Assembly (NCBI RefSeq): GCF_029955155.1
Contig: NZ_JAPNOZ010000004.1
Location: 67,599 to 131,598 of the forward strand
Reading direction: 5' to 3'
Source of the DNA: Psychrobacillus sp. NEAU-3TGS
Lineage (GTDB): Bacteria; Bacillota; Bacilli; Bacillales_A; Planococcaceae
DNA: 64,000 bases
This document shows positions 1 through 64,000 of this stretch, piece by piece. Each line of letters starts with the position of its first letter. Within the stretch, counting starts at the first letter, position 1. The position numbers and the translations under genes were made by a program. A model generated the notes under the pieces. That model worked only from the letters and a program-made list of their open reading frames with translations, searched no databases and was not told where the DNA came from.

Positions 1-822
1 CAATTAATAATGGAAAAAGCATTAGAGCTTTTTGCGAAACAAGGTTTTGAAGCAACTTCCGTTCAACAAATAACTGATCATTGCGGTATTTCAAAAGGGG
101 CATTTTACTTGTCCTTCAAGTCAAAAGATGAACTGATCTTTTCATTAATCGACTATTTTATGACACAACTTATTTCAGACATTGACTACAAGGTCAAAAA
201 TACACAAAATAATGAACTTTTGTTCACATATTTCTATACTACTTTTCAAACCTTTTCTCAACACTCGGACTTTGCCAAAGTTCTTATGAAAGAACAAGCC
301 CAAACATTTCATAATCAAGAACTAATTGAAAAGATGTATATGTACGATAGATTAGTGGATAAAGCTACTTTATCTATGGTTGAGCGTTTATATGGAGAAG
401 AAATAATCAACACAAAATATGATTTAGTTTATTGTATTAAAGGATTAATGGGCAATTATTCAAAGCTTATGTTATTCTCTAATGTTCCTCTTGATTTGAA
501 ATTGCTATCTGAATCACTTGTCGAAAAAATAAACTTACTTGCCGAGCATGCTACTATTGCATTCATATCAGAAGATTTTATTCGATCGATGGAACAACCC
601 GCTCTGAAAGAAGTAACAAACGAACAGTTATTAGAGATGCTTACACAAAAAATTGAGGAGATGGAGGAGTCCATCGAAAAAGAATCATTGATCCTACTAA
701 AACAGCATTTGCTTGATCCATCATTAAATCTTGCAATCGTAAAGGGATTAATCGAAAATATTCGCAATCATCCTCATTGCAAATGGATTTCTTATTTACT
801 TCTTAGTTACTTTAATTTTTAA
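1..822 (+). CDS. TetR/AcrR family transcriptional regulator (5' end cut by window edge)
   Basis: DNA-binding repressor of the TetR family. The N-terminal helix-turn-helix is plain: LELFAKQGFEATSVQQIT, then CGISKGAFYLSFKSKDEL, the usual TetR recognition region. The ATG at position 10 falls only a few residues before this domain, whereas family members normally have about 8-12 residues before IMEKALELF. The frame is open to position 1, so the true start is probably outside the window. The C-terminal ligand domain is long, with an acidic, helical tail. The regulated gene is probably upstream, off the window. A strong hairpin terminator follows. The family call is firm; the ligand is unknown. Confidence 0.85.
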   Translation, partial: QLIMEKALELFAKQGFEATSVQQITDHCGISKGAFYLSFKSKDELIFSLIDYFMTQLISDIDYKVKNTQNNELLFTYFYTTFQTFSQHSDFAKVLMKEQAQTFHNQELIEKMYMYDRLVDKATLSMVERLYGEEIINTKYDLVYCIKGLMGNYSKLMLFSNVPLDLKLLSESLVEKINLLAEHATIAFISEDFIRSMEQPALKEVTNEQLLEMLTQKIEEMEESIEKESLILLKQHLLDPSLNLAIVKGLIENIRNHPHCKWISYLLLSYFNF

Positions 823-828
823 ATAGTG

Positions 829-862
829 AAAGGCAGAATGCGTATTGCATTCTGCCTTTTTT
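829..862. terminator. Bidirectional terminator between tetR and ydaP-like gene
   Basis: A 12-13 bp stem, AAGGCAGAATGC paired with GCATTCTGCCTT, with a 5-base loop, flanked by T-runs on one side and A-rich sequence on the other. It lies between two convergent genes and can serve both. Confidence 0.85.
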
Positions 863-871
863 GTAAGTATA

Positions 872-2488
872 TTACGCTTCAGTTTCTGGAAAAAACGCCT
901 GCTCTGTATAAATATCAACTAAGACCGGACCTGTAGTATGGATAGCTTCTTCTAGAATAGATTCCAATTCACTATCCGTTTCAGCACGGAACCCTGTCCA
1001 TCCACAAGCTTTGGCCACCTGAACAAAATCCGGGTTAGTCAATTGAGTTCCTAGTTCCCTATCACCTGCTGCTTGGATTTTATCACTTTCCATTTGTAGC
1101 GCTCCATTATTAAAAACTAGGACTGTAATATCTAGGTTATAGCGAGTTGCAGTTAATAAATCGGCAAGTGTCATCTGAAGGCCTCCATCTCCCACTATGG
1201 CGATGACTTGTTTTTCAGGTTGCACAAGTTTTGCCGTGATAGCCGCGGGAAGACCGAAACCCATCGAACGCCAATAACCAGAAAAGAGTACGGACTGCTG
1301 ACTTTGGCGAAAATTACGATTCATCCATACGGTAATATCTCCTGTATCCAGTGTAATTACCGCATCTTCTGCGACTGTTCGTTCAATTGCTCGCACAATA
1401 CGAGATGGATGGATAGGAGATCCGGTAATCTGACCTTCCTCTTCATTTTGGTCAGCCCATTTAGCTTTTGCTTCCTCCACTTGCGTCTTCCATGCAGAAT
1501 TTTTTTGATAGCCTGCTAAGTCTTGAAGTAACAGTGGGACTACTTGCTCTGCTTTACCATTGACCCCAAGCTCCGTCGGAACCCCTTTATGGGCGGTTGC
1601 AAAGTTGGTATCAATCTGAATAATACGCGCATTTTGAGGCACATATCCCTCCGGCCACCAAGTTACCCCTACAAGAAGGACAACATCAGCTTCTTTAAAA
1701 ACCTCGGCTGCATGAGGATTTCCACCTTCTCCAATTCCTTGAAGAAGACATGGCGTAGATTCTTTAAACAATCCTTTACCACCTAAACTAGTGAGGATAC
1801 CCGCTCCCCAAGTTTCGGCTAGTTCTTCAATAGCAGAAGTTGCTTTTTTCGCTCCTGCTCCAGCAAGTATAATTGGCTTACTTGCTGTCTTCATCAATGT
1901 CGTCACTTCTGTTAAATCTTCTATTTGAAAAGATGCTGTCCCTTCCAATACCGTTGGCAGTCCACGAGCTTCCACAGCTGTTTTTACTTGAAACAAGTCT
2001 TTAGGTATAGACAGATGTGTAACAGCTCGCTGCTGAAGCGATGTTTGAGCAGCTTTTTGAAGTAAATCCACTATAGCATCTTCACTTGCGAGATTCGCTG
2101 AGTAGGCCACAAATGGCTTAAACAGTTCCTGTTGATCCACATATTGTTGAAAGTCTGTACCGATTTTGTTGCGGGGTGCCTGGCCAGTTATCACAAGGAC
2201 AGGAGCTTTATCCGAATAGGCATCGCCAAGACCGTTTAGCAAATTGGTTGCTCCTGGTCCCATCGTAGCTGTACACACTGCAAGCTTTCCCGTCAACTTT
2301 GCCTCAGCCGAAGCCATGAATGCAGCAACAGATTCATGCTTTACCGGAATAAATTCAATCTTATCCTGCGTTGCCATTGCATCTAATAATCCAATAATGG
2401 CATCTCCTACGACACCATAAATACGCTTGACTCCTAATAATGACAGTTGATCCAGCGTTACTTCAGCAACCGTTTTATTCATAAACAT
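872..2488 (-). CDS. ydaP: YdaP-like thiamine-diphosphate enzyme (pyruvate oxidase / acetolactate synthase family)
   Basis: A 538-residue ThDP-dependent enzyme with the three-domain POX/AHAS architecture. It has an N-terminal PYR domain with the catalytic glutamate in PVKHES, a central domain around residues 190-320, and a C-terminal PP domain with the GDGGLQM...NN ThDP/Mg motif. It resembles B. subtilis YdaP, annotated as a putative pyruvate oxidase and a general-stress protein. Pyruvate would be the likely substrate, probably forming acetate or acetyl phosphate, but the reaction is not proven by sequence. The start at 2488 follows AAGGAG with 6-base spacing; a second ATG 6 bases on is possible. 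A sigma-B-type promoter lies upstream. It shares a terminator with the convergent tetR. Confidence 0.85.
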   Translation of the reverse strand: MFMNKTVAEVTLDQLSLLGVKRIYGVVGDAIIGLLDAMATQDKIEFIPVKHESVAAFMASAEAKLTGKLAVCTATMGPGATNLLNGLGDAYSDKAPVLVITGQAPRNKIGTDFQQYVDQQELFKPFVAYSANLASEDAIVDLLQKAAQTSLQQRAVTHLSIPKDLFQVKTAVEARGLPTVLEGTASFQIEDLTEVTTLMKTASKPIILAGAGAKKATSAIEELAETWGAGILTSLGGKGLFKESTPCLLQGIGEGGNPHAAEVFKEADVVLLVGVTWWPEGYVPQNARIIQIDTNFATAHKGVPTELGVNGKAEQVVPLLLQDLAGYQKNSAWKTQVEEAKAKWADQNEEEGQITGSPIHPSRIVRAIERTVAEDAVITLDTGDITVWMNRNFRQSQQSVLFSGYWRSMGFGLPAAITAKLVQPEKQVIAIVGDGGLQMTLADLLTATRYNLDITVLVFNNGALQMESDKIQAAGDRELGTQLTNPDFVQVAKACGWTGFRAETDSELESILEEAIHTTGPVLVDIYTEQAFFPETEA

Positions 2489-2523
2489 TAACCTCTCCTT
2501 TTGTGCATTTACTTATCAAGTAA

Positions 2524-2548
2524 TTTCCCTTAAATGATTGAGCTAAAC
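2524..2548 (-). promoter_or_regulatory. Sigma-B-type promoter of ydaP-like gene
   Basis: Read on the minus strand: GTTTAG, 13 bases, GGGAAA, close to the general-stress consensus GTTTAA-N12-14-GGGTAT and about 35 bases before the ribosome site. B. subtilis ydaP belongs to the sigma-B regulon, which supports the call. Confidence 0.6.
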
Positions 2549-2807
2549 ATCACGCTACAGTTATACCTAAATTGGGGATATGTTGTGTATAAGTTATATG
2601 AAATTTTTGACAACTGAGTGGATAACTAGTCCACAATCATAAATTGTGAATATGTTGGGGAAAAGTTTTAAGAAAGGAAGAGAATAATGGAAACTTCTAT
2701 GCCATTAAAATTATCTGTACAAAACCATTATATGACCTGTTTCTATCTTTTTCGAAGGATTTTGGACAATCTTGATACTGTATCATTACCTAGTAAATAT
2801 GAAGAAA

Positions 2808-2836
2808 GGCTAGTCATGACCAGCCTCTCTTTTTCG
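2808..2836 (+). terminator. Hairpin with T-rich tail, orphan
   Basis: AGGCTAGT-CATG-ACCAGCCT followed by CTCTTTTT. It has the form of an intrinsic terminator, but no gene on the plus strand clearly ends before it. It may end a small RNA or a lost gene. Confidence 0.5.
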
Positions 2837-3047
2837 GTAATCTTACGGTATCTGTCTGTCCTTTATCCACTTTCAACTGTAAGAATTAGGTTAAGATTTT
2901 CATGTTGGTTCCATTTTTGTTTTTGTCTTACCACTCCCATCACATAGACGGATGTATCGTTATTAGCTTGCTGTCGAGACCTGCGACGCCTCATAAACTT
3001 CACTATACAACTCCTCTTGCTTCTATTGCTATAGCATATTCTACAGA

Positions 3048-3079
3048 CAAAAAAGCTGCTAAACCCATCTAGGTTTAAC
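3048..3079 (-). terminator. Weak terminator of PH-domain gene
   Basis: On the minus strand a short TAAACC/GGTTTA stem is followed by AGC and a six-T run, 25 bases after the stop codon of the PH-domain gene. Confidence 0.45.
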
Positions 3080-3103
3080 AACTTTCATTTTCGCAGGAAG
3101 TGC

Positions 3104-3481
3104 TTATTTCAAAACGTATGCAGCTAGTACACTTTGTACTTTATATATATTCAAAGATTTATTGAATTTCTTTTGAATTGGCATAGCACTTCCCGATATC
3201 CAAATTTTCAATTCAGCATCCAAATCTAGTGTTCCTGCTGTTTCCACAGAAAAATGAACAACACTTTTATACGGAATGGAATGGTATTCCACCTTTTTCC
3301 CAGTCATTCCTTGCTTGTCGATAAGCAATAGTCGTTTATCTGTGAAAACAAATAGATCTCGAATTAGCTTGTATGCATGTTCTACTTTTTCAGAAGGTAT
3401 TAGTAAATCCTTTAGCTCTTTTTCCACTTTATCCAGTTCTACTTCGGAGGCATTTCCCATCAAACCATCTAATAAGCCCAT
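3104..3481 (-). CDS. PH domain-containing protein (YvbH-like, bacterial PH domain)
   Basis: A 125-residue soluble protein. Almost the whole length matches the bacterial pleckstrin-homology-like fold: a basic strand pair around FVFTDKRLLLIDKQG, then KKVEYHSIPYKSVVHFSVET and DLDAELKIWISGS, and a C-terminal helix. Proteins of this type occur singly in many Bacilli and their role is unknown. The start has the ribosome site AAAGGATGG. It stands alone, with a weak terminator downstream. Confidence 0.8.
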   Translation of the reverse strand: MGLLDGLMGNASEVELDKVEKELKDLLIPSEKVEHAYKLIRDLFVFTDKRLLLIDKQGMTGKKVEYHSIPYKSVVHFSVETAGTLDLDAELKIWISGSAMPIQKKFNKSLNIYKVQSVLAAYVLK

Positions 3482-3680
3482 TTTTATCCATCCTTTTCGT
3501 TAATTTTCTTAAAGACAATCTTTTTCTTGGCATGGTGATTATTTTTCATCAATATTCGTTTTTACTTGTTTAATATATCATACAGAAAATTCTATACAAT
3601 CACAATTAAGCATTATCATGTATGATCGTTGCTCATTATAGCTAACTTCCAAGTCTGCCTTTTAATCATTCGACATACTT

Positions 3681-3720
3681 AAAAGGCATACTATCCGTCA
3701 TCGGTTAATATGCCTTTTGT
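3681..3720. terminator. Terminator of paiB-lysE operon
   Basis: Stem AAAAGGCATA / TATGCCTTTT around an 18-base loop, immediately after the lysE stop codon on the minus strand; T-rich on both sides. Confidence 0.7.
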
Positions 3721-3730
3721 TTAGTACTAT

Positions 3731-4352
3731 CTACTTTGAATTGCCACTTTCAAACCAAGTCCAATATAAATTACTCCTACGATTTTGCCACTCCAGTTCC
3801 CGATCCATGATATTCGCTTGAGCATGTCCAAGACTAATCGTACGCTCATTGCAATAATGGTAGTATAGATTACAGTTAGCAATACTAAAATTATCCCCAA
3901 AACTAAAAATTGAAAAAGGATGATCCATTCGCTGGATAAACGAATTGTGGTAAAAACGCTAAAAAGAAAAGAGCAGTTTTGGGATTTAGAACTTCTACCA
4001 TGATTGCCTGACTATAGGAACGGAAAGTTGTCGCCTGCGATACTTTTGGCAACTCAGGATCCGCTGGTTTTTCCAAAATTGCACGAATTCCTAAGTAGAG
4101 TAAGTATGCTGCGCCTACAAACTTCACAATATTGAAAGCAAGTGCCGAAGTCATTAAAATAGCAGACAGTCCCAAAGCCGCAAATAACGTGTGTATCAAG
4201 TCACCGGTGGCAATCCCAAAACCAGCCATAATGCCGGCTTTGCGACCTCCTTGAACTGTACGTGTAACGACTAAAAGAACAGCTGGTCCTGGTATTAAAA
4301 ATAAACCAATTACAATCAGCACAAACGCGCTTAATGTTGAAAAAGAGATCAT
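3731..4352 (-). pseudogene. LysE/RhtB family amino-acid exporter, split by a 1-base frameshift
   Basis: Inner-membrane exporter of amino acids or related metabolites. The first 149 codons give the typical LysE start, with hydrophobic helices, IPGPAVLLVV and the ALNPK-like motif EVLNPKTALFFLAFLPQF. The frame then closes. The remaining helices, including ILVLLTVIYTTIIAMSV and VGVIYIGLGLKV, continue in another frame to 3731. Adding one A to the A5 run at 3913-3917 restores a protein of about 206 residues, the normal family length. The start codon overlaps the paiB stop (TAATG), indicating translational coupling. A sequencing error is more likely than real inactivation. Confidence 0.8.
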
Positions 4353-4963
4353 TATAATTTCTTCTTCATTTCTTCAGCCATTTGTCTAGAATTTAATTCT
4401 TCTTCCTCCTGTAACTTGTTAACAATATTAAGATAGTCTTTTTCATTACGATTCTGACTCATTTTATAGGCAGCTTGAACTTCGTGTAATTTTATTTTAA
4501 ATCCTACAATTCCTTTTAGTTCTCTTTCTAAAACCTGTGGAGAAAGCTTTTCCCACAAAACTGGATTTTCTCGATGTTTTTCATATTTTAACAGCATTTC
4601 GGAGAGTTCCTGTTTTAACTCTTCTTCATTCAAAATATCCGCTTTTCCGTATATATGCACAGCCTGATAATTCCATGTCGGAACATTTTCATGTTCATAC
4701 CAGGAAGAAGAAATATATGCATGTGGCCCTTGGAACATAACGAGTATATCCTCACTCCCCTCGAATGTTCTCCATTGTGGATTACCATAAGCCATATGCC
4801 CGGTTACATAGTAGTCGCCATCTTTTTCACTGAACCTTAAAGGTAAATGAGTGGCAATCGGCTTCCCCTTTTTAGTTGTAACAATTGTCCCAAATGAGTT
4901 TTTTTGAATAAATTCTCTAATTTCCTCAAAGTCTGTTACCTTATAGTATTTAGGTATATACAT
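4352..4963 (-). CDS. paiB: PaiB family FMN-binding protein (transcriptional regulator type)
   Basis: A 203-residue protein of the PaiB family, which has a split-barrel flavin-binding fold. B. subtilis PaiB is described as a negative regulator of sporulation and degradative enzymes. Family signatures visible are the N-terminal MYIPKYYKVTDFEEIREFI, the GHMAYGNPQW segment, and the strand motif ILVMFQGPHAYISSSWY...VPTWNYQAVHIYG. It is the first gene of a two-gene unit with lysE and lies divergent from the MocR gene at 5077. That layout suggests the MocR protein controls the pair. Confidence 0.88.
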   Translation of the reverse strand: MYIPKYYKVTDFEEIREFIQKNSFGTIVTTKKGKPIATHLPLRFSEKDGDYYVTGHMAYGNPQWRTFEGSEDILVMFQGPHAYISSSWYEHENVPTWNYQAVHIYGKADILNEEELKQELSEMLLKYEKHRENPVLWEKLSPQVLERELKGIVGFKIKLHEVQAAYKMSQNRNEKDYLNIVNKLQEEEELNSRQMAEEMKKKL

Positions 4964-5076
4964 AAATGACTCCCCTCTCCTTTAATTATTTATATATTCT
5001 GAGTTAATAATATTATACAAACTGACATTTAAAAAGGTACAATTACAAACAATCGAACATGTCAAAGGAGATCTTT

Positions 5077-6456
5077 ATGAGGAATATCATTTTCGCTTTG
5101 AACGATGACTCTCCCAAATACAAGCAAATCTACGAACAGTTTAAACTGCTTATTGAACGGGGCGACATACAACCGGACAAGCAGCTCCCTTCTATCAGAC
5201 AGCTTGCTGAATCCCTTCATGTAAGTCGTAATACAACATTAACAGCTTATGATCTTCTTGTAGCGGAAGGCTATGTCCGTGGAGAAGGAAGAAGAGGTTA
5301 TTTTGTCAATGAAATAGATCCGATTTCATTTACAGAAGCATTAATCGCTCCCAATAAAAAGCAGACAAAGCCAGTGACGCCTGTTCACATAGACTTTCGA
5401 GCAGGTGCTGTAGACCAAGCGCACTTCCCCTTAAAAATTTGGAGAAGAATCTCTAATCAAATACTAACCTTTCAGGAAAGCTTCCTATACGGGGACCCCT
5501 TTGGCGAATTGTGCTTACGTGAGCAAATTGCTATATACTTGCTTCACTCTCGTGGGGTGAAAACAGATGCTAACGCCATCATTATTGGTAGCAGTACTCA
5601 ACAAATGCTCATCCAGCTTGGACATATACTAAAGGATGATTACTCAAGTGTTATCGTAGAGGACCCTGGCTACGATGGTGCTAGAGAAGCTTTTCATTTT
5701 CACCGTCTTACGCTGGAAACTTTATCCGTGTATGAAACAGGAGCTGATTTTTCACAATTAGAACAGATGAAATCTCAAGTTATTTATGTAACTCCTTCGC
5801 ATCACAGTCCAATAGGTGTGAGCATGTCCATTCAACAACGGCAAATGCTTATCCAATGGGCGAACAAAAGGGATGGATATATTATTGAAGATGATTATGA
5901 CAGTGAGTTTCGCTATACACAGCAACCATTTCCTGCTCTTGCTTCTATTGATTCCTCAAGAGTCATTTATTTAGGAAACTTCTCCAAATCCTTTCTTCCA
6001 GGAATCCGCTTAAGTTACATGGTGTTGCCCCAAACACTTTTAAGCAGATATAAACAGCAGTTTCTTCATTTTGAGAGTACCTCTTCCCTGCTGAGCCAAC
6101 TCACCATGGCAAAATTTATAGAAGAAGGAGAATGGAATCGCCACATTAAGCGAATGCGTCTTGTGTATAAACGAAAAATGCAGCATATAGTATCAGCATT
6201 GAATGAACATTTCGAGCAGCATATATCTATTATTGGTGAGCAATCAGGTTTGTACGTGTTAGTAAAGGTTCATCTGAAGTATTCAGAAGAAGAGCTAATT
6301 GAGCGTGCTTCTTTGGCCGGAGTGAAAGTGTATCCTACTTCACTTTACTTCATTAATAACAATACTTCCGAACCAATGATCAAACTTGGTCTTAGTAATC
6401 TTTCTAATGATGAAATAGGTCGCGGTGTAGAACTTTTAAAGAAGGCCTGGTTATAA
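5077..6456 (+). CDS. MocR-type PLP-dependent transcriptional regulator
   Basis: GntR-type winged helix fused to an aminotransferase-like domain. The DNA-binding part spans roughly residues 1-75 (SPKYKQIYEQFKLLIERGDI, QLPSIRQLAESLHVSRNTTLTAYDLL). The class-I aminotransferase fold follows, with DDYDSEF and the PLP-lysine region YLGNFSKSFLPGIRL. The ATG at 5059 has no ribosome site, but AAAGGAG sits 6 bases before the in-frame ATG at 5077, which I take as the start (459 residues). It is divergent from paiB-lysE; MocR proteins usually regulate an adjacent divergent operon involved in vitamin B6, GABA or amino-acid transport. The effector is not deducible. Confidence 0.85.
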   Translation: MRNIIFALNDDSPKYKQIYEQFKLLIERGDIQPDKQLPSIRQLAESLHVSRNTTLTAYDLLVAEGYVRGEGRRGYFVNEIDPISFTEALIAPNKKQTKPVTPVHIDFRAGAVDQAHFPLKIWRRISNQILTFQESFLYGDPFGELCLREQIAIYLLHSRGVKTDANAIIIGSSTQQMLIQLGHILKDDYSSVIVEDPGYDGAREAFHFHRLTLETLSVYETGADFSQLEQMKSQVIYVTPSHHSPIGVSMSIQQRQMLIQWANKRDGYIIEDDYDSEFRYTQQPFPALASIDSSRVIYLGNFSKSFLPGIRLSYMVLPQTLLSRYKQQFLHFESTSSLLSQLTMAKFIEEGEWNRHIKRMRLVYKRKMQHIVSALNEHFEQHISIIGEQSGLYVLVKVHLKYSEEELIERASLAGVKVYPTSLYFINNNTSEPMIKLGLSNLSNDEIGRGVELLKKAWL

Positions 6457-6460
6457 AGTG

Positions 6461-6770
6461 AAACTTCAATCAGTGGGGGTTTTCGACGCACAGGACGTGC
6501 TAGTGGGGACGTTGCGACATGGACGTCGCGCTTTAAGTCCCCGTCATCCCCCACTGATTGTTAGTTGAGGCCCACACGATGTGGATCACACAGACGTTGC
6601 AAACGCTCTTTTATTTTGCGACGAGCTTTGCGCAGGAGCAACACGATGGTGCGTACTTAGTCTGCGATCATTCAATCGGGCGCATGCCAGCAGTTGATCT
6701 CCCACTTATCTTTTCGCTTTTCTTACATCATGAAGTAGGAGTCTTACTGCCCGTTAATGCGGGATAAAAT
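6461..6770. repeat. GC-rich palindromic intergenic element
   Basis: About 300 bases much richer in G+C than the neighbouring genes. It opens with a perfect 13-bp inverted repeat, CAATCAGTGGGGG (6467-6479) and CCCCCACTGATTG (6548-6560). The inverted repeat encloses inner stems GGGGAC/GTCCCC and GCGAC/GTCGC. Toward the other end is CCCG-TTAATG-CGGG (6750-6763). Short open frames in it lack ribosome sites and domains. The layout suggests a dispersed palindromic element, a remnant of an IS end or a structured RNA rather than a gene. Which of these it is cannot be decided from one copy. Confidence 0.5.
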
Positions 6771-6771
6771 A

Positions 6772-6817
6772 GTGCCAGTCACCCACACTATTTTTGAATA
6801 GCTTGAACGACTGGCAA
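6772..6817. repeat. GTGCCAG-type hairpin at end of hxlR gene
   Basis: TGCCAGTC (6773-6780) pairs with GACTGGCA (6809-6816) immediately after the stop of the HxlR gene. It shares the GTGCCAG start with hairpins at 13158 and 36274. Confidence 0.5.
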
Positions 6818-7150
6818 CTACATTTTTTTCACTTTGTGAAGAGCATGCGCAGCTCCCCATTCATGCATGGCTACTAAAATGGGTTCTAACCCTCTTCCGT
6901 AATCTGTAATAGAATATTCAACTTTCGGAGGTACTTGTGGATATACTTTACGCTCAATAATGTCCTCTTCTTCTAATTCGCGCAGTTGTTTTGTTAACAT
7001 TTTCTGGGTGATTCCTGGTACTCTTCGTTTCAGTTCGCTAAATCTTTGAGTACCAGCTTGTAATAAAATTAATAATATAATTGGTTTCCATTTTCCTACA
7101 ATTATTCCTAGCGCGTCTTCCACACGGCATAATTCTGGCTGCATATCCAT
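6818..7150 (-). CDS. HxlR family winged-helix transcriptional regulator
   Basis: A 110-residue MarR-like HxlR regulator. Family signatures are the conserved cysteine in ELCRVEDALGIIVGKWKPIILLILL, RFSELKRRVPGITQKMLTKQLRELEEEDIIERKVYPQVPPKVEYSITDYG. The single cysteine near the N-terminus (Cys8) is the usual thiol-sensing position in this family, sensing electrophiles such as quinones or aldehydes. It is divergent from a flavin-dependent oxidoreductase. The intergenic region holds a perfect inverted repeat that is its likely operator, so autoregulation and control of the neighbour are expected. Confidence 0.88.
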   Translation of the reverse strand: MDMQPELCRVEDALGIIVGKWKPIILLILLQAGTQRFSELKRRVPGITQKMLTKQLRELEEEDIIERKVYPQVPPKVEYSITDYGRGLEPILVAMHEWGAAHALHKVKKM

Positions 7151-7163
7151 CTACTTTCACTCC

Positions 7164-7187
7164 TATAGTATCTTTTTGTATACTATA
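7164..7187. promoter_or_regulatory. Probable HxlR operator
   Basis: TATAGTAT, 8 bases, ATACTATA: a perfect 8-bp inverted repeat between the divergent hxlR and LLM oxidoreductase genes, 14 bases upstream of hxlR. A second symmetric block, ACTTATAAGT followed by ACTTAAGT, lies just downstream at about 7190-7211. Confidence 0.6.
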
Positions 7188-7262
7188 CCACTTATAAGTG
7201 CGTACTTAAGTAATAAACACTTTAGAATTATACTAGCATTAATGAAAGGTAGGGATAGAAAT

Positions 7263-8321
7263 ATGGAAAAATATCATATAGATGAAAGTAAAGGTCTGGA
7301 ATTTGGGCTTTATACACTTGGAGATCATATTCCTAGCCCACTTACCGGAGAGCGGATTTCTGCTGGGCAGAGGATTCACGAAATTATTGAGTTGGCCAAG
7401 CTTGCAGAGCAAGCAGGCCTAGACTTTTTTAGTGTAGGAGAAAGTCATCAGGAATATTTCACAACGCAAGCTCATTCTGTCGTGTTAGCTGCAATAGCAC
7501 AGGCAACTAGCAAGATTAAAATTGCAAGTTCTTCTACGATTATTAGTACATCAGATCCTGTCCGTGTCTATGAAGATTTTGCGACGATAGATTTAATATC
7601 TAAAGGGCGTGCAGAAATTATCGCTGGTCGTGCTTCACGCATTGGTCTCTTTGAATTACTCGGCTATGATGTTCGAAATTACGAAGCGCTATTTGAAGAG
7701 AAGTTTGCGTTATTATGTAAGATTAATGAGGAAGAAGTAGTCAATTGGAGTGGGGAATTCCGCGCTCCTTTAAATAATGCACAAGTTATCCCCCGTCCCC
7801 AAAAAGGCTCATTGCCTATTTGGCGTGCGGTTGGTGGGCCACCAGCAAGTGCCATTAAGGCTAGCAATGCGGGGGTTCCAATGATGCTTGCCACATTGGG
7901 CGGACCTGCTACTAGTTTTAAAATATCCATTAATGCATACCGAGAAGCTGCAAAGCAGAGTGGCTTTGACCCAAAGAAACTTCCAGTAGCAACAGCCGGA
8001 TTTTTCTATGTAGCTGAAACAACACAACAATCTCAAAGAGAGACATATCCTTATGTAAACCAAGGTATGCAACTAATTAATGGTCGGGGTTATCCGGAGC
8101 AGCACTTTGTACAAGGGGCAAATCCACATGACGTCATGAATATAGGAAGTCCACAGCAGATCATTGAAAAAATACTCTATCAGCATGAGCTATTTGGCCA
8201 TCAACGTTATATTGCACAACTTGATTTTGGCGGTATTCCATTTGATAAATTAATGAAAAATATAGAACTAATCGGGACAGAGATTTTACCTGCGATAAAA
8301 AAATACACAGCAAAAAAATAA
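7263..8321 (+). CDS. LLM class flavin-dependent oxidoreductase (luciferase-like monooxygenase)
   Basis: A 352-residue luciferase-like TIM-barrel enzyme that would use reduced FMN/F420-type flavin and oxygen or act as a reductase. Motifs: ELAKLAEQAGLDFFSVGESHQ, SSSTIISTSDPVRVYEDFATIDLISKGRAEIIAGR, and WRAVGGPPASAIKASNAGVP. The open frame extends upstream to 7176, but the in-frame ATG at 7263, preceded by GGTAGGGA, gives the expected family length. It is divergent from hxlR and probably induced by a reactive electrophile through that regulator. The substrate is unknown. Confidence 0.85.
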   Translation: MEKYHIDESKGLEFGLYTLGDHIPSPLTGERISAGQRIHEIIELAKLAEQAGLDFFSVGESHQEYFTTQAHSVVLAAIAQATSKIKIASSSTIISTSDPVRVYEDFATIDLISKGRAEIIAGRASRIGLFELLGYDVRNYEALFEEKFALLCKINEEEVVNWSGEFRAPLNNAQVIPRPQKGSLPIWRAVGGPPASAIKASNAGVPMMLATLGGPATSFKISINAYREAAKQSGFDPKKLPVATAGFFYVAETTQQSQRETYPYVNQGMQLINGRGYPEQHFVQGANPHDVMNIGSPQQIIEKILYQHELFGHQRYIAQLDFGGIPFDKLMKNIELIGTEILPAIKKYTAKK

Positions 8322-8328
8322 ATACATT

Positions 8329-8370
8329 TATAAAGACCGCTTAATGCTAGCGCATCAAACGGTCTTTATA
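8329..8370. terminator. Bidirectional hairpin between convergent genes
   Basis: TATAAAGACCG paired with CGGTCTTTATA, an 11-bp perfect stem between the LLM oxidoreductase and the convergent MFS gene. Confidence 0.65.
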
Positions 8371-8379
8371 ATGTATATT

Positions 8380-9627
8380 CTACTCAGAAACTTCTTGCGC
8401 TACCGGTTTTCCCGCCTCCAGTAAAACTTTACTTCGGCCTAAGAAAACACCGACTATTAAGATTAGTATCCCCGTTCCTACAAGTAACCATTCGATTTTT
8501 ACGACATCCGAGATTGGACCAAAAATAAGCATTCCAATTGGCATCATAGAAGTCGAAATCATTCCAAACACACCAAATACCCTGCCAAGATAATTGCTTT
8601 CCACTTTCTCTTGGACTAACACCATTGTCGGTGTATTGAAAATCGGCATCGCTACTCCGAATATCCCCATAAAGGCTAAGTAAATCCAAAACATAGGAAT
8701 GATTCCAAGTGCAAACGTACAAATACCCATTAATATACTCGCGAATGTCATCGTGTGTACCCTGTTATTAAAGCCTCCCCAAGAAGCTATAATACCTCCT
8801 CCGACCATCATTCCAACCGAAAAAGCTAATTCAATTGCTGTTAAGCGCCATACATCATCCCCAAAGCTACGCGCCACTTGGAGTGGAGTTAAAAACGCTG
8901 CTGGTGCCATCAAAACAAAGAAAAAAGCGAAAAATAGAAAGAACTTCTTCAAAAAAGCATGCTGATTAATATATACTAGCCCTTCCTTAAAATCACTGAA
9001 ATAGCTCGTTGTTTGTTTTTCAGATGCCTTTTCATGCACCGCAATTTTTAAGAATGCCAATAGCGTAAAAATCGCTATTGCTGCTGTAATGACATCGACG
9101 AAGAAAATCATTTCAAGAGAAGCCATCGTAAGCAATGCCGCACTGATCATGGGTGATACGAACATAATGATCGCTTGAATACTTCCATTCACACCATTTA
9201 CTTTTGTCAGTTTGTCTTCCGGAACAATTTGGGGCAAAATAGCTCCAACCGCCGGGGTTTGAATACCCGTTCCAACTGCCCGAATCGCAGCCATAGCAAA
9301 CAGTAACCAAATGGCATCATACCCCATTAAAAATACAATTGCGAGTACGAGGGTTGCTGTCGCGATCAAACCATCCGATACTATGATAAGTAGCTTGCGA
9401 TTGTAGCGGTCAGCCCATACCCCTGCTACTGGCGATAGTATAAAAGTGGGGATAAAGCCACAAAGGATAAACAACGTCATCATCATACCAGACTGTGTAG
9501 TAAGCGTAATATGCCACATAATCGCATATTGCACTAAAGAAGAGCCAAAGAGTGAGATAGTTTGGCTACTTAAAAAGATAATAATATCCCTTTTCCAATT
9601 TTCATATACGGAATTCATCTTATTCAC
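8380..9627 (-). CDS. MFS transporter (macrolide-efflux-like, MFS_3 type)
   Basis: A 415-residue major facilitator with about 12 hydrophobic helices. The loop motif between helices 2 and 3, AGVWADRYNRKLL, matches the family-A motif. Helices IMWHITLTTQSGMMMTLFILCG and PAAFLTPLQVARSFG are typical of the Mef/MdrA-like drug-efflux branch. It is a cytoplasmic-membrane exporter of unknown substrate. The ATG at 9627 is the likely start; upstream is only a short AT-rich promoter region. It stands as a single gene between two hairpins. Confidence 0.82.
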   Translation of the reverse strand: MNKMNSVYENWKRDIIIFLSSQTISLFGSSLVQYAIMWHITLTTQSGMMMTLFILCGFIPTFILSPVAGVWADRYNRKLLIIVSDGLIATATLVLAIVFLMGYDAIWLLFAMAAIRAVGTGIQTPAVGAILPQIVPEDKLTKVNGVNGSIQAIIMFVSPMISAALLTMASLEMIFFVDVITAAIAIFTLLAFLKIAVHEKASEKQTTSYFSDFKEGLVYINQHAFLKKFFLFFAFFFVLMAPAAFLTPLQVARSFGDDVWRLTAIELAFSVGMMVGGGIIASWGGFNNRVHTMTFASILMGICTFALGIIPMFWIYLAFMGIFGVAMPIFNTPTMVLVQEKVESNYLGRVFGVFGMISTSMMPIGMLIFGPISDVVKIEWLLVGTGILILIVGVFLGRSKVLLEAGKPVAQEVSE

Positions 9628-9976
9628 GACCTTTTCTATTTTCTATTTAAATAGTTTTTACTTAAAAGTAAATGGTATAGGTCTCTTTTTTCGTGGAAAG
9701 TAGCTACTACATTTTTATGTCTAAAGACAGCAAAAAAGAGGGCAGACTCGTCCCCCTCTTTTTTAATCATAAAATAAAGGTTTCCTAAAATAGACAGACC
9801 AATCCCATTTACTCTGCATTTAAGCAGAGCATCTGAACGTATTCAATTAACGGTTCAAAAATTGGATTCTTAGTCTCATTGATGCTGTCAAAAGGAAAAC
9901 CTCCATTTCCATATAGTGAACTCGATTTTACCATACAGTTTTCGATTATTTCAACTATCAAAGGAAATAATCATTA
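9628..9976. other. Intergenic stretch with one terminator, no gene
   Basis: Holds the MFS promoter region, the hairpin at 9732-9766 and about 200 AT-rich bases in which I see no coding potential or regulatory motif. Confidence 0.5.
9732..9766. terminator. Strong hairpin with A/T tails
   Basis: AAAAAAGAGGG, loop CAGACTCGT, CCCCCTCTTTTTT. It has the form of a symmetric intrinsic terminator. It lies upstream of the MFS gene and about 210 bases downstream of the dinB stop on the minus strand. Confidence 0.6.
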
Positions 9977-10447
9977 TTATTGCATTTCTTTTGTTGGCCC
10001 CATAACACCAGGAACTGTTAAACCTGCTTGACGTAGTAATACAGTCATTTGACCACGGTGATGAGTTTGATGGTCTATTAAGCCGCGTAAAAGTTTTCCG
10101 CGCGCTGTCGGTCCAACGAAACCATTCACTTCCTCTGATAACATTTCATCCGTTAGTTTAGCTGCTTCCGTTTTAAATGCTTCAGTTGCTCTCTCATAAG
10201 CTTGCACAATTTCTGAAACATCTGTTGGTACTGGCTCGTTTTGTCCCGGTCCCGGAACCTGTAGACCTGCAAAATGACCAAATGCCCCTGCTGCACCTAC
10301 TAAGTGCCAAGCAAGCCAACCAAGTGTGCTATGTCCTTCTACAATTGCTTGATCTAGTGTGTCGTTTGTAATTGCTTGAAATACCTTTAACGTTCCTGCT
10401 GCTGAAGCTGTCCAATCTTCTATAAAATCTTCTACTTTACGATACAT
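9977..10447 (-). CDS. DinB family protein
   Basis: A 156-residue four-helix-bundle protein of the DinB/YfiT group, many of which bind a divalent metal through three histidines. Likely ligands are the histidines of LAWHLVGA and DHQTHHRGQ. The open frame extends to 10489, but GGAGGGC lies 8 bases before the ATG at 10447, which also matches the family start (MYRKVEDFIEDW). Some relatives act as thiol-dependent transferases with bacillithiol; no specific role can be given here. Confidence 0.82.
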   Translation of the reverse strand: MYRKVEDFIEDWTASAAGTLKVFQAITNDTLDQAIVEGHSTLGWLAWHLVGAAGAFGHFAGLQVPGPGQNEPVPTDVSEIVQAYERATEAFKTEAAKLTDEMLSEEVNGFVGPTARGKLLRGLIDHQTHHRGQMTVLLRQAGLTVPGVMGPTKEMQ

Positions 10448-10606
10448 ATATAGCCCTCCAATTTCATAATAACTTTCTCTTCCCATCATAGCTTATCGAT
10501 GAATTTCTTTGCAACACAGAGGAAAATAAAGGAGCATTTATATTGGGTAGTTTGTGTTTAAGCATGCTAAAATTATATATGAAGACAAAAAATTGGAGGA
10601 AAAAAG

Positions 10607-11848
10607 ATGTTAGCTAATTTCGAAGAGAATTTACAAAAGTATGCAAAACTATTAGTGGCAAAAGGTATTAATGTTCAATCCGGTGATTGGGTAAAAATGA
10701 CCATTACGGTTGATCAAGCACCATTAGCACGATTAATCACAAAAGAGGCATACGATTTAGGTGCGGAAAAAGTTATTATTAAATGGTCTGATGATGAAAT
10801 TAGCAAACTACATTATTTGCACCAACCTACAGAAGTATTAACTGACATCCCAGATTATGAAATCCAAGAATCGGAAGATCATGTTTTAAATCGTCGTGTG
10901 AGTCGTCTTTCTATTGTATCTAGTGATCCAGGTCTACTAAACGAAGTAGATCCTGCAAAAATTGCTGCCTACCAAAACATAGCGGGAAAAGCATTCCAAG
11001 CACAACGCATAGCAACTCAAAATGATGATTTGAAATGGACAGTTGCAGCTGCAGCTGGAGCAGGTTGGGCCGCACAAGTATTCCCTGACTTAACAACTTC
11101 GGAAGAACAAGTTGATGCTTTGTGGGACCAAATTTTCAAAACTTGCCGTGTTTATGCAGAGGATCCAATTGCAGCATGGGATGAACATAAGAAAACATTA
11201 AATGAAAAAGCGGCTATATTAAATGAGAGTCAGTTCGATGCATTACACTATACTGCACCAGGCACGGACTTAACGCTAGGTTTACCAAAAAACCATATTT
11301 GGGCATGTGCAGAAAGCTATAATCCTAAAGGGGAAGAATTTATCGCTAATATGCCTACAGAGGAAGTCTTTACTGCTCCAGATACACACCGAATGGAAGG
11401 TGTCGTACGTAGCACTAAACCACTGAGCTATGCTGGTACCCTAATTGAAGGTATTGAAGTGCATTTCAAAGACGGCAAAATTGTAGATATCTCTGCTGAA
11501 AAAGGTGATGAAACAATTAAAAAATTAGTTTTTGACAATGAAGGTGGGACAGGACTAGGGGAAGTTGCACTAGTTCCAGATCCTTCTCCAATTTCTCAAT
11601 CAGGTGTGACTTTCTTTAATACACTATTTGATGAAAATGCATCTAATCACTTAGCTATCGGGTCAGCTTACCCGACAACGATACAAGGTGGGACAAAAAT
11701 GAGCCAGGAAGAATTATTAAAAAATGGCATGAACACTTCCATTGTTCACGTTGACTTTATGATTGGTTCTGACAAGATGGACATAGATGGTATAAAGCAA
11801 GATGGCACGGTCGTTCCTATTTTCCGTAAGGGTGATTGGGCATTTTAA
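10607..11848 (+). CDS. ampS: Aminopeptidase, M29 family (AmpS/PepS type)
   Basis: A 413-residue cytosolic metallo-aminopeptidase that removes N-terminal residues from peptides. M29 hallmarks are present: MPTEEVFTAPDTHRMEGVV and GGTGLGEVALVPDPSPIS supplying acidic ligands, then SNHLAIGSAYP and HVDFMIGS supplying the histidines and the final aspartate. Its length matches B. subtilis AmpS (about 410). The ribosome site TTGGAGG lies 9 bases before the ATG. It is monocistronic with a strong terminator. Confidence 0.92.
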   Translation: MLANFEENLQKYAKLLVAKGINVQSGDWVKMTITVDQAPLARLITKEAYDLGAEKVIIKWSDDEISKLHYLHQPTEVLTDIPDYEIQESEDHVLNRRVSRLSIVSSDPGLLNEVDPAKIAAYQNIAGKAFQAQRIATQNDDLKWTVAAAAGAGWAAQVFPDLTTSEEQVDALWDQIFKTCRVYAEDPIAAWDEHKKTLNEKAAILNESQFDALHYTAPGTDLTLGLPKNHIWACAESYNPKGEEFIANMPTEEVFTAPDTHRMEGVVRSTKPLSYAGTLIEGIEVHFKDGKIVDISAEKGDETIKKLVFDNEGGTGLGEVALVPDPSPISQSGVTFFNTLFDENASNHLAIGSAYPTTIQGGTKMSQEELLKNGMNTSIVHVDFMIGSDKMDIDGIKQDGTVVPIFRKGDWAF

Positions 11849-11938
11849 CTATCGCCTTGTAAAAGAAATTCCCCAATTATTGGGGTGGTTCTTATGTGTA
11901 AGAAATGTTATACTAGTTTCATAACTGAATGATAAACG

Positions 11939-11984
11939 TGATACATGGAGGAGCCTGTCACAAAGGCCCCTTCATGTATTTTTT
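11939..11984 (+). terminator. Terminator after ampS
   Basis: ATACATG..AGG.GCCT paired with AGGC.CCT..CATGTAT, followed by a six-T run. It lies just before the next gene's ribosome site. Confidence 0.75.
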
Positions 11985-12017
11985 ATGTTCAGAAAACTGT
12001 TTTATAGGAGGAAACTA

Positions 12018-13151
12018 GTGTTTATCGTACAAATAATTATCATTTTACTCGCAACAAAAGTAGCTGGTCAGTTAAGTATTCGACTAGGGCAACCATCTGT
12101 GTTAGGTAAGATTATAGTAGGGATTATTTTAGGTCCGGCACTCTTAGGCTGGGTACATGATACAGAGATCGTTTCTATCTTCAGTCAAATCGGTGTTCTT
12201 CTTTTAATGTTTTTGGCAGGGTTAGAAACGAACTTGAAGGATTTAAATCGTAATTTAAAAGCTGCCTCACTCGTTGCCATCGGAGGTATTATTGCTCCAA
12301 TCATAGGTGGGTATATCGGATCTCAATATTACGGTTTATCTGTTTCAGAATCTATTTTTATCGGTTTGTTATTATCCGCGACTTCGGTCAGTATTTCTGT
12401 TCAAACTTTAAAGGAGCTCGGTTGGTTAAATAGTAAAGAAGGATCAACCCTACTCGGGGCAGCTGTTTTAGATGATATCATTGTTGTTATTTTAATGGCT
12501 GTTGCTATGAGCTTCTTCGTTGGAACAGATGTAAGTATCGGGTTATTAATAGGGAAAAAAATCTTATTCTTCATCCTAATTATTTTAGCTTCTAAATGGT
12601 TAGTTCCGAAGTTTATTCAAATATTTTCTAAGTTTAAAGTTACAGAAGGGGCATTAAGTGCTGGACTAATCATATGTTTTAGTTTTGCCTACTTTGCTGA
12701 GTATCTTGGAATTGCAGGAATCATTGGGACGTTTTTTGCTGGTATCGCTATTGCACAAACGAGATTTAAGGAAGAAATTGAGCATAAAGTGGAGCCGATC
12801 GCATATGGAATTTTCGTTCCGTTCTTCTTTGTCAGTATTGGTCTTGCTGTATCGTTTGAAGGCATTGGAAACCAAGTTGGATTAATAGTTGTATTCTCCA
12901 TAATTGCTATCCTTTCCAAATTCTTAGGTTCAGGTATCGGGGCTCGTTTATCTGGCTTCCAGACGAGATCATCTATGGGCATCGGGGCAGGAATGATTTC
13001 AAGAGGAGAAGTCGCTTTAATATTAGCCGCTATGGGACTAGAGAGCGGTCTATTACCAACAGAATACTATACAGCGATGATTATTGTAGTTATTGTTACA
13101 ACACTTGTTACCCCTCCATTATTAAAAATATTTTTTGGGAATCGGGATTAA
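12018..13151 (+). CDS. CPA2-type cation:proton antiporter (KefB/NhaS-like membrane domain)
   Basis: A 377-residue membrane protein with about 12 helices and no cytoplasmic nucleotide-binding domain. Features: SIRLGQPSVLGKIIVGIILGP, LLMFLAGLETNLKDL (the GLE segment), and AAVLDDIIVVIL with the paired aspartates of the ion site. It would exchange Na+ or K+ for protons across the cytoplasmic membrane. The open frame begins at 11985 inside the preceding terminator. AGGAGG sits 7 bases before the GTG at 12018, which is the better start. Confidence 0.88.
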   Translation: MFIVQIIIILLATKVAGQLSIRLGQPSVLGKIIVGIILGPALLGWVHDTEIVSIFSQIGVLLLMFLAGLETNLKDLNRNLKAASLVAIGGIIAPIIGGYIGSQYYGLSVSESIFIGLLLSATSVSISVQTLKELGWLNSKEGSTLLGAAVLDDIIVVILMAVAMSFFVGTDVSIGLLIGKKILFFILIILASKWLVPKFIQIFSKFKVTEGALSAGLIICFSFAYFAEYLGIAGIIGTFFAGIAIAQTRFKEEIEHKVEPIAYGIFVPFFFVSIGLAVSFEGIGNQVGLIVVFSIIAILSKFLGSGIGARLSGFQTRSSMGIGAGMISRGEVALILAAMGLESGLLPTEYYTAMIIVVIVTTLVTPPLLKIFFGNRD

Positions 13152-13157
13152 ATATTT

Positions 13158-13190
13158 GTGCCAGGAACCTAAGATGGGTCCTGGCACTCT
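13158..13190. terminator. GTGCCAGG hairpin, shared terminator
   Basis: GTGCCAGGAACC, loop, GGTCCTGGCAC then TCTTTT. It separates the convergent antiporter and tag genes and belongs to the same sequence family as 6772 and 36274. Confidence 0.75.
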
Positions 13191-13191
13191 T

Positions 13192-13769
13192 TTACTTTTG
13201 GACTCTAATATTAGAGGGATGACAAAAACACTCTAACGTATGATCATTCACCATTCCTACCGCCTGCATATACGAATAACAAATCGTTCCTCCTACAAAT
13301 TTAAATCCATCTTTTTTCAATCGCTTGCTCATATAATCGCTTATTTCACTTGAAACCGGTACTTCTTTTGCTGTCCTCCAATGATTCACAATTGGTTTGT
13401 TATCGACAAAGCTCCATATATAATTTGAAAATGAACCATATTCCTTCTGAATTCTCAAAAATGCTTTGGCATTAGTTACGACGCTTTGAATTTTTAGCTT
13501 ATTCCGCACAATCCCCGTGTCTTCTCTTAATGATTGCATTTTTTCATCTGCGTAACGCGCAATTTTTTCTGCATCAAATGATCAAATGCTTGTCGATAAT
13601 TTTCTCGCTTTTGCAAAATCGTCCACCAACTAAGCCCCGCCTGTGCCCCTTCTAGACATAGCATTTCAAATAACTCCCTATCGTCAAATACAGGTACTCC
13701 CCATTCATTATCGTGATACTCGACATATAGAGGCTCTTTTGTAACTACCCACGCACATCGTCCAGTCAT
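13192..13769 (-). pseudogene. tag: DNA-3-methyladenine glycosylase I, split by a 1-base frameshift
   Basis: Base-excision repair enzyme that removes N3-methyladenine. The N-terminal part (to about residue 70) carries RCAWV, YHDNEWGVPVFDDRELFEMLCLEG and AQAGLSWWTIL. The C-terminal part in another frame carries LREDTGIVRNKLKI, FKFVGGTICYSYMQAVGMVNDH and the zinc-binding His/Cys (DHTLECF). Inserting one T where the coding strand reads CATTTGATG (plus strand AAA at 13576-13578) restores an uninterrupted Tag of normal length (about 192 residues). Both catalytic halves are otherwise intact, so an assembly indel is the simplest explanation. Confidence 0.88.
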
Positions 13770-13942
13770 TTGTCCTTCCCCCTTGTGCTATCTATTATAG
13801 TGAGAGTATACCACACATACGTTCTATACAAATACTTTGATATTGTTTCTTTCTTGACATATAAATTCAATTGCATTGTGGTTATACACGTAAGTATATA
13901 ACCATATAAGTATAATAGCTAAATAGAAAAGTGGTGAATCCA

Positions 13943-14320
13943 TTGAGCAAACTTCTTGATCATGACAAACCAATATATATGCAAATTCGAGAGAAAATTG
14001 AAGATCAAATTGTAAACGATCAGCTGAAAGAAGGAGAACAGGCTCCATCTACAAATCAGCTAGTGACCTTTTACAAAATCAACCATGCCACTGTATCAAA
14101 AGGAGTCAATCAGTTAGTAGATGAAGGTATTCTTTTTAAAAAGCGAGGGATTGGAATGTTTGTAGCAGAAGGGGCAAAAAGGAAGCTCATTCAAAAGCGA
14201 AAAGATGCATTTGTAGATGATTATATTGTGGGATTAGTGCAGGAAGCTGAAAAATTAGGAATATCTGAGCGGGAAATCATTGAATACATCCAAAAAATTA
14301 AAGGAAGTGAAAAAGCATGA
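13943..14320 (+). CDS. GntR family regulator, YtrA subfamily
   Basis: A 125-residue short GntR regulator: winged helix (KPIYMQIREKIEDQIVNDQLKEGEQAPSTNQLV...INHATVSKGVNQLVDEGILFKKRG) followed by the short two-helix YtrA dimerisation tail, with no effector domain. The frame opens at a GTG (13931), but GTGGTGA there looks like the ribosome site for the TTG at 13943. Its stop overlaps the next gene's ATG (ATGA), so it is the first gene of an operon with an ABC ATPase and a permease, as in ytr-type loci. It probably represses its own operon. Confidence 0.85.
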   Translation: MSKLLDHDKPIYMQIREKIEDQIVNDQLKEGEQAPSTNQLVTFYKINHATVSKGVNQLVDEGILFKKRGIGMFVAEGAKRKLIQKRKDAFVDDYIVGLVQEAEKLGISEREIIEYIQKIKGSEKA

Positions 14321-15189
14321 CATTAACAATAGAAGCAACCGATTTAAGTCTAACTTACGGAAATCAGCATGCATTAAGAAAAGTAGCATTCCGTTTAAGT
14401 GATAAGAAAATTTACGGTTTTTTAGGGAGAAACGGTGCAGGAAAAACCTCTCTTCTATCTATATTAGCTTCTTTTCGAGAGCAAACTTCCGGTTCTTTAA
14501 CTATTAATGGAGAAGCACCATTTGAAAATCCAAATGTAATGCAACAAGTGGCATTTATATACAGTAAAGATTATAAAGAAGAATCGGATAACATAAAAGA
14601 AATCCTCGAAGGTGTGGAAAGATACCGACCACATTTTGATAAGGAATACGCACAGCATCTTACCCAAAAGTTTCATTTACCACTAAATAAAAAAGTAAAA
14701 GAATTTTCAAAAGGAATGCAATCCGCACTCAATGTCACTATGGGATTAGCTTGTCGAGCACCGATTACGATATTCGACGAGGCATATTTAGGAATGGATG
14801 CACCAACAAGGGAAATTTTTTATCAAGAATTACTGGAAGATCAAGCAAAGCATCCAAGAATAATAATTATTTCTACACATCTTGTGTCTGAAATGGATTA
14901 TCTTTTTGAAGAAGTGCTTATTTTGCATAAAGGAAGTTTAGTTTTACAGGAAGAATATGAATCGCTCATATCAAAAGGAGTATCTATTACTGGAGCTGCT
15001 AACGAAGTCGATGAGTTTGTACAATCCATGAAACTACTAAATGTGCAGCAGTTAGGTAATACAAAATCTGTAATGGTTTACGGGGAACTAACTGATCTAG
15101 AAAGAAAAAATGCACAAAAAAGAGGGCTCGAAGTAGGTCCAATTTCATTACAGGATTTGTTTATCCACTTAACTGAGGAGGGAAACTAA
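14317..15189 (+). CDS. ABC transporter ATP-binding protein (YtrB-like)
   Basis: A 290-residue ATPase subunit. Walker A is GFLGRNGAGKTSLLS, the signature loop is KEFSKGMQSALNV (an FSKGM variant), Walker B is PITIFDEAYLGMD, and the switch histidine lies in IISTHLVSEM. The C-terminal 80 residues form the extension seen in YtrB/EcsA-type exporters. It is translationally coupled to the GntR gene upstream and one base from the permease gene downstream. Confidence 0.88.
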   Translation: MTLTIEATDLSLTYGNQHALRKVAFRLSDKKIYGFLGRNGAGKTSLLSILASFREQTSGSLTINGEAPFENPNVMQQVAFIYSKDYKEESDNIKEILEGVERYRPHFDKEYAQHLTQKFHLPLNKKVKEFSKGMQSALNVTMGLACRAPITIFDEAYLGMDAPTREIFYQELLEDQAKHPRIIIISTHLVSEMDYLFEEVLILHKGSLVLQEEYESLISKGVSITGAANEVDEFVQSMKLLNVQQLGNTKSVMVYGELTDLERKNAQKRGLEVGPISLQDLFIHLTEEGN

Positions 15190-15190
15190 G

Positions 15191-15970
15191 ATGAATCAAA
15201 AAACAATTTATCCCAAGGTAGCCACGGATTTGTTTTGGGTTCAATTCTTTTGGGCACTCGGTTTTTTAGGTGTTCTCCTCATTGTTCAGATCATTAAAGC
15301 GATACTCTCTATTACTAAGGGGATTGAAATGAACGATTATTTCGATGCAGTTTTTATAGCAGCTAATATTTTTATGCTTGTTATTGGCATTATCTCATCT
15401 TACGGGTTCCTTCCCTATTACGTGAGAAACGGGGTCACACGAAAAGATTATTTTAAAGGTTCTACTATAGCATCTGTTGGTCTTTCCATCACTATTCCAA
15501 TCATTGCTAGCATTATATCTGTCATTCAAGTTTTTATAGTAAACGTAATCAATCTTTCGATATTAAAGGATAGCTCATTTGGCAATGCTACGGGAGATGA
15601 AGGTAATATTGTTGCGGAGATAATTCTCTCGATTATTTTCACACCTTTTGTAGACCTTCAAAGTAATTGGCTATTAGCTATTTTCGTCTTTGCTTTAAAT
15701 ATTTTTATCTATTATCTCGTCGGTTGGTTGATCGGCTCTGGGTTTTATCGATTTGGCGTTCTATTTGGTTTATTCTGTATAATTCTAGCATTTTTGGTTA
15801 TCTATGTGGAGGATTTACTGCTAAGCATTGCATTAGACTTACCTGTCCATGATATGTTCGCTTCCGTGCAACTTCCTATATATGTGGCTGTAATAGGTAT
15901 ATTCGTTCTAGCAAGCCTTACTTTATGGATGATTCGTCAACTGACTAAACGTGTAGCTATTAAAATGTAA
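15191..15970 (+). CDS. ABC transporter permease-like membrane protein
   Basis: A 259-residue membrane protein with about six hydrophobic segments, beginning WVQFFWALGFLGVLLIVQII and ending IYVAVIGIFVLASLTLWMI. The loop GFLPYYVRNGVTRKDYFKG is characteristic of ABC-2 type subunits paired with YtrA/B-like proteins. It follows the ATPase gene directly (GGAGGGAAACTAAG ribosome site). The substrate is unknown; related loci respond to cell-wall antibiotics. Confidence 0.75.
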   Translation: MNQKTIYPKVATDLFWVQFFWALGFLGVLLIVQIIKAILSITKGIEMNDYFDAVFIAANIFMLVIGIISSYGFLPYYVRNGVTRKDYFKGSTIASVGLSITIPIIASIISVIQVFIVNVINLSILKDSSFGNATGDEGNIVAEIILSIIFTPFVDLQSNWLLAIFVFALNIFIYYLVGWLIGSGFYRFGVLFGLFCIILAFLVIYVEDLLLSIALDLPVHDMFASVQLPIYVAVIGIFVLASLTLWMIRQLTKRVAIKM

Positions 15971-15975
15971 ATACT

Positions 15976-16014
15976 AAAAAGCGTGCCCTTTATGAAAAAT
16001 GGGAACGCTTTTTT
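15976..16014 (+). terminator. Terminator of ytr-like operon
   Basis: AAAAAGCGT.CCC, loop, GGG.ACGCTTTTTT directly after the permease stop. Confidence 0.85.
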
Positions 16015-16047
16015 ATATTACTCAAGATACTTGTTACTTCCTATAAA

Positions 16048-16530
16048 TTATAATAGGGTCTGTTCAGAAACAATAACCCCGTCCTCATCCGCATATACAT
16101 ACTCTCCAGACTTCCATTCGATACCACCAAAGTAAAGTGTACCATTACGCTCGCCCTTGCCAGCTTTTTTACTTTTTAGTGGATATGTTCCTAACGCCAG
16201 AATACCCACATTCATTTTAGCAAGTTCTGCGGAGTCTCTCACATAACCATTAATAATTATTCCTGCTAACTTTCTTGACTCTGCGATGCCCGCTAGACGA
16301 TCGCCTAGGAGTGCACATCGTTTAGAACCATGTCCGTCTACTACAACGACAGAGCCTTCTTCTACATTTTCTAGTGCTTCGACTACGAGCACATTATCCT
16401 CGAATACATTTACTGTTTCGATTTTTCCTGAAAAACGTGTTTCTCTTCCGAAAGAACGGAATTCGATATCACAAATTTGTAAGGAATTTGAATGATCGTC
16501 GCATAAATCGGTAGTCTTAAAATCTAGCAA
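16048..16530 (-). CDS. rraA: RraA family protein (HMG/CHA aldolase-like)
   Basis: A 160-residue protein of the RraA fold. Conserved segments: [11 protein letters not shown] at the start, [42 protein letters not shown], and the final [12 protein letters not shown]. Gram-negative members bind RNase E; Gram-positive members more often act as 4-hydroxy-4-methyl-2-oxoglutarate/oxaloacetate aldolases through the GDRL..G.VRD metal site, which is intact here. It is monocistronic; the ATG at 16530 follows GAGGAGGAAAC. Confidence 0.9.
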
Positions 16531-16639
16531 AGCTGTTTCCTCCTCGTCTTTTCTTTTTTATATTATTTAATATTCATTCCTAGTATACATCATAAACTTT
16601 CCTGGATTGTATGTAACACGACCCTATTTATAACAGGGA

Positions 16640-18280
16640 TTATATTCTATTTGCATTTGCTTTTAGTTTTTCTAGTTCTAGTTCAATTTGTTTCACATCA
16701 ATGCGTTCATATAATGGCTTGATAGATGTGATTTGCAACGGTAGTTTTTCAATAACATTCCACTTGTTTATTGTTACACTTAACATACGCCCGATGTCTT
16801 GACAAGCAAAAGGTAGAAAAGGTTGTAAAAGTTGAGCTAAATTTTGAATGATATATACACAAGTGGCTAGTGTCTCTTCGCAATGTATTTTGTTATCATT
16901 CACTGCAATCCATGGTTGTCTTTCATCAAAATAACGATTTGCAGCACGGACTGCTTCAAAAATAGTTTCTATTGCTTTTTTTAAATGTCCCTCTTCTATT
17001 AACCGTCCCACTGATGGATATAAAGAAGATACGTCTTGTTGTATAGTCGCATCTACCTCTACTTTAGGTACTTTTGAATCAAATGTTTTTTCAATAAACT
17101 TTAGGTTACGGTTCACAAAATTAGCGAAAGCACCTAGCAACTCACTATTATGGCTGTAAATAAATTCACGCCAGGAGAAATCCGTATCACGATTTTCTGG
17201 AGCGTTGACCGTTAAAAAATAACGTAGGGAATCGGGATGGTAATCTCGCAAAATATCCGGCACCCAAACCGCCCAATTTTGACTGGTAGATAGTTTTCGT
17301 TTTTCAAGCGTTAAATACTCATTCGATATAATATTCGTGGGAGTTCCTAAATTTCCAAGACCCATTAAGATGGCTGGCCAGATTACCGTATGAAATGGAA
17401 TATTATCTTTTCCGTGAATATAATAGGAAGTCGTATCAGCATTCCACCATTTTGACACGTCTATATTATACTGTTTTCCCCATTCAAGACTTGCCGTATA
17501 ATATCCTGCTACCGCTTCAATCCAAACGTAAATCTTTTTCCCTTCAAATCCTGGTACTGGTACATCAATGCCATTTGGTAAGTCTCTTGTCACTGCCCGG
17601 TCAGGAAGTCCTTCTGCTAAATAACGTTTCGTAAGAGCAATAGCATTATCTCTCCACTGTTTCTCAGACTCTGCTTTTGCAACGTATCCCTCTAATTCCT
17701 TTTGAAACTTACTGAACGAAAAATAGAAATGCTCTGTTTCCCGAATTTCTGGTTCATTCCCACAAATTTTACACCTTTTTTCAAGCAGGTCGAGTGGATC
17801 TAAAATGGTGGAGCAGTTGTCACATTGATCGCCACGTGCTTTAGCACTGCAATTCGGACAGATTCCTTCGACAAAACGATCGGGTAAAAATTGCCCGTCT
17901 ACTGTGCAATATGCTTGTTCAATTTTCTTTTTGTATAAAAATCCATTTTTAAGCAAGGTTAAAAATATTTTTTGTACGGACTTGTGGTGATGGTCATCAT
18001 CTGTTCGTGTGTATAAATCAAAGCTAAAACCAAGTTTTTGAAAAGAATCCACAAATTCATGATGATAATGATCTGCAATTGCTTTTACGGTTGTACGTTC
18101 TTGATTGGCACGAATCGAAATTGGTGTGCCGTTACAATCACTCCCTGAAACGTATAATACATCCTCTCCTTTTTGGCGAAAGTATCTCGCTAAAATATCC
18201 CCTGGTAAAAGTGCTGCAATATGTCCTAAATGCAGCGATCCATTTGCATACGGCCAAGCGCCACCGATTAAAATTGACAA
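16640..18280 (-). CDS. metG: Methionine--tRNA ligase
   Basis: A 546-residue class-I synthetase that charges tRNA-Met. The HIGH motif is HLGH in [13 protein letters not shown], and the KMSKS loop appears as KLSTS ([11 protein letters not shown]). Zinc-knuckle cysteines lie in [16 protein letters not shown] and CKICGNEP. The C-terminal OB-fold tRNA-binding domain found in longer MetRS is absent; the protein ends after the anticodon-binding helices, as in short secondary MetRS forms. A complete T-box leader upstream reads a Met specifier, so expression should follow uncharged tRNA-Met. Confidence 0.93.
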
Positions 18281-18299
18281 TTATAAAACCTCCTTTAAA

Positions 18300-18580
18300 A
18301 TAAAAAAAACGCCCTAATCGTAAAAACGATTAGGACGAGTAGACTCGTGTTACCACCTAAATTTGCAAATAGCTCACACTATCTGCCTTACTCAGTACGT
18401 GTTCATACTGCTGCTGTTATAACGAGTGCCGTTCTCGTCGTAGCCTACTGTTCTTTCGGTACGAAGCTCAAAGGTCATATTCGGTAAGGTTCATTTGCCT
18501 CTTTCCCACCATCAGAGGCTCTCTTTGTAAAATCCACTTACTTACTCTTCCTTTTCAACGCAAAGGTATTCATTTGAAAT
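18300..18580 (-). promoter_or_regulatory. T-box leader (Met specifier) of metG, with terminator
   Basis: On the minus strand, the stem I landmarks AGAGAGCCTCTG and GGTGGGAAAGAGGC lie at about 18500-18525. The specifier loop GAATATGACC puts codon ATG at 18478-18476. The T-box core AGGTGGTAACACGAG is at 18358-18344. Within it UGGU can pair with the ACCA end of uncharged tRNA-Met. An intrinsic terminator (CGTCCTAATCG, loop, CGATTAGGGCG and eight T) ends at 18302. Confidence 0.92.
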
Positions 18581-18758
18581 AATTCTATCAATTCGGAAAT
18601 AAAATTGCAATATTCAAATTATAAATTTCTTTCATAGCTGTATTTTCCTTAGTCCATGTTTCTCCAAATACAGTCTTACCGTAAAAAATTCGAATTTACG
18701 TTTTGTATAAAGAACACTAAAATAAATAGAGAAAACATTTCGTAGGAGGAAGAAAAAT

Positions 18759-19271
18759 ATGATAAGGGAAGCAACTCCAAAAGATTTAATGGACATTTTA
18801 GAAATCTATAATGACGCTATTGTCCATACTACAGCAGTTTACTCATATGAACCCCAAACAATTGAAAATAGAAAAGCATGGTATGAACAAAAGATGAATG
18901 AAGGCTATCCAATATTAGTGTTCGAGCTAGATAATAAAGTGGCTGGATTTGCAACATTCGGTCCCTTTAGACCATGGCCAGCCTATAAATACTCCATTGA
19001 ACATTCCATTTATGTAAATAAGGAATACAGAAAAAAGGGTATCGGATCTTCTTTATTAAAAGAGATAATCTCCATTGCCAAAGAAAGAGAGTACAAGACC
19101 TTAATTGCTGGAATTGATGCGACAAATGAAAAAAGTATTGCCCTTCACAAAAACTTAGGCTTTGTTCACTCAGGTACCATCGAAAAGGCAGGGTTTAAAT
19201 TCGATAGATGGCTTGACTTAGCTTTTTTTCAATTAGAGCTTAACGGACCGGAAAATCCCATAGAAGAATAA
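18759..19271 (+). CDS. GNAT family N-acetyltransferase (phosphinothricin acetyltransferase-like)
   Basis: A 170-residue acetyl-CoA-dependent N-acetyltransferase. The order of motifs fits the Pat/YncA/MnaT group: IREATPKDLMDILEIYNDAI, the substrate segment TFGPFRPWPAYKYSIEHSIYV, motif A YRKKGIGSSLLKEII, and the alpha-4 motif NEKSIALHKNLGFVHSGTI. Such enzymes acetylate phosphinothricin, methionine sulfone/sulfoximine or related amino acids. The ribosome site is GTAGGAGGAAG. It is a single gene with no functional link to its neighbours. Confidence 0.88.
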   Translation: MIREATPKDLMDILEIYNDAIVHTTAVYSYEPQTIENRKAWYEQKMNEGYPILVFELDNKVAGFATFGPFRPWPAYKYSIEHSIYVNKEYRKKGIGSSLLKEIISIAKEREYKTLIAGIDATNEKSIALHKNLGFVHSGTIEKAGFKFDRWLDLAFFQLELNGPENPIEE

Positions 19272-19329
19272 AAATACTCAGCACAAACCATTGTACGGAA
19301 ATTAAACAGAAGAGGAAAAATCAGTCAAA

Positions 19330-19375
19330 TAAAAAATGGATCCAAACCAATTTCTATTTCTATTAGTTTGGATCT
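19330..19375 (-). terminator. Terminator of DUF2975-HTH operon (copy 1)
   Basis: On the minus strand GATCCAAAC, 18 bases, GTTTGGATC, then CATTTTTT; it lies about 75 bases after the HTH gene stop. Confidence 0.65.
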
Positions 19376-19451
19376 ATTAAGCTTATAACTAGTTAGGATT
19401 GACAATTCCATTGTTAAAGAAAAAGGACCTGATGTATGTTCTTTTTGTAAT

Positions 19452-19664
19452 TTATTCTTCGTCACTTTTGTACTCTAAAATATCCCCTGGCTGACAATCC
19501 AAAGCTTTACATATCGCTTCTAAAGTAGAAAGACGTACTGCTTTTGCTTTTCCGTTTTTTAAAATGGAAAGGTTAGCCATCGTAATTCCAACCCGCTCCG
19601 AAAGCTCCGTAACGCTCATTTTTCGTTTTGCTAACATCACATCAATATTTATAATAATCGCCAT
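19452..19664 (-). CDS. Small Cro/CI-type HTH regulator (YozG-like), copy 1
   Basis: A 70-residue regulator that is almost wholly a helix-turn-helix: MLAKRKMSVTELSERVGITMANLSILKNGKAKAVRLSTLEAICKALDCQPGDILEY. It lies 9 bases after a DUF2975 membrane gene; this pairing is common in Bacilli (YoaS/YozG-like). The two probably act together, the membrane partner being sensor or anti-factor. A close paralogue is at 26596 in the opposite orientation. Confidence 0.88.
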   Translation of the reverse strand: MAIIINIDVMLAKRKMSVTELSERVGITMANLSILKNGKAKAVRLSTLEAICKALDCQPGDILEYKSDEE

Positions 19665-19673
19665 ATCCTCACC

Positions 19674-20156
19674 TCAGACCGTTAAATCATTTTCAGATTT
19701 TATATCTATGGCATTTTTTAATAGCTTTTGCAGAACTGCCGCAAAGACTGCAATCACGAGTGTAGCAAAGATTAGTACCATTCCAATTAGTATTATACCT
19801 GGAGCATCATCCATCTCTGCGATCATATAGAAAATTGGCATTCCTATTACAAACAAAATACTAATTGTATTTGCACTGTATTTTATCTTCTTTAAAGCAG
19901 TTACAGATAATTCCGAGAAGGCTTCATTTTGGTCAATATAACTTAAAAGTTTATAAGCTTGATACAGAGCAAAGTAAAAAGGTATTGCAGCTGCATACAA
20001 ATCGAGATAAACGAGAGATTTCAAATACGCGTGATCTGGATACAATTCAGTTACAAAATTTGCTATATCCGGCACTACAAAGATACATAAAGCAAGCACG
20101 GGGATTCCCATCACAATTAGCGCTAACTTTAAAAATAATGTTGTTCCTCGTTTCAA
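19674..20156 (-). CDS. DUF2975 family membrane protein, copy 1
   Basis: A membrane protein of about 160 residues with four helices: LALIVMGIPVLALCIFVVP, AAIPFYFALYQAYKLL, ISILFVIGMPIFYMI and ILIGMVLIFATLVIAVFAAVL. The conserved DUF2975 core QNEAFSELSVTALKKIKYSA lies between helices 2 and 3. The frame opens at a GTG (20165), but GAGGTG lies 6 bases before the TTG at 20156, and the paralogue at 26090 starts at the equivalent codon, so TTG 20156 is preferred. It is first in an operon with the small HTH gene. Confidence 0.85.
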   Translation of the reverse strand: MKRGTTLFLKLALIVMGIPVLALCIFVVPDIANFVTELYPDHAYLKSLVYLDLYAAAIPFYFALYQAYKLLSYIDQNEAFSELSVTALKKIKYSANTISILFVIGMPIFYMIAEMDDAPGIILIGMVLIFATLVIAVFAAVLQKLLKNAIDIKSENDLTV

Positions 20157-20380
20157 AAAAGACACCTCACTTATTTATTGTCCATTTGAATTTAACATTT
20201 TTTTATCGATTTACAATAAATTTTTATTCATTTATGGAGTTGTTTTATTGTTAATTAAAATAAAATTATTTCATACTTAAGATGCAGCCAATATCAGCCT
20301 GGAGGCTTACATAAAATCTATATCCAAATGCTATATTTACTTATGAAGGAATAATTCTAGTGAAAGGAGGGAGAAACCAT

Positions 20381-21409
20381 ATGAAAATGACCAAAAAAGT
20401 GTTGAAATATTTCGGATTAATAATGATAATATCGGTAGTAATAGCACTTTTTTCTCCCACATGGACGCAGCAGATTAAAGGAGAGAATAGCATTAGTGTA
20501 TTAGACAAAGTAGAGATAAATGGAAGTAAACACGAAATTATGATACGTGGTAATGATAAGGATAATCCCGTCATTCTTGTTGTGCACGGTGGACCTGGAA
20601 CCCCTGAAATACCATATGTTGATACATATCAAGACTTATTGGAAACAAATTTTACGGTCGTTCATTACGACCAAAGAGCAAGCGGAAAATCGTATCATTT
20701 CGGGGAAGACTATTCGAATCTATCGACCGATCTATTAGTAGAGGACTTGTTGGCTATGACCGACTACATATCAAATCGTCTTGGAAAAGAAAAGGTCATC
20801 TTGATGGCCCATTCTGCAGGTACATATATTGGAATGCAGGCTGCCGATATAGCCCCCGAAAAATATGAAGCATATATTGGGATCGGGCAGATGAGCGATA
20901 CCATTGAAAGTGAGATGGATGGTTTGAACTATGTGATGGATCAGGCTCAGCAGGATGGTAATACGGAGGATGCTTTCTATTTACAAGGATTGACCGAGCA
21001 AGTCCAAAACGGTGAAATAGTTACCCCACGAAATTATGTGATGAAATATGGTGGAGCTACAAGACTTATTGAAAACCCTGGGGATAACATTAGTGTTTTA
21101 CTGAGCAGTGAGTATAATTTATTAGATGTCATTCGTTATAATTATGGAATGTCCTATACTCAACAAAAGTTGCTCAAGGATATATTGGAAAATCCACTTC
21201 CTACTATCGTAACAAAGCTTGAAATCCCTTTCTATTTCGTCATGGGGAAGTATGATTATATGACTTCATCTCATGCAGCGAAAAACTATTTTGATAAGAT
21301 TGAAGCGGATCGAAAGGAATTTATTTCTTTTGACCAGTCAGCTCATTATCCACAATTTGAAGAGAAGGAAAAGTTTCACGAATGGATGGTTGACACATTT
21401 CTCAAATAA
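20381..21409 (+). CDS. Alpha/beta hydrolase with N-terminal membrane anchor
   Basis: A 342-residue alpha/beta hydrolase resembling proline iminopeptidases. An N-terminal hydrophobic helix (YFGLIMIISVVIALFSPTW) suggests export or membrane anchoring. The oxyanion motif is VVHGGPGTP, the nucleophile elbow is MAHSAGTYIG (Ser), and a histidine near the end (SAHYPQFEE) completes the triad. AAAGGAGGG precedes the ATG at 20381; the upstream GTG in frame is less likely. It lies between the DUF2975 module and an ABC exporter and is followed by a hairpin. Confidence 0.85.
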   Translation: MKMTKKVLKYFGLIMIISVVIALFSPTWTQQIKGENSISVLDKVEINGSKHEIMIRGNDKDNPVILVVHGGPGTPEIPYVDTYQDLLETNFTVVHYDQRASGKSYHFGEDYSNLSTDLLVEDLLAMTDYISNRLGKEKVILMAHSAGTYIGMQAADIAPEKYEAYIGIGQMSDTIESEMDGLNYVMDQAQQDGNTEDAFYLQGLTEQVQNGEIVTPRNYVMKYGGATRLIENPGDNISVLLSSEYNLLDVIRYNYGMSYTQQKLLKDILENPLPTIVTKLEIPFYFVMGKYDYMTSSHAAKNYFDKIEADRKEFISFDQSAHYPQFEEKEKFHEWMVDTFLK

Positions 21410-21423
21410 ATATAAACAAGCAC

Positions 21424-21461
21424 CGAAGTTATCTAATATCGTGAAGTTGTTGATAACTTCG
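21424..21461. terminator. Hairpin between hydrolase and ABC operon
   Basis: CGAAGTTATC paired with GATAACTTCG, a 10-bp perfect stem between convergent genes. Confidence 0.6.
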
Positions 21462-21475
21462 TGCCCCGTCTGTTC

Positions 21476-22384
21476 TTATACTTCTTGATAATACATAGAA
21501 TACAAGTCATTCAATGTTACTTTCCCAACACTAAACTCTATTAGTTGGTTTTCTTTCAGAAATTCTACAATATCCCCTAATTCCCTGGAATTATAGCCAC
21601 CTACATCTATTAAAGTAATGCCGTTTGGCAATACTTTAACATTTGTTTCCGGAAACACTTTTTTAAAATTTTCTTTTATGTTCTCTAGCATCCCTATTAC
21701 TCGAACCGTAGTGATTTCTCTCTTTTCAAATCCTGGGGAAAGATCGGTGATAAGTATTAACTCTCCATTTTTCATAAAGAAGATACGATCCGCATACTTT
21801 TCTAGGTTTTCTAATAAATGAGAAGCCACAATAATCGTCTTTCCTTCAGACTTCTTTTTAACTAATATTTGTGAAATAAGTTCCACATGAGTGGGGTCCA
21901 GTCCATTCATGACCTCGTCCATTAACATAACTTGGGTATCAGACACAATTTGCATCGCAAAACACAGTCTTTGGCGCATCCCTAAAGAATAGGTTCCTGT
22001 CGGCTTATTAATATAGGACGACATTCCTAACTCTGTTATTGTATAGTCTATCAATTTTGTATTACTACTCCACATGGAGGAATAGATTTTTAAATGCTCT
22101 TTTCCAGAAATCTGATTGTATAAATCACTTTGATCGGGCATCATGGATACTAGTTGGTGGATTTTTACTTCATTCTTTTTATTCGTATATTCCAATGTAT
22201 TTTTAAGAATGACTTTTCCGTTATTTGGGTTAATATAATTCATGATGACATTCATAAGCGTTGACTTCCCTGTCCCGTTAGGAGCTACTAACCCAATTAT
22301 TTCTCCAGGATGAAACATTACCGACACATCTTTTAAAATATCTCTACCTGAAAACTGAACCCCAATATTTTTTAACTCAATCAT
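21476..22384 (-). CDS. ABC transporter ATP-binding protein
   Basis: A 302-residue ATPase. Walker A is GLVAPNGTGKSTLMN, the signature region is TYSLGMRQRLCFAMQ (LGMRQR), Walker B is VMLMDEVMNGLDP, and the switch histidine is in IIVASHLLENLEK. It is the last gene of a three-gene minus-strand operon with two large ABC-2 permeases, a layout seen in bacteriocin-immunity or peptide-export systems. The ribosome site GGAGGGAAG lies immediately upstream. Confidence 0.9.
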   Translation of the reverse strand: MIELKNIGVQFSGRDILKDVSVMFHPGEIIGLVAPNGTGKSTLMNVIMNYINPNNGKVILKNTLEYTNKKNEVKIHQLVSMMPDQSDLYNQISGKEHLKIYSSMWSSNTKLIDYTITELGMSSYINKPTGTYSLGMRQRLCFAMQIVSDTQVMLMDEVMNGLDPTHVELISQILVKKKSEGKTIIVASHLLENLEKYADRIFFMKNGELILITDLSPGFEKREITTVRVIGMLENIKENFKKVFPETNVKVLPNGITLIDVGGYNSRELGDIVEFLKENQLIEFSVGKVTLNDLYSMYYQEV

Positions 22385-22407
22385 ATCTTCCCTCCACTCC
22401 TATAATA

Positions 22408-23600
22408 CTAAAATAACTTAAATTTTCTTCGACGACTGATCAAGAACATGATGAACAAAAAAACGCATGCACATAGCCCAATGACAAACAGTCCAGTTCC
22501 AAATGTAAGTGCCTCGGTACCATAGAGAAAGTTCCGATATCCAGCAATAATTTGTCCCGTTTGTATATAACTTGTAGGATACCAATGAACATCTCGAATA
22601 GCACCTATTCCCCGAGCATAGTACATAAACTCAGCAATAACAAACGCACTTCCTACCAATAGATTAGCAAACTCGTTCTTGATCACTATACTTACTAGGA
22701 GGATTAAGGAAATAAAAAATAAAAACCAGAAAACAATGAATAGCATGTTTTGCATAACGTATTGGCCCATTGTTATATTTGAAAATATCTTTTCGCCAGC
22801 CAAATAAACCGGAACAGGTAATTCAACATCACCGAGTCCATTTGAATACATATTATGAATAAGCCTACAGTAAGCGGAATGATTGCTAGGAGACTTCCTA
22901 GCAAGGAAACTCCTCCTTTAACTAATAACTTTCGCCAATCAGAAAGTGGTAAACCTTGTAATAATGTTGTATTTCGCCGATCCTTTAAAACCACATCCAC
23001 AGTGAAGAGCATACAACTAACAATAAGAATTAAAGGGAGGTACGAATGTAATAAACGTTGCAATGTTTGCAAAGCAGTCCTTTCCTCGAAAACATTTACA
23101 GATAAATCTGACTCTCCTTCTGTGTAACCTGTGTAACGACTGGCAGAATATAAATACGCATAGTGACCGTCCATTCTTGCGTAATCATTTCCATACGTGT
23201 AATACCCAGGATTGTAGAATAATATTTCTCCTCCCCAGTTAAAAATTATATTATCGGAGTACGTATACCATTTAAATGTGGCCTCCGCGTAATTTTTTAG
23301 ATTATCCTGTTTAATAGCATCTAATCTTTCTTTTTCATATTCATTCCATTCGGGGTATATGGAAGCAGCAAATTTCGTTAAAGGATGCGTCCAATCATTA
23401 ATCACGACATTATTTAGAAACTCTTCGTTTGTTAAATACCTTGCCTCTATTTCACTTACATCTACTTTTTCGATCGGATCATATGCCGGAGCTAATACTA
23501 GTCCATAATAACAAGAGAAGAAAAGTAGAATAACATAAATTGCGATATTCTTTTTATTGCTCATAAATTGGATAAACTCCATCTTAAAATATGCCCACAT
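22408..23600 (-). pseudogene. ABC-2 type permease, split by a 1-base frameshift
   Basis: Membrane subunit of the exporter. The N-terminal part has one helix (NIAIYVILLFFSCYYGLVLAP), a large extracytoplasmic loop (about residues 35-185) and two helices including LILIVSCMLFTVDVVLKDRRNTTLLQGLPLS. The C-terminal part, in another frame, continues with three or four helices to RRRKFKLF. Adding one base at the AA at 22861-22862 joins GLPLSDWRK...TVG to FIHNMYSNGLGDVELP in a single protein of about 397 residues. The other two operon genes are intact, which favours sequencing error. Confidence 0.78.
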
Positions 23601-23612
23601 TACCTCACCCTC

Positions 23613-24737
23613 CTACACCCTTTTTAGTTTTCCAGTAGTCAAAAATAACTTTACAGTAGCAATCATCAGGATAATACTTAATCCAATATACATAAGTCCA
23701 TGTATGCTATTTAAGAAGACTGGGTTGGCAAGGTCGAGCGTCTGTCCATTTAATACGCTAGAAAAGTTCATATAGTTAAACGGGTTAAATGGAAGAAAAT
23801 TCATCATACTTGGAAATAACATAGGGAAAACAAATAATAGCAATTCCAAAAATAACGTCAAATACATATTCTTCAATAAAACATTTAAAATGACTGATAA
23901 TAAGATGGTAAAAATAGAAATACAAATCATATAAAGTAAAGCTAAACCTATGTATTTGTAAATCGGATAAATGTCAAAAGTACCATTAAATATAGCAATA
24001 GGATAAGTAGGATCCCCTAACCCCTTAAAATAAATTAACGGTAGGCTGCAAACAAATAATTCTAATAGAAATACAACTACTAGAAGCATAGAGGAAATAC
24101 ATTTAGCTATCACGTACTTATCAAACGTTATTGGATAGCCCTTAATCAAAGACGTATGTCGGAAATCTTCTACCATGATCCCACATGAATAAATGCTCAT
24201 AAAAATGAACCAAAGGAAACCTAACACCCCAAACAAATAAGCGAGAAACGGAAAAAAGGACAAAGAATCCAAAGATAAAGGAACTTCCGTCTTCTTTATA
24301 TGTTCATAGAATACACTTTCCAATTGGTTTTCTGTTTTGGTAGGTAGGTTACTAGCAACTTTATCAAATCCATCCATAGCAAAAGCGCTAGCCCTTAGAT
24401 TCACCACCTCTAATGCGGTATCCAAAAACCATTCGGGTCGATCCACTTTTACGGCCATTCTTTGCTTAGCTATTAATTGTTGCTGCACTACCAAATTCTT
24501 ATATAGATCACTGCCGTTTCCATTGTCTGTAGCATCTACATTTTGAAATTTATTCAGTGCTACAGAAAGTGATTGATATTCCCCGGATTTTTCTTTTAGT
24601 GAGTTTCCTAAGTCCTCCGTTTTCACAAAAAAAATCAATCCAAAAACAAATGCTGCCACAATCATACAAGCAAACATATTCTTTTTATTCGATTTCTCTA
24701 GAATAAAAAAGGTCTTTAAAACTTTCCACATAGACAT
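23613..24737 (-). CDS. ABC-2 type permease
   Basis: A 374-residue membrane protein and first gene of the exporter operon. It has an N-terminal helix (NMFACMIVAAFVFGLIFFV), an extracytoplasmic domain of about 120 residues, then five helices, with the cytoplasmic loop EDFRHTSLIKGYPITFDKYVIAK matching the RRNTTLLQGLPLS loop of its partner permease. Two related permeases with one ATPase suggest a heterodimeric exporter of peptides or lantibiotic-like compounds. The substrate is unknown. Confidence 0.8.
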   Translation of the reverse strand: MSMWKVLKTFFILEKSNKKNMFACMIVAAFVFGLIFFVKTEDLGNSLKEKSGEYQSLSVALNKFQNVDATDNGNGSDLYKNLVVQQQLIAKQRMAVKVDRPEWFLDTALEVVNLRASAFAMDGFDKVASNLPTKTENQLESVFYEHIKKTEVPLSLDSLSFFPFLAYLFGVLGFLWFIFMSIYSCGIMVEDFRHTSLIKGYPITFDKYVIAKCISSMLLVVVFLLELFVCSLPLIYFKGLGDPTYPIAIFNGTFDIYPIYKYIGLALLYMICISIFTILLSVILNVLLKNMYLTLFLELLLFVFPMLFPSMMNFLPFNPFNYMNFSSVLNGQTLDLANPVFLNSIHGLMYIGLSIILMIATVKLFLTTGKLKRV

Positions 24738-25347
24738 CCCTCCCCCAAGTTATGAATTTCTCCCAAAAAACTAACTCTTGTATTCCGAGAGTTTTTCCAT
24801 CCTATTATCAAAATTTCTCTTATTCTAAAACTCAACCAACAATACTTTCTCTTCATATACAATTGGCTCTTTCGGCGGAAGCTAAGTAAACCCTCATATA
24901 AACGGAACATTCAGTCATTTTAATGTGATTTTTCGCTATTTCTTATAATAACTTATGCTATTCCCCAACTAGATCTTCTATAAAATATACATTATACCTA
25001 TATACAATATTATCCAAACAGTGACAGATAAGCAACCTTATTTCAATTGTTATAAACAACGCGGAAAAATGAATAGATAAAAAGAGCATGCTTTGTAAAA
25101 TTGATCAAAACATACTCTTTCTTCTTTTAAAAAGACTTAATGCCCCGTCTTCTCTTAAGCTATATTCTGAACCTACATTCCTGATAGACCAGTGAACGAC
25201 TCCATACAGTACAAATTCACAACCCTTCATTACTGTTGCAGCATATTCCACCCAAATTTAAACAGCCAAATGCAGTTCAATACTGGCAATTGGCTGTTTA
25301 AGTAGTCAGTTCCTTAACTAAAGATTATAATATTAGATTTCATTCTA
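24738..25347. other. 610-base intergenic stretch with two hairpins
   Basis: Contains the ABC operon promoter region and two hairpins: AAAGAG.ATG.TTTG / CAAA.CAT.CTCTTT at 25081-25120, and the perfect 10-bp AAACAGCCAA / TTGGCTGTTT at 25260-25299, downstream of the coat gene. The phrase TGCCCCGTCT followed by CTTA occurs at 21462 and again near 25141, on either side of the ABC operon. No gene is evident. Confidence 0.4.
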
Positions 25348-25665
25348 TCAATTTTTAACTAATTCAATAGCATTATCAGCTTTTATGAGGTCATGTTCGA
25401 TCTGCTCTTCTACATCGTAAGCATGATACATTTCATTTTTAATCATATATTGAGCAATTTTATCGTGCGTGTCAATGGCATTGTCTGATTCGCTTCGTAA
25501 TAACTTTTTAACGGATGGAGTAGCTGTTTCCGTTATAGCAACTGCTAAATTTCGTACTGCCGCTTTCGCAGTTACAAGAAAATCCGTAGCAATTGCCAGA
25601 TCATCAATTACAGGGAATTCTTTTTGTTCGTCTTTTGTTGTTTTTTCTTCGCTTTTTTTAGGCAT
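25348..25665 (-). CDS. Spore coat protein CotF-like
   Basis: A 105-residue ferritin-like helical protein of the CotF family. After a charged N-terminus (KKSEEKTTKDEQKE) come two long helices: IDDLAIATDFLVTAKAAVRNLAVAITETATP and VKKLLRSESDNAIDTHDKIAQYMIKNEMYHAYD, the latter with the family's histidine/tyrosine pattern. Such proteins are deposited in the spore coat, and the gene marks the host as a spore former. A degraded relative lies directly upstream at 25689-25889. Confidence 0.8.
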   Translation of the reverse strand: MPKKSEEKTTKDEQKEFPVIDDLAIATDFLVTAKAAVRNLAVAITETATPSVKKLLRSESDNAIDTHDKIAQYMIKNEMYHAYDVEEQIEHDLIKADNAIELVKN

Positions 25666-25688
25666 ACTATCCTTCCTTTCTCTTTCAA

Positions 25689-25889
25689 TTATTTATTAGA
25701 TTCAGCAAGTACCTTTTTTAAATCTTTTATTGCCTTAGTTGATAATTCAAAATCCTCTTTTAAAATGTCCTTCAACTTTTTATCCTAAACTAAATCAATA
25801 AACATCTTACTTTTGGCTATACAAGCAGTTTTGAATATTAATACTTCGTGTACTTCTAATTTTTCGTGCATTGCAAGTTCTTAGGCCAT
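25689..25889 (-). pseudogene. Small CotF-related gene with two in-frame stops
   Basis: Sixty-seven codons in one frame, from an ATG with a good ribosome site (GGAGGTAATTAT) to TAA. Codon 3 is TAA and codon 35 is TAG. Between them the frame reads ELAMHEKLEVHEVLIFKTAC and similar, ending LKKVLAESNK, a typical small coat-associated helical protein. Both stops are one substitution from lysine codons (AAA, AAG). Unlike the other broken genes here, the damage is by substitution rather than indel, so this is probable true decay of the first gene in the coat pair. Confidence 0.65.
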
Positions 25890-26089
25890 ATAATTACCTC
25901 CCTTTTTTTTATATACCCCACCAATTTTTTTAAACCTTTACTTTTTAAAGGATATCAGCCGTGAAGATACTGATTATTATTCAACATGAATAACAATAAT
26001 AAAATAACCGAAAATGATAATTATATATTGTAAAACGATAAATAATTTGTTAGAATCAATTCATAATAATTATGTGAGGTGTTTTTTTA

Positions 26090-26580
26090 ATGAAATGAGG
26101 ATCCACACTCTTTATAAAGTTGGCAGTTATTTTGATGGGAATCCCTGTACTTGCTTTGTGTTTATTTGTGTTACCTCAGATAGAAAATGAAGCATATGAG
26201 GCAGTGGAAAGAGGTTCCGATTTAGCTTTTGTGGTTTATGGTATTTTAATGGTTATGTATGTTTCGGCAGTCCCATTTTACTTCGCTTTGTATCAAACAT
26301 TTAACCTTTTAACCTATATAGATAAGAACCATGCTTTCTCGGAATTATCTGTGAGAGCACTAAAGAAAATAAAAAACTGTGCAATCAGTATAAGTTGTTT
26401 GTATCTGGTTGCTCTGCCATTGTCTTTATTATGGCAGAGGCAGACGATGCCCCAGGTCTTGTAATAATAGGGATGATTCCTATTTTTGCTTCCATGGTGA
26501 TTGCCGTCTTTGCTGCTGTTCTCCAGAGGCTTTTAAAAGAAGCTATCGATTTGAAAGAGGAAAACGATTTAATAGTCTGA
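26090..26580 (+). pseudogene. DUF2975 family membrane protein, copy 2, broken
   Basis: Paralogue of the gene at 19674. The ATG at 26090 follows TGTGAGGTG, but codon 3 is TGA where the other copy has CGA (LKRG in copy 1, K-stop-G here). The body continues (TLFIKLAVILMGIPVLALCLFVLP; HAFSELSVRALKKIKNCA). A missing base near 26420 shifts the frame before EADDAPGLVIIGM. The C-terminus ends VAVLQRLLKEAIDLKEENDLIV-like, as in copy 1. A TTG at 26120 could restart translation after the stop. Two independent lesions make this a likelier real pseudogene than the single-indel genes. Confidence 0.7.
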
Positions 26581-26595
26581 GCTGAGGTGAATAAT

Positions 26596-26814
26596 ATGGC
26601 CATTATAATAAATATTGACGTAATGCTTGCTAAACGAAAAATAAGCGTGACCGAACTTTCAGAGAAGGTTGGAATTGCGATGGCAAACCTTTCTAATTTT
26701 AAAAATGGAAAGGCAAAGGCGATTAGGCTAACCACTTTAGAAGCGATTTGCAAAACTTTAGAATGCCAACCTGGAGATCTTTTAGAATACAAAGGTGAGG
26801 ATCATGTTCAGTGA
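26596..26814 (+). CDS. Small Cro/CI-type HTH regulator (YozG-like), copy 2
   Basis: A 72-residue HTH regulator about 80% identical by eye to the copy at 19452: MLAKRKISVTELSEKVGIAMANLSNFKNGKAKAIRLTTLEAICKTLECQPGDLLEYK. GAGGTGAAT precedes the ATG at 26596; an in-frame GTG nine bases earlier is part of that ribosome site. It follows the broken DUF2975 copy 2 and overlaps the start of the papain-like gene by 11 bases, so the three form an operon. Confidence 0.88.
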   Translation: MAIIINIDVMLAKRKISVTELSEKVGIAMANLSNFKNGKAKAIRLTTLEAICKTLECQPGDLLEYKGEDHVQ

Positions 26815-27367
26815 AAAAACAATTTACATCCTTTTAACTGATACAGGAACAATTTTAACAAAAATGATTAAGTCTTATACGAAAAAACCCTATAATCACG
26901 CCTCAATCGCATTCGATGCTGAATTATTTGAAATATATAGTTTCGGGAGAAAAACGGCAAGAAATCCTTTTATGGGTGGATTCGTTAGAGAAGATACCCA
27001 TTCTATCTTATTTAAACAAGCAGATTGTGCCATCTATTCTTTAACCATAACTACCGATGAATTTCAAAAGATGCACCAATATATTCAAGAAATAGCTGCA
27101 CAAAAGGAACATTATCGCTATAATTTTATAGGATTATTTGGTGTGCCATTTAATATGCCGATAAAAAGAAAGAATGCTTTCTTCTGTTCTCAATTCGTGG
27201 CATCTGTTTTAAAGAAAAGTAAGATCATTGGCTTTGAAAAAGATGTTTCGCTTGTGGAACCAAGTGACTTACCATATTCTGCAGATTTTCAACTTATTTT
27301 TGAAGGTAGATTAAGGGATTATCATAGAAATAGTAACAAAAGGAATCGGGTCTTAGTACTACCATAA
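26804..27367 (+). CDS. Permuted papain-like peptidase/amidase (YiiX/C92-like)
   Basis: A 187-residue protein with the circularly permuted NlpC/P60-like order. An early NHASIAF segment supplies the histidine, and a late cysteine lies in NAFFCSQFVASVL, flanked by GLFGVPFNMPIKRK. Such enzymes act on lipids or peptidoglycan-linked substrates; the true substrate is unknown. No signal peptide is visible, so it is probably cytosolic. The ATG at 26804 overlaps the end of the HTH gene, so translation is probably coupled. A bidirectional terminator follows. Confidence 0.75.
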   Translation: MFSEKTIYILLTDTGTILTKMIKSYTKKPYNHASIAFDAELFEIYSFGRKTARNPFMGGFVREDTHSILFKQADCAIYSLTITTDEFQKMHQYIQEIAAQKEHYRYNFIGLFGVPFNMPIKRKNAFFCSQFVASVLKKSKIIGFEKDVSLVEPSDLPYSADFQLIFEGRLRDYHRNSNKRNRVLVLP

Positions 27368-27387
27368 TAGAGCTCCTGAGCAAAAAA

Positions 27388-27432
27388 TAAAGGGCGATAC
27401 ATAACTAAATATGTATCACCCTTTATTTTTTT
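27388..27432. terminator. Bidirectional terminator
   Basis: TAAAGGG.GATACATA paired with TATGTATC.CCCTTTA then TTTTTTT, between convergent genes. Confidence 0.85.
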
Positions 27433-27446
27433 ATGACAAGTTTTAG

Positions 27447-28681
27447 TTATTGGGCAAGTAACGCTAATTTTCTCTTAGATGGTGTTTCGTATTTTACCTT
27501 TGCGGACTTTTGTACGTAGCTTCCGCCACCCACACCATATAAACCGCCACTATTACCCTTATAGCTATAAACTCGGTATTCTTCCCCTTTTTTCAACTGA
27601 CGAACCGTAGTCAAAGAACCGTTGCTCTCTATTTTGACTAAGTTGGTATTAGAGAGAATTGTTACTTTACCTATTTGCCCAATTTTTAGTTCTGTTTTCC
27701 CCCACATAACTTTTACAGGAGTTGTAGATACATCTAACTTTTTCGTAATGTAAGCAGAAGAAATATAACCTGCTATCTTTTGATCCGCCGTTTTAACTGG
27801 GTACCAAACAAATTGGTTTTTACTAGTCGAAGATTGGTCATATAAGAAATTTCCATCAATCATCAATGTAGTATTTTTAGTTACAGCTTTTGCAGTAGAT
27901 GAAGTACTAGGTTGTGACCTTAAATTTACTTTGTCCACTGTTATCTGCACCTTGTCTCCTTTTTGTAATCGATATGCAGAGGTATGCATCTTATCCGTCA
28001 CTATATATTCCTTTTGTTTAAATACAATATTCTCAATACTGTTAGGATCATATTGAAAGTCAGCAGTAAGGAAAGGAATTTGAACTAATTTTGTACCATT
28101 TAAGTAACTATCTTTTTCAATAAATGAAAAAACCTTTTCTTGGTAAGCATCTATATTCTTTACACCACTGGACTGATATAGAGGACTGTTAACAGGCTTT
28201 ATACCGTTATAGGCCATGACTGGAAAGTACCAATTTTCGATTACTTCTGGTCCTGCTCCCTTTATTTTAGGCAAATCTTTTCGATCATACATACTGCGAA
28301 GGATTTCGATACCCGCTTGAATATTATAGTTAATATCGTATTTCAATCTCTCTTGATCATAGTTTGATTGATTGGTAACTTGCATCAGACCGATTCCATT
28401 ATCTATTGAGATTACAGGCTGACCATTCTCATCAAATTGTTTCCATGTCCCATTTTCTCTTGAAGCCACCGCTTTTACCACTTCGGGAGGGATATTCGCC
28501 TCTAAAGCAGCATTCGTCAGTAAGCAGTTCATATGCTGAAAAGTTGGATTTTGGTTTGGCTTTATTACCCCAATGATGAGCACTTGGAAGTCCCGCTTGA
28601 CTCTGCGGAAGCTTCTTCATATGAAAAAGCTAGGAGCATTAAACAAATTAAGAATCCTGCGATCATTTTGATTGATTTCAT
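27447..28681 (-). pseudogene. Secreted lytic transglycosylase with SH3-type repeat, split by a 1-base frameshift
   Basis: A cell-wall hydrolase-like exported protein. The ATG at 28681 opens a signal peptide (KMIAGFLICLMLLAFSYEEA, cleavage near ASA). That frame stops after about 39 codons. The long frame that follows has a transglycosylase SLT domain (IPPEVVKAVASRENGTWKQF, GIGLMQVTN, YNIQAGIEIL, VMAYNG), a bacterial SH3 domain (DKVNLRSQPSTSSTAKAV, WYPVKTADQKIAGYISSAYI) and a C-terminal region of unknown type. One A added to the run at 28596-28597 joins ASAES to KRDFQVLIIGVIKPN. A GTG at 28583 can start the long frame but leaves it without a signal peptide. Confidence 0.78.
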
Positions 28682-28834
28682 TCCTTCATTCTCCGTTCAT
28701 AGAATTATTTAGCTTAATATAGTATATTTTACCATAATAGATTAATAGTTTGTCTAGTATTAGGGGTTACCAGTCGAATAATTCTCGCAATATTACATAC
28801 TTACATACATTCCCAACCATCAGCCAATCACCAC

Positions 28835-29743
28835 TTATACTTTCGAAACTTGTGCAACGCCTGTATTAGAAGATTTCACACGAAAATTTCCCGACAAATA
28901 TAGACCGAACAAAACAAAACAAGTTCCAATTACCGCATATATCGTAATACGTTCTCCTAAGAGCACTGCTGCTAGTAGATAACCCGCTATAGGATTCAAA
29001 AGTAACCAATTGTTTGCTGCAATGGCATCTTTTTTAAGCAAGTAAAACCAAAGACTTAAATTGAAAATAGATAGAGCAAATATAGACCAAAGTAAATAAC
29101 CGATAAATTTAACATCCATTGTGATTGGTTCACCAGTCTCTAGCAGAAGGGTCGGGATAATTAAAATAACACCTCCAAAAACTACCTGCCATGTGTTAAC
29201 TACAATCGATGGTAATTGTAAATTCGTTTTCTTATAAACAAGGCTACCGACAGCCATTGATATAATCGCGCAAGCTAATAATAAAATACCTCCAATAGTA
29301 GCATGACTACCTATTAACGATGGGTAAGAAGCGATGAATAATCCGATAAATGATATAACCATCCCACCCCATTCCTTTCGACCAATGGATTGCCCTAAAA
29401 ACAAGAAGGCTAGTAGAGCATATAACAAAGAATTTGCTGGTACGAAAAGATTAAAAATACCAGAGGAAACCGTTTGAAGAGCGATTAACCCTAATCCTAA
29501 AAACAAGGAAGTATTTAACAATCCTAACCAAAATAAAATAACAAATTCCCTCTTATTCGGTACTGCATATTTTCCCTTTTGTAGTACATAGATATAGATT
29601 AATAGCAACAAACCAGCAATAATAAAGCGCAGTGTAGCGAGTGTTAATGGAGGAGCAGACTGAAGTCCAAATTTCATAGCGATTGCTCCAGAAGCATATA
29701 AAACAGTAAATAATAGACCCAGCATCAGACCTTTAAACCCCAT
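28835..29743 (-). CDS. EamA/DMT family transporter
   Basis: A 302-residue drug/metabolite transporter with ten helices in two EamA halves: GLLFTVLYASGAIAMKFGL to about residue 140, then LLACAIISMAVGSLVYKK to the end. Half-ends ALLAFLFLGQSIGRKEWGGM and YLLAAVLLGERITIYAVIG carry the usual GE/GQ-R motif. It probably exports amino acids or other metabolites. It stands alone, with no obvious terminator. Confidence 0.85.
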   Translation of the reverse strand: MGFKGLMLGLLFTVLYASGAIAMKFGLQSAPPLTLATLRFIIAGLLLLIYIYVLQKGKYAVPNKREFVILFWLGLLNTSLFLGLGLIALQTVSSGIFNLFVPANSLLYALLAFLFLGQSIGRKEWGGMVISFIGLFIASYPSLIGSHATIGGILLLACAIISMAVGSLVYKKTNLQLPSIVVNTWQVVFGGVILIIPTLLLETGEPITMDVKFIGYLLWSIFALSIFNLSLWFYLLKKDAIAANNWLLLNPIAGYLLAAVLLGERITIYAVIGTCFVLFGLYLSGNFRVKSSNTGVAQVSKV

Positions 29744-30035
29744 GAAATTATACTCCCCTTTGTCTTTATATACCCCTATTATTGCAGTACTTGTTCTATT
29801 AATCTACAATTTAGCATAATATTCCGAATTGCCATTAGTTAAAGTATTTAGGATAATTACTCGTGGAAAGGTACTACTTTCTTGAATTCCTATTGAATTA
29901 ATAAATGTTGCCGTTTCATCAGAACTTTAAAGTAACCGATAACATATATTCTCCAACCATGTCATTTCCCTAGCTTTTTGTTCTGATATTCCAACAAGAT
30001 AAAAACGGGTAGCAATGATAGCCACCCGCTTGAAT
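29744..30035. other. Intergenic stretch with one terminator
   Basis: AT-rich; carries the promoter of the DMT gene and the hairpin at 30001-30030. Nothing else recognised. Confidence 0.4.
30001..30030 (-). terminator. Terminator of lipoprotein hydrolase gene
   Basis: CGGGTGGC / GC.ACCCG stem followed on the minus strand by TTTTT, a few bases after the stop. Confidence 0.8.
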
Positions 30036-31049
30036 TTATTTTAATATACGATCAAGAAAATCAAATACTTCTTGAAGGTTTTCCTTAGAATTAAAAGGTT
30101 CCCCTCCATGTACAGCGCCTTCCAAAAGTGTGAGCTCTACTTTTTCATCCCCTAAAACCTCTGTAAGCTTTTCGGAGAAATCAATAGACTGTTGCGTTGG
30201 CACGTTCGGATCAGCTGTTCCATGTTGGATAAGAAAGGCTGGATCATTTTTTGTAATATAAGTTGCCGGATTCGCTTTTTCTACTTGTTCTTTATTCTCT
30301 GTGATGTTTCCACCGATGTACTTGCTTTCCGGAGAATCAGCTGAGCCTCGTTCTCCCATTTTCGGTGTAATACCGGATTCCTTAAACTGCTCATCCAGTT
30401 TCAAAAAGTCAATTTGTCCATACCAGTCAACAACAGCTTGTACTTCAGACGTATATTCCATATTTTCGGTATTTTCACCGTTTAAAGAATCAGCATCTCC
30501 ACTGGTCCCTACTAATGCAGCTAAGTTCCCACCAGCACTGCCTCCCCATGCCACGACTTTCTCAGAATCCAAGTTGAATTCTTTTGCATTGGCTTTAACA
30601 TAACGAATTGCCGCTTTTACATCACTAATTGCTGCAGGAAATATGGCTTCTCCTGAAAGTCTATAGTTTACCGCTACAACTGCATAACCATGATTTACAC
30701 CTTCCATCATGGCAGTTAGATCCGTACCTGTTTTATCTCCCTGCATGAATCCGCCTCCGTGGATTGCAATGATAACCGGAAATGGTCCTTCGCCTTCATT
30801 CGGCCAATAAATGTCCAACTTTTGGGCTTCCGATTGGCTTCCGTATTTTACATCCAATAGTTTGTTCTTAATGAAAGAAGTATCTACTTCTTCTGCTTGA
30901 GCAACCCCTGGCTTTGTTTCCGCTTGTTGAGTTGTTTCTGTTTCAACTTTAGTTTTTGGAGCTGTTTCTTTTGAATCGTTTGTTGAACAACCAGCTAATA
31001 ATCCCGCTGCAATAGACATTGATAAAATTGTTGATATAGATTTTTTCAT
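30036..31049 (-). CDS. Exported alpha/beta hydrolase lipoprotein (carboxylesterase, HSL type)
   Basis: A 337-residue lipoprotein. It has a signal peptide with lipobox LLAGC (Cys21 is the acylation site), a low-complexity linker rich in T, E and K to about residue 55, and a hormone-sensitive-lipase-type domain. The oxyanion motif is AIHGGGFMQG, the nucleophile is GGSAGGN, the acid is in HGTADPNVP, and the histidine is in GAVHGGEPF. It acts on the outer face of the membrane on small esters or peptides. It is monocistronic and lies divergent from nothing recognisable. Confidence 0.88.
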   Translation of the reverse strand: MKKSISTILSMSIAAGLLAGCSTNDSKETAPKTKVETETTQQAETKPGVAQAEEVDTSFIKNKLLDVKYGSQSEAQKLDIYWPNEGEGPFPVIIAIHGGGFMQGDKTGTDLTAMMEGVNHGYAVVAVNYRLSGEAIFPAAISDVKAAIRYVKANAKEFNLDSEKVVAWGGSAGGNLAALVGTSGDADSLNGENTENMEYTSEVQAVVDWYGQIDFLKLDEQFKESGITPKMGERGSADSPESKYIGGNITENKEQVEKANPATYITKNDPAFLIQHGTADPNVPTQQSIDFSEKLTEVLGDEKVELTLLEGAVHGGEPFNSKENLQEVFDFLDRILK

Positions 31050-31121
31050 TGTACACCACTCCTAATTATTTTGTTTGTTCTTTCGATAAATTGATCATAA
31101 CAAAACATTGTGGCACAAAAA

Positions 31122-31159
31122 TGGCAGAAAAACGGGGTAAAACGAACGTTTTTCTGCCA
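31122..31159. terminator. Terminator of two-component operon
   Basis: TGGCAGAAAAACG paired with CGTTTTTCTGCCA, a 13-bp perfect stem right after the histidine kinase stop codon. Confidence 0.8.
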
Positions 31160-31164
31160 AAATA

Positions 31165-32403
31165 TTATGCTTTTTTTAAGGTGATAGTAAATGTGGTTCC
31201 TGCATTAGCTTGGCTTTTCACACTAATTCTCTCTCCAAGTTGCTCCATTATTTCAAGCGCAATCGAAAGCCCTAGGCCACTTCCAGTACTTGTATGCGAG
31301 ACATCTTCTTTGTTAAACCGCCCAAAAATATGCGGAAGAACTTCTTTAGAAATCCCGGGTCCATTATCCATTATCATGATCTCCGCTTTACGTGCAGTTG
31401 TTTTGGCATCAATCGTCACTTTGCCATGTTCCGGTGTGAACTTAAACGCGTTATCTAGCAAGATAGTAAGCACTTGTGTGATACGATCTTCATTGGAATA
31501 AGTCGCTGGCAAGTTTTTGGCACGCTCTGTGATTTGAAACTGAAGATCCATGTCATCCGCCAAAATAGTAAAAGGCTCTGAAACCTTGGCAATAATCTCT
31601 TTGGTGTTCATTACTGATTTCGTATAGGTCGTTTTTTTGTATTGCAGTCTCGATAATTCCAGTAAATCAGAAATGAGTTTTTCCAAACGAACGCTTTCTC
31701 TCAAGATGATGCTGTAGTACTGATCAATTTTTTTCTGGTCGGTGACAATATGATCCGCTAACGTCTCTGTCAATGCTTTGATGGATGCTAGTGGTGTTTT
31801 CAATTCATGGCTAATATTGGCGACATAGTCTTTGCGCATTTGCTCCAGGTGATTTTTCTCCTTGATGAACATCGCAAGAAAAATTAGGATAATGACAGTT
31901 CCAATGGCCAACGTCACGAAGAATACAAGGTAGAAACCATTAAGCGCCGCTTGATAAGCGCGTGCCTCTTTTAACAAGTAGATAGCACCTGTCACTTTAT
32001 TGCCTTTGATCAATGGTTGTCCGATCATTATTGCTTTTGTTGAATACCCCGGTACTTCCTTGATTTCCACCACGGTTTTGCCACTGATGATTTTCGGCAA
32101 GTAGGAGGTTAACTTCTCATTTACTTTTATATCAGAGGATAATTTTGAGGTAGAATCCTCTTTGTAAACATCGATTTCCTTTCCATGGACATCGTATGCT
32201 TTTATTAAATAATCATCTGTTATGCTAATAATTTCACCATCCGCAACCTCTTCCCCAATCAATGTAAGTGACGGCTGAAGCTCTTCGATTTTTGATTGGA
32301 TAAAGTAATGTTTGATTGCAAAAGCTCCCAACAGCTGACCTAAAATAAAGATTGCTAAGATGATAAATGCAATCCACAGCTTACTTGAAAATAACCGTTT
32401 CAT
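31165..32403 (-). CDS. Sensor histidine kinase
   Basis: A 412-residue kinase. TM1 is at about residues 10-30, an extracytoplasmic sensor of about 120 residues follows, and TM2 is at about 158-180, running into a short linker without a clear HAMP. The phosphoacceptor is His199 in VANISHELKTPLASIKAL. The ATPase boxes are LDNAFKFTPEHG (N), DNGPGIS (G1) and GSGLGLSIALEIM (G2). It pairs with the OmpR-type regulator upstream; the start overlaps its stop (ATGA). Signal and targets are unknown. Confidence 0.92.
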   Translation of the reverse strand: MKRLFSSKLWIAFIILAIFILGQLLGAFAIKHYFIQSKIEELQPSLTLIGEEVADGEIISITDDYLIKAYDVHGKEIDVYKEDSTSKLSSDIKVNEKLTSYLPKIISGKTVVEIKEVPGYSTKAIMIGQPLIKGNKVTGAIYLLKEARAYQAALNGFYLVFFVTLAIGTVIILIFLAMFIKEKNHLEQMRKDYVANISHELKTPLASIKALTETLADHIVTDQKKIDQYYSIILRESVRLEKLISDLLELSRLQYKKTTYTKSVMNTKEIIAKVSEPFTILADDMDLQFQITERAKNLPATYSNEDRITQVLTILLDNAFKFTPEHGKVTIDAKTTARKAEIMIMDNGPGISKEVLPHIFGRFNKEDVSHTSTGSGLGLSIALEIMEQLGERISVKSQANAGTTFTITLKKA

Positions 32404-33089
32404 ACATTTACCTCAAATTTATACCCGACACCGTAGACTGACTTGATAGAGAAATCTGTAGAGGATTTAGGAAGTTTTTGTCGGATTCGTTTGATCAATG
32501 TATCAACGGCGCGTGTGTCTCCGATATAATCATATCCCCAAACTTTGTACAGTAGTTCCTCGCGACTGACCACTTTTCCTTTGTTTTTGACTAGAAACGC
32601 CAATAACTCCACCTCTTTTGCAGTAAATTCAATTTCTTGATTATTAATCAGAACTTCATATCCGTCAATATCAATGAACAAATTTCCTGCTTTCAAATAA
32701 TGGAGATTTTCTTTTTTCGGTTGCACCCTTTTTAGTATCGTTTTAATCCTTACTACTATCTCGCGAGGAGAAAAGGGCTTGGTGATATAATCATCCGCAC
32801 CGATTTCAAGCCCGACAATCCGGTCTATTTCTTCGCTTTTTGCACTTAGCATTAGGATAGGAATATCGCTTGTTTTGCGTATTTCCTTACACACTTCCGT
32901 CCCAAAAAGACCAGGCATCATAATATCTAGCACCACTAAATCGAAGCTGTTTTCTTTAAGGAGCTTGAGTGCCTTCTCCCCATTGTAAACAGAAACACTA
33001 TTCATACCTTCAGCTTGTAAATAAGCATTGATACTTTCATGTACGGCGATATTATCATCACAGATTAATACGGTTATGTTATGTTCCAT
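32400..33089 (-). CDS. OmpR/PhoB family response regulator
   Basis: A 229-residue regulator. The receiver domain has the acidic pair Asp11-Asp12, phosphoacceptor Asp55 in LVVLDIMMPGL, and the switch lysine in LSAKSEEID. The winged-helix output domain runs from about residue 135 (LLAFLVKNKGKVVSREELLYKVWGYDYIGDTRAVDTLIKRIRQKL). It is first in an operon with its cognate kinase. The ribosome site GGAGGGAGT lies before the ATG at 33089. Confidence 0.94.
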   Translation of the reverse strand: MEHNITVLICDDNIAVHESINAYLQAEGMNSVSVYNGEKALKLLKENSFDLVVLDIMMPGLFGTEVCKEIRKTSDIPILMLSAKSEEIDRIVGLEIGADDYITKPFSPREIVVRIKTILKRVQPKKENLHYLKAGNLFIDIDGYEVLINNQEIEFTAKEVELLAFLVKNKGKVVSREELLYKVWGYDYIGDTRAVDTLIKRIRQKLPKSSTDFSIKSVYGVGYKFEVNV

Positions 33090-33252
33090 TGTGGACTCCC
33101 TCCAATCTTTAAAGTTCTTTTCTTTTAAGAGCCGGTGGCATTAGTTATGATCGTGCCAATCGGAATCCAACCATTGTTTATATACTGTTTCTTAATCTAC
33201 AATTTAGGTACAGAAAGAGTCTTGCTTTGCTGCGGTTTCGCATCCTTTTCAA

Positions 33253-33711
33253 TTACATATCTGCATTTAATAACTTGTAATCATTATCGAAGTAGGCATG
33301 TATTCTGTGCCCACCAAATAAATCTCCATCATTATATTCACAGTATATATCATCTGCTCTAAATTCAATGTTATAGAGAATAATTGCTTCAGTAAACATC
33401 TCTTTAGTTACATTATATTCCCCTGCATCTACAGCATCCCAATTTAGATTTTCATTATTCTCATCGTATTCAGGCCAAAAATCGTTTTTATAGTCAATTA
33501 ACTTTTCTGCTATGGCTATTTTTGCCTTTCGATCAAATTTTTCTAAGACTAAAAAAAGTGCTTCCGCTCTTTTAAGGATCTCATTATGATTAACCAATTC
33601 ATCTATTATGTTTAATTGCCAATGTATTATCCCTTTACTTGCTTCAAATGTTTTATGATCCTCATTGTATGTAAATACTCCGATTAATTCACTTCGTATT
33701 GTTTTTTCCAT
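33253..33711 (-). CDS. DUF2262-like protein (possible immunity protein)
   Basis: A 152-residue soluble acidic protein. The C-terminal block FRADDIYCEYNDGDLFGGHRIHAYFD matches the DUF2262 pattern (strand, GDLF-GH, strand), found in orphan polymorphic-toxin immunity loci. The N-terminal part (ELIGVFTYNEDHKTFEASKGIIHW) is the matching strand pair. No toxin gene is adjacent. The role is uncertain; orphan immunity genes are one explanation. Confidence 0.6.
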   Translation of the reverse strand: MEKTIRSELIGVFTYNEDHKTFEASKGIIHWQLNIIDELVNHNEILKRAEALFLVLEKFDRKAKIAIAEKLIDYKNDFWPEYDENNENLNWDAVDAGEYNVTKEMFTEAIILYNIEFRADDIYCEYNDGDLFGGHRIHAYFDNDYKLLNADM

Positions 33712-33769
33712 TACTCAAATCCTCTTCTTCTACGCATAGTCTTCTATTTTATCGAAGATGCATCCTTAG

Positions 33770-34669
33770 TTAAATGGAAACATCAAGAGTCGTTGTAGCA
33801 ATCTTCATTTGTTCTATTAGACGTTGGCGCAATGCCTTCTCAATGGGAGCATTACGGCTCTTCAAGAATCGGACCATAAAGAACCCATCCTGAGCGATTA
33901 TGCTCAAAATCAGTTCATGCTGTAAACCAGAGCTGCCCTTGAATTTGGACTCAAAAATAGAGTAATTTTGCTCCTGCATCAAGATATTACTATATTCTAG
34001 AATGTTTCCCTCAATATACGCATTCGTATGCTCTTCTATCGAGTCAGCCTCCATCTTTTGAAAGTAATCGAAGGTAAGCTTTTCCGATGTCCGATAACTA
34101 TATCGCTCCTCCTCCGGATAATAGCCGATGAACTCACTATCGGTGTATGTAAGATAAGTCGCTGGTTTGAAATGCTCCAGTTGAATAATCTCAATAAAGC
34201 GCTTCATATTGTCGAAGTACACAGCGCCCGGTGGCACAACTGCCTGTTCAGCCGGTAGAATCTTTCCTTTCAGATCCAAAAACAGCTCACTATATCTTGC
34301 ATACTTTATGATCCAAATCTTTTTATCTTCTACCTTAAGCTGTACATAATAGCTTGATATATTGTTCGGGTTTGTCCCATTTTCATCCTCTTCATTTATA
34401 CATGTATACATATGTTTCCGCGTATATGTAAAACTTGCCTCCCCCTCATGCATATCCAATACTTCTAGGTTGAGAATTTCCGATATAACATCGTAAATCT
34501 GAAAGTTCATTATGAGGGAAAAATGATTTAAAAAGGAGATATCGCGATGATCGGGATGAAACATTTTCGACAATTGTTCCACTTCTTTATCCGTATACAT
34601 TGTTTCCAGTTTCCAAATGAGTTCCTTGATTTTCTTCTCATTTATTTTAGGCTTTCTTTTGAAAAGCAT
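33770..34669 (-). CDS. Hypothetical protein (299 residues)
   Basis: Not recognised. A soluble, acidic protein beginning with a basic segment (FKRKPKINEKKIKELIWKLETMYTD) that looks like a helical NTF2-type start (a wet cone-like helix followed by FHPDHRDISFLNHF). Strand-rich regions follow (ASFTYTRKHMYTCI, YYVQLKVEDKKIWIIKYARYSE). The second half repeats a comparable pattern (FQKMEADSIEEHTNAYIEGN, HELILSIIAQDGFFMVRFL), so it may contain two SnoaL/NTF2-like repeats. No membrane segment or signal peptide. The ribosome site AGGAGGTAGC precedes the ATG. Confidence 0.7.
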   Translation of the reverse strand: MLFKRKPKINEKKIKELIWKLETMYTDKEVEQLSKMFHPDHRDISFLNHFSLIMNFQIYDVISEILNLEVLDMHEGEASFTYTRKHMYTCINEEDENGTNPNNISSYYVQLKVEDKKIWIIKYARYSELFLDLKGKILPAEQAVVPPGAVYFDNMKRFIEIIQLEHFKPATYLTYTDSEFIGYYPEEERYSYRTSEKLTFDYFQKMEADSIEEHTNAYIEGNILEYSNILMQEQNYSIFESKFKGSSGLQHELILSIIAQDGFFMVRFLKSRNAPIEKALRQRLIEQMKIATTTLDVSI

Positions 34670-34841
34670 TTTATGCTACCTCCTGTGAACAACCAAATTA
34701 TTTTAAATGCTATTCTCATTTTAAGTGAATGAATGCAAACTAAACAAATATATAAATGACTTTATTATCTGCTAACTTCTATTGTTGTTTTGGTATAAAG
34801 TTTAATAATAAATACCTCGAAAACCTATATTTTAAATTAAA

Positions 34842-34884
34842 CAAAAAAACCCTGTTTTGAAAAAAGAGTAATCAAAACGGGGTC
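34842..34884 (-). terminator. Terminator of flavin reductase gene
   Basis: On the minus strand ACCCCGTTTTG, loop, CAAAACAGGGT followed by seven T, directly after the stop of the reductase. Confidence 0.85.
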
Positions 34885-34900
34885 ATTCTATTTTTTTCGT

Positions 34901-35617
34901 TTAAATGGACAATTCAATTGATAAAAACTCAGCCAGCTTATGTTCATGTTTATCGAGCATAATCTGTTCTGGCTTAATGCCTTGCTCACGAAGTACTTCA
35001 ATGTTCTGCACAAGGAATTCGTCGCTACCGACAACATAGAAAAGTCCATCCTTGTCTGCAGCAAGTTTTTTCACTTCTTCATAATAATCTTTACGGTTAT
35101 CGACGAACTGTGATGTGAACTTCTTATCAGTTGCAGATTTAAAAACATTAGTGAATAAGAAATCCTTCGATGAATCAATGTTCAAAGAATGAATTTGATT
35201 GACGTTATCATCACGTTCGAAATAATCGAGTACAAGCGGTCTAAAAGTTGCCAGACCAACACCTGATGACAGCAGGTAAACATTTTTGTCTTCTCTTTTA
35301 AGTGGTACATTCGAGTGGGTTTTAAATATTGCAACTTCATCGCCGATTTTATGATTTCTTAAAAACGTTTTGAACTCAGAGCACTGCTCTTTGATACGTG
35401 TTGTGATGCCAATTGAATTTTCGTGCGGTAAAGTAGAAATCGACATGTGACGAATCAGGCTGCGGTTTGGTTTATCTCCGGCATTAAAACCTTTCAGTGC
35501 GAAGTGTGTGTGGGAGCCTTCTTCCCATGTAAAGTCTTCCGGACGATCAAGCAAGTATGTTTTAACCTCAGGTGTTTCTTCAATAATCTTATTTATTTTA
35601 GTCCAGTATATTTGCAT
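34901..35617 (-). CDS. FAD-dependent NAD(P)H reductase (ferredoxin-reductase superfamily)
   Basis: A 238-residue reductase with an FNR fold: the FAD barrel with RHMSISTLP (RxxS-type flavin motif) and ITTRIKEQCSEF, then the nucleotide domain starting VYLLSSGVGLATFRPLVLDYF and closing with FYVVGSDEFLVQNI. No iron-sulfur domain. It transfers electrons from NAD(P)H to an unidentified acceptor. A Fur-box-like sequence about 55 bases upstream suggests iron control and a role in iron or heme release. The latter is inference. Confidence 0.75.
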   Translation of the reverse strand: MQIYWTKINKIIEETPEVKTYLLDRPEDFTWEEGSHTHFALKGFNAGDKPNRSLIRHMSISTLPHENSIGITTRIKEQCSEFKTFLRNHKIGDEVAIFKTHSNVPLKREDKNVYLLSSGVGLATFRPLVLDYFERDDNVNQIHSLNIDSSKDFLFTNVFKSATDKKFTSQFVDNRKDYYEEVKKLAADKDGLFYVVGSDEFLVQNIEVLREQGIKPEQIMLDKHEHKLAEFLSIELSI

Positions 35618-35671
35618 TATCTATTCTCCTCATCCATTTATATATGTCGTTACTATCAAGCATACAATAGA

Positions 35672-35686
35672 TGATAACTATTCTCA
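35672..35686. promoter_or_regulatory. Fur-box-like sequence
   Basis: TGATAACTATTCTCA matches 13 of 15 positions of the Bacillus 7-1-7 Fur box TGATAATNATTATCA. It lies just upstream of the reductase gene. Confidence 0.5.
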
Positions 35687-35852
35687 ATTAAAAAGATTAG
35701 AAATATAGTATTTATATTTTATTAGATTCTATAAACTCAATTTTGGCCTTAATTTATAGAAGTATCGCGATTATACAGGATAATATTTATATTGGATGTT
35801 TCAAACAATTTTTCAATTCGACTGCCCAGAATACTTTGTTGCAATTCAAAAC

Positions 35853-35877
35853 GTTTCAGCTCATTGAAAATGGGAAA
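35853..35877 (+). promoter_or_regulatory. Sigma-B-type promoter of ydaT-like gene
   Basis: GTTTCA, 13 bases, GGGAAA, about 27 bases before the ATG. It has the same spacing and -10 element as the promoter at 2524 upstream of the ydaP-like gene. Confidence 0.55.
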
Positions 35878-35904
35878 ACATAGGGTAAAAAAGGAGGCTA
35901 CCTT

Positions 35905-36270
35905 ATGCCATGGAATCACAACGATTACCCAGATTCAATGAAAAATTTAAATCCAGATGTACGAGAGAAAGCCATCGAAATCGCTAATGCCTTATTACGG
36001 GACAATCATGATGAAGGACGAGCTATTGCCATTGCAACCTCTCAGGCAAGAAAGGCTGTAAATGGGGAAGAAGATAAACGCATCACATATGAAGTGATTT
36101 CTCGTGATACAGACTGGATCCTAACCAAAGAGGATGGGAAAAGGGCTATCTTTGCTGAGGAAACAAAATCGGATTTGCTTAGTAAGGCCAAGCCTTATGT
36201 AAATGAACATAATGGAATTCTTAGAATTTACGAGGAAGACGGTTCTGTTGAGGATACTTTGTATGAGTAA
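35905..36270 (+). CDS. ydaT: YdaT-like protein (DUF2188)
   Basis: A 121-residue protein with the two parts of B. subtilis YdaT. The N-terminal ChaB-like segment is PWNHNDYPDSMKNLNPDVREKAIEIANALL...EGRAIAIATSQARK. The C-terminal DUF2188 domain is ISRDTDWILTKEDGKRAIFAEETKSDLLSKAKPYVNEHNGILRIYEEDG. In B. subtilis ydaT belongs to the sigma-B general-stress regulon and has no known activity. AAAGGAGGC precedes the ATG, and a sigma-B-like promoter lies upstream. A perfect 23-bp palindrome follows the gene. Confidence 0.88.
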   Translation: MPWNHNDYPDSMKNLNPDVREKAIEIANALLRDNHDEGRAIAIATSQARKAVNGEEDKRITYEVISRDTDWILTKEDGKRAIFAEETKSDLLSKAKPYVNEHNGILRIYEEDGSVEDTLYE

Positions 36271-36273
36271 AAT

Positions 36274-36322
36274 CGGTGCCAGGTACCTAAACTATTCAAA
36301 ATAGTTTAGGTACCTGGCACCG
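36274..36322. repeat. Perfect 23-bp inverted repeat of GGTGCCAGG type
   Basis: Positions 36274-36296 and 36300-36322 are exact reverse complements with a 3-base loop. The core is GGTGCCAGGTACC. There is no T-run, so it is not a classical terminator. It shares GTGCCAGG with the hairpins at 6772 and 13158. Confidence 0.8.
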
Positions 36323-36523
36323 AACACTACCTCATACAACAGGCTATCTCGCAAAAATACAATAGTATGAAGAGTGATATGAATGAATCCTACCCTACAA
36401 TAACTTCCCAGAAAACAAGGCACGTAAAGACAACGTGATTAATCACTTTTATTGTATTCTTATGCTTTATTGACCCCTTCCTTTGCTTTCAATCTTTGTG
36501 GTTGAGTAACCTTCTATAAAAAA

Positions 36524-37210
36524 TTAATAAAAGTCACAATACACTATCCAATCCTGTTTTTCTGGATTATAGAAAAAATAGAAACTACCACTATCTACTA
36601 TATTAAATCGAGCCTTTAAGTCAGAACTTATCTGAAATACAAATGGGTAATCTTCTCCAAAAGAAACTCCACTTTGAGTAAAAGAAGGATATCCTCCAAC
36701 TTTATGAGTCGGATATATTTCTTCTACAATATCATCGTAATACTCTATACCATGCTCTGATTCAAGTCGTAATATTGCATCTTCAATTACGGGATCTATG
36801 CTATCAGAATCTTCCCAAGAAGGCGTGTCATTATCCACAAATAAAGGAGATAATGGAAAAGGTTTTATCTTCGTTGATTGTTCATTTATCTTTTGTAACT
36901 CCTCTAAATTTGAATAACAATTTATCTTAAAAAATGAAACTAAATTATCCATATTTAGATTTTCAAATACAACGAAGTCCATATAAATTGTTACTAATTG
37001 ATAGCTCATTATTTCCTTCGGTACATAGGGCAATTTACTTAAAAATATTGTACATATGGGGTCAAAATTGGACGATATTGTTTCTCCTTCTTTTCCCCAT
37101 AAAACCTTCCCAATCCAACTTTCACCTAATTCCTCTGTTGGTCGGATTCCACCTGTTTGAAAGATTGTTGCTGGTTTAAATAATACATCTTTAATTTGAG
37201 AAATATCCAA
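36524..37210 (-). CDS. DUF1963 family protein (YwqG-like)
   Basis: A 228-residue soluble protein. The C-terminal pattern HKVGGYPSFTQSGVSFGEDYPFVFQISSD...GSFYFFYNPEKQDW is diagnostic of the DUF1963/YwqG family (KxGGxP...LLQI...D.G..YF). The N-terminal strand set (PICTIFLSKLPYVP, YQLVTIYMDFVVFENL) is typical too. Function is unknown; some members sit in toxin-immunity loci. It is single, with no terminator of its own identified. Confidence 0.78.
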   Translation of the reverse strand: MDISQIKDVLFKPATIFQTGGIRPTEELGESWIGKVLWGKEGETISSNFDPICTIFLSKLPYVPKEIMSYQLVTIYMDFVVFENLNMDNLVSFFKINCYSNLEELQKINEQSTKIKPFPLSPLFVDNDTPSWEDSDSIDPVIEDAILRLESEHGIEYYDDIVEEIYPTHKVGGYPSFTQSGVSFGEDYPFVFQISSDLKARFNIVDSGSFYFFYNPEKQDWIVYCDFY

Positions 37211-37319
37211 TAAAACCCTCTCCTTAATAAATGCTTGTTTCTTATTTCAGATAAATAGCACACCGCCCAATCAAAGTGTAACATTTCAAATGGACCGCCG
37301 AAATTTAATGATGTTTTGA

Positions 37320-37349
37320 CGAAAAAACAGACCATCGGACTGATGGTCT
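37320..37349 (-). terminator. Terminator of AraC-GyrI gene
   Basis: On the minus strand AGACCATC, loop, GATGGTCT then GTTTTTT, about 85 bases beyond the stop codon. Confidence 0.65.
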
Positions 37350-37433
37350 TGTTTAACTAAAACACCTTTAGTTTAAGAGTATACTTTCGCATTAAGAAAA
37401 AAGAGCTACCAGCTCAGTGATCTTAATTTTAAT

Positions 37434-38305
37434 TTATTTTTTCAAAACTGGAATCCAAATTTCGCTCTTCACAGATGGTGAAGTTAAATCTTCGGTTTTA
37501 ATCGACAAAATTTCGGGTCCTTCAGTTACTTGATAATTGGAAGATGGAAACCACTCAGAATAAATCCTTCCCCAAGTTTCCTGTAGCGTACTAGGAAAAG
37601 GTCCCGTTGATTCAAATATCGCCCATGTTAAGGCAGGAACTTCAAGTTTTGAAAATTTTTCGGGGAATTCTTGTGTTGTTGCCACTCCTATATACTGATC
37701 AAGCTCTCCTTTTCCCTTCATCCGTCCTTCAGAAAAGTTTGTAGAGGCTTGAATCATTCCTTTAGGTTCGATATTAGAGAGTTTTTTTAATTGAACTATA
37801 TCTTCCATAGTAAAAGATTTCCACATTGCCGTAATTTCTGGGTTTTCTCCTTCAAAAATAATTGGAATTCTTTTCATGATCCCAATTATGTTAAATGCTT
37901 CTTTTTGTTTGACTTGGTAATTCATTTCATTTCCTCCTCTTATTGATAAGTGAAAGGTCATTAGTGGATAGGATTTTAATTGATGCCCATTGTTTCTTGC
38001 ATCAGATGGTGTTACACCATGTAAATTTTGAAAAGCTCTTGTAAAAGAGTCGGGTGAGTTGTATCCATATTTAATAGCAACATCGATTACTCTTATTTTA
38101 CTATTATTAAGCTCTAATGCTGCCAAGCTAAGTCGTCTACGGCGGATGTATTCCGATAATGTAATACCTGCAAGGAAAGAAAACATCCTTTTAAATGGTA
38201 TTCAGAACAATGTGCTATACTTGCCACTATCTTAAAATCTATTTCGTTAGTAAGGTTTTCCTCGATATACTTCATTGCATCGTTCATGTTCTTAAGCAAA
38301 TCCAT
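37434..38305 (-). pseudogene. AraC family regulator with GyrI-like effector domain, split by a 1-base frameshift
   Basis: N-terminal AraC helix-turn-helix pair ([31 protein letters not shown] then, in another frame, [20 protein letters not shown]...[26 protein letters not shown]) joined to a GyrI-like small-molecule domain ([18 protein letters not shown] to EIWIPVLKK). One extra base in the TTTT/AAA run at 38189-38195 rejoins EYH to KRMFSFLAG, the invariant AraC sequence. The start at 38305 follows AAGGAGG; the 16 codons before it are not translated. BltR/Rob-type proteins like this sense drugs. Confidence 0.82.
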
Positions 38306-38427
38306 TCCATGACCTCCTTCCTTAATAGAATAGCAGGAGTTGAATCTATCCACCCTACATTTAGTGCACAGATATGCAGGATTAGACTAAACTGCCGCTT
38401 TAAGTTCTATTAGATAAATGCTTTACT

Positions 38428-38463
38428 CCTTCTTGAAGTAAAGCACCCGTTAGTTGAAGAAGG
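38428..38463. repeat. Dispersed TAAAGCACC-GTTAGTTGAA repeat
   Basis: CTTGAAGTAAAGCACCCGTTAGTTGAAG with flanking CCTTC/GAAGG symmetry. Other copies are at about 39212, 39785, 42596, 42737, 60278 and 62579. Confidence 0.65.
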
Positions 38464-38522
38464 ATTAAATGCAGATGAGGGTGAATATAGATAATAGTCA
38501 ATATGTAAAGGGGATTACGCTT

Positions 38523-38972
38523 ATGAAAAATATTTTTAATCATTTGCATACAGAGGAAATTTTAACCCGTATAGACAAGTTAAATCGGAATTCACAACCA
38601 CAATGGGGAAGAATGGATGTTGCTCAAATGCTAGCTCATTGCTCAGCGTTTCAAGATATAGCAATGGGGAAATCTTTTCCCCCGAGAGGTTGGTTAGGGA
38701 GGTTAATAGGAAGATTTGTTAAACCAATTTTGTACAATGACAAGCCGATACCTCACGATATGTCCACTATTCCGACCATTTTGATAACAGAGAAAAAAGA
38801 ATTTGATACAGAAAGAGAAAAACTGAAACAAAAAATTATTGCATTTCAAAATAATGGACCAGAGAAATGTACAACTCATTCACACCCTTTTTTCGGCAAA
38901 CTTAGCTCCGAGGAATGGGGTAAAGGAATTTATAAGCACCTTGATCATCATTTAAAACAGTTTGGAGTTTAG
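38523..38972 (+). CDS. DUF1569 family protein (DinB-like fold)
   Basis: A 149-residue protein: HLHTEEILTRIDKLNRNSQPQWGRMDVAQMLAHCSAFQDIAMG, RFVKPILYNDKPIPHDMSTIPT, and the end HPFFGKLSSEEWGKGIYKHLDHHLKQFGV. This is the DUF1569 pattern, with histidines in AHCS and LDHHL likely to bind a metal as in DinB proteins. The frame is open from 38469, but AAAGGGGAT precedes the ATG at 38523. Function is unknown. Confidence 0.8.
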   Translation: MKNIFNHLHTEEILTRIDKLNRNSQPQWGRMDVAQMLAHCSAFQDIAMGKSFPPRGWLGRLIGRFVKPILYNDKPIPHDMSTIPTILITEKKEFDTEREKLKQKIIAFQNNGPEKCTTHSHPFFGKLSSEEWGKGIYKHLDHHLKQFGV

Positions 38973-39120
38973 TCATCTATATCCCAATTTTGTAGATCAG
39001 AATTTAATTAGTACTGCTCCCCTGTTAAATAGTGTACGACGAAAAAAAGGGAGAAAACAACTTTGCTACTGCATATTTTACTAATGTTAGTTTCTTTTAA
39101 TATGTACATTATTTTTTCAC

Positions 39121-39150
39121 CCCTAAATTGCTCTTTAGGGATCTTTTTTT
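39121..39150 (+). terminator. Hairpin with seven-T tail
   Basis: CCCTAAA, loop TTGCTC, TTTAGGG, then ATCTTTTTTT, about 150 bases after the DUF1569 gene. Confidence 0.65.
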
Positions 39151-39211
39151 ATTTTCTTTTTAAACTAACCTGCACAATAAAGGCTACATAATGACAGTCC
39201 TATTCTCCTAA

Positions 39212-39236
39212 AGCACCAGTTAGTTGAACAACGGAT
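39212..39236. repeat. Dispersed repeat copy
   Basis: CTAAAGCACCAGTTAGTTGA, next to the end of the following minus-strand gene. Confidence 0.6.
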
Positions 39237-39239
39237 GTA

Positions 39240-39746
39240 TTATCCACTATGAATTTCAAAGCAGAAATATCCAAAAGGTAAGTGTTCTTCTTTTAATCCC
39301 ATTTCTGATTTTGCAATTTCCATCATTTTAGGTATAAGTTCTCCTAAAATTTCCTTGTACTTCTCAAGTGCCTTTTTATAAGAAGTTACATCGGCATTTT
39401 GACATAAAGGAAATAGAACTGTCCCTATTCTCAAATCATTAAGCGGCCTTGGGGTATCTGGAACATTAAGACATTCTATAATGTGTTTCTTCTGAATCTT
39501 CTCGTCTAACCAATCTCTACATTCTATAAAGAACATATATTCTTCGAACTCGATTTGACTTTTAAATTTTTCATTGAAATAAAACGGTGTAATTCTAATG
39601 TAGTCGGTAGTTGAATTGGAACTAATAATTTCATTTAATACGCCCATTAAACCTGTAATAGTCGGATAATATCTATATTTTCCATTATAGTAAACAGTGT
39701 TATTGTAAACTATTTCGTTAATTTCCCCTTTATCTTTCCCTATCAT
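39240..39746 (-). CDS. Hypothetical protein (168 residues)
   Basis: Not recognised. A soluble protein with an N-terminal strand-rich part (EIVYNNTVYYNGKYRYYPTITGLMGVLNEII), a central acidic segment (FEEYMFFIECRDWLDEKIQ), and a helical C-terminus ending PFGYFCFEIHSG. No signal peptide or membrane helix. AAAGGAGG lies 10 bases before the ATG at 39746; the first ATG at 39752 is too close to it. It lies in a run of orphan immunity-like genes flanked by two copies of a dispersed repeat. Confidence 0.65.
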   Translation of the reverse strand: MIGKDKGEINEIVYNNTVYYNGKYRYYPTITGLMGVLNEIISSNSTTDYIRITPFYFNEKFKSQIEFEEYMFFIECRDWLDEKIQKKHIIECLNVPDTPRPLNDLRIGTVLFPLCQNADVTSYKKALEKYKEILGELIPKMMEIAKSEMGLKEEHLPFGYFCFEIHSG

Positions 39747-39752
39747 TATCAT

Positions 39753-40156
39753 CGCCTCCTTTATTACATATTTAAACCAACTTCTTCTTGAAGTAAAGCA
39801 CCAGTTAGTTGAATAAGAACTCTCTATTTTTTAAATGTTATTTATCTACCGTCATAAATATTCTTAAGCAGTAATTGTTTTAAAGAGGAAGAAAAGAAGC
39901 TATATCTATCACTTCTTTCCTTCCGATAATCTATTGATATGTAAACTGATAACAGAGAGGCGTGAGAAAAAGATAAGAAGCCCTTTCAACAGGATTACTC
40001 CCTTTTCAACAGCGTCAAGAAAGCTCTAAATCTCAGAGAATGCAATAAACATCATGTTCTATGAATTAATATGGTATTCTCTAATTAAATGAAAAGAAAT
40101 CTTTGTTTCTTCTATAGGATGGGACTAACATACATCTAGAGAGAAGGAGGAGAAAA
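39753..40156. other. 404-base intergenic stretch
   Basis: Starts with a dispersed repeat copy at 39785-39812. The rest is AT-rich with no coding potential, and it carries the promoter of the AraC gene close to 40157. Confidence 0.4.
39785..39812. repeat. Dispersed repeat copy
   Basis: Core TAAAGCACCAGTTAGTTGAA, preceded by CTTCTTGAAG. Confidence 0.6.
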
Positions 40157-40858
40157 ATGAACTCGTTAGAACATGTATTGTGTGAAAAAAGATCCTATTC
40201 GAGAGAGTTTGCCTCTCACCATCATGAGTTCGGGCAATTCCTTTTCCCTCTACAGGGTTCTTTGGATATTAAAACGAAGGGTCAAGAGGTCAACCTGAAC
40301 GAGGACCATTGTTTCTATCTGCCGCCCCAGTTGGAACATGAATACCGGTCTAAAGACCGGAATGAATTTTTAATCCTGGATGTTCCCACACATTACTTGC
40401 CGGAACAGACATATAACATGCATTTCCAGTTGGATACGCAGTGGTCGGCGATCCGGTATTTGTTGCTGGAAGAGGCTAAGAGGCCGGACAGTGCATCTTC
40501 CTTGGTAAATTTAGCCCGCTATGTCGTCAGTAAACTCCAGACCTCGAATCCAGCGTCGATTGACTACATCCATAACCATTTCAAAGAACCGATCACTTTG
40601 GAGACCTTAGCGAAAATCGAACATTACCACCCCGTTTACTACTCGTCCTGGTTCAAGAAAAGAACCGGAAAAAGCTTAAAGATGTATCTAACTGAACTGC
40701 GCTTGCAAGAGGCCAAAAACCTTTTGGTATCCACCAGTTGGTCGATGTCGAAAATTAGTGAAGAATTAGGTTTTGAAAATTCTTCATCGTTTACCCGATG
40801 GTTTGGAAACAGCGAAGGAATAGCCCCACAAAAATATCGATTTCTTAATAATGGTTAA
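40157..40858 (+). CDS. AraC family regulator with cupin sensor domain
   Basis: A 233-residue protein. The N-terminal cupin half has FASHHHEFGQFLFPLQGSLDIKTKG and HCFYLPPQLEHEYRS with metal- or ligand-type histidines. The C-terminal AraC pair of HTH motifs is ITLETLAKIEHYHPVYYSSWFKKRTGKSLKMYLTELRLQEAKNLL and MSKISEELGFENSSSFTRWFGNSEGIAPQKYR. Base composition is richer in G+C than the preceding region, as in the EamA-csaA pair downstream, which it probably controls. AGAAGGAGGAG precedes the ATG. Confidence 0.88.
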   Translation: MNSLEHVLCEKRSYSREFASHHHEFGQFLFPLQGSLDIKTKGQEVNLNEDHCFYLPPQLEHEYRSKDRNEFLILDVPTHYLPEQTYNMHFQLDTQWSAIRYLLLEEAKRPDSASSLVNLARYVVSKLQTSNPASIDYIHNHFKEPITLETLAKIEHYHPVYYSSWFKKRTGKSLKMYLTELRLQEAKNLLVSTSWSMSKISEELGFENSSSFTRWFGNSEGIAPQKYRFLNNG

Positions 40859-40861
40859 AGA

Positions 40862-40932
40862 GGATATTAAACTCGGCAAAGAAAATTTCCAGGGAATTTT
40901 CTAAAATGAGTTTAATATCCTTTTTCTCTTTT
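40862..40932 (+). terminator. Large terminator after AraC gene
   Basis: GGATATTAAACTC paired with GAGTTTAATATCC, an inner stem GAAAATT / AATTTTC, then a T-rich tail. Confidence 0.85.
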
Positions 40933-41004
40933 TATCGCGTGGAGCAAAATGAAAGGAAACTCTCTGTTCTTACAGCACAAAAACTAGACGTGAGGTGAAA
41001 CAAC

Positions 41005-41061
41005 ATGCTTCGGACTCCTTTGTTTGAAAATGATGTACCTGTGGCACTCTTCAACAATTAA
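41005..41061 (+). CDS. Possible 18-codon leader peptide upstream of EamA-csaA
   Basis: ATG at 41005 preceded by GTGAGGTGAAAC, reading MLRTPLFENDVPVALFNN then TAA. It is followed by two small hairpins (GAGAGA / TCTCTC and AGGC / GCCT) before the EamA ribosome site. It could be an attenuation-type leader or chance; no repeated codon points to a specific amino acid. Confidence 0.3.
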   Translation: MLRTPLFENDVPVALFNN

Positions 41062-41128
41062 TAGAGAGAGTGCTGCATCTCTCTGTCGAGGCAGCTAAAG
41101 CCTATCAATTAAAACGGAGGGTATAAAA

Positions 41129-42050
41129 ATGAAAAATACATTAATTGGTTCATTCTATTTAATAGTGGCTTCAAGCATCTGGGGCGGCATGTACGTGGTC
41201 GTAAAAGTAGTAGTGGACGTCATCCCGCCACTGGAACTTGTGTGGATGCGCTATTTGATCGCACTGGTGGCCCTTGGCATCATCGGATTGGTGACACGGC
41301 AGAATTGGCGAATCAAGAGACACCACTTCGGCATAATCCTTGCCATCGCCATCATCGGCTACGTCATTTCCATTGTGGCCCAGGAAACCGGCACGATGCT
41401 GTCCACTGCCCAAATGGGTGCAATCATAACGGCGACAACACCTGCATTTATGGTGGTGTTCGCCAGTTTGATCCTAAAAGAACGCTTAACGAAGAAAAAG
41501 GCGATTTCCGTCACTTTGGCCACAATCGGTGTGATTGCCATTGTTGGAATTGATAATCTCAACATGTCCAGCATGCTTGGCGGAATTTCCTTAGTGATTG
41601 CCGCCTCAACCTGGGCGTTGATGTCTGTACTAGTCAAAATGATACCGAGTGAATACTCTCAGATTGTGGTGACGACCTATGCGACGGCAATTGCCGTGGT
41701 GGTTCTGACGCCTTTTGTGATTCCCCGATTGCCGCAAATTGAGCTGCACAATCTGGCCGACCCCACCATATGGGGTGGATTGCTTTATTTAGGAGTCATT
41801 TCGACTTCCCTGGCTTTTCTATTATGGAGCCGGGGGCTGCAGATGCTGAATGCCTCCAGCGGCGGGGTTTTCTTTTTTTTTCCAGCCTGTTGTCGGAACT
41901 TTGCTGGGCTGGCTGTTACTCGGAGAAACGATCAGCATCATGTTTTGGATCGGTTCTGTTTTGATTCTCCTAGGGGTATTGATTGTCATTACCGATAAGC
42001 AAGAAGAAGAGCAGCTGCCGAGCCATTCATTAGCTCAAAAAACAACGTAA
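41129..42050 (+). pseudogene. EamA/DMT transporter, split by a 1-base insertion in T9
   Basis: A ten-helix drug/metabolite exporter. The first 250 codons give both EamA halves up to ASSGGVFFF. The rest (QPVVGTLLGWLLLGETISIMFWIGSVLILLGVLIVIT) continues in another frame. The run of nine T at 41873-41881 should be eight to read FFFFQPVVG, the standard family ending, so one T is extra. The restored protein has about 307 residues. It lies in an operon with csaA, 27 bases upstream of it, under the AraC protein at 40157. The long homopolymer makes this a textbook sequencing or slippage site. Confidence 0.82.
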
Positions 42051-42077
42051 AAAGAAGAACTTTCAGGAGGAATTAAG

Positions 42078-42407
42078 ATGGCAACGTTCGATGATTTTCA
42101 ACAGATTGATATGCGGGTAGGCGAAATAATCCGAGCAGAAGAATTCCCGAAAGCCAGAAAACCTACCTATAAACTGTGGGTGGACTTTGGCGAAGAAATC
42201 GGGCTTAAACAAAGCAGTGCCCAAATTACCGACTGTTACAAGCTGGATGAACTAGTGGGCAGACAGGTACTAGGCGTCGTGAATTTCCCCCCGATGAAAG
42301 TGGCAGGTTTCAGTTCAGAGGCGCTAGTAATGGGTGTGTATTCCGAACAAGGGGTTGTCCTGATCGAACCCCAGCAAAAAGTGAAAAAAGGGGATAGGTT
42401 GGGTTAA
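42078..42407 (+). CDS. csaA: CsaA-like tRNA-binding / export chaperone protein
   Basis: A 109-residue OB-fold protein: MATFDDFQQIDMRVGEIIRAEEFPKARKPTYKLWVDFG...KQSSAQITDCY, and LVGRQVLGVVNFPPMKVAGFSSEALVMGV. This is the complete EMAP-II/CsaA domain. B. subtilis CsaA is a dimer that binds precursor proteins and tRNA-like RNA and helps secretion. AGGAGGAAT precedes the ATG. It is last in the operon with the EamA exporter. Confidence 0.93.
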   Translation: MATFDDFQQIDMRVGEIIRAEEFPKARKPTYKLWVDFGEEIGLKQSSAQITDCYKLDELVGRQVLGVVNFPPMKVAGFSSEALVMGVYSEQGVVLIEPQQKVKKGDRLG

Positions 42408-42430
42408 AGATCCACGTTGAATAACATATA

Positions 42431-42470
42431 AAAAACAAGAAGGAGATAATCTTCCGCTTGTTTTTTTTAC
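42431..42470 (+). terminator. Terminator of EamA-csaA operon
   Basis: AAAACAAG.AGGA, loop, TCTTCC.CTTGTTTT and a further T-run directly after csaA. Confidence 0.8.
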
Positions 42471-42487
42471 GAAAAAATCATAAAAAG

Positions 42488-42515
42488 AGTTCGTAAAAGC
42501 ACACTTTTACGAACT
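42488..42515. repeat. Perfect 12-bp hairpin
   Basis: AGTTCGTAAAAG, loop CACA, CTTTTACGAACT. It is directly behind the csaA terminator with no T-tail. Confidence 0.7.
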
Positions 42516-42736
42516 AACTCTTGTCGGGTAATAAGAAAAAGCTATTCTCAAAGGGATAGCTTTTCTTTAACCTCATCAATTGTTTTTCTTGCTCCTTCTT
42601 CAACTAAAACGCCAGATTGTTGAATGAAATGACTGTCGTTTTAAAGATAACTTTACTATCACAGGACACGTTTTTTGTGCAAAATTTTAGAAAAATACGA
42701 GATTTAATTGTTTATTTGCCACTAATTTCGGAAAGC

Positions 42737-42770
42737 TAATCTTCAACTAAACTGCTGCTTTAGTTGAAGT
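42737..42770. repeat. Dispersed repeat, palindromic variant
   Basis: CTTCAACTAAACTGC / GCTTTAGTTGAAG, a near-perfect inverted repeat related to the copies at 38428 and 62579. Confidence 0.6.
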
Positions 42771-42810
42771 GAAACCCTTCACAATCATTAGCTATTTTAA
42801 CATAAGTATC

Positions 42811-42855
42811 CAAAAAAAAAATCACCTCTCAGTAAACTAGAGAGATGATTTTAAA
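42811..42855. terminator. Hairpin just outside the transposon left end
   Basis: AAATCA.CTCTC, loop, GAGAG.TGATTTT, preceded by nine A, so T-tailed on the minus strand. It could end minus-strand transcription leaving the transposon. Confidence 0.6.
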
Positions 42856-42878
42856 ATTTCTTGATAATTATCAGTAAC

Positions 42879-43069
42879 CGACTTTAATGTAAAGTTACCA
42901 ACTATAATGTAACTGTACAACAAAGCATACTGTCTTCATACAACTCAATTGTACCCTAATAACTTCAATAATCCGCGTTTTTATTAACTAGAAAAAATTA
43001 CCTAATACAACTCAGTTATACCCTAAGAAATATTAATTCATATATATTGTGACAACTAAGTTATACCCC
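42879..43069. repeat. Array of TnsB-type binding sites at transposon left end
   Basis: Five direct repeats: CGACTTTAATGTAAAG (42879), CAACTATAATGTAACT (42899), ACAACTCAATTGTACCCT (42940), ACAACTCAGTTATACCCT (43007) and ACAACTAAGTTATACCCC (43052). The last three match closely in 18 bases. Tn7-family ends carry three or more such ~20-bp TnsB sites in direct orientation with wide spacing at the left end, which this copies. The first two are more divergent and 20 bases apart. Confidence 0.65.
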
Positions 43070-43138
43070 AGCTAACTTCTAAGTAATATATATAACCCAT
43101 TAAAAATTTTAAAAGATCTTCTATCTTTGTTTATTTCA

Positions 43139-43978
43139 TTAATAAATAAAATCCTTATATAAGTCAGATTGAATAACCTTTTCAGGTGACAATCCATTTT
43201 CAAGAGCCATTAACTTTATTTTTTCTACTACAGTCGGAGTACTTTTTGGGGATACATAAACGGCTTGAATTAACTCGTCTATTTTGCATGAAACTATAGT
43301 GCCTTTTTCATTAAAAAATTCATATGATTGTTCTTCTAATATATCCATTCTAACTTGCCATTCTTCAATAGGAACCTCTTCCTTTTCAAATAATGATTCA
43401 AGTAACCCCTCATCAATTCTACTTGCTACAACCATCAATCTTAATTCGTTTTCATGAGAGAATGATTTTCTTTTGTAAAATAATGTATCAAAGATGTTTA
43501 CACTAGTCATTTCTTCAAGAAAATTTATGTATTGTAATCTCCCAGAGAAAATTTTATATCTTAAATCATTTATGGAATTTATCAAGCTCTTATAATTTGT
43601 TTTGATAGCAATACCATCATCTGAATGTATATACAGATCCCACATACCTGCAGACTCATAGTCATTCATGTGCCAACAAGAGATGGCGGAAAATTCCTGA
43701 ATTTTTTTCATTTCAACTCTCGGGGTAACTTTGGTTATTTTGTCATCATCAAATCTTTTAATGTCCCAATTAGAATAGCTTCCTTCAAGTGGATCTATAA
43801 AAGCACTCGGCTTAGCAAAAAATAGTGCTTTATTTTTAAGTAAAAAGTCAAATTTATCTATACTCATAAATTTCCATATAGTTGGGTTATTTTCTACTTT
43901 ATATTGAGAACTGTAATTATAAATAGACTCAAAGTCCATAGCATATCTATATGCTTTATTTTTATATGTTAAATCCAT
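43139..43978 (-). CDS. DUF2971 family protein, transposon cargo
   Basis: A 279-residue soluble protein. The DUF2971 order is clear: IWKFMSIDKFDFLLKNKALFFAKPSAFIDPLEGSY, then SAISCWHMNDYESAGMWDLYIHSDDGIAIKTNYKSL, LQYINFLEE, and FYKRKSFSHENELRLMVVA. Family function is unknown; members are common in mobile islands and near defence genes. It lies between the left-end repeats and tniQ2, the usual cargo position in Tn7-like elements. GAGGGTGGAA precedes the ATG. It is AT-rich like the transposition genes. Confidence 0.78.
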   Translation of the reverse strand: MDLTYKNKAYRYAMDFESIYNYSSQYKVENNPTIWKFMSIDKFDFLLKNKALFFAKPSAFIDPLEGSYSNWDIKRFDDDKITKVTPRVEMKKIQEFSAISCWHMNDYESAGMWDLYIHSDDGIAIKTNYKSLINSINDLRYKIFSGRLQYINFLEEMTSVNIFDTLFYKRKSFSHENELRLMVVASRIDEGLLESLFEKEEVPIEEWQVRMDILEEQSYEFFNEKGTIVSCKIDELIQAVYVSPKSTPTVVEKIKLMALENGLSPEKVIQSDLYKDFIY

Positions 43979-44075
43979 ATAATTTCCACCCTCTATAATG
44001 TTGTCAAATATTCAAATAAAATGCTGTAACGAAAAAACTACAAAAGCAACTAAAGGGGTATTAGCTGAATAAGAG

Positions 44076-44106
44076 CTAAAGAAGGACCCTCTAATAGGTC
44101 CATTTA
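44076..44106 (-). terminator. Possible terminator of the tns operon
   Basis: On the minus strand GGACC, loop TATTAGA, GGGTCC then TTCTTT, about 85 bases after the tniQ2 stop. Confidence 0.4.
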
Positions 44107-44186
44107 ATTACTATATTTCAACAACGTTGTATCAAAAATATTTTAATTCTTCTAGTATTATCTTATTAGTTTATAACAAAACTTAA

Positions 44187-45691
44187 TTAAATATACTTTG
44201 AATTTTTCCTTTTGTGATCTTTTAATCTATTGTAGAACGTTCTATGTTTTTCCACATACTGTTCAGTTCTTGTTAAGAATGATAACTCACTTTCCAAATT
44301 AATTTTATAAATCGAATGGCAAATCCAATGATATACCTCTACTTTTCCTTGACCAATAGCTTTACTAACCAAATTCTTAAAATAGAGCAGAACTTGCTTG
44401 TCCCTTTTAGCCCATTCTATTGAATTCTTATAATCTCTTAAGAGCTTATTAGAGTAATCCAATTTATTCATAAAAATCATTTCTTCAATTTCAAGAATGT
44501 TTATATTTAATTTTTTTGAAACAGACTCTATATTTAAGTGGTTATTATTAATTAAACTCAAAACATTACTTATCCATTCTTCTGATTTATCTCTTCTAAT
44601 TTCAAGCAAGCACCAATCACTAATCCTAAAAACTTTTTCATATACAAAATTACATTTGTTGCATTTAAAATTAATCGACAATCTCTTTGTAGTTTCTTCC
44701 TTTAGATATATACTAGTGAAGGTTATAGTATTAACGTTAAATAGATCACAAAAGTAATTCAGACAAGGAAAAGGTCCATTTTCGCCAGTTGGAATTTTAT
44801 AACTATACATAATAAAACTCGACAAAGAATTAAAAAAGAAGTTTATTAAAATTAGAAATTCTACTGGAGCCATATTATATCTCCAACTTAAAGGATCTTG
44901 TTCCATTGCTTTATATATTTCTTTATTAAATTTAGCAATTTCCAAGAATTCAATTCCATAGAATTTTTCAATTTCGCTTTGAAGCTTTGTTACATCTATT
45001 TTCCCTGAAGGTTTCACAAATCCTCTTTCAATAAATAGAAGGTAAAATTTGTTTGATTTTACCTTCTCATAAAGCTTAAGATTAATTTTATTTAAATAAA
45101 AACTTTGTCTAGTAAATGTTTTAGCATGAAATAATGTTTTTTTAGATAACGGCATCCTCGGAATATTGTGTACATCAATATTAATTTTAGTGTTAAGTTC
45201 TAGCTCATAATAAGGAGTATTAATCTCTTCAAGAGGGATCTGGTGTATTGGGCAAATAAAAATAGAAGGTATTTGATGTGAAATTCTCCAATAAGCTTCC
45301 CCAAAACTTTTGAAATCCGTTATATAACATTTTGGACAATAACTAAATCGTGGTTTAAACGAAAAAATTTTACTCCTTATCTGAGACTCAATTTTATTAG
45401 TACCATAAACCATATACTCATAAATTTCATTATGGTTGGCAGCATAAACGAAATTCAAAAATAGTAATACATGGTATGAGAGGATAAGAAGAAGTCCTTA
45501 TCTGGAACATCGAAATATCTTAGTTTTTCAAGAAGGCTATTGATATTTTTGGGGATTAAAGGCTCTATTTTTGTTAGACCATGTTCTTCAAGTGTTTTAT
45601 TAACATTTTTATTTAAACTTCTTTTATGATATCTTGCATATATACTATATAACAACTCATCACTATGAATAACTGGAAAGAATGTATGCAT
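44187..45691 (-). pseudogene. TniQ/TnsD family target-selection protein 2, split by a 1-base frameshift
   Basis: Second TniQ-family gene. The N-terminal 78 codons (MHTFFPVIHSDELLYSIYARYHKRSLNKN...SHTMYYYF) end at a stop. The next frame supplies the zinc-finger core YCPKCYITDFKSFGEAYWRISHQIPSIFICPIH, the second finger-like region CNKCNFVYEKVF, and an HTH-like C-terminus. One T added to the run at 45457-45461 joins them into a protein of about 500 residues. The start at 45691 follows AGAGGTGATT at the end of tniQ1. A second TniQ in a Tn7-like element usually serves a different target pathway. Confidence 0.8.
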
Positions 45692-45701
45692 ATAATCACC
45701 T

Positions 45702-47450
45702 CTAATGATTAGAATTAGATTGCTTTTTCCATTCTTTAAGTCTCTCTTGATAATCGGATTTAGTTTCAAAAATTGTTTTGATAAACTCTTTTGTTAGAGG
45801 TAGTTTGTCTAACTTTTTTTCAATTAATGACAACTTATCTATTGCAACGGCGACATGCCTTTTAGTTAAACGTACAGGTCTCTCATTTACATCTATAGTT
45901 AACAGATAGTTTTTTATTAGTTTTAATATTTTAAGGTCTCTTTCATTCCAATTAACCCTTTGATTTAAGTTTGTTTTTTTTAATTGAACCGGGGAGTTAT
46001 TATTTAACCATGCTTTGTCATTTCTATATAGCCACATATAAACTTTTTTGTTTAAATTTCTGAGTTCTGTCTTCGAACATGCAGGATTTGCTTCTTTAAT
46101 CGTCAACCAATGAGAACGATAAACATTAACGGTTTTAGATTTTTCAACAGGTTTGCTCTTATTTTTTTTATCGTTCTGCAGCTTGTAATATTTAATAACT
46201 GTCCCCACATCAACATTTAGATACTGAGCTGCTTTCCTATAGCTGAGTCTCTCCTGCTCTATATACTCAATTAATTTTTTCTTCCAAATCTCACCAAAAT
46301 TTCTAATGTACCGGTATCTAAACTTATCTTCTTGGATGATGTCAGGACCAAGACGAGTATACTGAAATTCACATGAACAAGTAAATATTCCAATTGGTCT
46401 TCCGGTGTCTGTGCATCTCTTTATCTTAAGATCTGTTACTACCATTTTCTTATAATTTTCATCAGCAGGATTAAGGCAAGGGAAGGGCCCTTTCCCAAAG
46501 GGACCTTCATCATTTACCGTTCTAACTGTTTCAAGTTCTATACCTAAAAAATTCAATAAAAGCAAATGTCTTAAAGGATGAAATGAGATTCTGTGTTTAC
46601 GGGTAATCGTTTTCAACCAACATGATTCATGCTCTAGTGACGGAACCGATTGAAAGTAACGTAAAAATTCAACTCCATAGAAAGATACAAATTCTCTGTA
46701 TAAATCTCTTTGTCTTACTCTTCCTTGAACTGTTATTAAGCCTTTCTTTCTTAGTGAAGCTTTGTATATCGATAGTAAATTAGTAAGATTAAAGTTTAAA
46801 TCATTACTTAATAGCTTTTTACTTTCAGTTGCAATCTTACTCATTTGATTAATATTTTCGTCAGTAATATTCCCTGTAATACATCTATTGAGAGCGGAGG
46901 TCATGCAATTACTCTCATTCGGTGAAACTAATTTTGAATTTTTATTTCTATACAAAACGGAACTAAAATGTAGTAATAATTTATGATCTGTACAAACAAA
47001 TACACTTGGAAGCTGGTGTGAAATCCGCCAATATGATTCGCCACGTATTATTAAGTCAGATTCTAAACAATAAGAACAATACTTAAAGTACTTAGATTCT
47101 TTTACTGTACTAGCAACTTGTCCAATCGACATGTGTAGATTCTTTGTTTTTGTTTTTCTGATTTCTTCCATAACTACTTCTTTCTGAGTAGTAATGAGAA
47201 AATTAGTAAAGTAATAAAAAGGCGTATGATTGTAAATTAAGGACTCTAAATTTTTATATTCAAAGATATGAAGCTGTTCTACCAATGCCTCCAGGTTTGA
47301 AGGGAAATCCGGCGTTAATTTGGACCTTTGACCCTTAAAACATTTTCCAAGTGTACTTTTAGTACCTAAACTTGTACTTTTAGTAAAATATCTAGCACAT
47401 AAACTATATATTAATTCATCATCGTATGGATTTGGAAACCAACCAAGCAA
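45702..47450 (-). CDS. tnsD: TnsD-like (TniQ family) target-selection protein 1
   Basis: A 582-residue TniQ-domain protein. The start WFPNPYDDELIYSLCARY is the conserved TniQ opening. The CxxC zinc site lies in YCSYCLESDLIIRGESYWRISHQLPSVFVCTDHKLLL, and GPFPCLNPADENYKKM precedes a second cysteine finger (CTDTGRPIGIFTCSCEFQYTR). The C-terminal third carries two HTH-like stretches (SYRKAAQYLNVDVGTVIKYYKL; RHVAVAIDKLSLIEKKLDK). In Tn7, TnsD binds a specific chromosomal site and recruits TnsC. The long DNA-binding C-terminus fits a site-specific TnsD. It lies 13 bases after tnsC. Confidence 0.88.
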   Translation of the reverse strand: MLGWFPNPYDDELIYSLCARYFTKSTSLGTKSTLGKCFKGQRSKLTPDFPSNLEALVEQLHIFEYKNLESLIYNHTPFYYFTNFLITTQKEVVMEEIRKTKTKNLHMSIGQVASTVKESKYFKYCSYCLESDLIIRGESYWRISHQLPSVFVCTDHKLLLHFSSVLYRNKNSKLVSPNESNCMTSALNRCITGNITDENINQMSKIATESKKLLSNDLNFNLTNLLSIYKASLRKKGLITVQGRVRQRDLYREFVSFYGVEFLRYFQSVPSLEHESCWLKTITRKHRISFHPLRHLLLLNFLGIELETVRTVNDEGPFGKGPFPCLNPADENYKKMVVTDLKIKRCTDTGRPIGIFTCSCEFQYTRLGPDIIQEDKFRYRYIRNFGEIWKKKLIEYIEQERLSYRKAAQYLNVDVGTVIKYYKLQNDKKNKSKPVEKSKTVNVYRSHWLTIKEANPACSKTELRNLNKKVYMWLYRNDKAWLNNNSPVQLKKTNLNQRVNWNERDLKILKLIKNYLLTIDVNERPVRLTKRHVAVAIDKLSLIEKKLDKLPLTKEFIKTIFETKSDYQERLKEWKKQSNSNH

Positions 47451-47462
47451 TATAATCCCATC

Positions 47463-49096
47463 CTAAAATAGTTTATTATCAGAGAGGGGAGCTACCACTA
47501 ATCCTTTTCCGACTAAGGATTCGTGAGCTGATTTTTTCTCTTTCCTTCCATTATCAACTATTTTAAAAATTATATTCGTAGTTCTTTTATTTTTGGAATT
47601 ATTAACAGCTGCTTTATTAGTTTCCATACGTTCATTAATAATCGTTAAAGCTAATTGAACTGCTTCTTGAGGTGTAATCTCCTTGTTTTCCTGGATTACT
47701 TTTTTTGCTGTCATTTCCGCTAACTTTTCATTTATATCTAAATTCATTAATGTAATTGTAACTTTTTGAAGGATTGATATTTCCTTCTGTTCTCTTTTTT
47801 CTGCTATTTTCTCTTTCTCTCGGGTAATCTTATCTCTCATATTTATTGGAGTTTTTCTTTGTAAAAGGAAATCTTCAATATCAAAAGGTGTTATATCATC
47901 ATACCTTGCAATATCCTCTAACCTACCTTCCCTTAGAGCTTTAAGCATGGGTTGTAGCATTTTTAAATATTTTTCGCTAACTTTTCTTATCATATTAGGA
48001 GAAATTTTTTCATATCCTTTCTCCATTGCATAAGACTGCGCAAACATAAATAATTTAACTGCAATGTCCACGATTCCTTGGCTCTCAAAATACATTACTT
48101 CCAGCCATTCTTTCGTTAGATCAACTTTCTCCTTTGTCCATTGATACTTCCACATTCTAGTCATTAAGACTTCCCAATTGTCATCCATCTTCATTTGTTC
48201 CCAGATTAACTCACCGTGACCACCAGCTCTTCTTGCTTGTCGAAAATTAACTTGAAGTAATTGCCTTGCTTTTGTCGTTCCAATAAACACCATTGGAATT
48301 CCAATTTCATTTACTAATGTGACAAAAAATTCATCATACTATTAGAAACTTCAGCTTTTGCCGTTAACATGTGCTGAATCTCATCAATAACTAAAACACC
48401 CAAACAATGCGCTCTGGCCAATTGTCCGATATAGATAATTAAGAAACTTAAAGACTCTCGTTTGAGACCTTGTTTAAAATAGTCGGTACCTAAAGTCTCA
48501 TCAATTTTTGTAATAAAATCTAAACATAGCGTCTTCGGAGACCCGTCATTTGGGCAGTTTAATTTTATCCATGGAATCTGAATAATATTTAAAGGAAATT
48601 TATGGATTATTACTTTTGGGTATAGCGAAAGTATCCTTTCAATCGCTGACGATTTCCCCATCCCAGAATATCCTATAATAGTTAAGCTAGATGCTGTTTT
48701 TCTTATATCAGGTGGAAGGCCTAGAGGTTCTTTTTTCTCTAATCTTCGATGCATTTCTAATAATGTTTCTGCATGAGTTTTGTTTTTAGGATTTCTATAA
48801 ATATAACCATTTCTTAATAATCTTGAAAAACTAACTTCTAACTCCAGCGTTTGTTCCAACGGTTGATAAAACCTTGTTAATCTAGTCAGTGCATGGTAAC
48901 GATGTAAGACCGAAAGACTTCTTTCTTTTTCGCTATATTCTGGTAAATACCTTAGTTGCTCATATGACTCGTCTATAGAAAGCATAGGTGGAAGAGCTTC
49001 TATTAATGGGTTGCCTCGATATTCTTCAATATCCTGTTCAATGTATTCCGCACTAAATGCAAATTCTCCATTATCTAATTTAATTAGCTTCTTCAT
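47463..49096 (-). pseudogene. tnsC: TnsC transposition ATPase, split by a 1-base frameshift
   Basis: AAA+ regulator linking target selector and transposase. The N-terminal ORF (49096-48314) has Walker A IIGYSGMGKSSAIERIL and Walker B LGVLVIDEIQHML. The continuation in another frame starts VTLVNEIGIPMVFIGTTKARQLL (sensor 1 region), then NFRQARRAGGHGELIW (arginine-finger region), and ends in a charged C-terminal tail like that by which Tn7 TnsC contacts TnsA and TnsB. A single A missing from the A6 run at 48324-48329 explains the break. The restored length of about 544 residues is normal for TnsC. If the break is real the element is immobile. Confidence 0.88.
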
Positions 49097-51246
49097 TTTT
49101 TATTTCGTCCTTCGTTTGCAAATAATTGTTTGATCGAAATTCTCAAAGGATTAATCTCTTCAATGTCTTCATTTTGCTGTGAGATACTCGATAACTTCTC
49201 TTGATTATCAATTTCCAAGTTAAATGCTTCTTCCTCTCTTCGTTGAATGCGTTCTTCTCGTTTATGTTCCTTTATATTTTTTGTTCTTTTAGACTTGCTT
49301 ATCGTTTTATCCAGCTTTTCCTCTTTATTCTTATTAGCAACTTTCACTATATTCTCAATGTCCTTGAATAAGTTAACCTCTTTTTCTAGCTGAGTATGTT
49401 CAAAGCCTTTAAAATCTTCTTTTTCATTTTCTAGAAGTTGTTCAATTTCTTCTATAGTCTTATCTTTATATCTATCTTGATGATTTAACAGTGTACACGG
49501 AATATAACGTTCTTCATCATTGGTATGTAAATAAATTACATCCATATTTCTTGGATCATAAGAAAAGTCTACTTTCCAACTTCCATCTTTTCTTGCCTTA
49601 GAAAACCACTGTTCATTAATTGCTCTAGCTGTTGTATAAAACATCTTTTTGTATCTTATTCCATTTTCAGTAATAGTAGCCTTATCTCTAGGCAACAAGT
49701 AAAACTTTATATCTTTGATGTTAGGTTTTTTCAATTTACCTGCAGCATTTTTTACTCCCCATTCCCATAACTTTATTGGTATAGGTTGAACATTATCTTT
49801 TATCTGTTGTTCACTTCTGACGTAATCTCCCATATAAAAGTTGTTATTATAAAAAAGAATGAACTTTATTAAAATTCTGGTGTATTCCTCAATATTAAGA
49901 CTAGCTTCTAATCGGTAATCTTTTGCTCCTCTTTCTCCATGATCTTCGTGTACATATCCAGGTAGAAATGGTTTTATTTTCTCTTGTGAAGTATCAAATA
50001 ATTTTTCAACTATCCCCTTCCAGTCTGGACGGTAGGGAGGAGTGTTGCTAATGTTAGTGCCTAATCCTTCAATCAAATGGTTTACTCCCTGACTAGCTAA
50101 TTCACCTCTGTCACCAATAAAATTGTTTGGTAAATGCATAGATGGCCACTCATCCATTGATATATTAATTCCATATCTTTTGCAGTATTCTGTTTTGTCC
50201 ATACACGCATTTGCAATTGCACTCATCATCGCTTTCCAAGAGGCATTCTCTAAACCTACATAAAGGCCAGTTATAAGATGTGTATATACATCTACGATGA
50301 AATAAGTAGTAGGTCGACCAACTATCCAGTTTGGGTTAAGACGATTTACTAAATATACGTTACCTGGTGTTGCATCAATTTGATAAGTATCACCAGGTCC
50401 TTCCGTTTCTGCTGTTGACGAACCTAGTACTGCTCTGTAGTTTTGTTCAAATTTCTTTGGACCTTCTCGAGCTATGGTGACTTTATCATTTTTGTATTCA
50501 TTATTAAACCAGTAATAAAATTGCCTTTTAGTAGGTCTTTCCTCTTCAGGTTTAAGTACCAACTTTTCATCATTTGACTCATCAAAATATTTAAATTTTA
50601 TAAAATAATCACGAATCATCATTTTATAGGTAAAGCTAAGAGATGGTTTTTTTGTACTTAAATAATACTTTTTTATGGATTTTTCAAATTGATTTTTTAT
50701 CTCTGGAGTAATAACAATTCCTTTTTTCCCGTTAACTTTTGGTCTTCCTGTCTTCTTCTTATAGGATATTTCAACTTTATTTAAAGCATAGTCTGGAAAT
50801 ACAGAGTCTTTCACTTTTCCCCTTTGCCAATATTTCCTTAAATTTTTATAAAATGTTTTGTGAGACTTAATACCATACTGATTCATGGCTTCATCTATAA
50901 CTTTTTTTCGTTTATCAAAATGATAAATTTCAGGCTCTAGATTTACTAAATCTTTAATAGTAATCCAAGCTTTATCTCTAAATTCAATATCCTTTTCAGT
51001 TGGTTTTCTTTTTAAGAAAACTCCACTATCCACCTGAATAGAGTATTCCGCACTCTCTATTTTTTCTTCAACATCTTTAATTAACATTTGAAAAGGAAGT
51101 GCAAGACGTTCATTTACATCAATAACGTAAATAACCTTATAACTTTTGTTAATCCACAAGATTCTGTAAACTATTTCAGTATCAACATTTACAATAAGCT
51201 CATTAACCGATAGAACTACCATAGTTTCTGTTGGAACTCCTCTCAT
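49093..51246 (-). CDS. tnsB: TnsB-like transposase (DDE/RNase H fold)
   Basis: A 717-residue transposase of the Tn7 TnsB / Mu rve family. The acidic triad is intact: Asp about 291 in TYQIDATPGNVYL, Asp about 378 in NFIGDRGELAS, Glu about 414 in WKGIVEKLFD. The N-terminal 250 residues contain HTH domains that bind the transposon ends; a Mu-type beta barrel follows, with a lysine-rich tail that should contact TnsC. It joins 3' ends to the target. It overlaps tnsA by 44 bases and tnsC by 4 bases (ATGA). The exact start is unsure (51246 or the ATG at 51222). Confidence 0.93.
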   Translation of the reverse strand: MRGVPTETMVVLSVNELIVNVDTEIVYRILWINKSYKVIYVIDVNERLALPFQMLIKDVEEKIESAEYSIQVDSGVFLKRKPTEKDIEFRDKAWITIKDLVNLEPEIYHFDKRKKVIDEAMNQYGIKSHKTFYKNLRKYWQRGKVKDSVFPDYALNKVEISYKKKTGRPKVNGKKGIVITPEIKNQFEKSIKKYYLSTKKPSLSFTYKMMIRDYFIKFKYFDESNDEKLVLKPEEERPTKRQFYYWFNNEYKNDKVTIAREGPKKFEQNYRAVLGSSTAETEGPGDTYQIDATPGNVYLVNRLNPNWIVGRPTTYFIVDVYTHLITGLYVGLENASWKAMMSAIANACMDKTEYCKRYGINISMDEWPSMHLPNNFIGDRGELASQGVNHLIEGLGTNISNTPPYRPDWKGIVEKLFDTSQEKIKPFLPGYVHEDHGERGAKDYRLEASLNIEEYTRILIKFILFYNNNFYMGDYVRSEQQIKDNVQPIPIKLWEWGVKNAAGKLKKPNIKDIKFYLLPRDKATITENGIRYKKMFYTTARAINEQWFSKARKDGSWKVDFSYDPRNMDVIYLHTNDEERYIPCTLLNHQDRYKDKTIEEIEQLLENEKEDFKGFEHTQLEKEVNLFKDIENIVKVANKNKEEKLDKTISKSKRTKNIKEHKREERIQRREEEAFNLEIDNQEKLSSISQQNEDIEEINPLRISIKQLFANEGRNKK

Positions 51247-52051
51247 TAATAATCATCTCACTCAAGCTTATCTTATGGGGTTGTATAGCTTTTTCCATAT
51301 CATATGGTTCAATATACCGGCGAGCATATAAATGTCTCATATAATAAATACTGGAACCGTCCTCAAGATTGTAAAAAGAATCAAATTCATTACAACATGT
51401 AATTGACTGCTTTTGTGGATTCGCCTTCAGCTCTTTAGCCAAATAATCTAAGAAGTGCAGGCTCATTTCTTCTTCCCGACTATTATCAAGGTTGTAATAC
51501 TCATGTATATATTTCATATTCTTCATAAATTGATTGGACATTACTTTTTCGTCAATAAGAGCCCATTCTATATCTCTATCTTCCCAATATTGTCTTTCTA
51601 TCTCCAGTTTTTCAATGACGCGAGGGTTTTCTAACTCACTACTAGGTTTTATAGAACGAGCAATCTGTATAATCTTGTTATCCACACGGCTTGTTATTAA
51701 AAAATCAGTGGTCATTACGATAGGTATTTGAGTGCTATTATCCATTGGATGGGTGTGATTCTTCTCAGAGGCTATTTTTAGCGTGGTTTCACGCTCAATC
51801 GGATATTGTTCTCTTATGTCTATTACTTTCTTGCTCCATTCTAAGTAATAGAAATAAGAGAGCTCTAAATCAGAGAGGAATTGGTGTATTCTATTGGTTT
51901 TCCAACCTTTTGGACGATGAGATCTTCCTTTACTAGGTACGTCCTGAATTGTTATCCATGGTTTATAATGATTAAGTTCACCAGAACCTCTACCTTCCGC
52001 ATAAAATCTTGCTATCTTCTCCTCTGTCCAATTATATTTATTAACCGACAC
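51203..52051 (-). CDS. tnsA: TnsA-like endonuclease
   Basis: Restriction-endonuclease-fold subunit that cuts the 5' ends of the element, giving cut-and-paste movement. Active-site residues correspond to Tn7 TnsA Glu63, Asp114 and Lys132: the Glu in FLSDLELSYFYYLEW with IDIREQYPI, the Asp in VMTTDFLIT, and the Lys in IARSIKPSSEL. A C-terminal winged-helix TnsA-C domain follows. The frame is open to 52111, but GGTGGTGAT precedes the GTG at 52051, and the residues before it do not resemble the family, so 52051 is preferred (282 residues). Confidence 0.9.
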   Translation of the reverse strand: MSVNKYNWTEEKIARFYAEGRGSGELNHYKPWITIQDVPSKGRSHRPKGWKTNRIHQFLSDLELSYFYYLEWSKKVIDIREQYPIERETTLKIASEKNHTHPMDNSTQIPIVMTTDFLITSRVDNKIIQIARSIKPSSELENPRVIEKLEIERQYWEDRDIEWALIDEKVMSNQFMKNMKYIHEYYNLDNSREEEMSLHFLDYLAKELKANPQKQSITCCNEFDSFYNLEDGSSIYYMRHLYARRYIEPYDMEKAIQPHKISLSEMIINERSSNRNYGSSIG

Positions 52052-52204
52052 ATCATCACCACCAGTCGACTTCTTTTTACTATTAATAACAAATATTCTG
52101 ATAATTTTCAAGCAAAAGGCAATATTATGGCTTTTTTATGTAAATTTGTATTACCATCATTTAATTATAATTTTTCATACTAGATAAACTAAAATAGTTG
52201 CAAA

Positions 52205-52248
52205 TAGCATATAAGCAGAATATTATATAAGTAAATCATTATATGCTA
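52205..52248. promoter_or_regulatory. ArsR operator / arsRBC promoter region
   Basis: TAGCATATAA (52205-52214) and TTATATGCTA (52239-52248) form a perfect 10-bp inverted repeat with a 24-base spacer, just upstream of the arsR ribosome site. ArsR-family operators are AT-rich inverted repeats in this position. Confidence 0.6.
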
Positions 52249-52275
52249 ATAATGAAATGAGAGGAGGTAAAACTC

Positions 52276-52620
52276 ATGGAAACATCATCGATTGAAATTG
52301 AAAGGGCTGCCACTATATTAAAACTGTTGGGTGATAAAACAAGACTAACAATGCTTAAAATGCTTGATTCGCATGATTATTGTGTATGTGAATTTGTTGA
52401 AATATTTAAGGTTAGTCAGCCTGCCATTAGTCAACACGTACGGAAGTTAAAAGATGCTGGACTAGTGGGGGAAACAAGACGAGGTCAATGGATTATCTAT
52501 TCATTGAACAAGGAAAGTGATGTTTTTCCATTGGTTCAGAACTTGATGAATCATCTTCCAAACCAAGATTTTAAACTACAAGAACTAGAAGAACAGGGAT
52601 TGCGTATCTCATGTGAATAA
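52276..52620 (+). CDS. arsR: ArsR arsenic-responsive repressor
   Basis: A 114-residue SmtB/ArsR winged helix. The As(III) site is the Cys-x-Cys of [11 protein letters not shown] at the start of the recognition region, matching the classical ELCVCDL motif. DNA recognition is [33 protein letters not shown]. Repression is relieved when As(III) or Sb(III) binds the cysteines. GAGAGGAGGT precedes the ATG. The stop overlaps the next frame (TAATG). Confidence 0.95.
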
Positions 52621-52634
52621 TGGAGGTTAGTATT

Positions 52635-53929
52635 TTGTCACCAGTCATTTTAGCAGCATTGATTTTTATCGTAACGCTTATCTTCGTAATTTGGCAGCCA
52701 AAAGGATTAAATATCGGCTGGTCTGCTTGTGGAGGAGCCGTTATTGCGTTATTAGTAGGAGTTGTTGAGTTTAGTGATGTCATAGAAGTAGTTGATATTA
52801 CTTGGAATGCAACACTATCCTTTATTGCGATTATCCTCATCTCTTTAATTTTAGATGAGATCGGATTATTTGAATGGGCTGCTTTACATATGGCGAAAGC
52901 TGCAAAAAGTAATGGTATTAAAATGTTTGTTTATGTCAGTCTTTTAGGAGCAATTGTTGCTGCCTTTTTCGCTAATGACGGGGCTGCATTAATTTTGACA
53001 CCAATTGTCTTAGCGATGGTTCGTAATTTGAATTTCAAAGAAAAATGATCTTTCCTTTTATTATGGCAAGTGGGTTTATTGCGGATACAACTTCGTTACC
53101 ATTTGTCGTAAGTAACCTAGTTAACATTGTATCAGCTGATTTCTTTGATATTGGTTTCGTGGAATATGCTTCTAGAATGATTATTCCTAACATATTTTCT
53201 TTGATTGCAACTATTAGCGTTTTGTTATTTTATTTTAAAAAAAGCATTCCACGAACGTACGATTTATCTAAGTTAAGAGAACCAAAAGAAGCAATTAACG
53301 ATATAAAAATGTTCCATCTTTCATGGTATGTTCTTGCTATATTGGTTGTTGGTTACTTTAGCAGTGAATTCATCAACATTCCTGTTTCCATTGTAGCCGG
53401 AATAATAGCTATTTTCTTTATTATAATGGCAAGAAGAAGTAGTGCTGTCGATACAAGAAGTGTTATTAAAGGAGCACCATGGAATATTGTATTTTTCTCA
53501 ATTGGTATGTATGTGGTTGTATACGGACTAGGGAATGCAGGACTTACAAGTGTTTTAGCTGGCGTTATAGAAGTAGCTGCAGAACAAGGACTATTCGTAG
53601 CTACGATGTCGATGGGCTTCATTGCAGCCTTCCTATCATCCCTAATGAATAACATGCCAACCGTTATGATAGATGCTTTAGCAATTGCTGAAACGAATAC
53701 TTCCGGAACTATCCGAGAAGCACTTATTTATGCTAACGTGATTGGATCTGACTTGGGACCAAAAATCACTCCAATCGGTTCACTTGCAACGCTAGTATGG
53801 CTTTATGTTTTATCCCAAAAAGGCGTAAAAATTTCATGGGGTACTTATTTTAAAACAGGTATTGTCTTAACAGTCCCTATTCTATTCATTACATTATTAG
53901 GTCTATATATTTCGTTATTGTTTTTCTAG
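52635..53929 (+). pseudogene. arsB: ArsB arsenite efflux pump, split by a 1-base frameshift
   Basis: A 12-helix arsenite/antimonite exporter. The first part begins at the TTG at 52635 (GGAGG 8 bases before it; an ATG in frame at 52620 has no ribosome site) and runs to NLNFKEK. The remainder, [28 protein letters not shown] to the end, is shifted by one. One A added to the A5 run at 53041-53045 gives about 431 residues, the usual ArsB length. As written, the stop and an ATG overlap as ATGA, so two half-proteins could still be made by coupling. Confidence 0.9.
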
Positions 53930-54005
53930 TATGAGCAATCAATTAATGTAACTCTAAATAAACTAGTACTTTTTATAAAGTTGAAACCAAAGGAGATTTC
54001 TAACT

Positions 54006-54425
54006 ATGTCAAAAAAAACACTTTACTTTTTATGTACAGGAAATTCATGCAGAAGCCAAATGGCAGAAGCTTGGGGGAAAAAATACTTGAGCGACGAGTG
54101 GGAAGTTCTCAGTGCAGGAATTGAGGCACATGGCTTGAACCCTAATGCTGTTAAAGCAATGAATGAGGCTGGAATAGATATTTCTAATCAGACTTCAGAT
54201 ATCATTGATATGGAAACATTAAATAATGCAGATTTTGTAGTTACACTTTGTGGGGATGCTGCAGATAAATGCCCAATGACACCACCTCATGTGAAACGCG
54301 ATCACTGGGGTTTTGACGACCCTGCAAAAGCTCAAGGAACTGGTGAAGAGAAATGGGCCACTTTCCAAAGAGTTCGTGATGAAATTGCAGAGAGAATTAA
54401 GCATTTTGCTGAGACAGGTGAATGA
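54006..54425 (+). CDS. arsC: Arsenate reductase, thioredoxin-dependent
   Basis: A 139-residue low-molecular-weight-phosphatase-fold reductase that converts As(V) to As(III) for export by ArsB. The P-loop is [15 protein letters not shown] with the nucleophilic cysteine. The redox pair lies in [29 protein letters not shown] (the CGDAxxxCP motif of the Gram-positive, pI258 type). AAAGGAGAT precedes the ATG. It is the last gene of arsRBC and is followed by a strong terminator. Confidence 0.96.
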
Positions 54426-54556
54426 TTTAAGTACCAATGGAAAATGAAAGGTAACTGAACTCAATGCACAGATTTATTCAGTACCATTATTTAATGAGGT
54501 TAGAGCTATATTGAGTTATTTGAAAGAACTCATAAGCTGCGAATCTCGGTAATCCC

Positions 54557-54603
54557 AAAAGCAATAAACTCCTCTGGTGACCAGAGGGGTTTATTGCTTT
54601 TTT
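54557..54603. terminator. Bidirectional terminator between arsC and MFS gene
   Basis: AAAGCAATAAAC.CCTCTGG, loop TGA, CCAGAGG.GTTTATTGCTTTTTT, a stem of about 20 bp. Confidence 0.9.
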
Positions 54604-55886
54604 AAAGCCACATTTGAAATTGCAATTGATTTTCCCTGCTTTAAATATGAGGTTGACCAAAGAATTGCTAAGAATAAAAATAAAATTGACCCTCCCCAGT
54701 AGATGTAGGAGAAACCATATTCCAATCCTATGATCAAAAAACTAATAAATGGACCAATGGATGCCCCGAGATCCTGAGCCATTGAATATGTAGTAAGAAA
54801 TGAAACTACATTTGAGTTCTTTGAAATGTCTAAGGCAATTGCATCAACTATTGTCGTAAGCGAAGTTGCCGCAAACAAGACAAGAAAAGTAAAGAAAATC
54901 AATACAAGAATTGGTAGTTCATTAGAAATGAAACCATACGTCAAACTTGCAAAAATTAATGAGATAATTAATACAGGTACTCTTCCTTTTTTCCCATCAG
55001 ACCAAGTTCCAAAACGTACTCCTAAAAATGGTCCCCATACCCATTGAATCGATAAGATAATACCTGCTAGAAAAGTTGCACTGATCACAGTACCGAACAA
55101 GATGACACTTTCTCCATGGTTTTGCTCTATTACAGAACTTAATGTCGATATAAATATCCCTTGAAATAATAAAGTGATACAGAAACCAGTAAAAACAATT
55201 CTTCCTCTGCCTTGTTTGAGACTGTTTATAAATGAATTAACTTTAAAAATAACCTTCTTCGTATTATCTTGCTCATGATCTTTTAAAGGAGTGGTTTTAA
55301 CATATAAGAAAATCAAAGGTAGAGCTAACAGAGTAAGACTCCCGAAAATAAACGAAACAATACTTAAACCCAATATTGGCACCAGTAACCCTCCTGCTAA
55401 CATGCCTACCAAGCTTCCTAATCGATATAGTCCATTGAATAGACCAATTGATTTTCCCCTATTATTTTCTTCCGTATTAAAGGCCACAATCGATAAACCC
55501 CCAATCCTCAAAAAGGACCATGCTATACCCCATACCCCGCGGAGAATAATCCATGCTATAAATCCATTTAATATTCCATAGCCTAATGTCGTAATACTAC
55601 CTAAAATGATTGCAATTACTAAACCTGTTTTTAGAGATATCCTACTATATATCCATCCAACAATCGGATTGAAGGGCAGACGGATAAAGCGGTTAATAGA
55701 CAGGAGTACTCCAACTTGCCAAATCGAGTCGAGACCTACTTCTTTCCAATATAAGGGCAAGGCAATGTATAACATTGAATCGCCAAACAAACTTATTGCA
55801 GTGATCAAGGCAACAATCACAATTACAGACGGTTTACTTTCAGCTTTACTCGATTCGGACAATACTATCACTCCTAACTCAGCCAT
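54591..55886 (-). CDS. MFS transporter in arsenic cluster
   Basis: A major facilitator of up to 431 residues with 12 helices: SLFGDSMLYIALPLYWKEVGL, the loop GWIYSRISLKTGL, and KGRVPVLIISLIFASLTYGFI in the second half. Substrate unknown. The location suggests efflux of an arsenical, in the manner of ArsK or ArsJ, but no diagnostic motif was recognised. AGGAGTGAT lies 8 bases before a TTG at 55862, a possible true start 8 codons in. An operator-like palindrome at 55929 connects it to the MarR regulon. It is divergent from the flavin monooxygenase. Confidence 0.78.
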   Translation of the reverse strand: MAELGVIVLSESSKAESKPSVIVIVALITAISLFGDSMLYIALPLYWKEVGLDSIWQVGVLLSINRFIRLPFNPIVGWIYSRISLKTGLVIAIILGSITTLGYGILNGFIAWIILRGVWGIAWSFLRIGGLSIVAFNTEENNRGKSIGLFNGLYRLGSLVGMLAGGLLVPILGLSIVSFIFGSLTLLALPLIFLYVKTTPLKDHEQDNTKKVIFKVNSFINSLKQGRGRIVFTGFCITLLFQGIFISTLSSVIEQNHGESVILFGTVISATFLAGIILSIQWVWGPFLGVRFGTWSDGKKGRVPVLIISLIFASLTYGFISNELPILVLIFFTFLVLFAATSLTTIVDAIALDISKNSNVVSFLTTYSMAQDLGASIGPFISFLIIGLEYGFSYIYWGGSILFLFLAILWSTSYLKQGKSIAISNVALKKQ

Positions 55887-55928
55887 GAATTAACTTAAGA
55901 TTCTTACTTGTAAGGGTATGCTAATTTC

Positions 55929-55941
55929 TTGTAAATTGCAA
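55929..55941. promoter_or_regulatory. Putative MarR operator O1 (MFS gene)
   Basis: TTGTAAATTGCAA, reverse complement TTGCAATTTACAA. It differs at one base from O2 at 56071 and lies about 45 bases upstream of the MFS gene. Confidence 0.55.
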
Positions 55942-56070
55942 CTAAATATTAAATGGAATTTTTGTTTACTTTCGCTTGTGCCATTAGCCTGTAGGATATT
56001 TGAACAAGAAAAATCTCGCTTTTTTAAGGAGTATTATTATTTTGGGGTATTGTTTACACTAAAAAAATGA

Positions 56071-56083
56071 TTGCATTTTACAA
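56071..56083. promoter_or_regulatory. Putative MarR operator O2 (flavin monooxygenase gene)
   Basis: TTGCATTTTACAA, of the TTGCA-N3-TGCAA type with one mismatch in the right half. It lies in the divergent promoter region shared with the MFS gene. Confidence 0.5.
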
Positions 56084-56230
56084 ATAAATAAAGTATAAAT
56101 GTTTTAAGAGAAAAAATTCCGTCTTATTAAACATCTAAGTATTTTCCAAAATGGTGTAGCTTAAATAATGCACATGATATATTTTTTCTCTAAATTTACT
56201 TCTATTTTACAAATAAAAGGGGGTGTTAGG

Positions 56231-57286
56231 GTGAAAGGAATACTCGATACAATAGTCATTGGAGGGGGCCAGGCAGGCCTTACTTCGGGTTATCACTTAC
56301 AAAAGAGAGGACTTAGATTTCTAATATTGGAGGCAAGTGCTCAGGAAGGTGGTTCTTGGCCACTATACTACGACAGTCTTAAACTTTTCTCACCAGCAGG
56401 ATTTTCATCACTTTCAGGATTAAAATTTCCCGGAGAGAAAAATCGTTATCCTAATAGAGATGAAGTAGTTCAGTATTTAAAGGATTATAGGAGACATTTT
56501 CAATTGCCAGTTCGAACCAACCAACGCGTAGAAACCGTTGAAAAAGGTGGTGAAGGTTTTATTGTTCGTACGATGACAGGAGATATTTTTCAGGCGAGAA
56601 CCATCATTAATGCGACCGGCTCGTTTAATAATCCATTCATACCAAGTATAGCGGGGCAAGAAGAGTTTAAAGGATTAACACTTCATTCCTCCGAATACAA
56701 AAACTCGTCGCGATTTGACAATCAAAGAGTGGTGATTGTAGGACGTGGAAATTCGGCAATACAAATTGCTGTTGAACTGTCCGATGTGAGTCAGACATCA
56801 TTAGCCGTGCTTCGCCCTGTCCAGTTTGTCAAACAACGGATATGGGGTCAGGATTTGCATTTTTGGATAAAACTAATTGGCTTTGACACATTTCCATTTT
56901 GGAGATTTAAGAAAACTGCACCGAGTTCAAGTGCTGTAAACGATACCGGTAATTACAAAGAGAGATTAGAGGCTGGAAAACCGGATCAACAACCGATGTT
57001 TAAGTCCTTTTATCAAGATGGTGTTATTTGGTCAAATGGGGTAAAAGAACCGGTGGATACAATAATCTATGCAACTGGATACAGACCACAATTTCCATAT
57101 CTTGAAAAGATTGGAGCGTTGGATAATGAAGGAACGCCTACACATAAAGCAGGTATAAGCAACATTCCTGGGCTTTATTATGTAGGGTTGGAAGGACAGC
57201 GTTCCTTTGCTTCTGCTACTTTAAGAGGGGTAGGACCTGACGCACAGTATGTTGTGAAAAAAATATTGCATTATCTTTATCATTGA
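56231..57286 (+). CDS. Flavin-dependent monooxygenase (ArsO-like)
   Basis: A 351-residue FAD/NAD(P)H oxidoreductase. The FAD dinucleotide motif is VIGGGQAGLTSGYHL, followed by GGSWPLYYDSLKLFSPAGFSSL, which is typical of ArsO-type proteins. The second nucleotide motif is VVIVGRGNSAIQIAVELS, and the ATG motif is TIIYATGYRPQFPYL. ArsO genes accompany many ars operons, but the reaction is not established. The frame is open to 56168, but AAAAGGGGG precedes the GTG at 56231. It lies divergent from the MFS gene and has an operator-like site upstream. Confidence 0.82.
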   Translation: MKGILDTIVIGGGQAGLTSGYHLQKRGLRFLILEASAQEGGSWPLYYDSLKLFSPAGFSSLSGLKFPGEKNRYPNRDEVVQYLKDYRRHFQLPVRTNQRVETVEKGGEGFIVRTMTGDIFQARTIINATGSFNNPFIPSIAGQEEFKGLTLHSSEYKNSSRFDNQRVVIVGRGNSAIQIAVELSDVSQTSLAVLRPVQFVKQRIWGQDLHFWIKLIGFDTFPFWRFKKTAPSSSAVNDTGNYKERLEAGKPDQQPMFKSFYQDGVIWSNGVKEPVDTIIYATGYRPQFPYLEKIGALDNEGTPTHKAGISNIPGLYYVGLEGQRSFASATLRGVGPDAQYVVKKILHYLYH

Positions 57287-57308
57287 AATTAAATGGCAAA
57301 GTGTTAAA

Positions 57309-57333
57309 ACACTTCAATAAATGATTGAAGTGT
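57309..57333. terminator. Hairpin after ArsO-like gene
   Basis: ACACTTCAAT, loop AAATG, ATTGAAGTGT; a perfect 10-bp stem without a clear T-run, between convergent genes. Confidence 0.5.
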
Positions 57334-57347
57334 ACGGTTGATTGATA

Positions 57348-57803
57348 TTAAATTGTTTCGTTTTTCTTAAGTTCTTCTACTAACTTATTAAGTCTGTCTA
57401 TTTCTTTTTTATCTTTTCTAGCTCTGTTACTTTGGATATCATTTGATAATGAAATGAACAGTAGTGCAAGTGAATACAATGTCATAAAAGTTTGTATTTC
57501 CACAGCAGTCATTATTGATTTTGTTGTAAAGGTTACAGCAGCCATGTAAATTGATATCGGAACCGAAAATAATATTAACATTTTTGCTGAAAACCGTAGA
57601 AGCTTCAATATAGTCTTATTAAATCTATTCGGACTTGTAATTTTAATCTCGTCAAATATGTCGCTCAACATTACAGAAATAGCAAATATAGAAGCAAATA
57701 CAGTTAATCCAACCATAATACCAATTGGAACTTCAATTCGTAAGATTGCCAGAGTAAAGAAACCCGCACCAATTGATCCTAACAAAATATTTGATTTTGG
57801 CAT
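57348..57803 (-). CDS. Hypothetical four-helix membrane protein
   Basis: A 151-residue membrane protein, not recognised. Four hydrophobic segments: GSIGAGFFTLAILRIEV, GIMVGLTVFASIFAISVML, LLRFSAKMLILFSVPISIYMAAV and FMTLYSLALLFISLS. It ends in a charged, heptad-like tail (RARKDKKEIDRLNKLVEELKK) that could form a short coiled coil. It lies between the ArsO-like gene and marR on the opposite strand and has no MarR-type palindrome upstream, so it may not belong to the same response. Confidence 0.65.
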   Translation of the reverse strand: MPKSNILLGSIGAGFFTLAILRIEVPIGIMVGLTVFASIFAISVMLSDIFDEIKITSPNRFNKTILKLLRFSAKMLILFSVPISIYMAAVTFTTKSIMTAVEIQTFMTLYSLALLFISLSNDIQSNRARKDKKEIDRLNKLVEELKKNETI

Positions 57804-57944
57804 CTAAATTCAATCCAATCATTTTCTTCTAATGTTACCACTATTATCAAATGAAGTTATAGTAAGATTTTAGTAAAAATAATAGAATTCAATTGATCAA
57901 ACTAATAGTGAAAATGGTTTTTAATGAAATTTTAATGTTATTTG

Positions 57945-57957
57945 TTGCACGTTGCAA
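57945..57957. promoter_or_regulatory. Putative MarR operator O3 (marR autoregulation)
   Basis: TTGCA-CGT-TGCAA, a perfect 5+5 palindrome 35 bases before the marR ATG. Confidence 0.6.
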
Positions 57958-57992
57958 GTAAATGGTGTATACCTTATATAAGAGGTGAGATC

Positions 57993-58439
57993 ATGGAAAA
58001 CAAACGTGAGCTATTTCAAGTACTTACTCGTAGGTTCGGACTCCTTAATAAAAATTGTTGTTCAATTGGAGCCGTGGATATATCATCCGTACAAAGTCAC
58101 ATTCTTTATGAAATAGATAAACAAACATCACCATCCATGCAACAAATTGCAGAGGCGATAGCAATGGATATAACGACTTTTAGTCGACAAATACAGACGC
58201 TCATTAAAATGGAATTAGTAAAGAAAACACCTTCCTCAGCAGACAAAAGGGTATCTATTTTATCTCTTACAGTACAAGGTAAATTTGTTGCTACGACCAT
58301 TGACGAATCGATGAATGCTTATTTAGAGGAAGTATTCTCGCATATGAACGAATTTGAAAGAGAAACAGTTATTCGTTCTATAAAATTATTAAATCAAGCT
58401 ATGTCCAAATCAAGTGTTTGCTGTACGCCTTTACTTTAA
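57993..58439 (+). CDS. MarR family regulator with terminal Cys-Cys pairs
   Basis: A 148-residue winged-helix regulator. Its MarR core is ISSVQSHILYEIDKQTSPSMQQIAEAIAMDITTFSRQIQTLIKMELVKKTPSSADKRVSILSLTVQG, with the DKR wing typical of the family. Unusually there are vicinal cysteines near both ends: Cys22-Cys23 (LLNKNCCSIG) and Cys143-Cys144 (SSVCCTPLL). These could bind As(III) or act as a thiol switch across the dimer. The open frame begins at 57942, but GAGGTGAGAT precedes the ATG at 57993. Operator-like palindromes lie before it and before three neighbours. Confidence 0.85.
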   Translation: MENKRELFQVLTRRFGLLNKNCCSIGAVDISSVQSHILYEIDKQTSPSMQQIAEAIAMDITTFSRQIQTLIKMELVKKTPSSADKRVSILSLTVQGKFVATTIDESMNAYLEEVFSHMNEFERETVIRSIKLLNQAMSKSSVCCTPLL

Positions 58440-58475
58440 GCAAGAGTATGTCTTGCTTAAAAAAATACTAATTAC

Positions 58476-58488
58476 TTGCATAATGCAA
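58476..58488. promoter_or_regulatory. Putative MarR operator O4 (second flavoprotein)
   Basis: TTGCA-TAA-TGCAA, a perfect 5+5 palindrome (13 bases) 57 bases upstream of the flavoprotein ATG, in the marR-flavoprotein gap. Confidence 0.6.
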
Positions 58489-58544
58489 TTAATTAGAACA
58501 TTAATACTGGTAATACAACAACAAAATTTTATGGAGGTATTAGT

Positions 58545-59921
58545 ATGAATACTATTGAATTGAAACAAGTAAAGACTGGCGGTTGCTGTGTACCTGCTGC
58601 AAAGACAAATATAGATTTTGTAAAATCTACAAACAAGGAATTACCGATAGCAATTATAGGTGCTGGCCCTGTAGGTTTAGCAGCGGCTGCCCATCTAGCT
58701 AATATTGATGAACGTTTTATACTACTTGAGTCTGGTGATCGTGTTGGAAGTAATATTCTAAACTGGGGACATGTGCGGTTATTTTCACCATGGCAATACA
58801 ACATCGATAAGATTGCGAAAAAAATTCTAGAAAAACACAGCTGGAATGCACCATCCTTGGATCAATTACCTTTAGGTAAAGAGTTAGTTAATGAATATTT
58901 GGAGCCTTTATCGAAATTACCTGAAATAAAACCTTTTTTATCACTGAATACAAAAGTTGTTTCCATAAGTAAAAAAGGTTTAGATAAAATGAAAACTGCT
59001 AATCGTGACAATTCCCCCTTTGTTTTGTACCTTGAACAAAATGGGTTATCAAAAAGAATAGAAGTAAGGGCAGTTATAGATGCGACTGGAACTTGGTCCC
59101 ACCCTAATCCAATTAATGCTGATAGTATTTGGACAAAAGAAGAAATTGAATTAAAACAACATGTTTATTATGGTATTCCTAATATTGAGGGGGAGCATAA
59201 AGAAAGATACAAAGGCAAACGAGTTGCTGTTGTAGGTGGTGGTCATTCAGCAATTAACACGATATTAGAATTATCACAGCTTGATAATATAGATATTACA
59301 TGGATTATTCGAAAGAAAAATGTAGAGGATGCATACGGTGGAGAAGATAAAGATGCTCTTAAAGCAAGAGGTGAGTTAGGCAGCCGTATACATCAATTAG
59401 TTGATGCTGGTCAAATCAAAGTATATACTCCTTTTCATATTCACCAACTAACAAAGACCAACGATGGTATTGGAATAACTGGAGACTCGAATGGTAGCAA
59501 AATTACTCTACCTCCAGTAGATGAAATCATTGCAAATACAGGTAGCCGTCCTGACTTTTCATTTATAAGAGAAATCAGACTAAGTATAGATAGTGCTACA
59601 GAAAGCGTTGAAGCTCTTGCTCCTTTAATTGATCCAAACCTTCACAGTTGCGGAACAGTACGACCTCATGGTGAAGAAGTATTAAGACAACCTGAAAAAG
59701 ATTATTATATTGTTGGAATGAAAAGTTATGGTAGGGCTCCAACATTCTTAATGGCGACTGGTTATGAACAAGTTAGATCCATTGTGGCTCATCTTTCGGG
59801 TGATTTTGAATCAGCAAATAAGGTAGAACTTGAATTGCCTGAAACTGGTGTATGTAGTATTAATTTAACTCAACAAAATTCTAATCAATCATGTTGCGGA
59901 ATGGAAGCATCTAAATGTTAG
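58545..59921 (+). CDS. FAD/NAD(P)-binding flavoprotein with terminal Cys-Cys pairs
   Basis: A 458-residue flavoprotein of the flavin monooxygenase/disulfide-reductase superfamily. FAD motif IAIIGAGPVGLAAAAHLAN at about residue 34, then GSNILNWGHVRLFSPWQYN; NAD(P) motif RVAVVGGGHSAINTILELS at about residue 223. Vicinal cysteines flank the enzyme: Cys14-Cys15 (KTGGCCVPA) and Cys450-Cys451 plus Cys458 at the very C-terminus (QSCCGMEASKC). C-terminal Cys pairs recall mercuric reductase. An arsenical or thiol substrate is plausible but unproven. The ribosome site ATGGAGGTATT is strong. Confidence 0.8.
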   Translation: MNTIELKQVKTGGCCVPAAKTNIDFVKSTNKELPIAIIGAGPVGLAAAAHLANIDERFILLESGDRVGSNILNWGHVRLFSPWQYNIDKIAKKILEKHSWNAPSLDQLPLGKELVNEYLEPLSKLPEIKPFLSLNTKVVSISKKGLDKMKTANRDNSPFVLYLEQNGLSKRIEVRAVIDATGTWSHPNPINADSIWTKEEIELKQHVYYGIPNIEGEHKERYKGKRVAVVGGGHSAINTILELSQLDNIDITWIIRKKNVEDAYGGEDKDALKARGELGSRIHQLVDAGQIKVYTPFHIHQLTKTNDGIGITGDSNGSKITLPPVDEIIANTGSRPDFSFIREIRLSIDSATESVEALAPLIDPNLHSCGTVRPHGEEVLRQPEKDYYIVGMKSYGRAPTFLMATGYEQVRSIVAHLSGDFESANKVELELPETGVCSINLTQQNSNQSCCGMEASKC

Positions 59922-59933
59922 AGGTGAAGCAAC

Positions 59934-60158
59934 GTGACTGTAAATAATAGTGCTAATTTATCTAAAGAATACTTTATTTCCTACCTAAAACTGGTTATGG
60001 AATCCAGATCTTATTCTCTAGAACAAGCGCAAACTTATATGTTTAACAACTTTTTTAGAAAAAGTAATGACATTTACGGCAAAGACAGTTACCGCAATTT
60101 CTTGCAGTCAATTGAGGTATTAAAGGAAGAAAGAGTTTCTCAGCCAATGCAAAGATAA
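59934..60158 (+). CDS. Small hypothetical protein (74 residues)
   Basis: Starts at a GTG preceded by GAGGTGAAGCAAC, 12 bases after the flavoprotein stop, so it is probably co-transcribed and coupled. The sequence is helical and polar (NLSKEYFISYLKLVMESRSYSLEQAQTYMFNNFF) with no cysteines and no known domain. It is the last gene before a terminator and may be an accessory subunit of the flavoprotein. Confidence 0.6.
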   Translation: MTVNNSANLSKEYFISYLKLVMESRSYSLEQAQTYMFNNFFRKSNDIYGKDSYRNFLQSIEVLKEERVSQPMQR

Positions 60159-60225
60159 AAGTGACAGTATATAATATTATTAGGCTATGTTAAAGGTAAA
60201 GGGTGAATTAAATATTCGAATTATA

Positions 60226-60265
60226 AAATGAGCTTGGAAATGTATCTCCAAGCTCATTGTATTTT
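60226..60265 (+). terminator. Terminator of marR regulon flavoprotein operon
   Basis: AATGAGCTTGG, loop, CCAAGCTCATT, then GTATTTTGTT; an 11-bp perfect stem. Confidence 0.75.
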
Positions 60266-60277
60266 GTTGTCCTTTTT

Positions 60278-60300
60278 TTACTAAAGCACCCGTTAGCTTA
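60278..60300. repeat. Dispersed repeat copy
   Basis: ACTAAAGCACCCGTTAGCTT, the first copy seen after 42.8 kb; none was noticed between 42.9 and 60.2 kb. Confidence 0.6.
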
Positions 60301-60442
60301 ATAAAGATCCTTCTGTAATTCCATTCGTTACTCTTTATTTGGAAAAAGAAATTGTTTTATTTACATATGATGTATCCTTTATCTCCTTTAATAAAAGATA
60401 CAGGGTCTATAACATTTTTATATGGCGGTTTTATCTGCGTAT

Positions 60443-60604
60443 TTAGACTTCCATGTTATTACTAGTAAAAATAAATATCAGTTTTCTTTGAGTCTTTTTT
60501 AACACGTTTAAAGCTTCTTTAAATAAAGCAATATACGGACAATGTGGTTTAAATGGAAGTTTCATTAACAATTCAAGGTCATGCTCAGAAACCTTGATCA
60601 ACAT
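60443..60604 (-). pseudogene. Possible gene remnant (53 codons)
   Basis: An open frame reading LIKVSEHDLELLMKLPFKPH and CPYIALFKEALNVLKKTQRK. It has protein-like composition but no ribosome site, and upstream codons in frame (NFEYFVNKYVP) are also protein-like until a stop. It may be the tail of a decayed gene. Low confidence. Confidence 0.25.
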
Positions 60605-60784
60605 AGGAACGTATTTATTTACGAAATATTCAAAATTACCCGATTATATTATTGGCATATCGAACATTCCTTTTCGTTTCGTTATGCGACCCTTGGTTCC
60701 GTTTTGCGATAAGTAAAAAGAACCCACCCAATATGGGAAGGTCCTTTGAATAATTCTTTTGAAGTCTAAAGATACTTGTACGAA

Positions 60785-60952
60785 TCATTTTTTTTGCATT
60801 TCATTTGCAATCATCTTGCCAACAGAAGCTATATCACCTTTTACCTCTCTAATATATTCTGATAAAATTAGCTGTTTTCTTGGTAGATTAAAGAATTGTC
60901 TTTGGTTTGCTTCCAATCTTACTTTTTCGGCCGAAAATACTGCTTTTGGCAT
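60785..60952 (-). CDS. Small protein paired with the Ntn-hydrolase-like gene (55 residues)
   Basis: ATG at 60952, eight bases after GGAGGAAT and two bases after the stop of the larger gene, so translation is probably coupled. The sequence is basic and helical: VFSAEKVRLEANQRQFFNLP, RKQLILSEYIREVKGDIASV, GKMIANEMQKK. No known domain or membrane helix. The excellent ribosome site and tight spacing argue that it is real and works with the upstream product. Confidence 0.65.
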   Translation of the reverse strand: MPKAVFSAEKVRLEANQRQFFNLPRKQLILSEYIREVKGDIASVGKMIANEMQKK

Positions 60953-60954
60953 AG

Positions 60955-62247
60955 TTATTCCTCCTTAGCATAATTTTGAAAGAATTGATGATTAAACTCT
61001 GGACTAAAATAATGCTTACGTCTTATCCATACAAAACCATCTCCTTTAGTGATAACTGCTACATCAATGGGACCTCCAACCGTTTCCGCATCCATTGTGA
61101 CTTTTCGTTTGAAAGATGTTAAGTTGACAAGTGCTTCAGCCATCGCAGCTAATTCTTCTTTAGGTAAAACATCTAAGATTTGCATTACAGGCTCTGTAAA
61201 ATACTTTTCTTGAAAATCATTAAGACTTTCGGATATAGACATTAGTAAGGTATCGTGATGCTCTTCCTTAACTTTTTCCCAATCATCTACTTTTGATTCA
61301 TCAATTAAATCGTCTATATAATCTAAATGTTGACTGATTCCTGCAGAAAAAAACTGTAAAATTGCATTACGTAATGAAGGTTCAATACCATTCATAAATG
61401 AATGAACCATTTCTTTTTGTGCAAATGGTCTCATAGCTGCAGTAATATGATTTTCGTCATTTACAGAACCAATTTTAATAGCTGGTCTTTCAATATACTT
61501 TAATTCTTGAAAAATAATTCCTTCAATATAGAATTCATAAAGACTTGGAAAGATCTCTTCTTCACCATATCCCGAAATAACTAACCCTGTAAATGAGTCA
61601 GAAAATATTTCCTTTTGAATTAACAAACCAGTATATGTACTCATTAAATTGATAAGATCCTCATCTATTTGGAAATTTACTGCCTCTTCAATAATTTCTT
61701 TAACAATAGAGTTGTAATTTTCTTGTATCTTTTCTAAGAAGCCGTCTTGTGTTATAGCATTCTTTTCAGTGTCAATCTTACTAATTTTTTGTCTTAATAC
61801 ATCTTTCAATACCTCAGATACATATGCTTCTTCAATTACTTCACCATTATTTATAAATCGATTTATTTCATTTGTTACTTCATTACCTAATATGTTGTTC
61901 AATGCGTTATTGCATATTCTTCCAACCAAAATTTGTTCTGCCGCATCATTGTAAAAACGAACATCACTTACAATAAAATCCAAAAAGTCATCGACATATT
62001 CTTTTATAGTATCAAATCTGTCTTTTTGAAGTTTTTTTCTGTAACTTTTTATTATTATTTCCCAAGGCACTCCCATAAATTCAGCACTACCGTATATCAT
62101 TACCCCTACAGGATGATATTTGGAAAGCGAAAACAATTTATTAGCAGAGTTATACACTTTTTGATTAACGTCAGAACCGATTGTAACCGCACTATCTGCA
62201 GCTAAAGCTACACCCATTTTGTTTAAAATACCTATTTCTGCTGTCAT
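60955..62247 (-). CDS. Proteasome-like Ntn-hydrolase homologue with long C-terminal extension
   Basis: A 430-residue protein. After Met1, Thr2 is followed by EIGILNKMGVALAADSAVTIG, with Asp exactly 16 residues after Thr2. This is the Thr1-Asp17 spacing of proteasome beta subunits and HslV. A lysine follows in NSANKLFSLSKYHPVGVMIYG, near the Lys33 position. The first 60 residues thus read like an active Ntn threonine hydrolase. The remaining 370 residues are acidic and helical, unlike HslV (about 175 residues) and unlike Anbu. No signal peptide. A 55-residue gene follows directly. Function unknown; the Ntn assignment is inference from motif spacing. Confidence 0.65.
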   Translation of the reverse strand: MTAEIGILNKMGVALAADSAVTIGSDVNQKVYNSANKLFSLSKYHPVGVMIYGSAEFMGVPWEIIIKSYRKKLQKDRFDTIKEYVDDFLDFIVSDVRFYNDAAEQILVGRICNNALNNILGNEVTNEINRFINNGEVIEEAYVSEVLKDVLRQKISKIDTEKNAITQDGFLEKIQENYNSIVKEIIEEAVNFQIDEDLINLMSTYTGLLIQKEIFSDSFTGLVISGYGEEEIFPSLYEFYIEGIIFQELKYIERPAIKIGSVNDENHITAAMRPFAQKEMVHSFMNGIEPSLRNAILQFFSAGISQHLDYIDDLIDESKVDDWEKVKEEHHDTLLMSISESLNDFQEKYFTEPVMQILDVLPKEELAAMAEALVNLTSFKRKVTMDAETVGGPIDVAVITKGDGFVWIRRKHYFSPEFNHQFFQNYAKEE

Positions 62248-62426
62248 TTACTCTACCCCTTTATAATTAAAATACAAATAATACTATTCGACCTTTTATT
62301 TTAGAATCCTTCCAAAATTAGAAAATTTATTAGTATTATTTGAGGGTTGTGTTATAAATGCAATTTTACGCAAATGCAATACATAAAAGCTTATAGTTAA
62401 AAAATGAAACGCCTTTCTATCTAGAG

Positions 62427-62478
62427 TATAATTAAATACCTACAGGAGGAATATCAAATGCAATTATTCGCATGTTAG
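62427..62478 (+). other. Orphan promoter-like, ribosome site and 6-codon frame
   Basis: TATAAT, 11 bases, AGGAGG, 8 bases, ATG, then MQLFAC and TAG. It is either a minimal leader peptide or the surviving start of a lost gene. Confidence 0.35.
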
Positions 62479-62578
62479 CCTAAGTGAAAGGTTTTACAAT
62501 ATCTTTGCTCATACAAATTTACTTTACATATATTATTCCACAATCTGGCCAGATTGTTGAACACAAGTTAAGCAACAC

Positions 62579-62607
62579 TCTTCAACTAACCTGCCGCGTT
62601 AGTTCAA
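62579..62607. repeat. Dispersed repeat copy, variant
   Basis: CTTCAACTAACCTGCCGCGT then TAGTTCAATAAG, related to the copies at 42737 and 38428. Confidence 0.55.
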
Positions 62608-62979
62608 TAAGAAAAAGAGTTACCAATGGCAACCCCATGATTTTTTACTTTACATCTTCTTTATATTCTTCTCCATCTAAGTACGCTTGTTGTTTGGGCG
62701 AAGTAATGCTTAACATTTCCCTAATAGCTAGTGGTATTAGGGTAGTAGCATGCTTTATTGGATTGAAGCGGAAAGCGTCCGCCCTGCAGCGGAAATCCTA
62801 GCAGATACTTCATTCAACTCACTACCGCGCAGTTTCTCTATAAGCTATATAAAGAAAGACCATTTACAACTTTTTCAATTTTTAGCGGGAAACGCTTTCA
62901 AATTCTTAACTAGCTTCATAAGTTGGGGTATGATAAGATACTTCTTATGAAAAAATCAATAGTTAAAGAAGGAATGTAA

Positions 62980-64000
62980 ATGGCAGTTCAAAAGAAGAAG
63001 GATTTAGGGGAAAAGTTAAGTCTATTTCATTTAACTTGGCCCATTTTTTTAGAAGTATTTTTATTTATGTTAATGGGAATTGCCGATACGTTTATGCTAA
63101 GCAGCCTATCAGATGATGCTGTATCTGGGGTAGGGGCGGCGAATCAGTATATTCATATCGCCATTTTAATATTAGAAGTAGTAGGAAATGGGGCAGCAAT
63201 CGTTGTATCTCAGTATTTAGGCTCCAAGCGATTTCTCGAAGCTTCTAAAATTTCTGGTTTGGCGGTCACGTTGAATTTAGGAGTTGGAATTGTATTAAGT
63301 ATTGGGTTTATACTGTTTTCTAAAAGTATGATGACGGCGATGAACTTGCAGGGAGACGTACTTGTTCATGCATATCAATATTTGTCCATAGTCGGAGGGG
63401 CCATTTTCCTTCAGGCAGTGATTAATGCATTGGCGGCAGTGATTAGAGTGCATGGTTACACGAAACAGACGATGCTAGTATCTTTAGGGATGAATATTAT
63501 TCATGTAGTAGGTAACTATTTGTTGATTTTTGGGAAATTCGGTTTTCCAGAGTTAGGAGTGCAAGGGGCAGCTATTTCTTCAGTACTAAGTAGAGTGGTT
63601 GCATTACTTATTTTCTTCTGGCTGTTGTATCAAGTTATGGAATACCGTGTGAAAGTACGTTATTATTTCACAATATCCAAAGAATACATTGGTAAAATAC
63701 TGCAAATAGGTCTACCATCTGCATTTGAACAGATTTTGTATCAAGGATGCCAAATCGTATTCCTTTATTACGTAACCTATTTAGGAGCAGAGTCTTTAGC
63801 GGCGAGACAATATGCAGTGAATATATCGATGTTCACTTATCTGTTTGCCATAGCAATTGGGATGGGAACGGCGATTATTGTTGGAAGACTTGTAGGAGCG
63901 AATGAGAAAGACGAGGCGTATAAGTCTGTATGGACAAGTGTGAAATGGGCGCTATTATTTACGCTAGTAATGGTTGCGATTGTTATGATATTCCGAATCC
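62980..64000 (+). CDS. MATE family efflux transporter (3' end beyond window)
   Basis: The open frame runs from the ATG at 62980 (AAGAAGGAAT before it) to the window edge, 340 codons. The start KKKDLGEKLSLFHLTWPIFLEVFLFMLMGIADTFMLSSLSDDAV is typical of MATE proteins. About eight to nine of twelve helices are visible, with the conserved turns GNGAAIVVSQYLGSKRF and GMGTAIIVGRLVGANEKDEA in the two halves. It exports cationic drugs or metabolites in exchange for Na+ or H+. A ten-codon frame (MKKSIVKEGM) ends at the base before the ATG; it probably just overlaps the ribosome site. Confidence 0.92.
   Translation, partial: MAVQKKKDLGEKLSLFHLTWPIFLEVFLFMLMGIADTFMLSSLSDDAVSGVGAANQYIHIAILILEVVGNGAAIVVSQYLGSKRFLEASKISGLAVTLNLGVGIVLSIGFILFSKSMMTAMNLQGDVLVHAYQYLSIVGGAIFLQAVINALAAVIRVHGYTKQTMLVSLGMNIIHVVGNYLLIFGKFGFPELGVQGAAISSVLSRVVALLIFFWLLYQVMEYRVKVRYYFTISKEYIGKILQIGLPSAFEQILYQGCQIVFLYYVTYLGAESLAARQYAVNISMFTYLFAIAIGMGTAIIVGRLVGANEKDEAYKSVWTSVKWALLFTLVMVAIVMIFRI

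Follow-up and report, generated by a model that had tools for sequence, protein, structure and literature searches.

An arsenic-linked cassette of Psychrobacillus with an ArsV-like flavoprotein and a predicted operator common to its MarR, oxidase and transporter genes

Studies of Ensifer adhaerens ST2 and Paracoccus sp. SY have described the flavin monooxygenase ArsV (Zhang 2022; Chen 2021), which is reported to oxidise methylarsenite prior to export (PMC10080717); a subfamily of MarR regulators controlling arsenic genes is likewise published (Yu 2021, AEM). Because both kinds of component are already in print, the supposition of the initial annotation that the cassette investigated here is undescribed is not supported for its core. 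The cassette is located within an arsenic-resistance gene cluster of Psychrobacillus sp. NEAU-3TGS; the window is the whole stretch of 64 kb that was analysed. The published type of MarR regulator reportedly adjoins arsV in Achromobacter, uses Cys36, Cys37 and Cys157, binds the marR and oxidase promoters and is released by As(III)/Sb(III), and its subfamily is said to be defined by an N-terminal cysteine pair and a C-terminal cysteine. New here is a predicted 21-bp operator that is common to the MarR, flavoprotein, MFS and ArsO-like genes.

All five open reading frames named in the initial annotation were found in place (Table 1). The neighbouring ArsB and ArsC matched those of the Lysinibacillus plasmid NZ_CP106863 at 83-85% and 72%, respectively. 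The previously overlooked ORF151 was excluded as a cassette member, as it had no match in the 100 survey loci at the search settings used and no Pfam or NCBIfam family. The complete set of MFS, ArsO-like, MarR and flavoprotein genes is seldom encountered, being present in 2 of the 100 survey loci and additionally in 2 of 20 plasmid loci. The Tn7-like genes of G133 are situated far from the flavoprotein locus, and transposon cargo is therefore not claimed.

Table 1. Genes and predicted operators of the cassette and its neighbourhood (window coordinates).
Feature	Position	Strand	Remarks
arsR, arsB (in two frames), arsC	52276..54425	+	neighbours of cassette
MFS transporter	54591..55886	-	431 aa; PF07690, E 3e-32
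Predicted operator upstream of MFS	55925..55945	-	score 22.5, second-best in 64 kb
Predicted operator upstream of ArsO-like	56067..56087	+	score 17.7; overlaps TTGCAT, 17 nt from TATAAA
Second predicted operator upstream of ArsO-like	56196..56216	+	score 16.9; adjoins likely start
ArsO-like flavin monooxygenase	56231..57286	+	351 aa from GTG; no cysteine
ORF151	57348-57803	-	151 aa; between ArsO-like and MarR genes
Predicted operator upstream of MarR	57941..57961	+	score 21.4; overlaps TTGCAC, 17 nt from TATACC
MarR-family regulator	57993..58439	+	ATG start, 148 aa; PF01047, E 1e-10
Predicted operator, MarR/flavoprotein intergenic	58472..58492	-	score 26.3, best of window
ArsV-like flavoprotein	58545..59921	+	458 aa; PF13738 (Pyr_redox_3), E 4e-23
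74-aa ORF	59934..60158	+	GTG start; 12 nt downstream of flavoprotein stop

The arsenic linkage was surveyed in 100 of the 142 flavoprotein places besides that of the window (98 of 140 plus 2 of 2) and, as control, in 20 of 62 YpdA places, with up to 9 kb examined on each side. A core ars gene (ArsB, ACR3, ArsC, ArsA or ArsD) was present in 71 of the 100 homologous loci versus none of the 20 controls; with ArsR or an ArsN-like GNAT also counted, 96 of the 100 loci were covered. Among relatives from other phyla, 12 of 14 annotated loci contained an arsenic cluster, and in two Ensifer records and one Rhizobium record arsK directly followed the flavoprotein homologue. The cassette is arsenic-linked, in agreement with the initial annotation. 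Homologues devoid of both arsenic genes and cysteine pairs, named there as possible counter-evidence, did not prove common in the sequences, yet 29 of the 100 loci lacked a core ars gene within the examined stretch (only 4 of these 29 were shortened by a contig end).

The flavoprotein has a two-Rossmann FAD/NAD(P)H fold, as indicated by its Pyr_redox_3 domain, the invariant G39, G41, G44, G231 and G233 and concordant fold matches. Its only cysteines are the five noted earlier (Cys14, Cys15, Cys450, Cys451, Cys458) and the overlooked Cys369 and Cys437, which are the most conserved: each of the latter was kept in 97 of the 100 homologous loci, compared with 92 for Cys450 and 96 for Cys451. A vicinal pair occurred within the first 35 residues in 81 and within the last 40 residues in 92 of the 100 loci; the N-terminal counts are approximate since ORF starts were picked by length, and L074, with its broken flavoprotein frame, was scored as lacking C-terminal cysteines. 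The proposal that the cysteines lie outside the conserved folds holds for the tails of both proteins, where pLDDT falls below 50 (flavoprotein residues 1-29 and 433-458; MarR residues 19-23 and 140-148), but the Cys369-bearing segment 348-380 of the flavoprotein is also below 50; with Cys369 and Cys437 both in low-confidence parts, a position of these two near the flavin would be putative. Judging from its cysteine positions, the flavoprotein contains no redox-active CxxC or CxxxxC pair; the analogy to mercuric reductase is therefore weak, and a reduction of that kind is deemed unlikely. Most probably, the protein belongs to the ArsV flavin monooxygenases; the comparison covered homologues from other genomes, and identity with the characterised ArsV, ArsW and AdMarR is inferred.

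In the MarR protein, Cys22, Cys23, Cys143 and Cys144 were confirmed, and among the 60 MarR loci Cys22 was kept in 56 and each of the other three in 59. The host genome encodes 21 MarR-domain proteins (E <= 1e-4), of which only that of the cassette carries a cysteine pair near either end. The retention of the cysteines in both proteins thus exceeds chance expectation. The conserved pairs, together with the predicted operator of its own gene, support a thiol-sensing function, which is probable for this regulator.

The predicted operator is a 21-bp inverted repeat (about ACTTGCA-NNN-TGCAAGT), the matrix for which was trained on sites upstream of MarR in other genomes, the window and L051-L058 being left out. 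At a score of at least 16, a threshold chosen after the window scan, 121 sites (about half of them the pre-MarR sites that had trained the matrix) were found in the 60 MarR loci (1.14 Mb), none in the other 40 homologous loci, those without MarR (0.74 Mb), and none in the 20 control loci (0.38 Mb). A site was borne by 50 of 59 MarR-flavoprotein intergenic regions, and in 16 further loci sites were present in all 10 with MarR and in none of the 6 without; "without MarR" refers to the examined stretch (near L124, a MarR gene with sites lies just outside, see L193). The five top matches of the 64-kb window all fall within the cassette. Sites before the MFS gene and before the ArsO-like gene recur in relatives, with at least two pre-ArsO sites also in L052, L185, L190, L191, L193, L194, L195 and L196; singly, the two pre-ArsO sites of the window score within the range of 10 random sequences (up to 17.8). 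The -35 elements at the ArsO-like and MarR operators agree with 3 of 6 consensus positions, and both promoters were absent from the promoter scan. A match at 52194 before arsR was not counted, since its score (15.998) falls marginally short of the threshold, no pre-ArsR site occurred among the survey matches and the stretch reads as an ordinary promoter (TTGCAA-17-TATTAT). Because the predicted operator is confined to MarR loci in the stretches examined and precedes the genes for MarR, the flavoprotein, the MFS protein and the ArsO-like protein, these probably belong to a single regulon governed by MarR.

The ORF of the ArsO-like protein spans 56168-57286, with GTG 56231, which follows AAAGGGGGTG, as the likelier start. 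ArsO is its top NCBIfam match, but the score of 280.6 bits (278.9 in the genome search) is under the family cut-off of 425 (NF040505), and the protein was not assigned to ArsO. Among 261 genomes from the order, 36 had matches at E <= 1e-60, and 21 of 37 places showed at least 50% identity. The MFS protein is a putative exporter of an arsenical or its oxidised product; its gene adjoins MarR-flavoprotein or ArsO-like genes in L053, L054, L064, L067, L075, L013, L017 and L185. The 74-aa ORF represents a conserved ars-linked family: among its best 59 of 117 places (E <= 1e-9), 58 are no more than 3 kb away from a place of the flavoprotein, and of the 58 weaker ones some adjoin the flavoprotein and others are located elsewhere.

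Taken together, the cassette is likely to be an ArsV-type resistance regulon for organoarsenicals or antimonite. According to the proposed mechanism, MarR would repress transcription by binding the common operator before marR, before the flavoprotein gene and its accompanying small ORF, and before the genes for the MFS and ArsO-like proteins; binding of trivalent As/Sb or an organoarsenical to the vicinal thiols Cys22-23 with Cys143-144, pairs that would sit at the ends of the dimer-joining helices, may then release the DNA. The ArsV-like FAD/NAD(P)H enzyme might capture the trivalent metalloid by Cys369, Cys437 and the cysteine tail and oxidise it to a less toxic pentavalent form, the ArsO-like enzyme might perform a related oxidation, and the MFS protein could export the substrate or product. 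The earlier logic of oxidation plus export appears supported at the sequence level, and a substrate beyond the reach of ArsB, for instance methylarsenite or antimonite, is plausible. Considerably more speculative is a Bacilli MarR regulon directed against organoarsenical antibiotics and separate from the ArsR/ArsB response to inorganic arsenic, in which one thiol switch might govern four or five transcription units (the ArsV-like and ArsO-like oxidases, the latter in series with the former, the MFS exporter, an ArsN-like acetyltransferase in relatives and the small protein); if true, ArsO-like proteins would gain a defined role.

The flavoprotein could also be a YpdA/thioredoxin-reductase-like reductase of an arsenic-thiol adduct or a low-molecular-weight disulfide instead of a monooxygenase, with MarR sensing thiol stress: bacillithiol disulfide reductase YpdA is its closest fold and among its best NCBIfam matches, and thiol exchange by the cysteine-rich tails is possible. 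Nevertheless, the missing redox pair, the alignment across more columns of N-hydroxylases and FMOs, which are among the next fold matches, and the presence of a separate trxB in some ars clusters make such a reductase rather unlikely. A division of the cassette into two adjacent independent units, i.e. MarR, flavoprotein and small ORF as arsenic module and the MFS and ArsO-like genes for another compound, would agree with MFS relatives in L186-L188 that have neither MarR nor operator and with MarR-ArsO pairs that lack the flavoprotein in the examined stretches of L189-L192; this is unlikely, however, given that predicted operators precede the MFS and ArsO-like genes in the window and in relatives and do not occur in stretches without MarR.

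Oxidant sensors of the 2-Cys MarR type are well established, and oxidised-state MexR is among the fold matches of the cassette MarR, which could accordingly be taken for a general sensor of drugs or oxidative stress (2-Cys OhrR/MexR-like) in a cassette handling peroxides or quinones. The ars linkage of the homologous loci argues against such a function, as do the neighbours of related regulators: relatives of this MarR lie next to ArsN1 and an arsenic transporter (Niallia), and arsinothricin genes adjoin one relative of the Pseudomonas-form MarR. This function is regarded as very unlikely. The preferred reading as an ArsV-type resistance regulon offers a testable inducer class and partners, in that the ArsO-like and MFS genes share predicted operators with the ArsV-like oxidase under a Cys-pair MarR, and the 21-bp operator might be of use in biosensors if binding is shown.

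Literature searches combining MarR family, arsK and FAD-dependent oxidoreductase retrieved no publication; among the publications listed for MarR, vicinal cysteine and arsenite, and for ArsO and MarR, none concerned such a MarR or the cassette, respectively, as far as titles (for PMC8060452, text passages) indicate. Like ArsV, the flavoprotein has its gene in ars clusters, where an exporter is frequently present as well, and it shares 46-48% identity, Cys369, Cys437 and the C-terminal pair with the homologues preceding arsK in Ensifer and Rhizobium; in contrast to ArsV, it represents a Gram-positive branch with an additional N-terminal cysteine pair and predicted MarR control. The MFS protein resembles ArsK and ArsW in being clustered with an ArsV-like gene, but in the sequence comparison, which covered ArsK, it matched neither an NCBIfam model of ArsK nor, by BLASTP, the ArsK of L015 at E 1e-3 and was not assigned to ArsK. 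The cassette MarR is 24-27% identical to a Pseudomonas form with the published type of cysteine numbering; the two fall into separate clades, which may or may not be closely related, and the operator was not found at the Pseudomonas locus L016. As is reported for the published subfamily, the regulator adjoins an ArsV-like gene and has an N-terminal pair and C-terminal cysteines; its predicted sites before marR and the oxidase gene may correspond to the binding reported there, whereas in the cassette the ArsO-like and MFS genes also bear predicted sites. The core pair resembles the described one, and the common predicted operators and extra genes make the cassette a testable variant of it.

The ORF reading of the window agreed with the initial annotation in the placement of the five cassette genes (see table); Pfam matches were present for the MFS protein, the ArsO-like flavoprotein, the MarR protein and the second flavoprotein, and the Pfam search gave no match for the 74-aa ORF. 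The latter belongs to a conserved family: 58 of the best 59 of its 117 places were located within 3 kb of a place of the second flavoprotein, and the family is also present in ars clusters that lack the flavoprotein (neighbourhood stretches L198 and L199). The first flavoprotein scored 280.6 bits with the ArsO model against a cut-off of 425; it is therefore termed ArsO-like, and its assignment to ArsO proper was ruled out. No match of the MFS protein to ArsK was found (NCBIfam hits; BLASTP with the ArsK of stretch L015; E 1e-3).

The genes arsR, arsB and arsC upstream of the cassette were assigned by similarity; arsB spans two overlapping frames of 142 and 294 aa versus a single 431-aa frame in a Lysinibacillus relative, i.e. 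it is a pseudogene or contains a sequencing error. A Tn7-like gene block ends adjoining arsR, and its TniB-like AAA gene may be broken, as indicated by the possible continuation in a second frame. For a 151-aa ORF within the cassette no match was found in the 100 survey loci. A 430-aa ORF weakly matched proteasome beta subunits (TIGR03634, E 2e-4), and short repeats are present in many copies across the window genome and other Psychrobacillus genomes. The host genome is Psychrobacillus-like, the closest loci coming from Psychrobacillus records.

Positions of the cassette genes, predicted operators and neighbouring features in the window (operators: start of the 21-bp site)
Feature	Position	Score	Place or kind	Basis
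MFS	55886-54591 (-)		cassette	ORF reading, Pfam
ArsO-like flavoprotein	56231-57286 (+; probable start)		cassette	ORF reading, Pfam
MarR	57993-58439 (+)		cassette	ORF reading, Pfam
Second flavoprotein	58545-59921 (+)		cassette	ORF reading, Pfam
74-aa ORF	59934-60158 (+)		cassette	ORF reading
Predicted operator	58472	26.3	between MarR and flavoprotein	matrix scan of 64-kb window
Predicted operator	55925	22.5	before MFS	matrix scan of 64-kb window
Predicted operator	57941	21.4	before MarR	matrix scan of 64-kb window
Predicted operator	56067	17.7	before ArsO-like	matrix scan of 64-kb window
Predicted operator	56196	16.9	before ArsO-like	matrix scan of 64-kb window
Matrix match	52194	just under 16	before arsR	matrix scan of 64-kb window
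TnsA	51203-52111		Tn7-like	Pfam
TnsB-like	49093-51246		Tn7-like	Pfam
TniB-like AAA protein	48314-49096		Tn7-like	Pfam
Possible AAA continuation	47463-48293		second frame	
Tn7-like gene block	47463-52111		adjoining arsR	
arsB	52620-53929		two overlapping frames	similarity
151-aa ORF	57348-57803 (-)		within cassette	
430-aa ORF	60955-62247			TIGR03634
Short repeats	60200-60305, 62768-62843			

Among 261 genomes of the order, 128 had a relative of the second flavoprotein (E <= 1e-60); among 398 drawn evenly across the phylum the number was only 3, one of these being the window's own. Apart from that of the window, 142 places were found, of which the survey covered 100 with flanks of up to 9 kb; 51 reference proteins, taken from the window and from annotated plasmids, served to call ars genes, and ArsB, ACR3, ArsC, ArsA or ArsD was regarded as core ars gene. 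Such a gene was located in the stretch read in 71 of the 100 loci versus none of the control neighbourhoods of YpdA (20 of 62, processed like the survey), a bacillithiol disulfide reductase among the best NCBIfam matches of the flavoprotein; the arsenic reading of the cassette is thus supported. The number rose to 77 loci with ArsR included and to 96 with ArsR or an ArsN-like GNAT. Most of the 29 loci without core ars gene (four shortened by a contig end) carried a MarR gene, often with a GNAT; the MarR-flavoprotein unit is therefore also found separate from the ars operon. Outside Bacilli, 12 of 14 annotated plasmid relatives had an arsenic gene (ars or aio) in the stretch, the others being those of Roseomonas (PadR, MFS) and Rhodococcus opacus (ArsR-type regulator, MFS); among six Bacilli plasmids, ArsN1 alone was present in Cytobacillus and an ArsR-type regulator alone in a Staphylococcus plasmid. 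The flavoprotein gene directly precedes arsK in Rhizobium and in two Ensifer records. The ars, ArsV-like and arsK cluster of Rhizobium rhizogenes (L151:334-14296) has a Mu-transposase/TniB/TniQ gene set on either side.

The best match of the flavoprotein model was YpdA; those that followed included ornithine and putrescine N-hydroxylases and FMOs, which covered more aligned columns. CxxC and CxxxxC pairs are absent from the sequence. Judging by gene order, the arsK neighbours and the Cys tail, the protein probably belongs to the ArsV family; all chemistry of the cassette is inferred. According to a review, oxidation of methylarsenite by ArsH or ArsV precedes extrusion (PMC10080717).

The cysteines of the MarR protein and the second flavoprotein are those initially described. 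In 81 of the 100 loci the flavoprotein had a CC pair within its first 35 residues and in 92 one within its last 40, Cys450 being kept in 92 and Cys451 in 96; however, Cys369 and Cys437, absent from the initial annotation, were each kept in 97, the three exceptions being L074 (broken frame) and the distant relatives L147 and L148 (41-43% identity). An alignment of 45 proteins, drawn from Bacillota, Pseudomonadota and Actinomycetota, showed invariance of Cys369 and Cys437 and near-invariance of Cys450 and Cys451. The N-terminal pair, by contrast, is largely restricted to Bacilli, with Roseomonas as an exception; the tail pairs are thus borne out, yet the other two cysteines are more conserved. 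As a result of its low confidence around Cys369 and beyond residue 433, the model does not place these cysteines relative to the flavin. Conservation of the four MarR cysteines ranged from 56 to 59 of 60 loci, and among the 21 MarR-domain proteins of the window's genome only that of the cassette has a CC near either end. A Roseomonas PadR (L154:7514-7936) upstream of an ArsV-like gene has a CC internally and CQC at its C-terminus, adding a third fold to the regulators with cysteine pairs at such genes.

An inverted repeat starting approximately 50 bases before the start codon preceded MarR in 59 of the 60 MarR loci (59 survey sites and the window), and a 21-bp matrix was built on 42 distinct sites, to which the window and L051-L058 did not contribute. 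Since the maximum in ten random sequences (first-order Markov model of the window) was 17.8, the three best window sites are supported by their scores alone, whereas the two before the ArsO-like gene depend on recurrence. At a threshold of 16, chosen after the window scan, the 60 MarR loci (1.14 Mb) contained 121 sites; none was found in the 40 flavoprotein loci without MarR in the stretch (0.74 Mb) or in the 20 control loci (0.38 Mb). By downstream gene, and with some sites shared, these were assigned to MarR (60), the flavoprotein (50), GNAT (41; divergent, common with MarR), ArsO (7) and MFS (5); two lay inside an ArsO match and one had no reference gene nearby. The sites before MarR largely coincide with the training set of the matrix; those before flavoprotein, ArsO and MFS were unused in training and represent an independent test. 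Indeed, 50 of 59 MarR-flavoprotein intergenic regions contained a site, as did 10 of 10 further loci with MarR and 0 of 6 without (16 loci picked by ArsO, MFS or small-ORF matches). Among 20 plasmid loci, sites were present in all four with Bacilli-type MarR and in none of the other 16, the Pseudomonas plasmid locus with its own MarR included. The match before arsR was discounted as operator, as none of the survey hits corresponded to it and its sequence reads as a promoter; the next-best window match scored 11.7.

The Bacilli MarR proteins formed a supported clade (97/97) with proteins of Niallia, adjoining ArsN1 and an arsenic transporter, and Priestia, near a permease and a radical SAM protein with an RCCLKC tail. 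The Pseudomonas form has a relative that adjoins the arsinothricin genes arsL, arsM and arsQ. These neighbours suggest organoarsenicals among the MarR ligands. The Priestia filamentosa plasmid genes (L223:174-7403) also include a MIP channel and ATP-grasp and are possibly an organoarsenical biosynthesis cluster. On the Pseudomonas amygdali plasmid (L224:1-9647), the relative is divergent from the arsinothricin genes and also adjoins an ArsR-type regulator, an arsenic transporter, arsC and arsH.

The MarR subfamily of arsenic genes of Yu 2021 reportedly adjoins arsV in Achromobacter and is said to use Cys36, Cys37 and Cys157, a numbering that also holds in the Pseudomonas nitroreducens protein. 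Distant Pseudomonas MarR relatives kept CC pairs towards both ends; in the tree, the Bacilli and Pseudomonas proteins fell into separate clades. The claim of an undescribed cassette is not supported, since a MarR-governed unit of probable ArsV type forms its core. Two of 100 survey loci and two of 20 plasmid loci contained the full set of MFS, ArsO-like, MarR and flavoprotein genes, and no published account of the Bacilli operator or of the ArsO-like/MFS inclusion was found in the open-licence literature searched. Compared with the known unit, the variant part is the predicted Bacilli operator, together with the ArsO-like and MFS genes within the predicted regulon.
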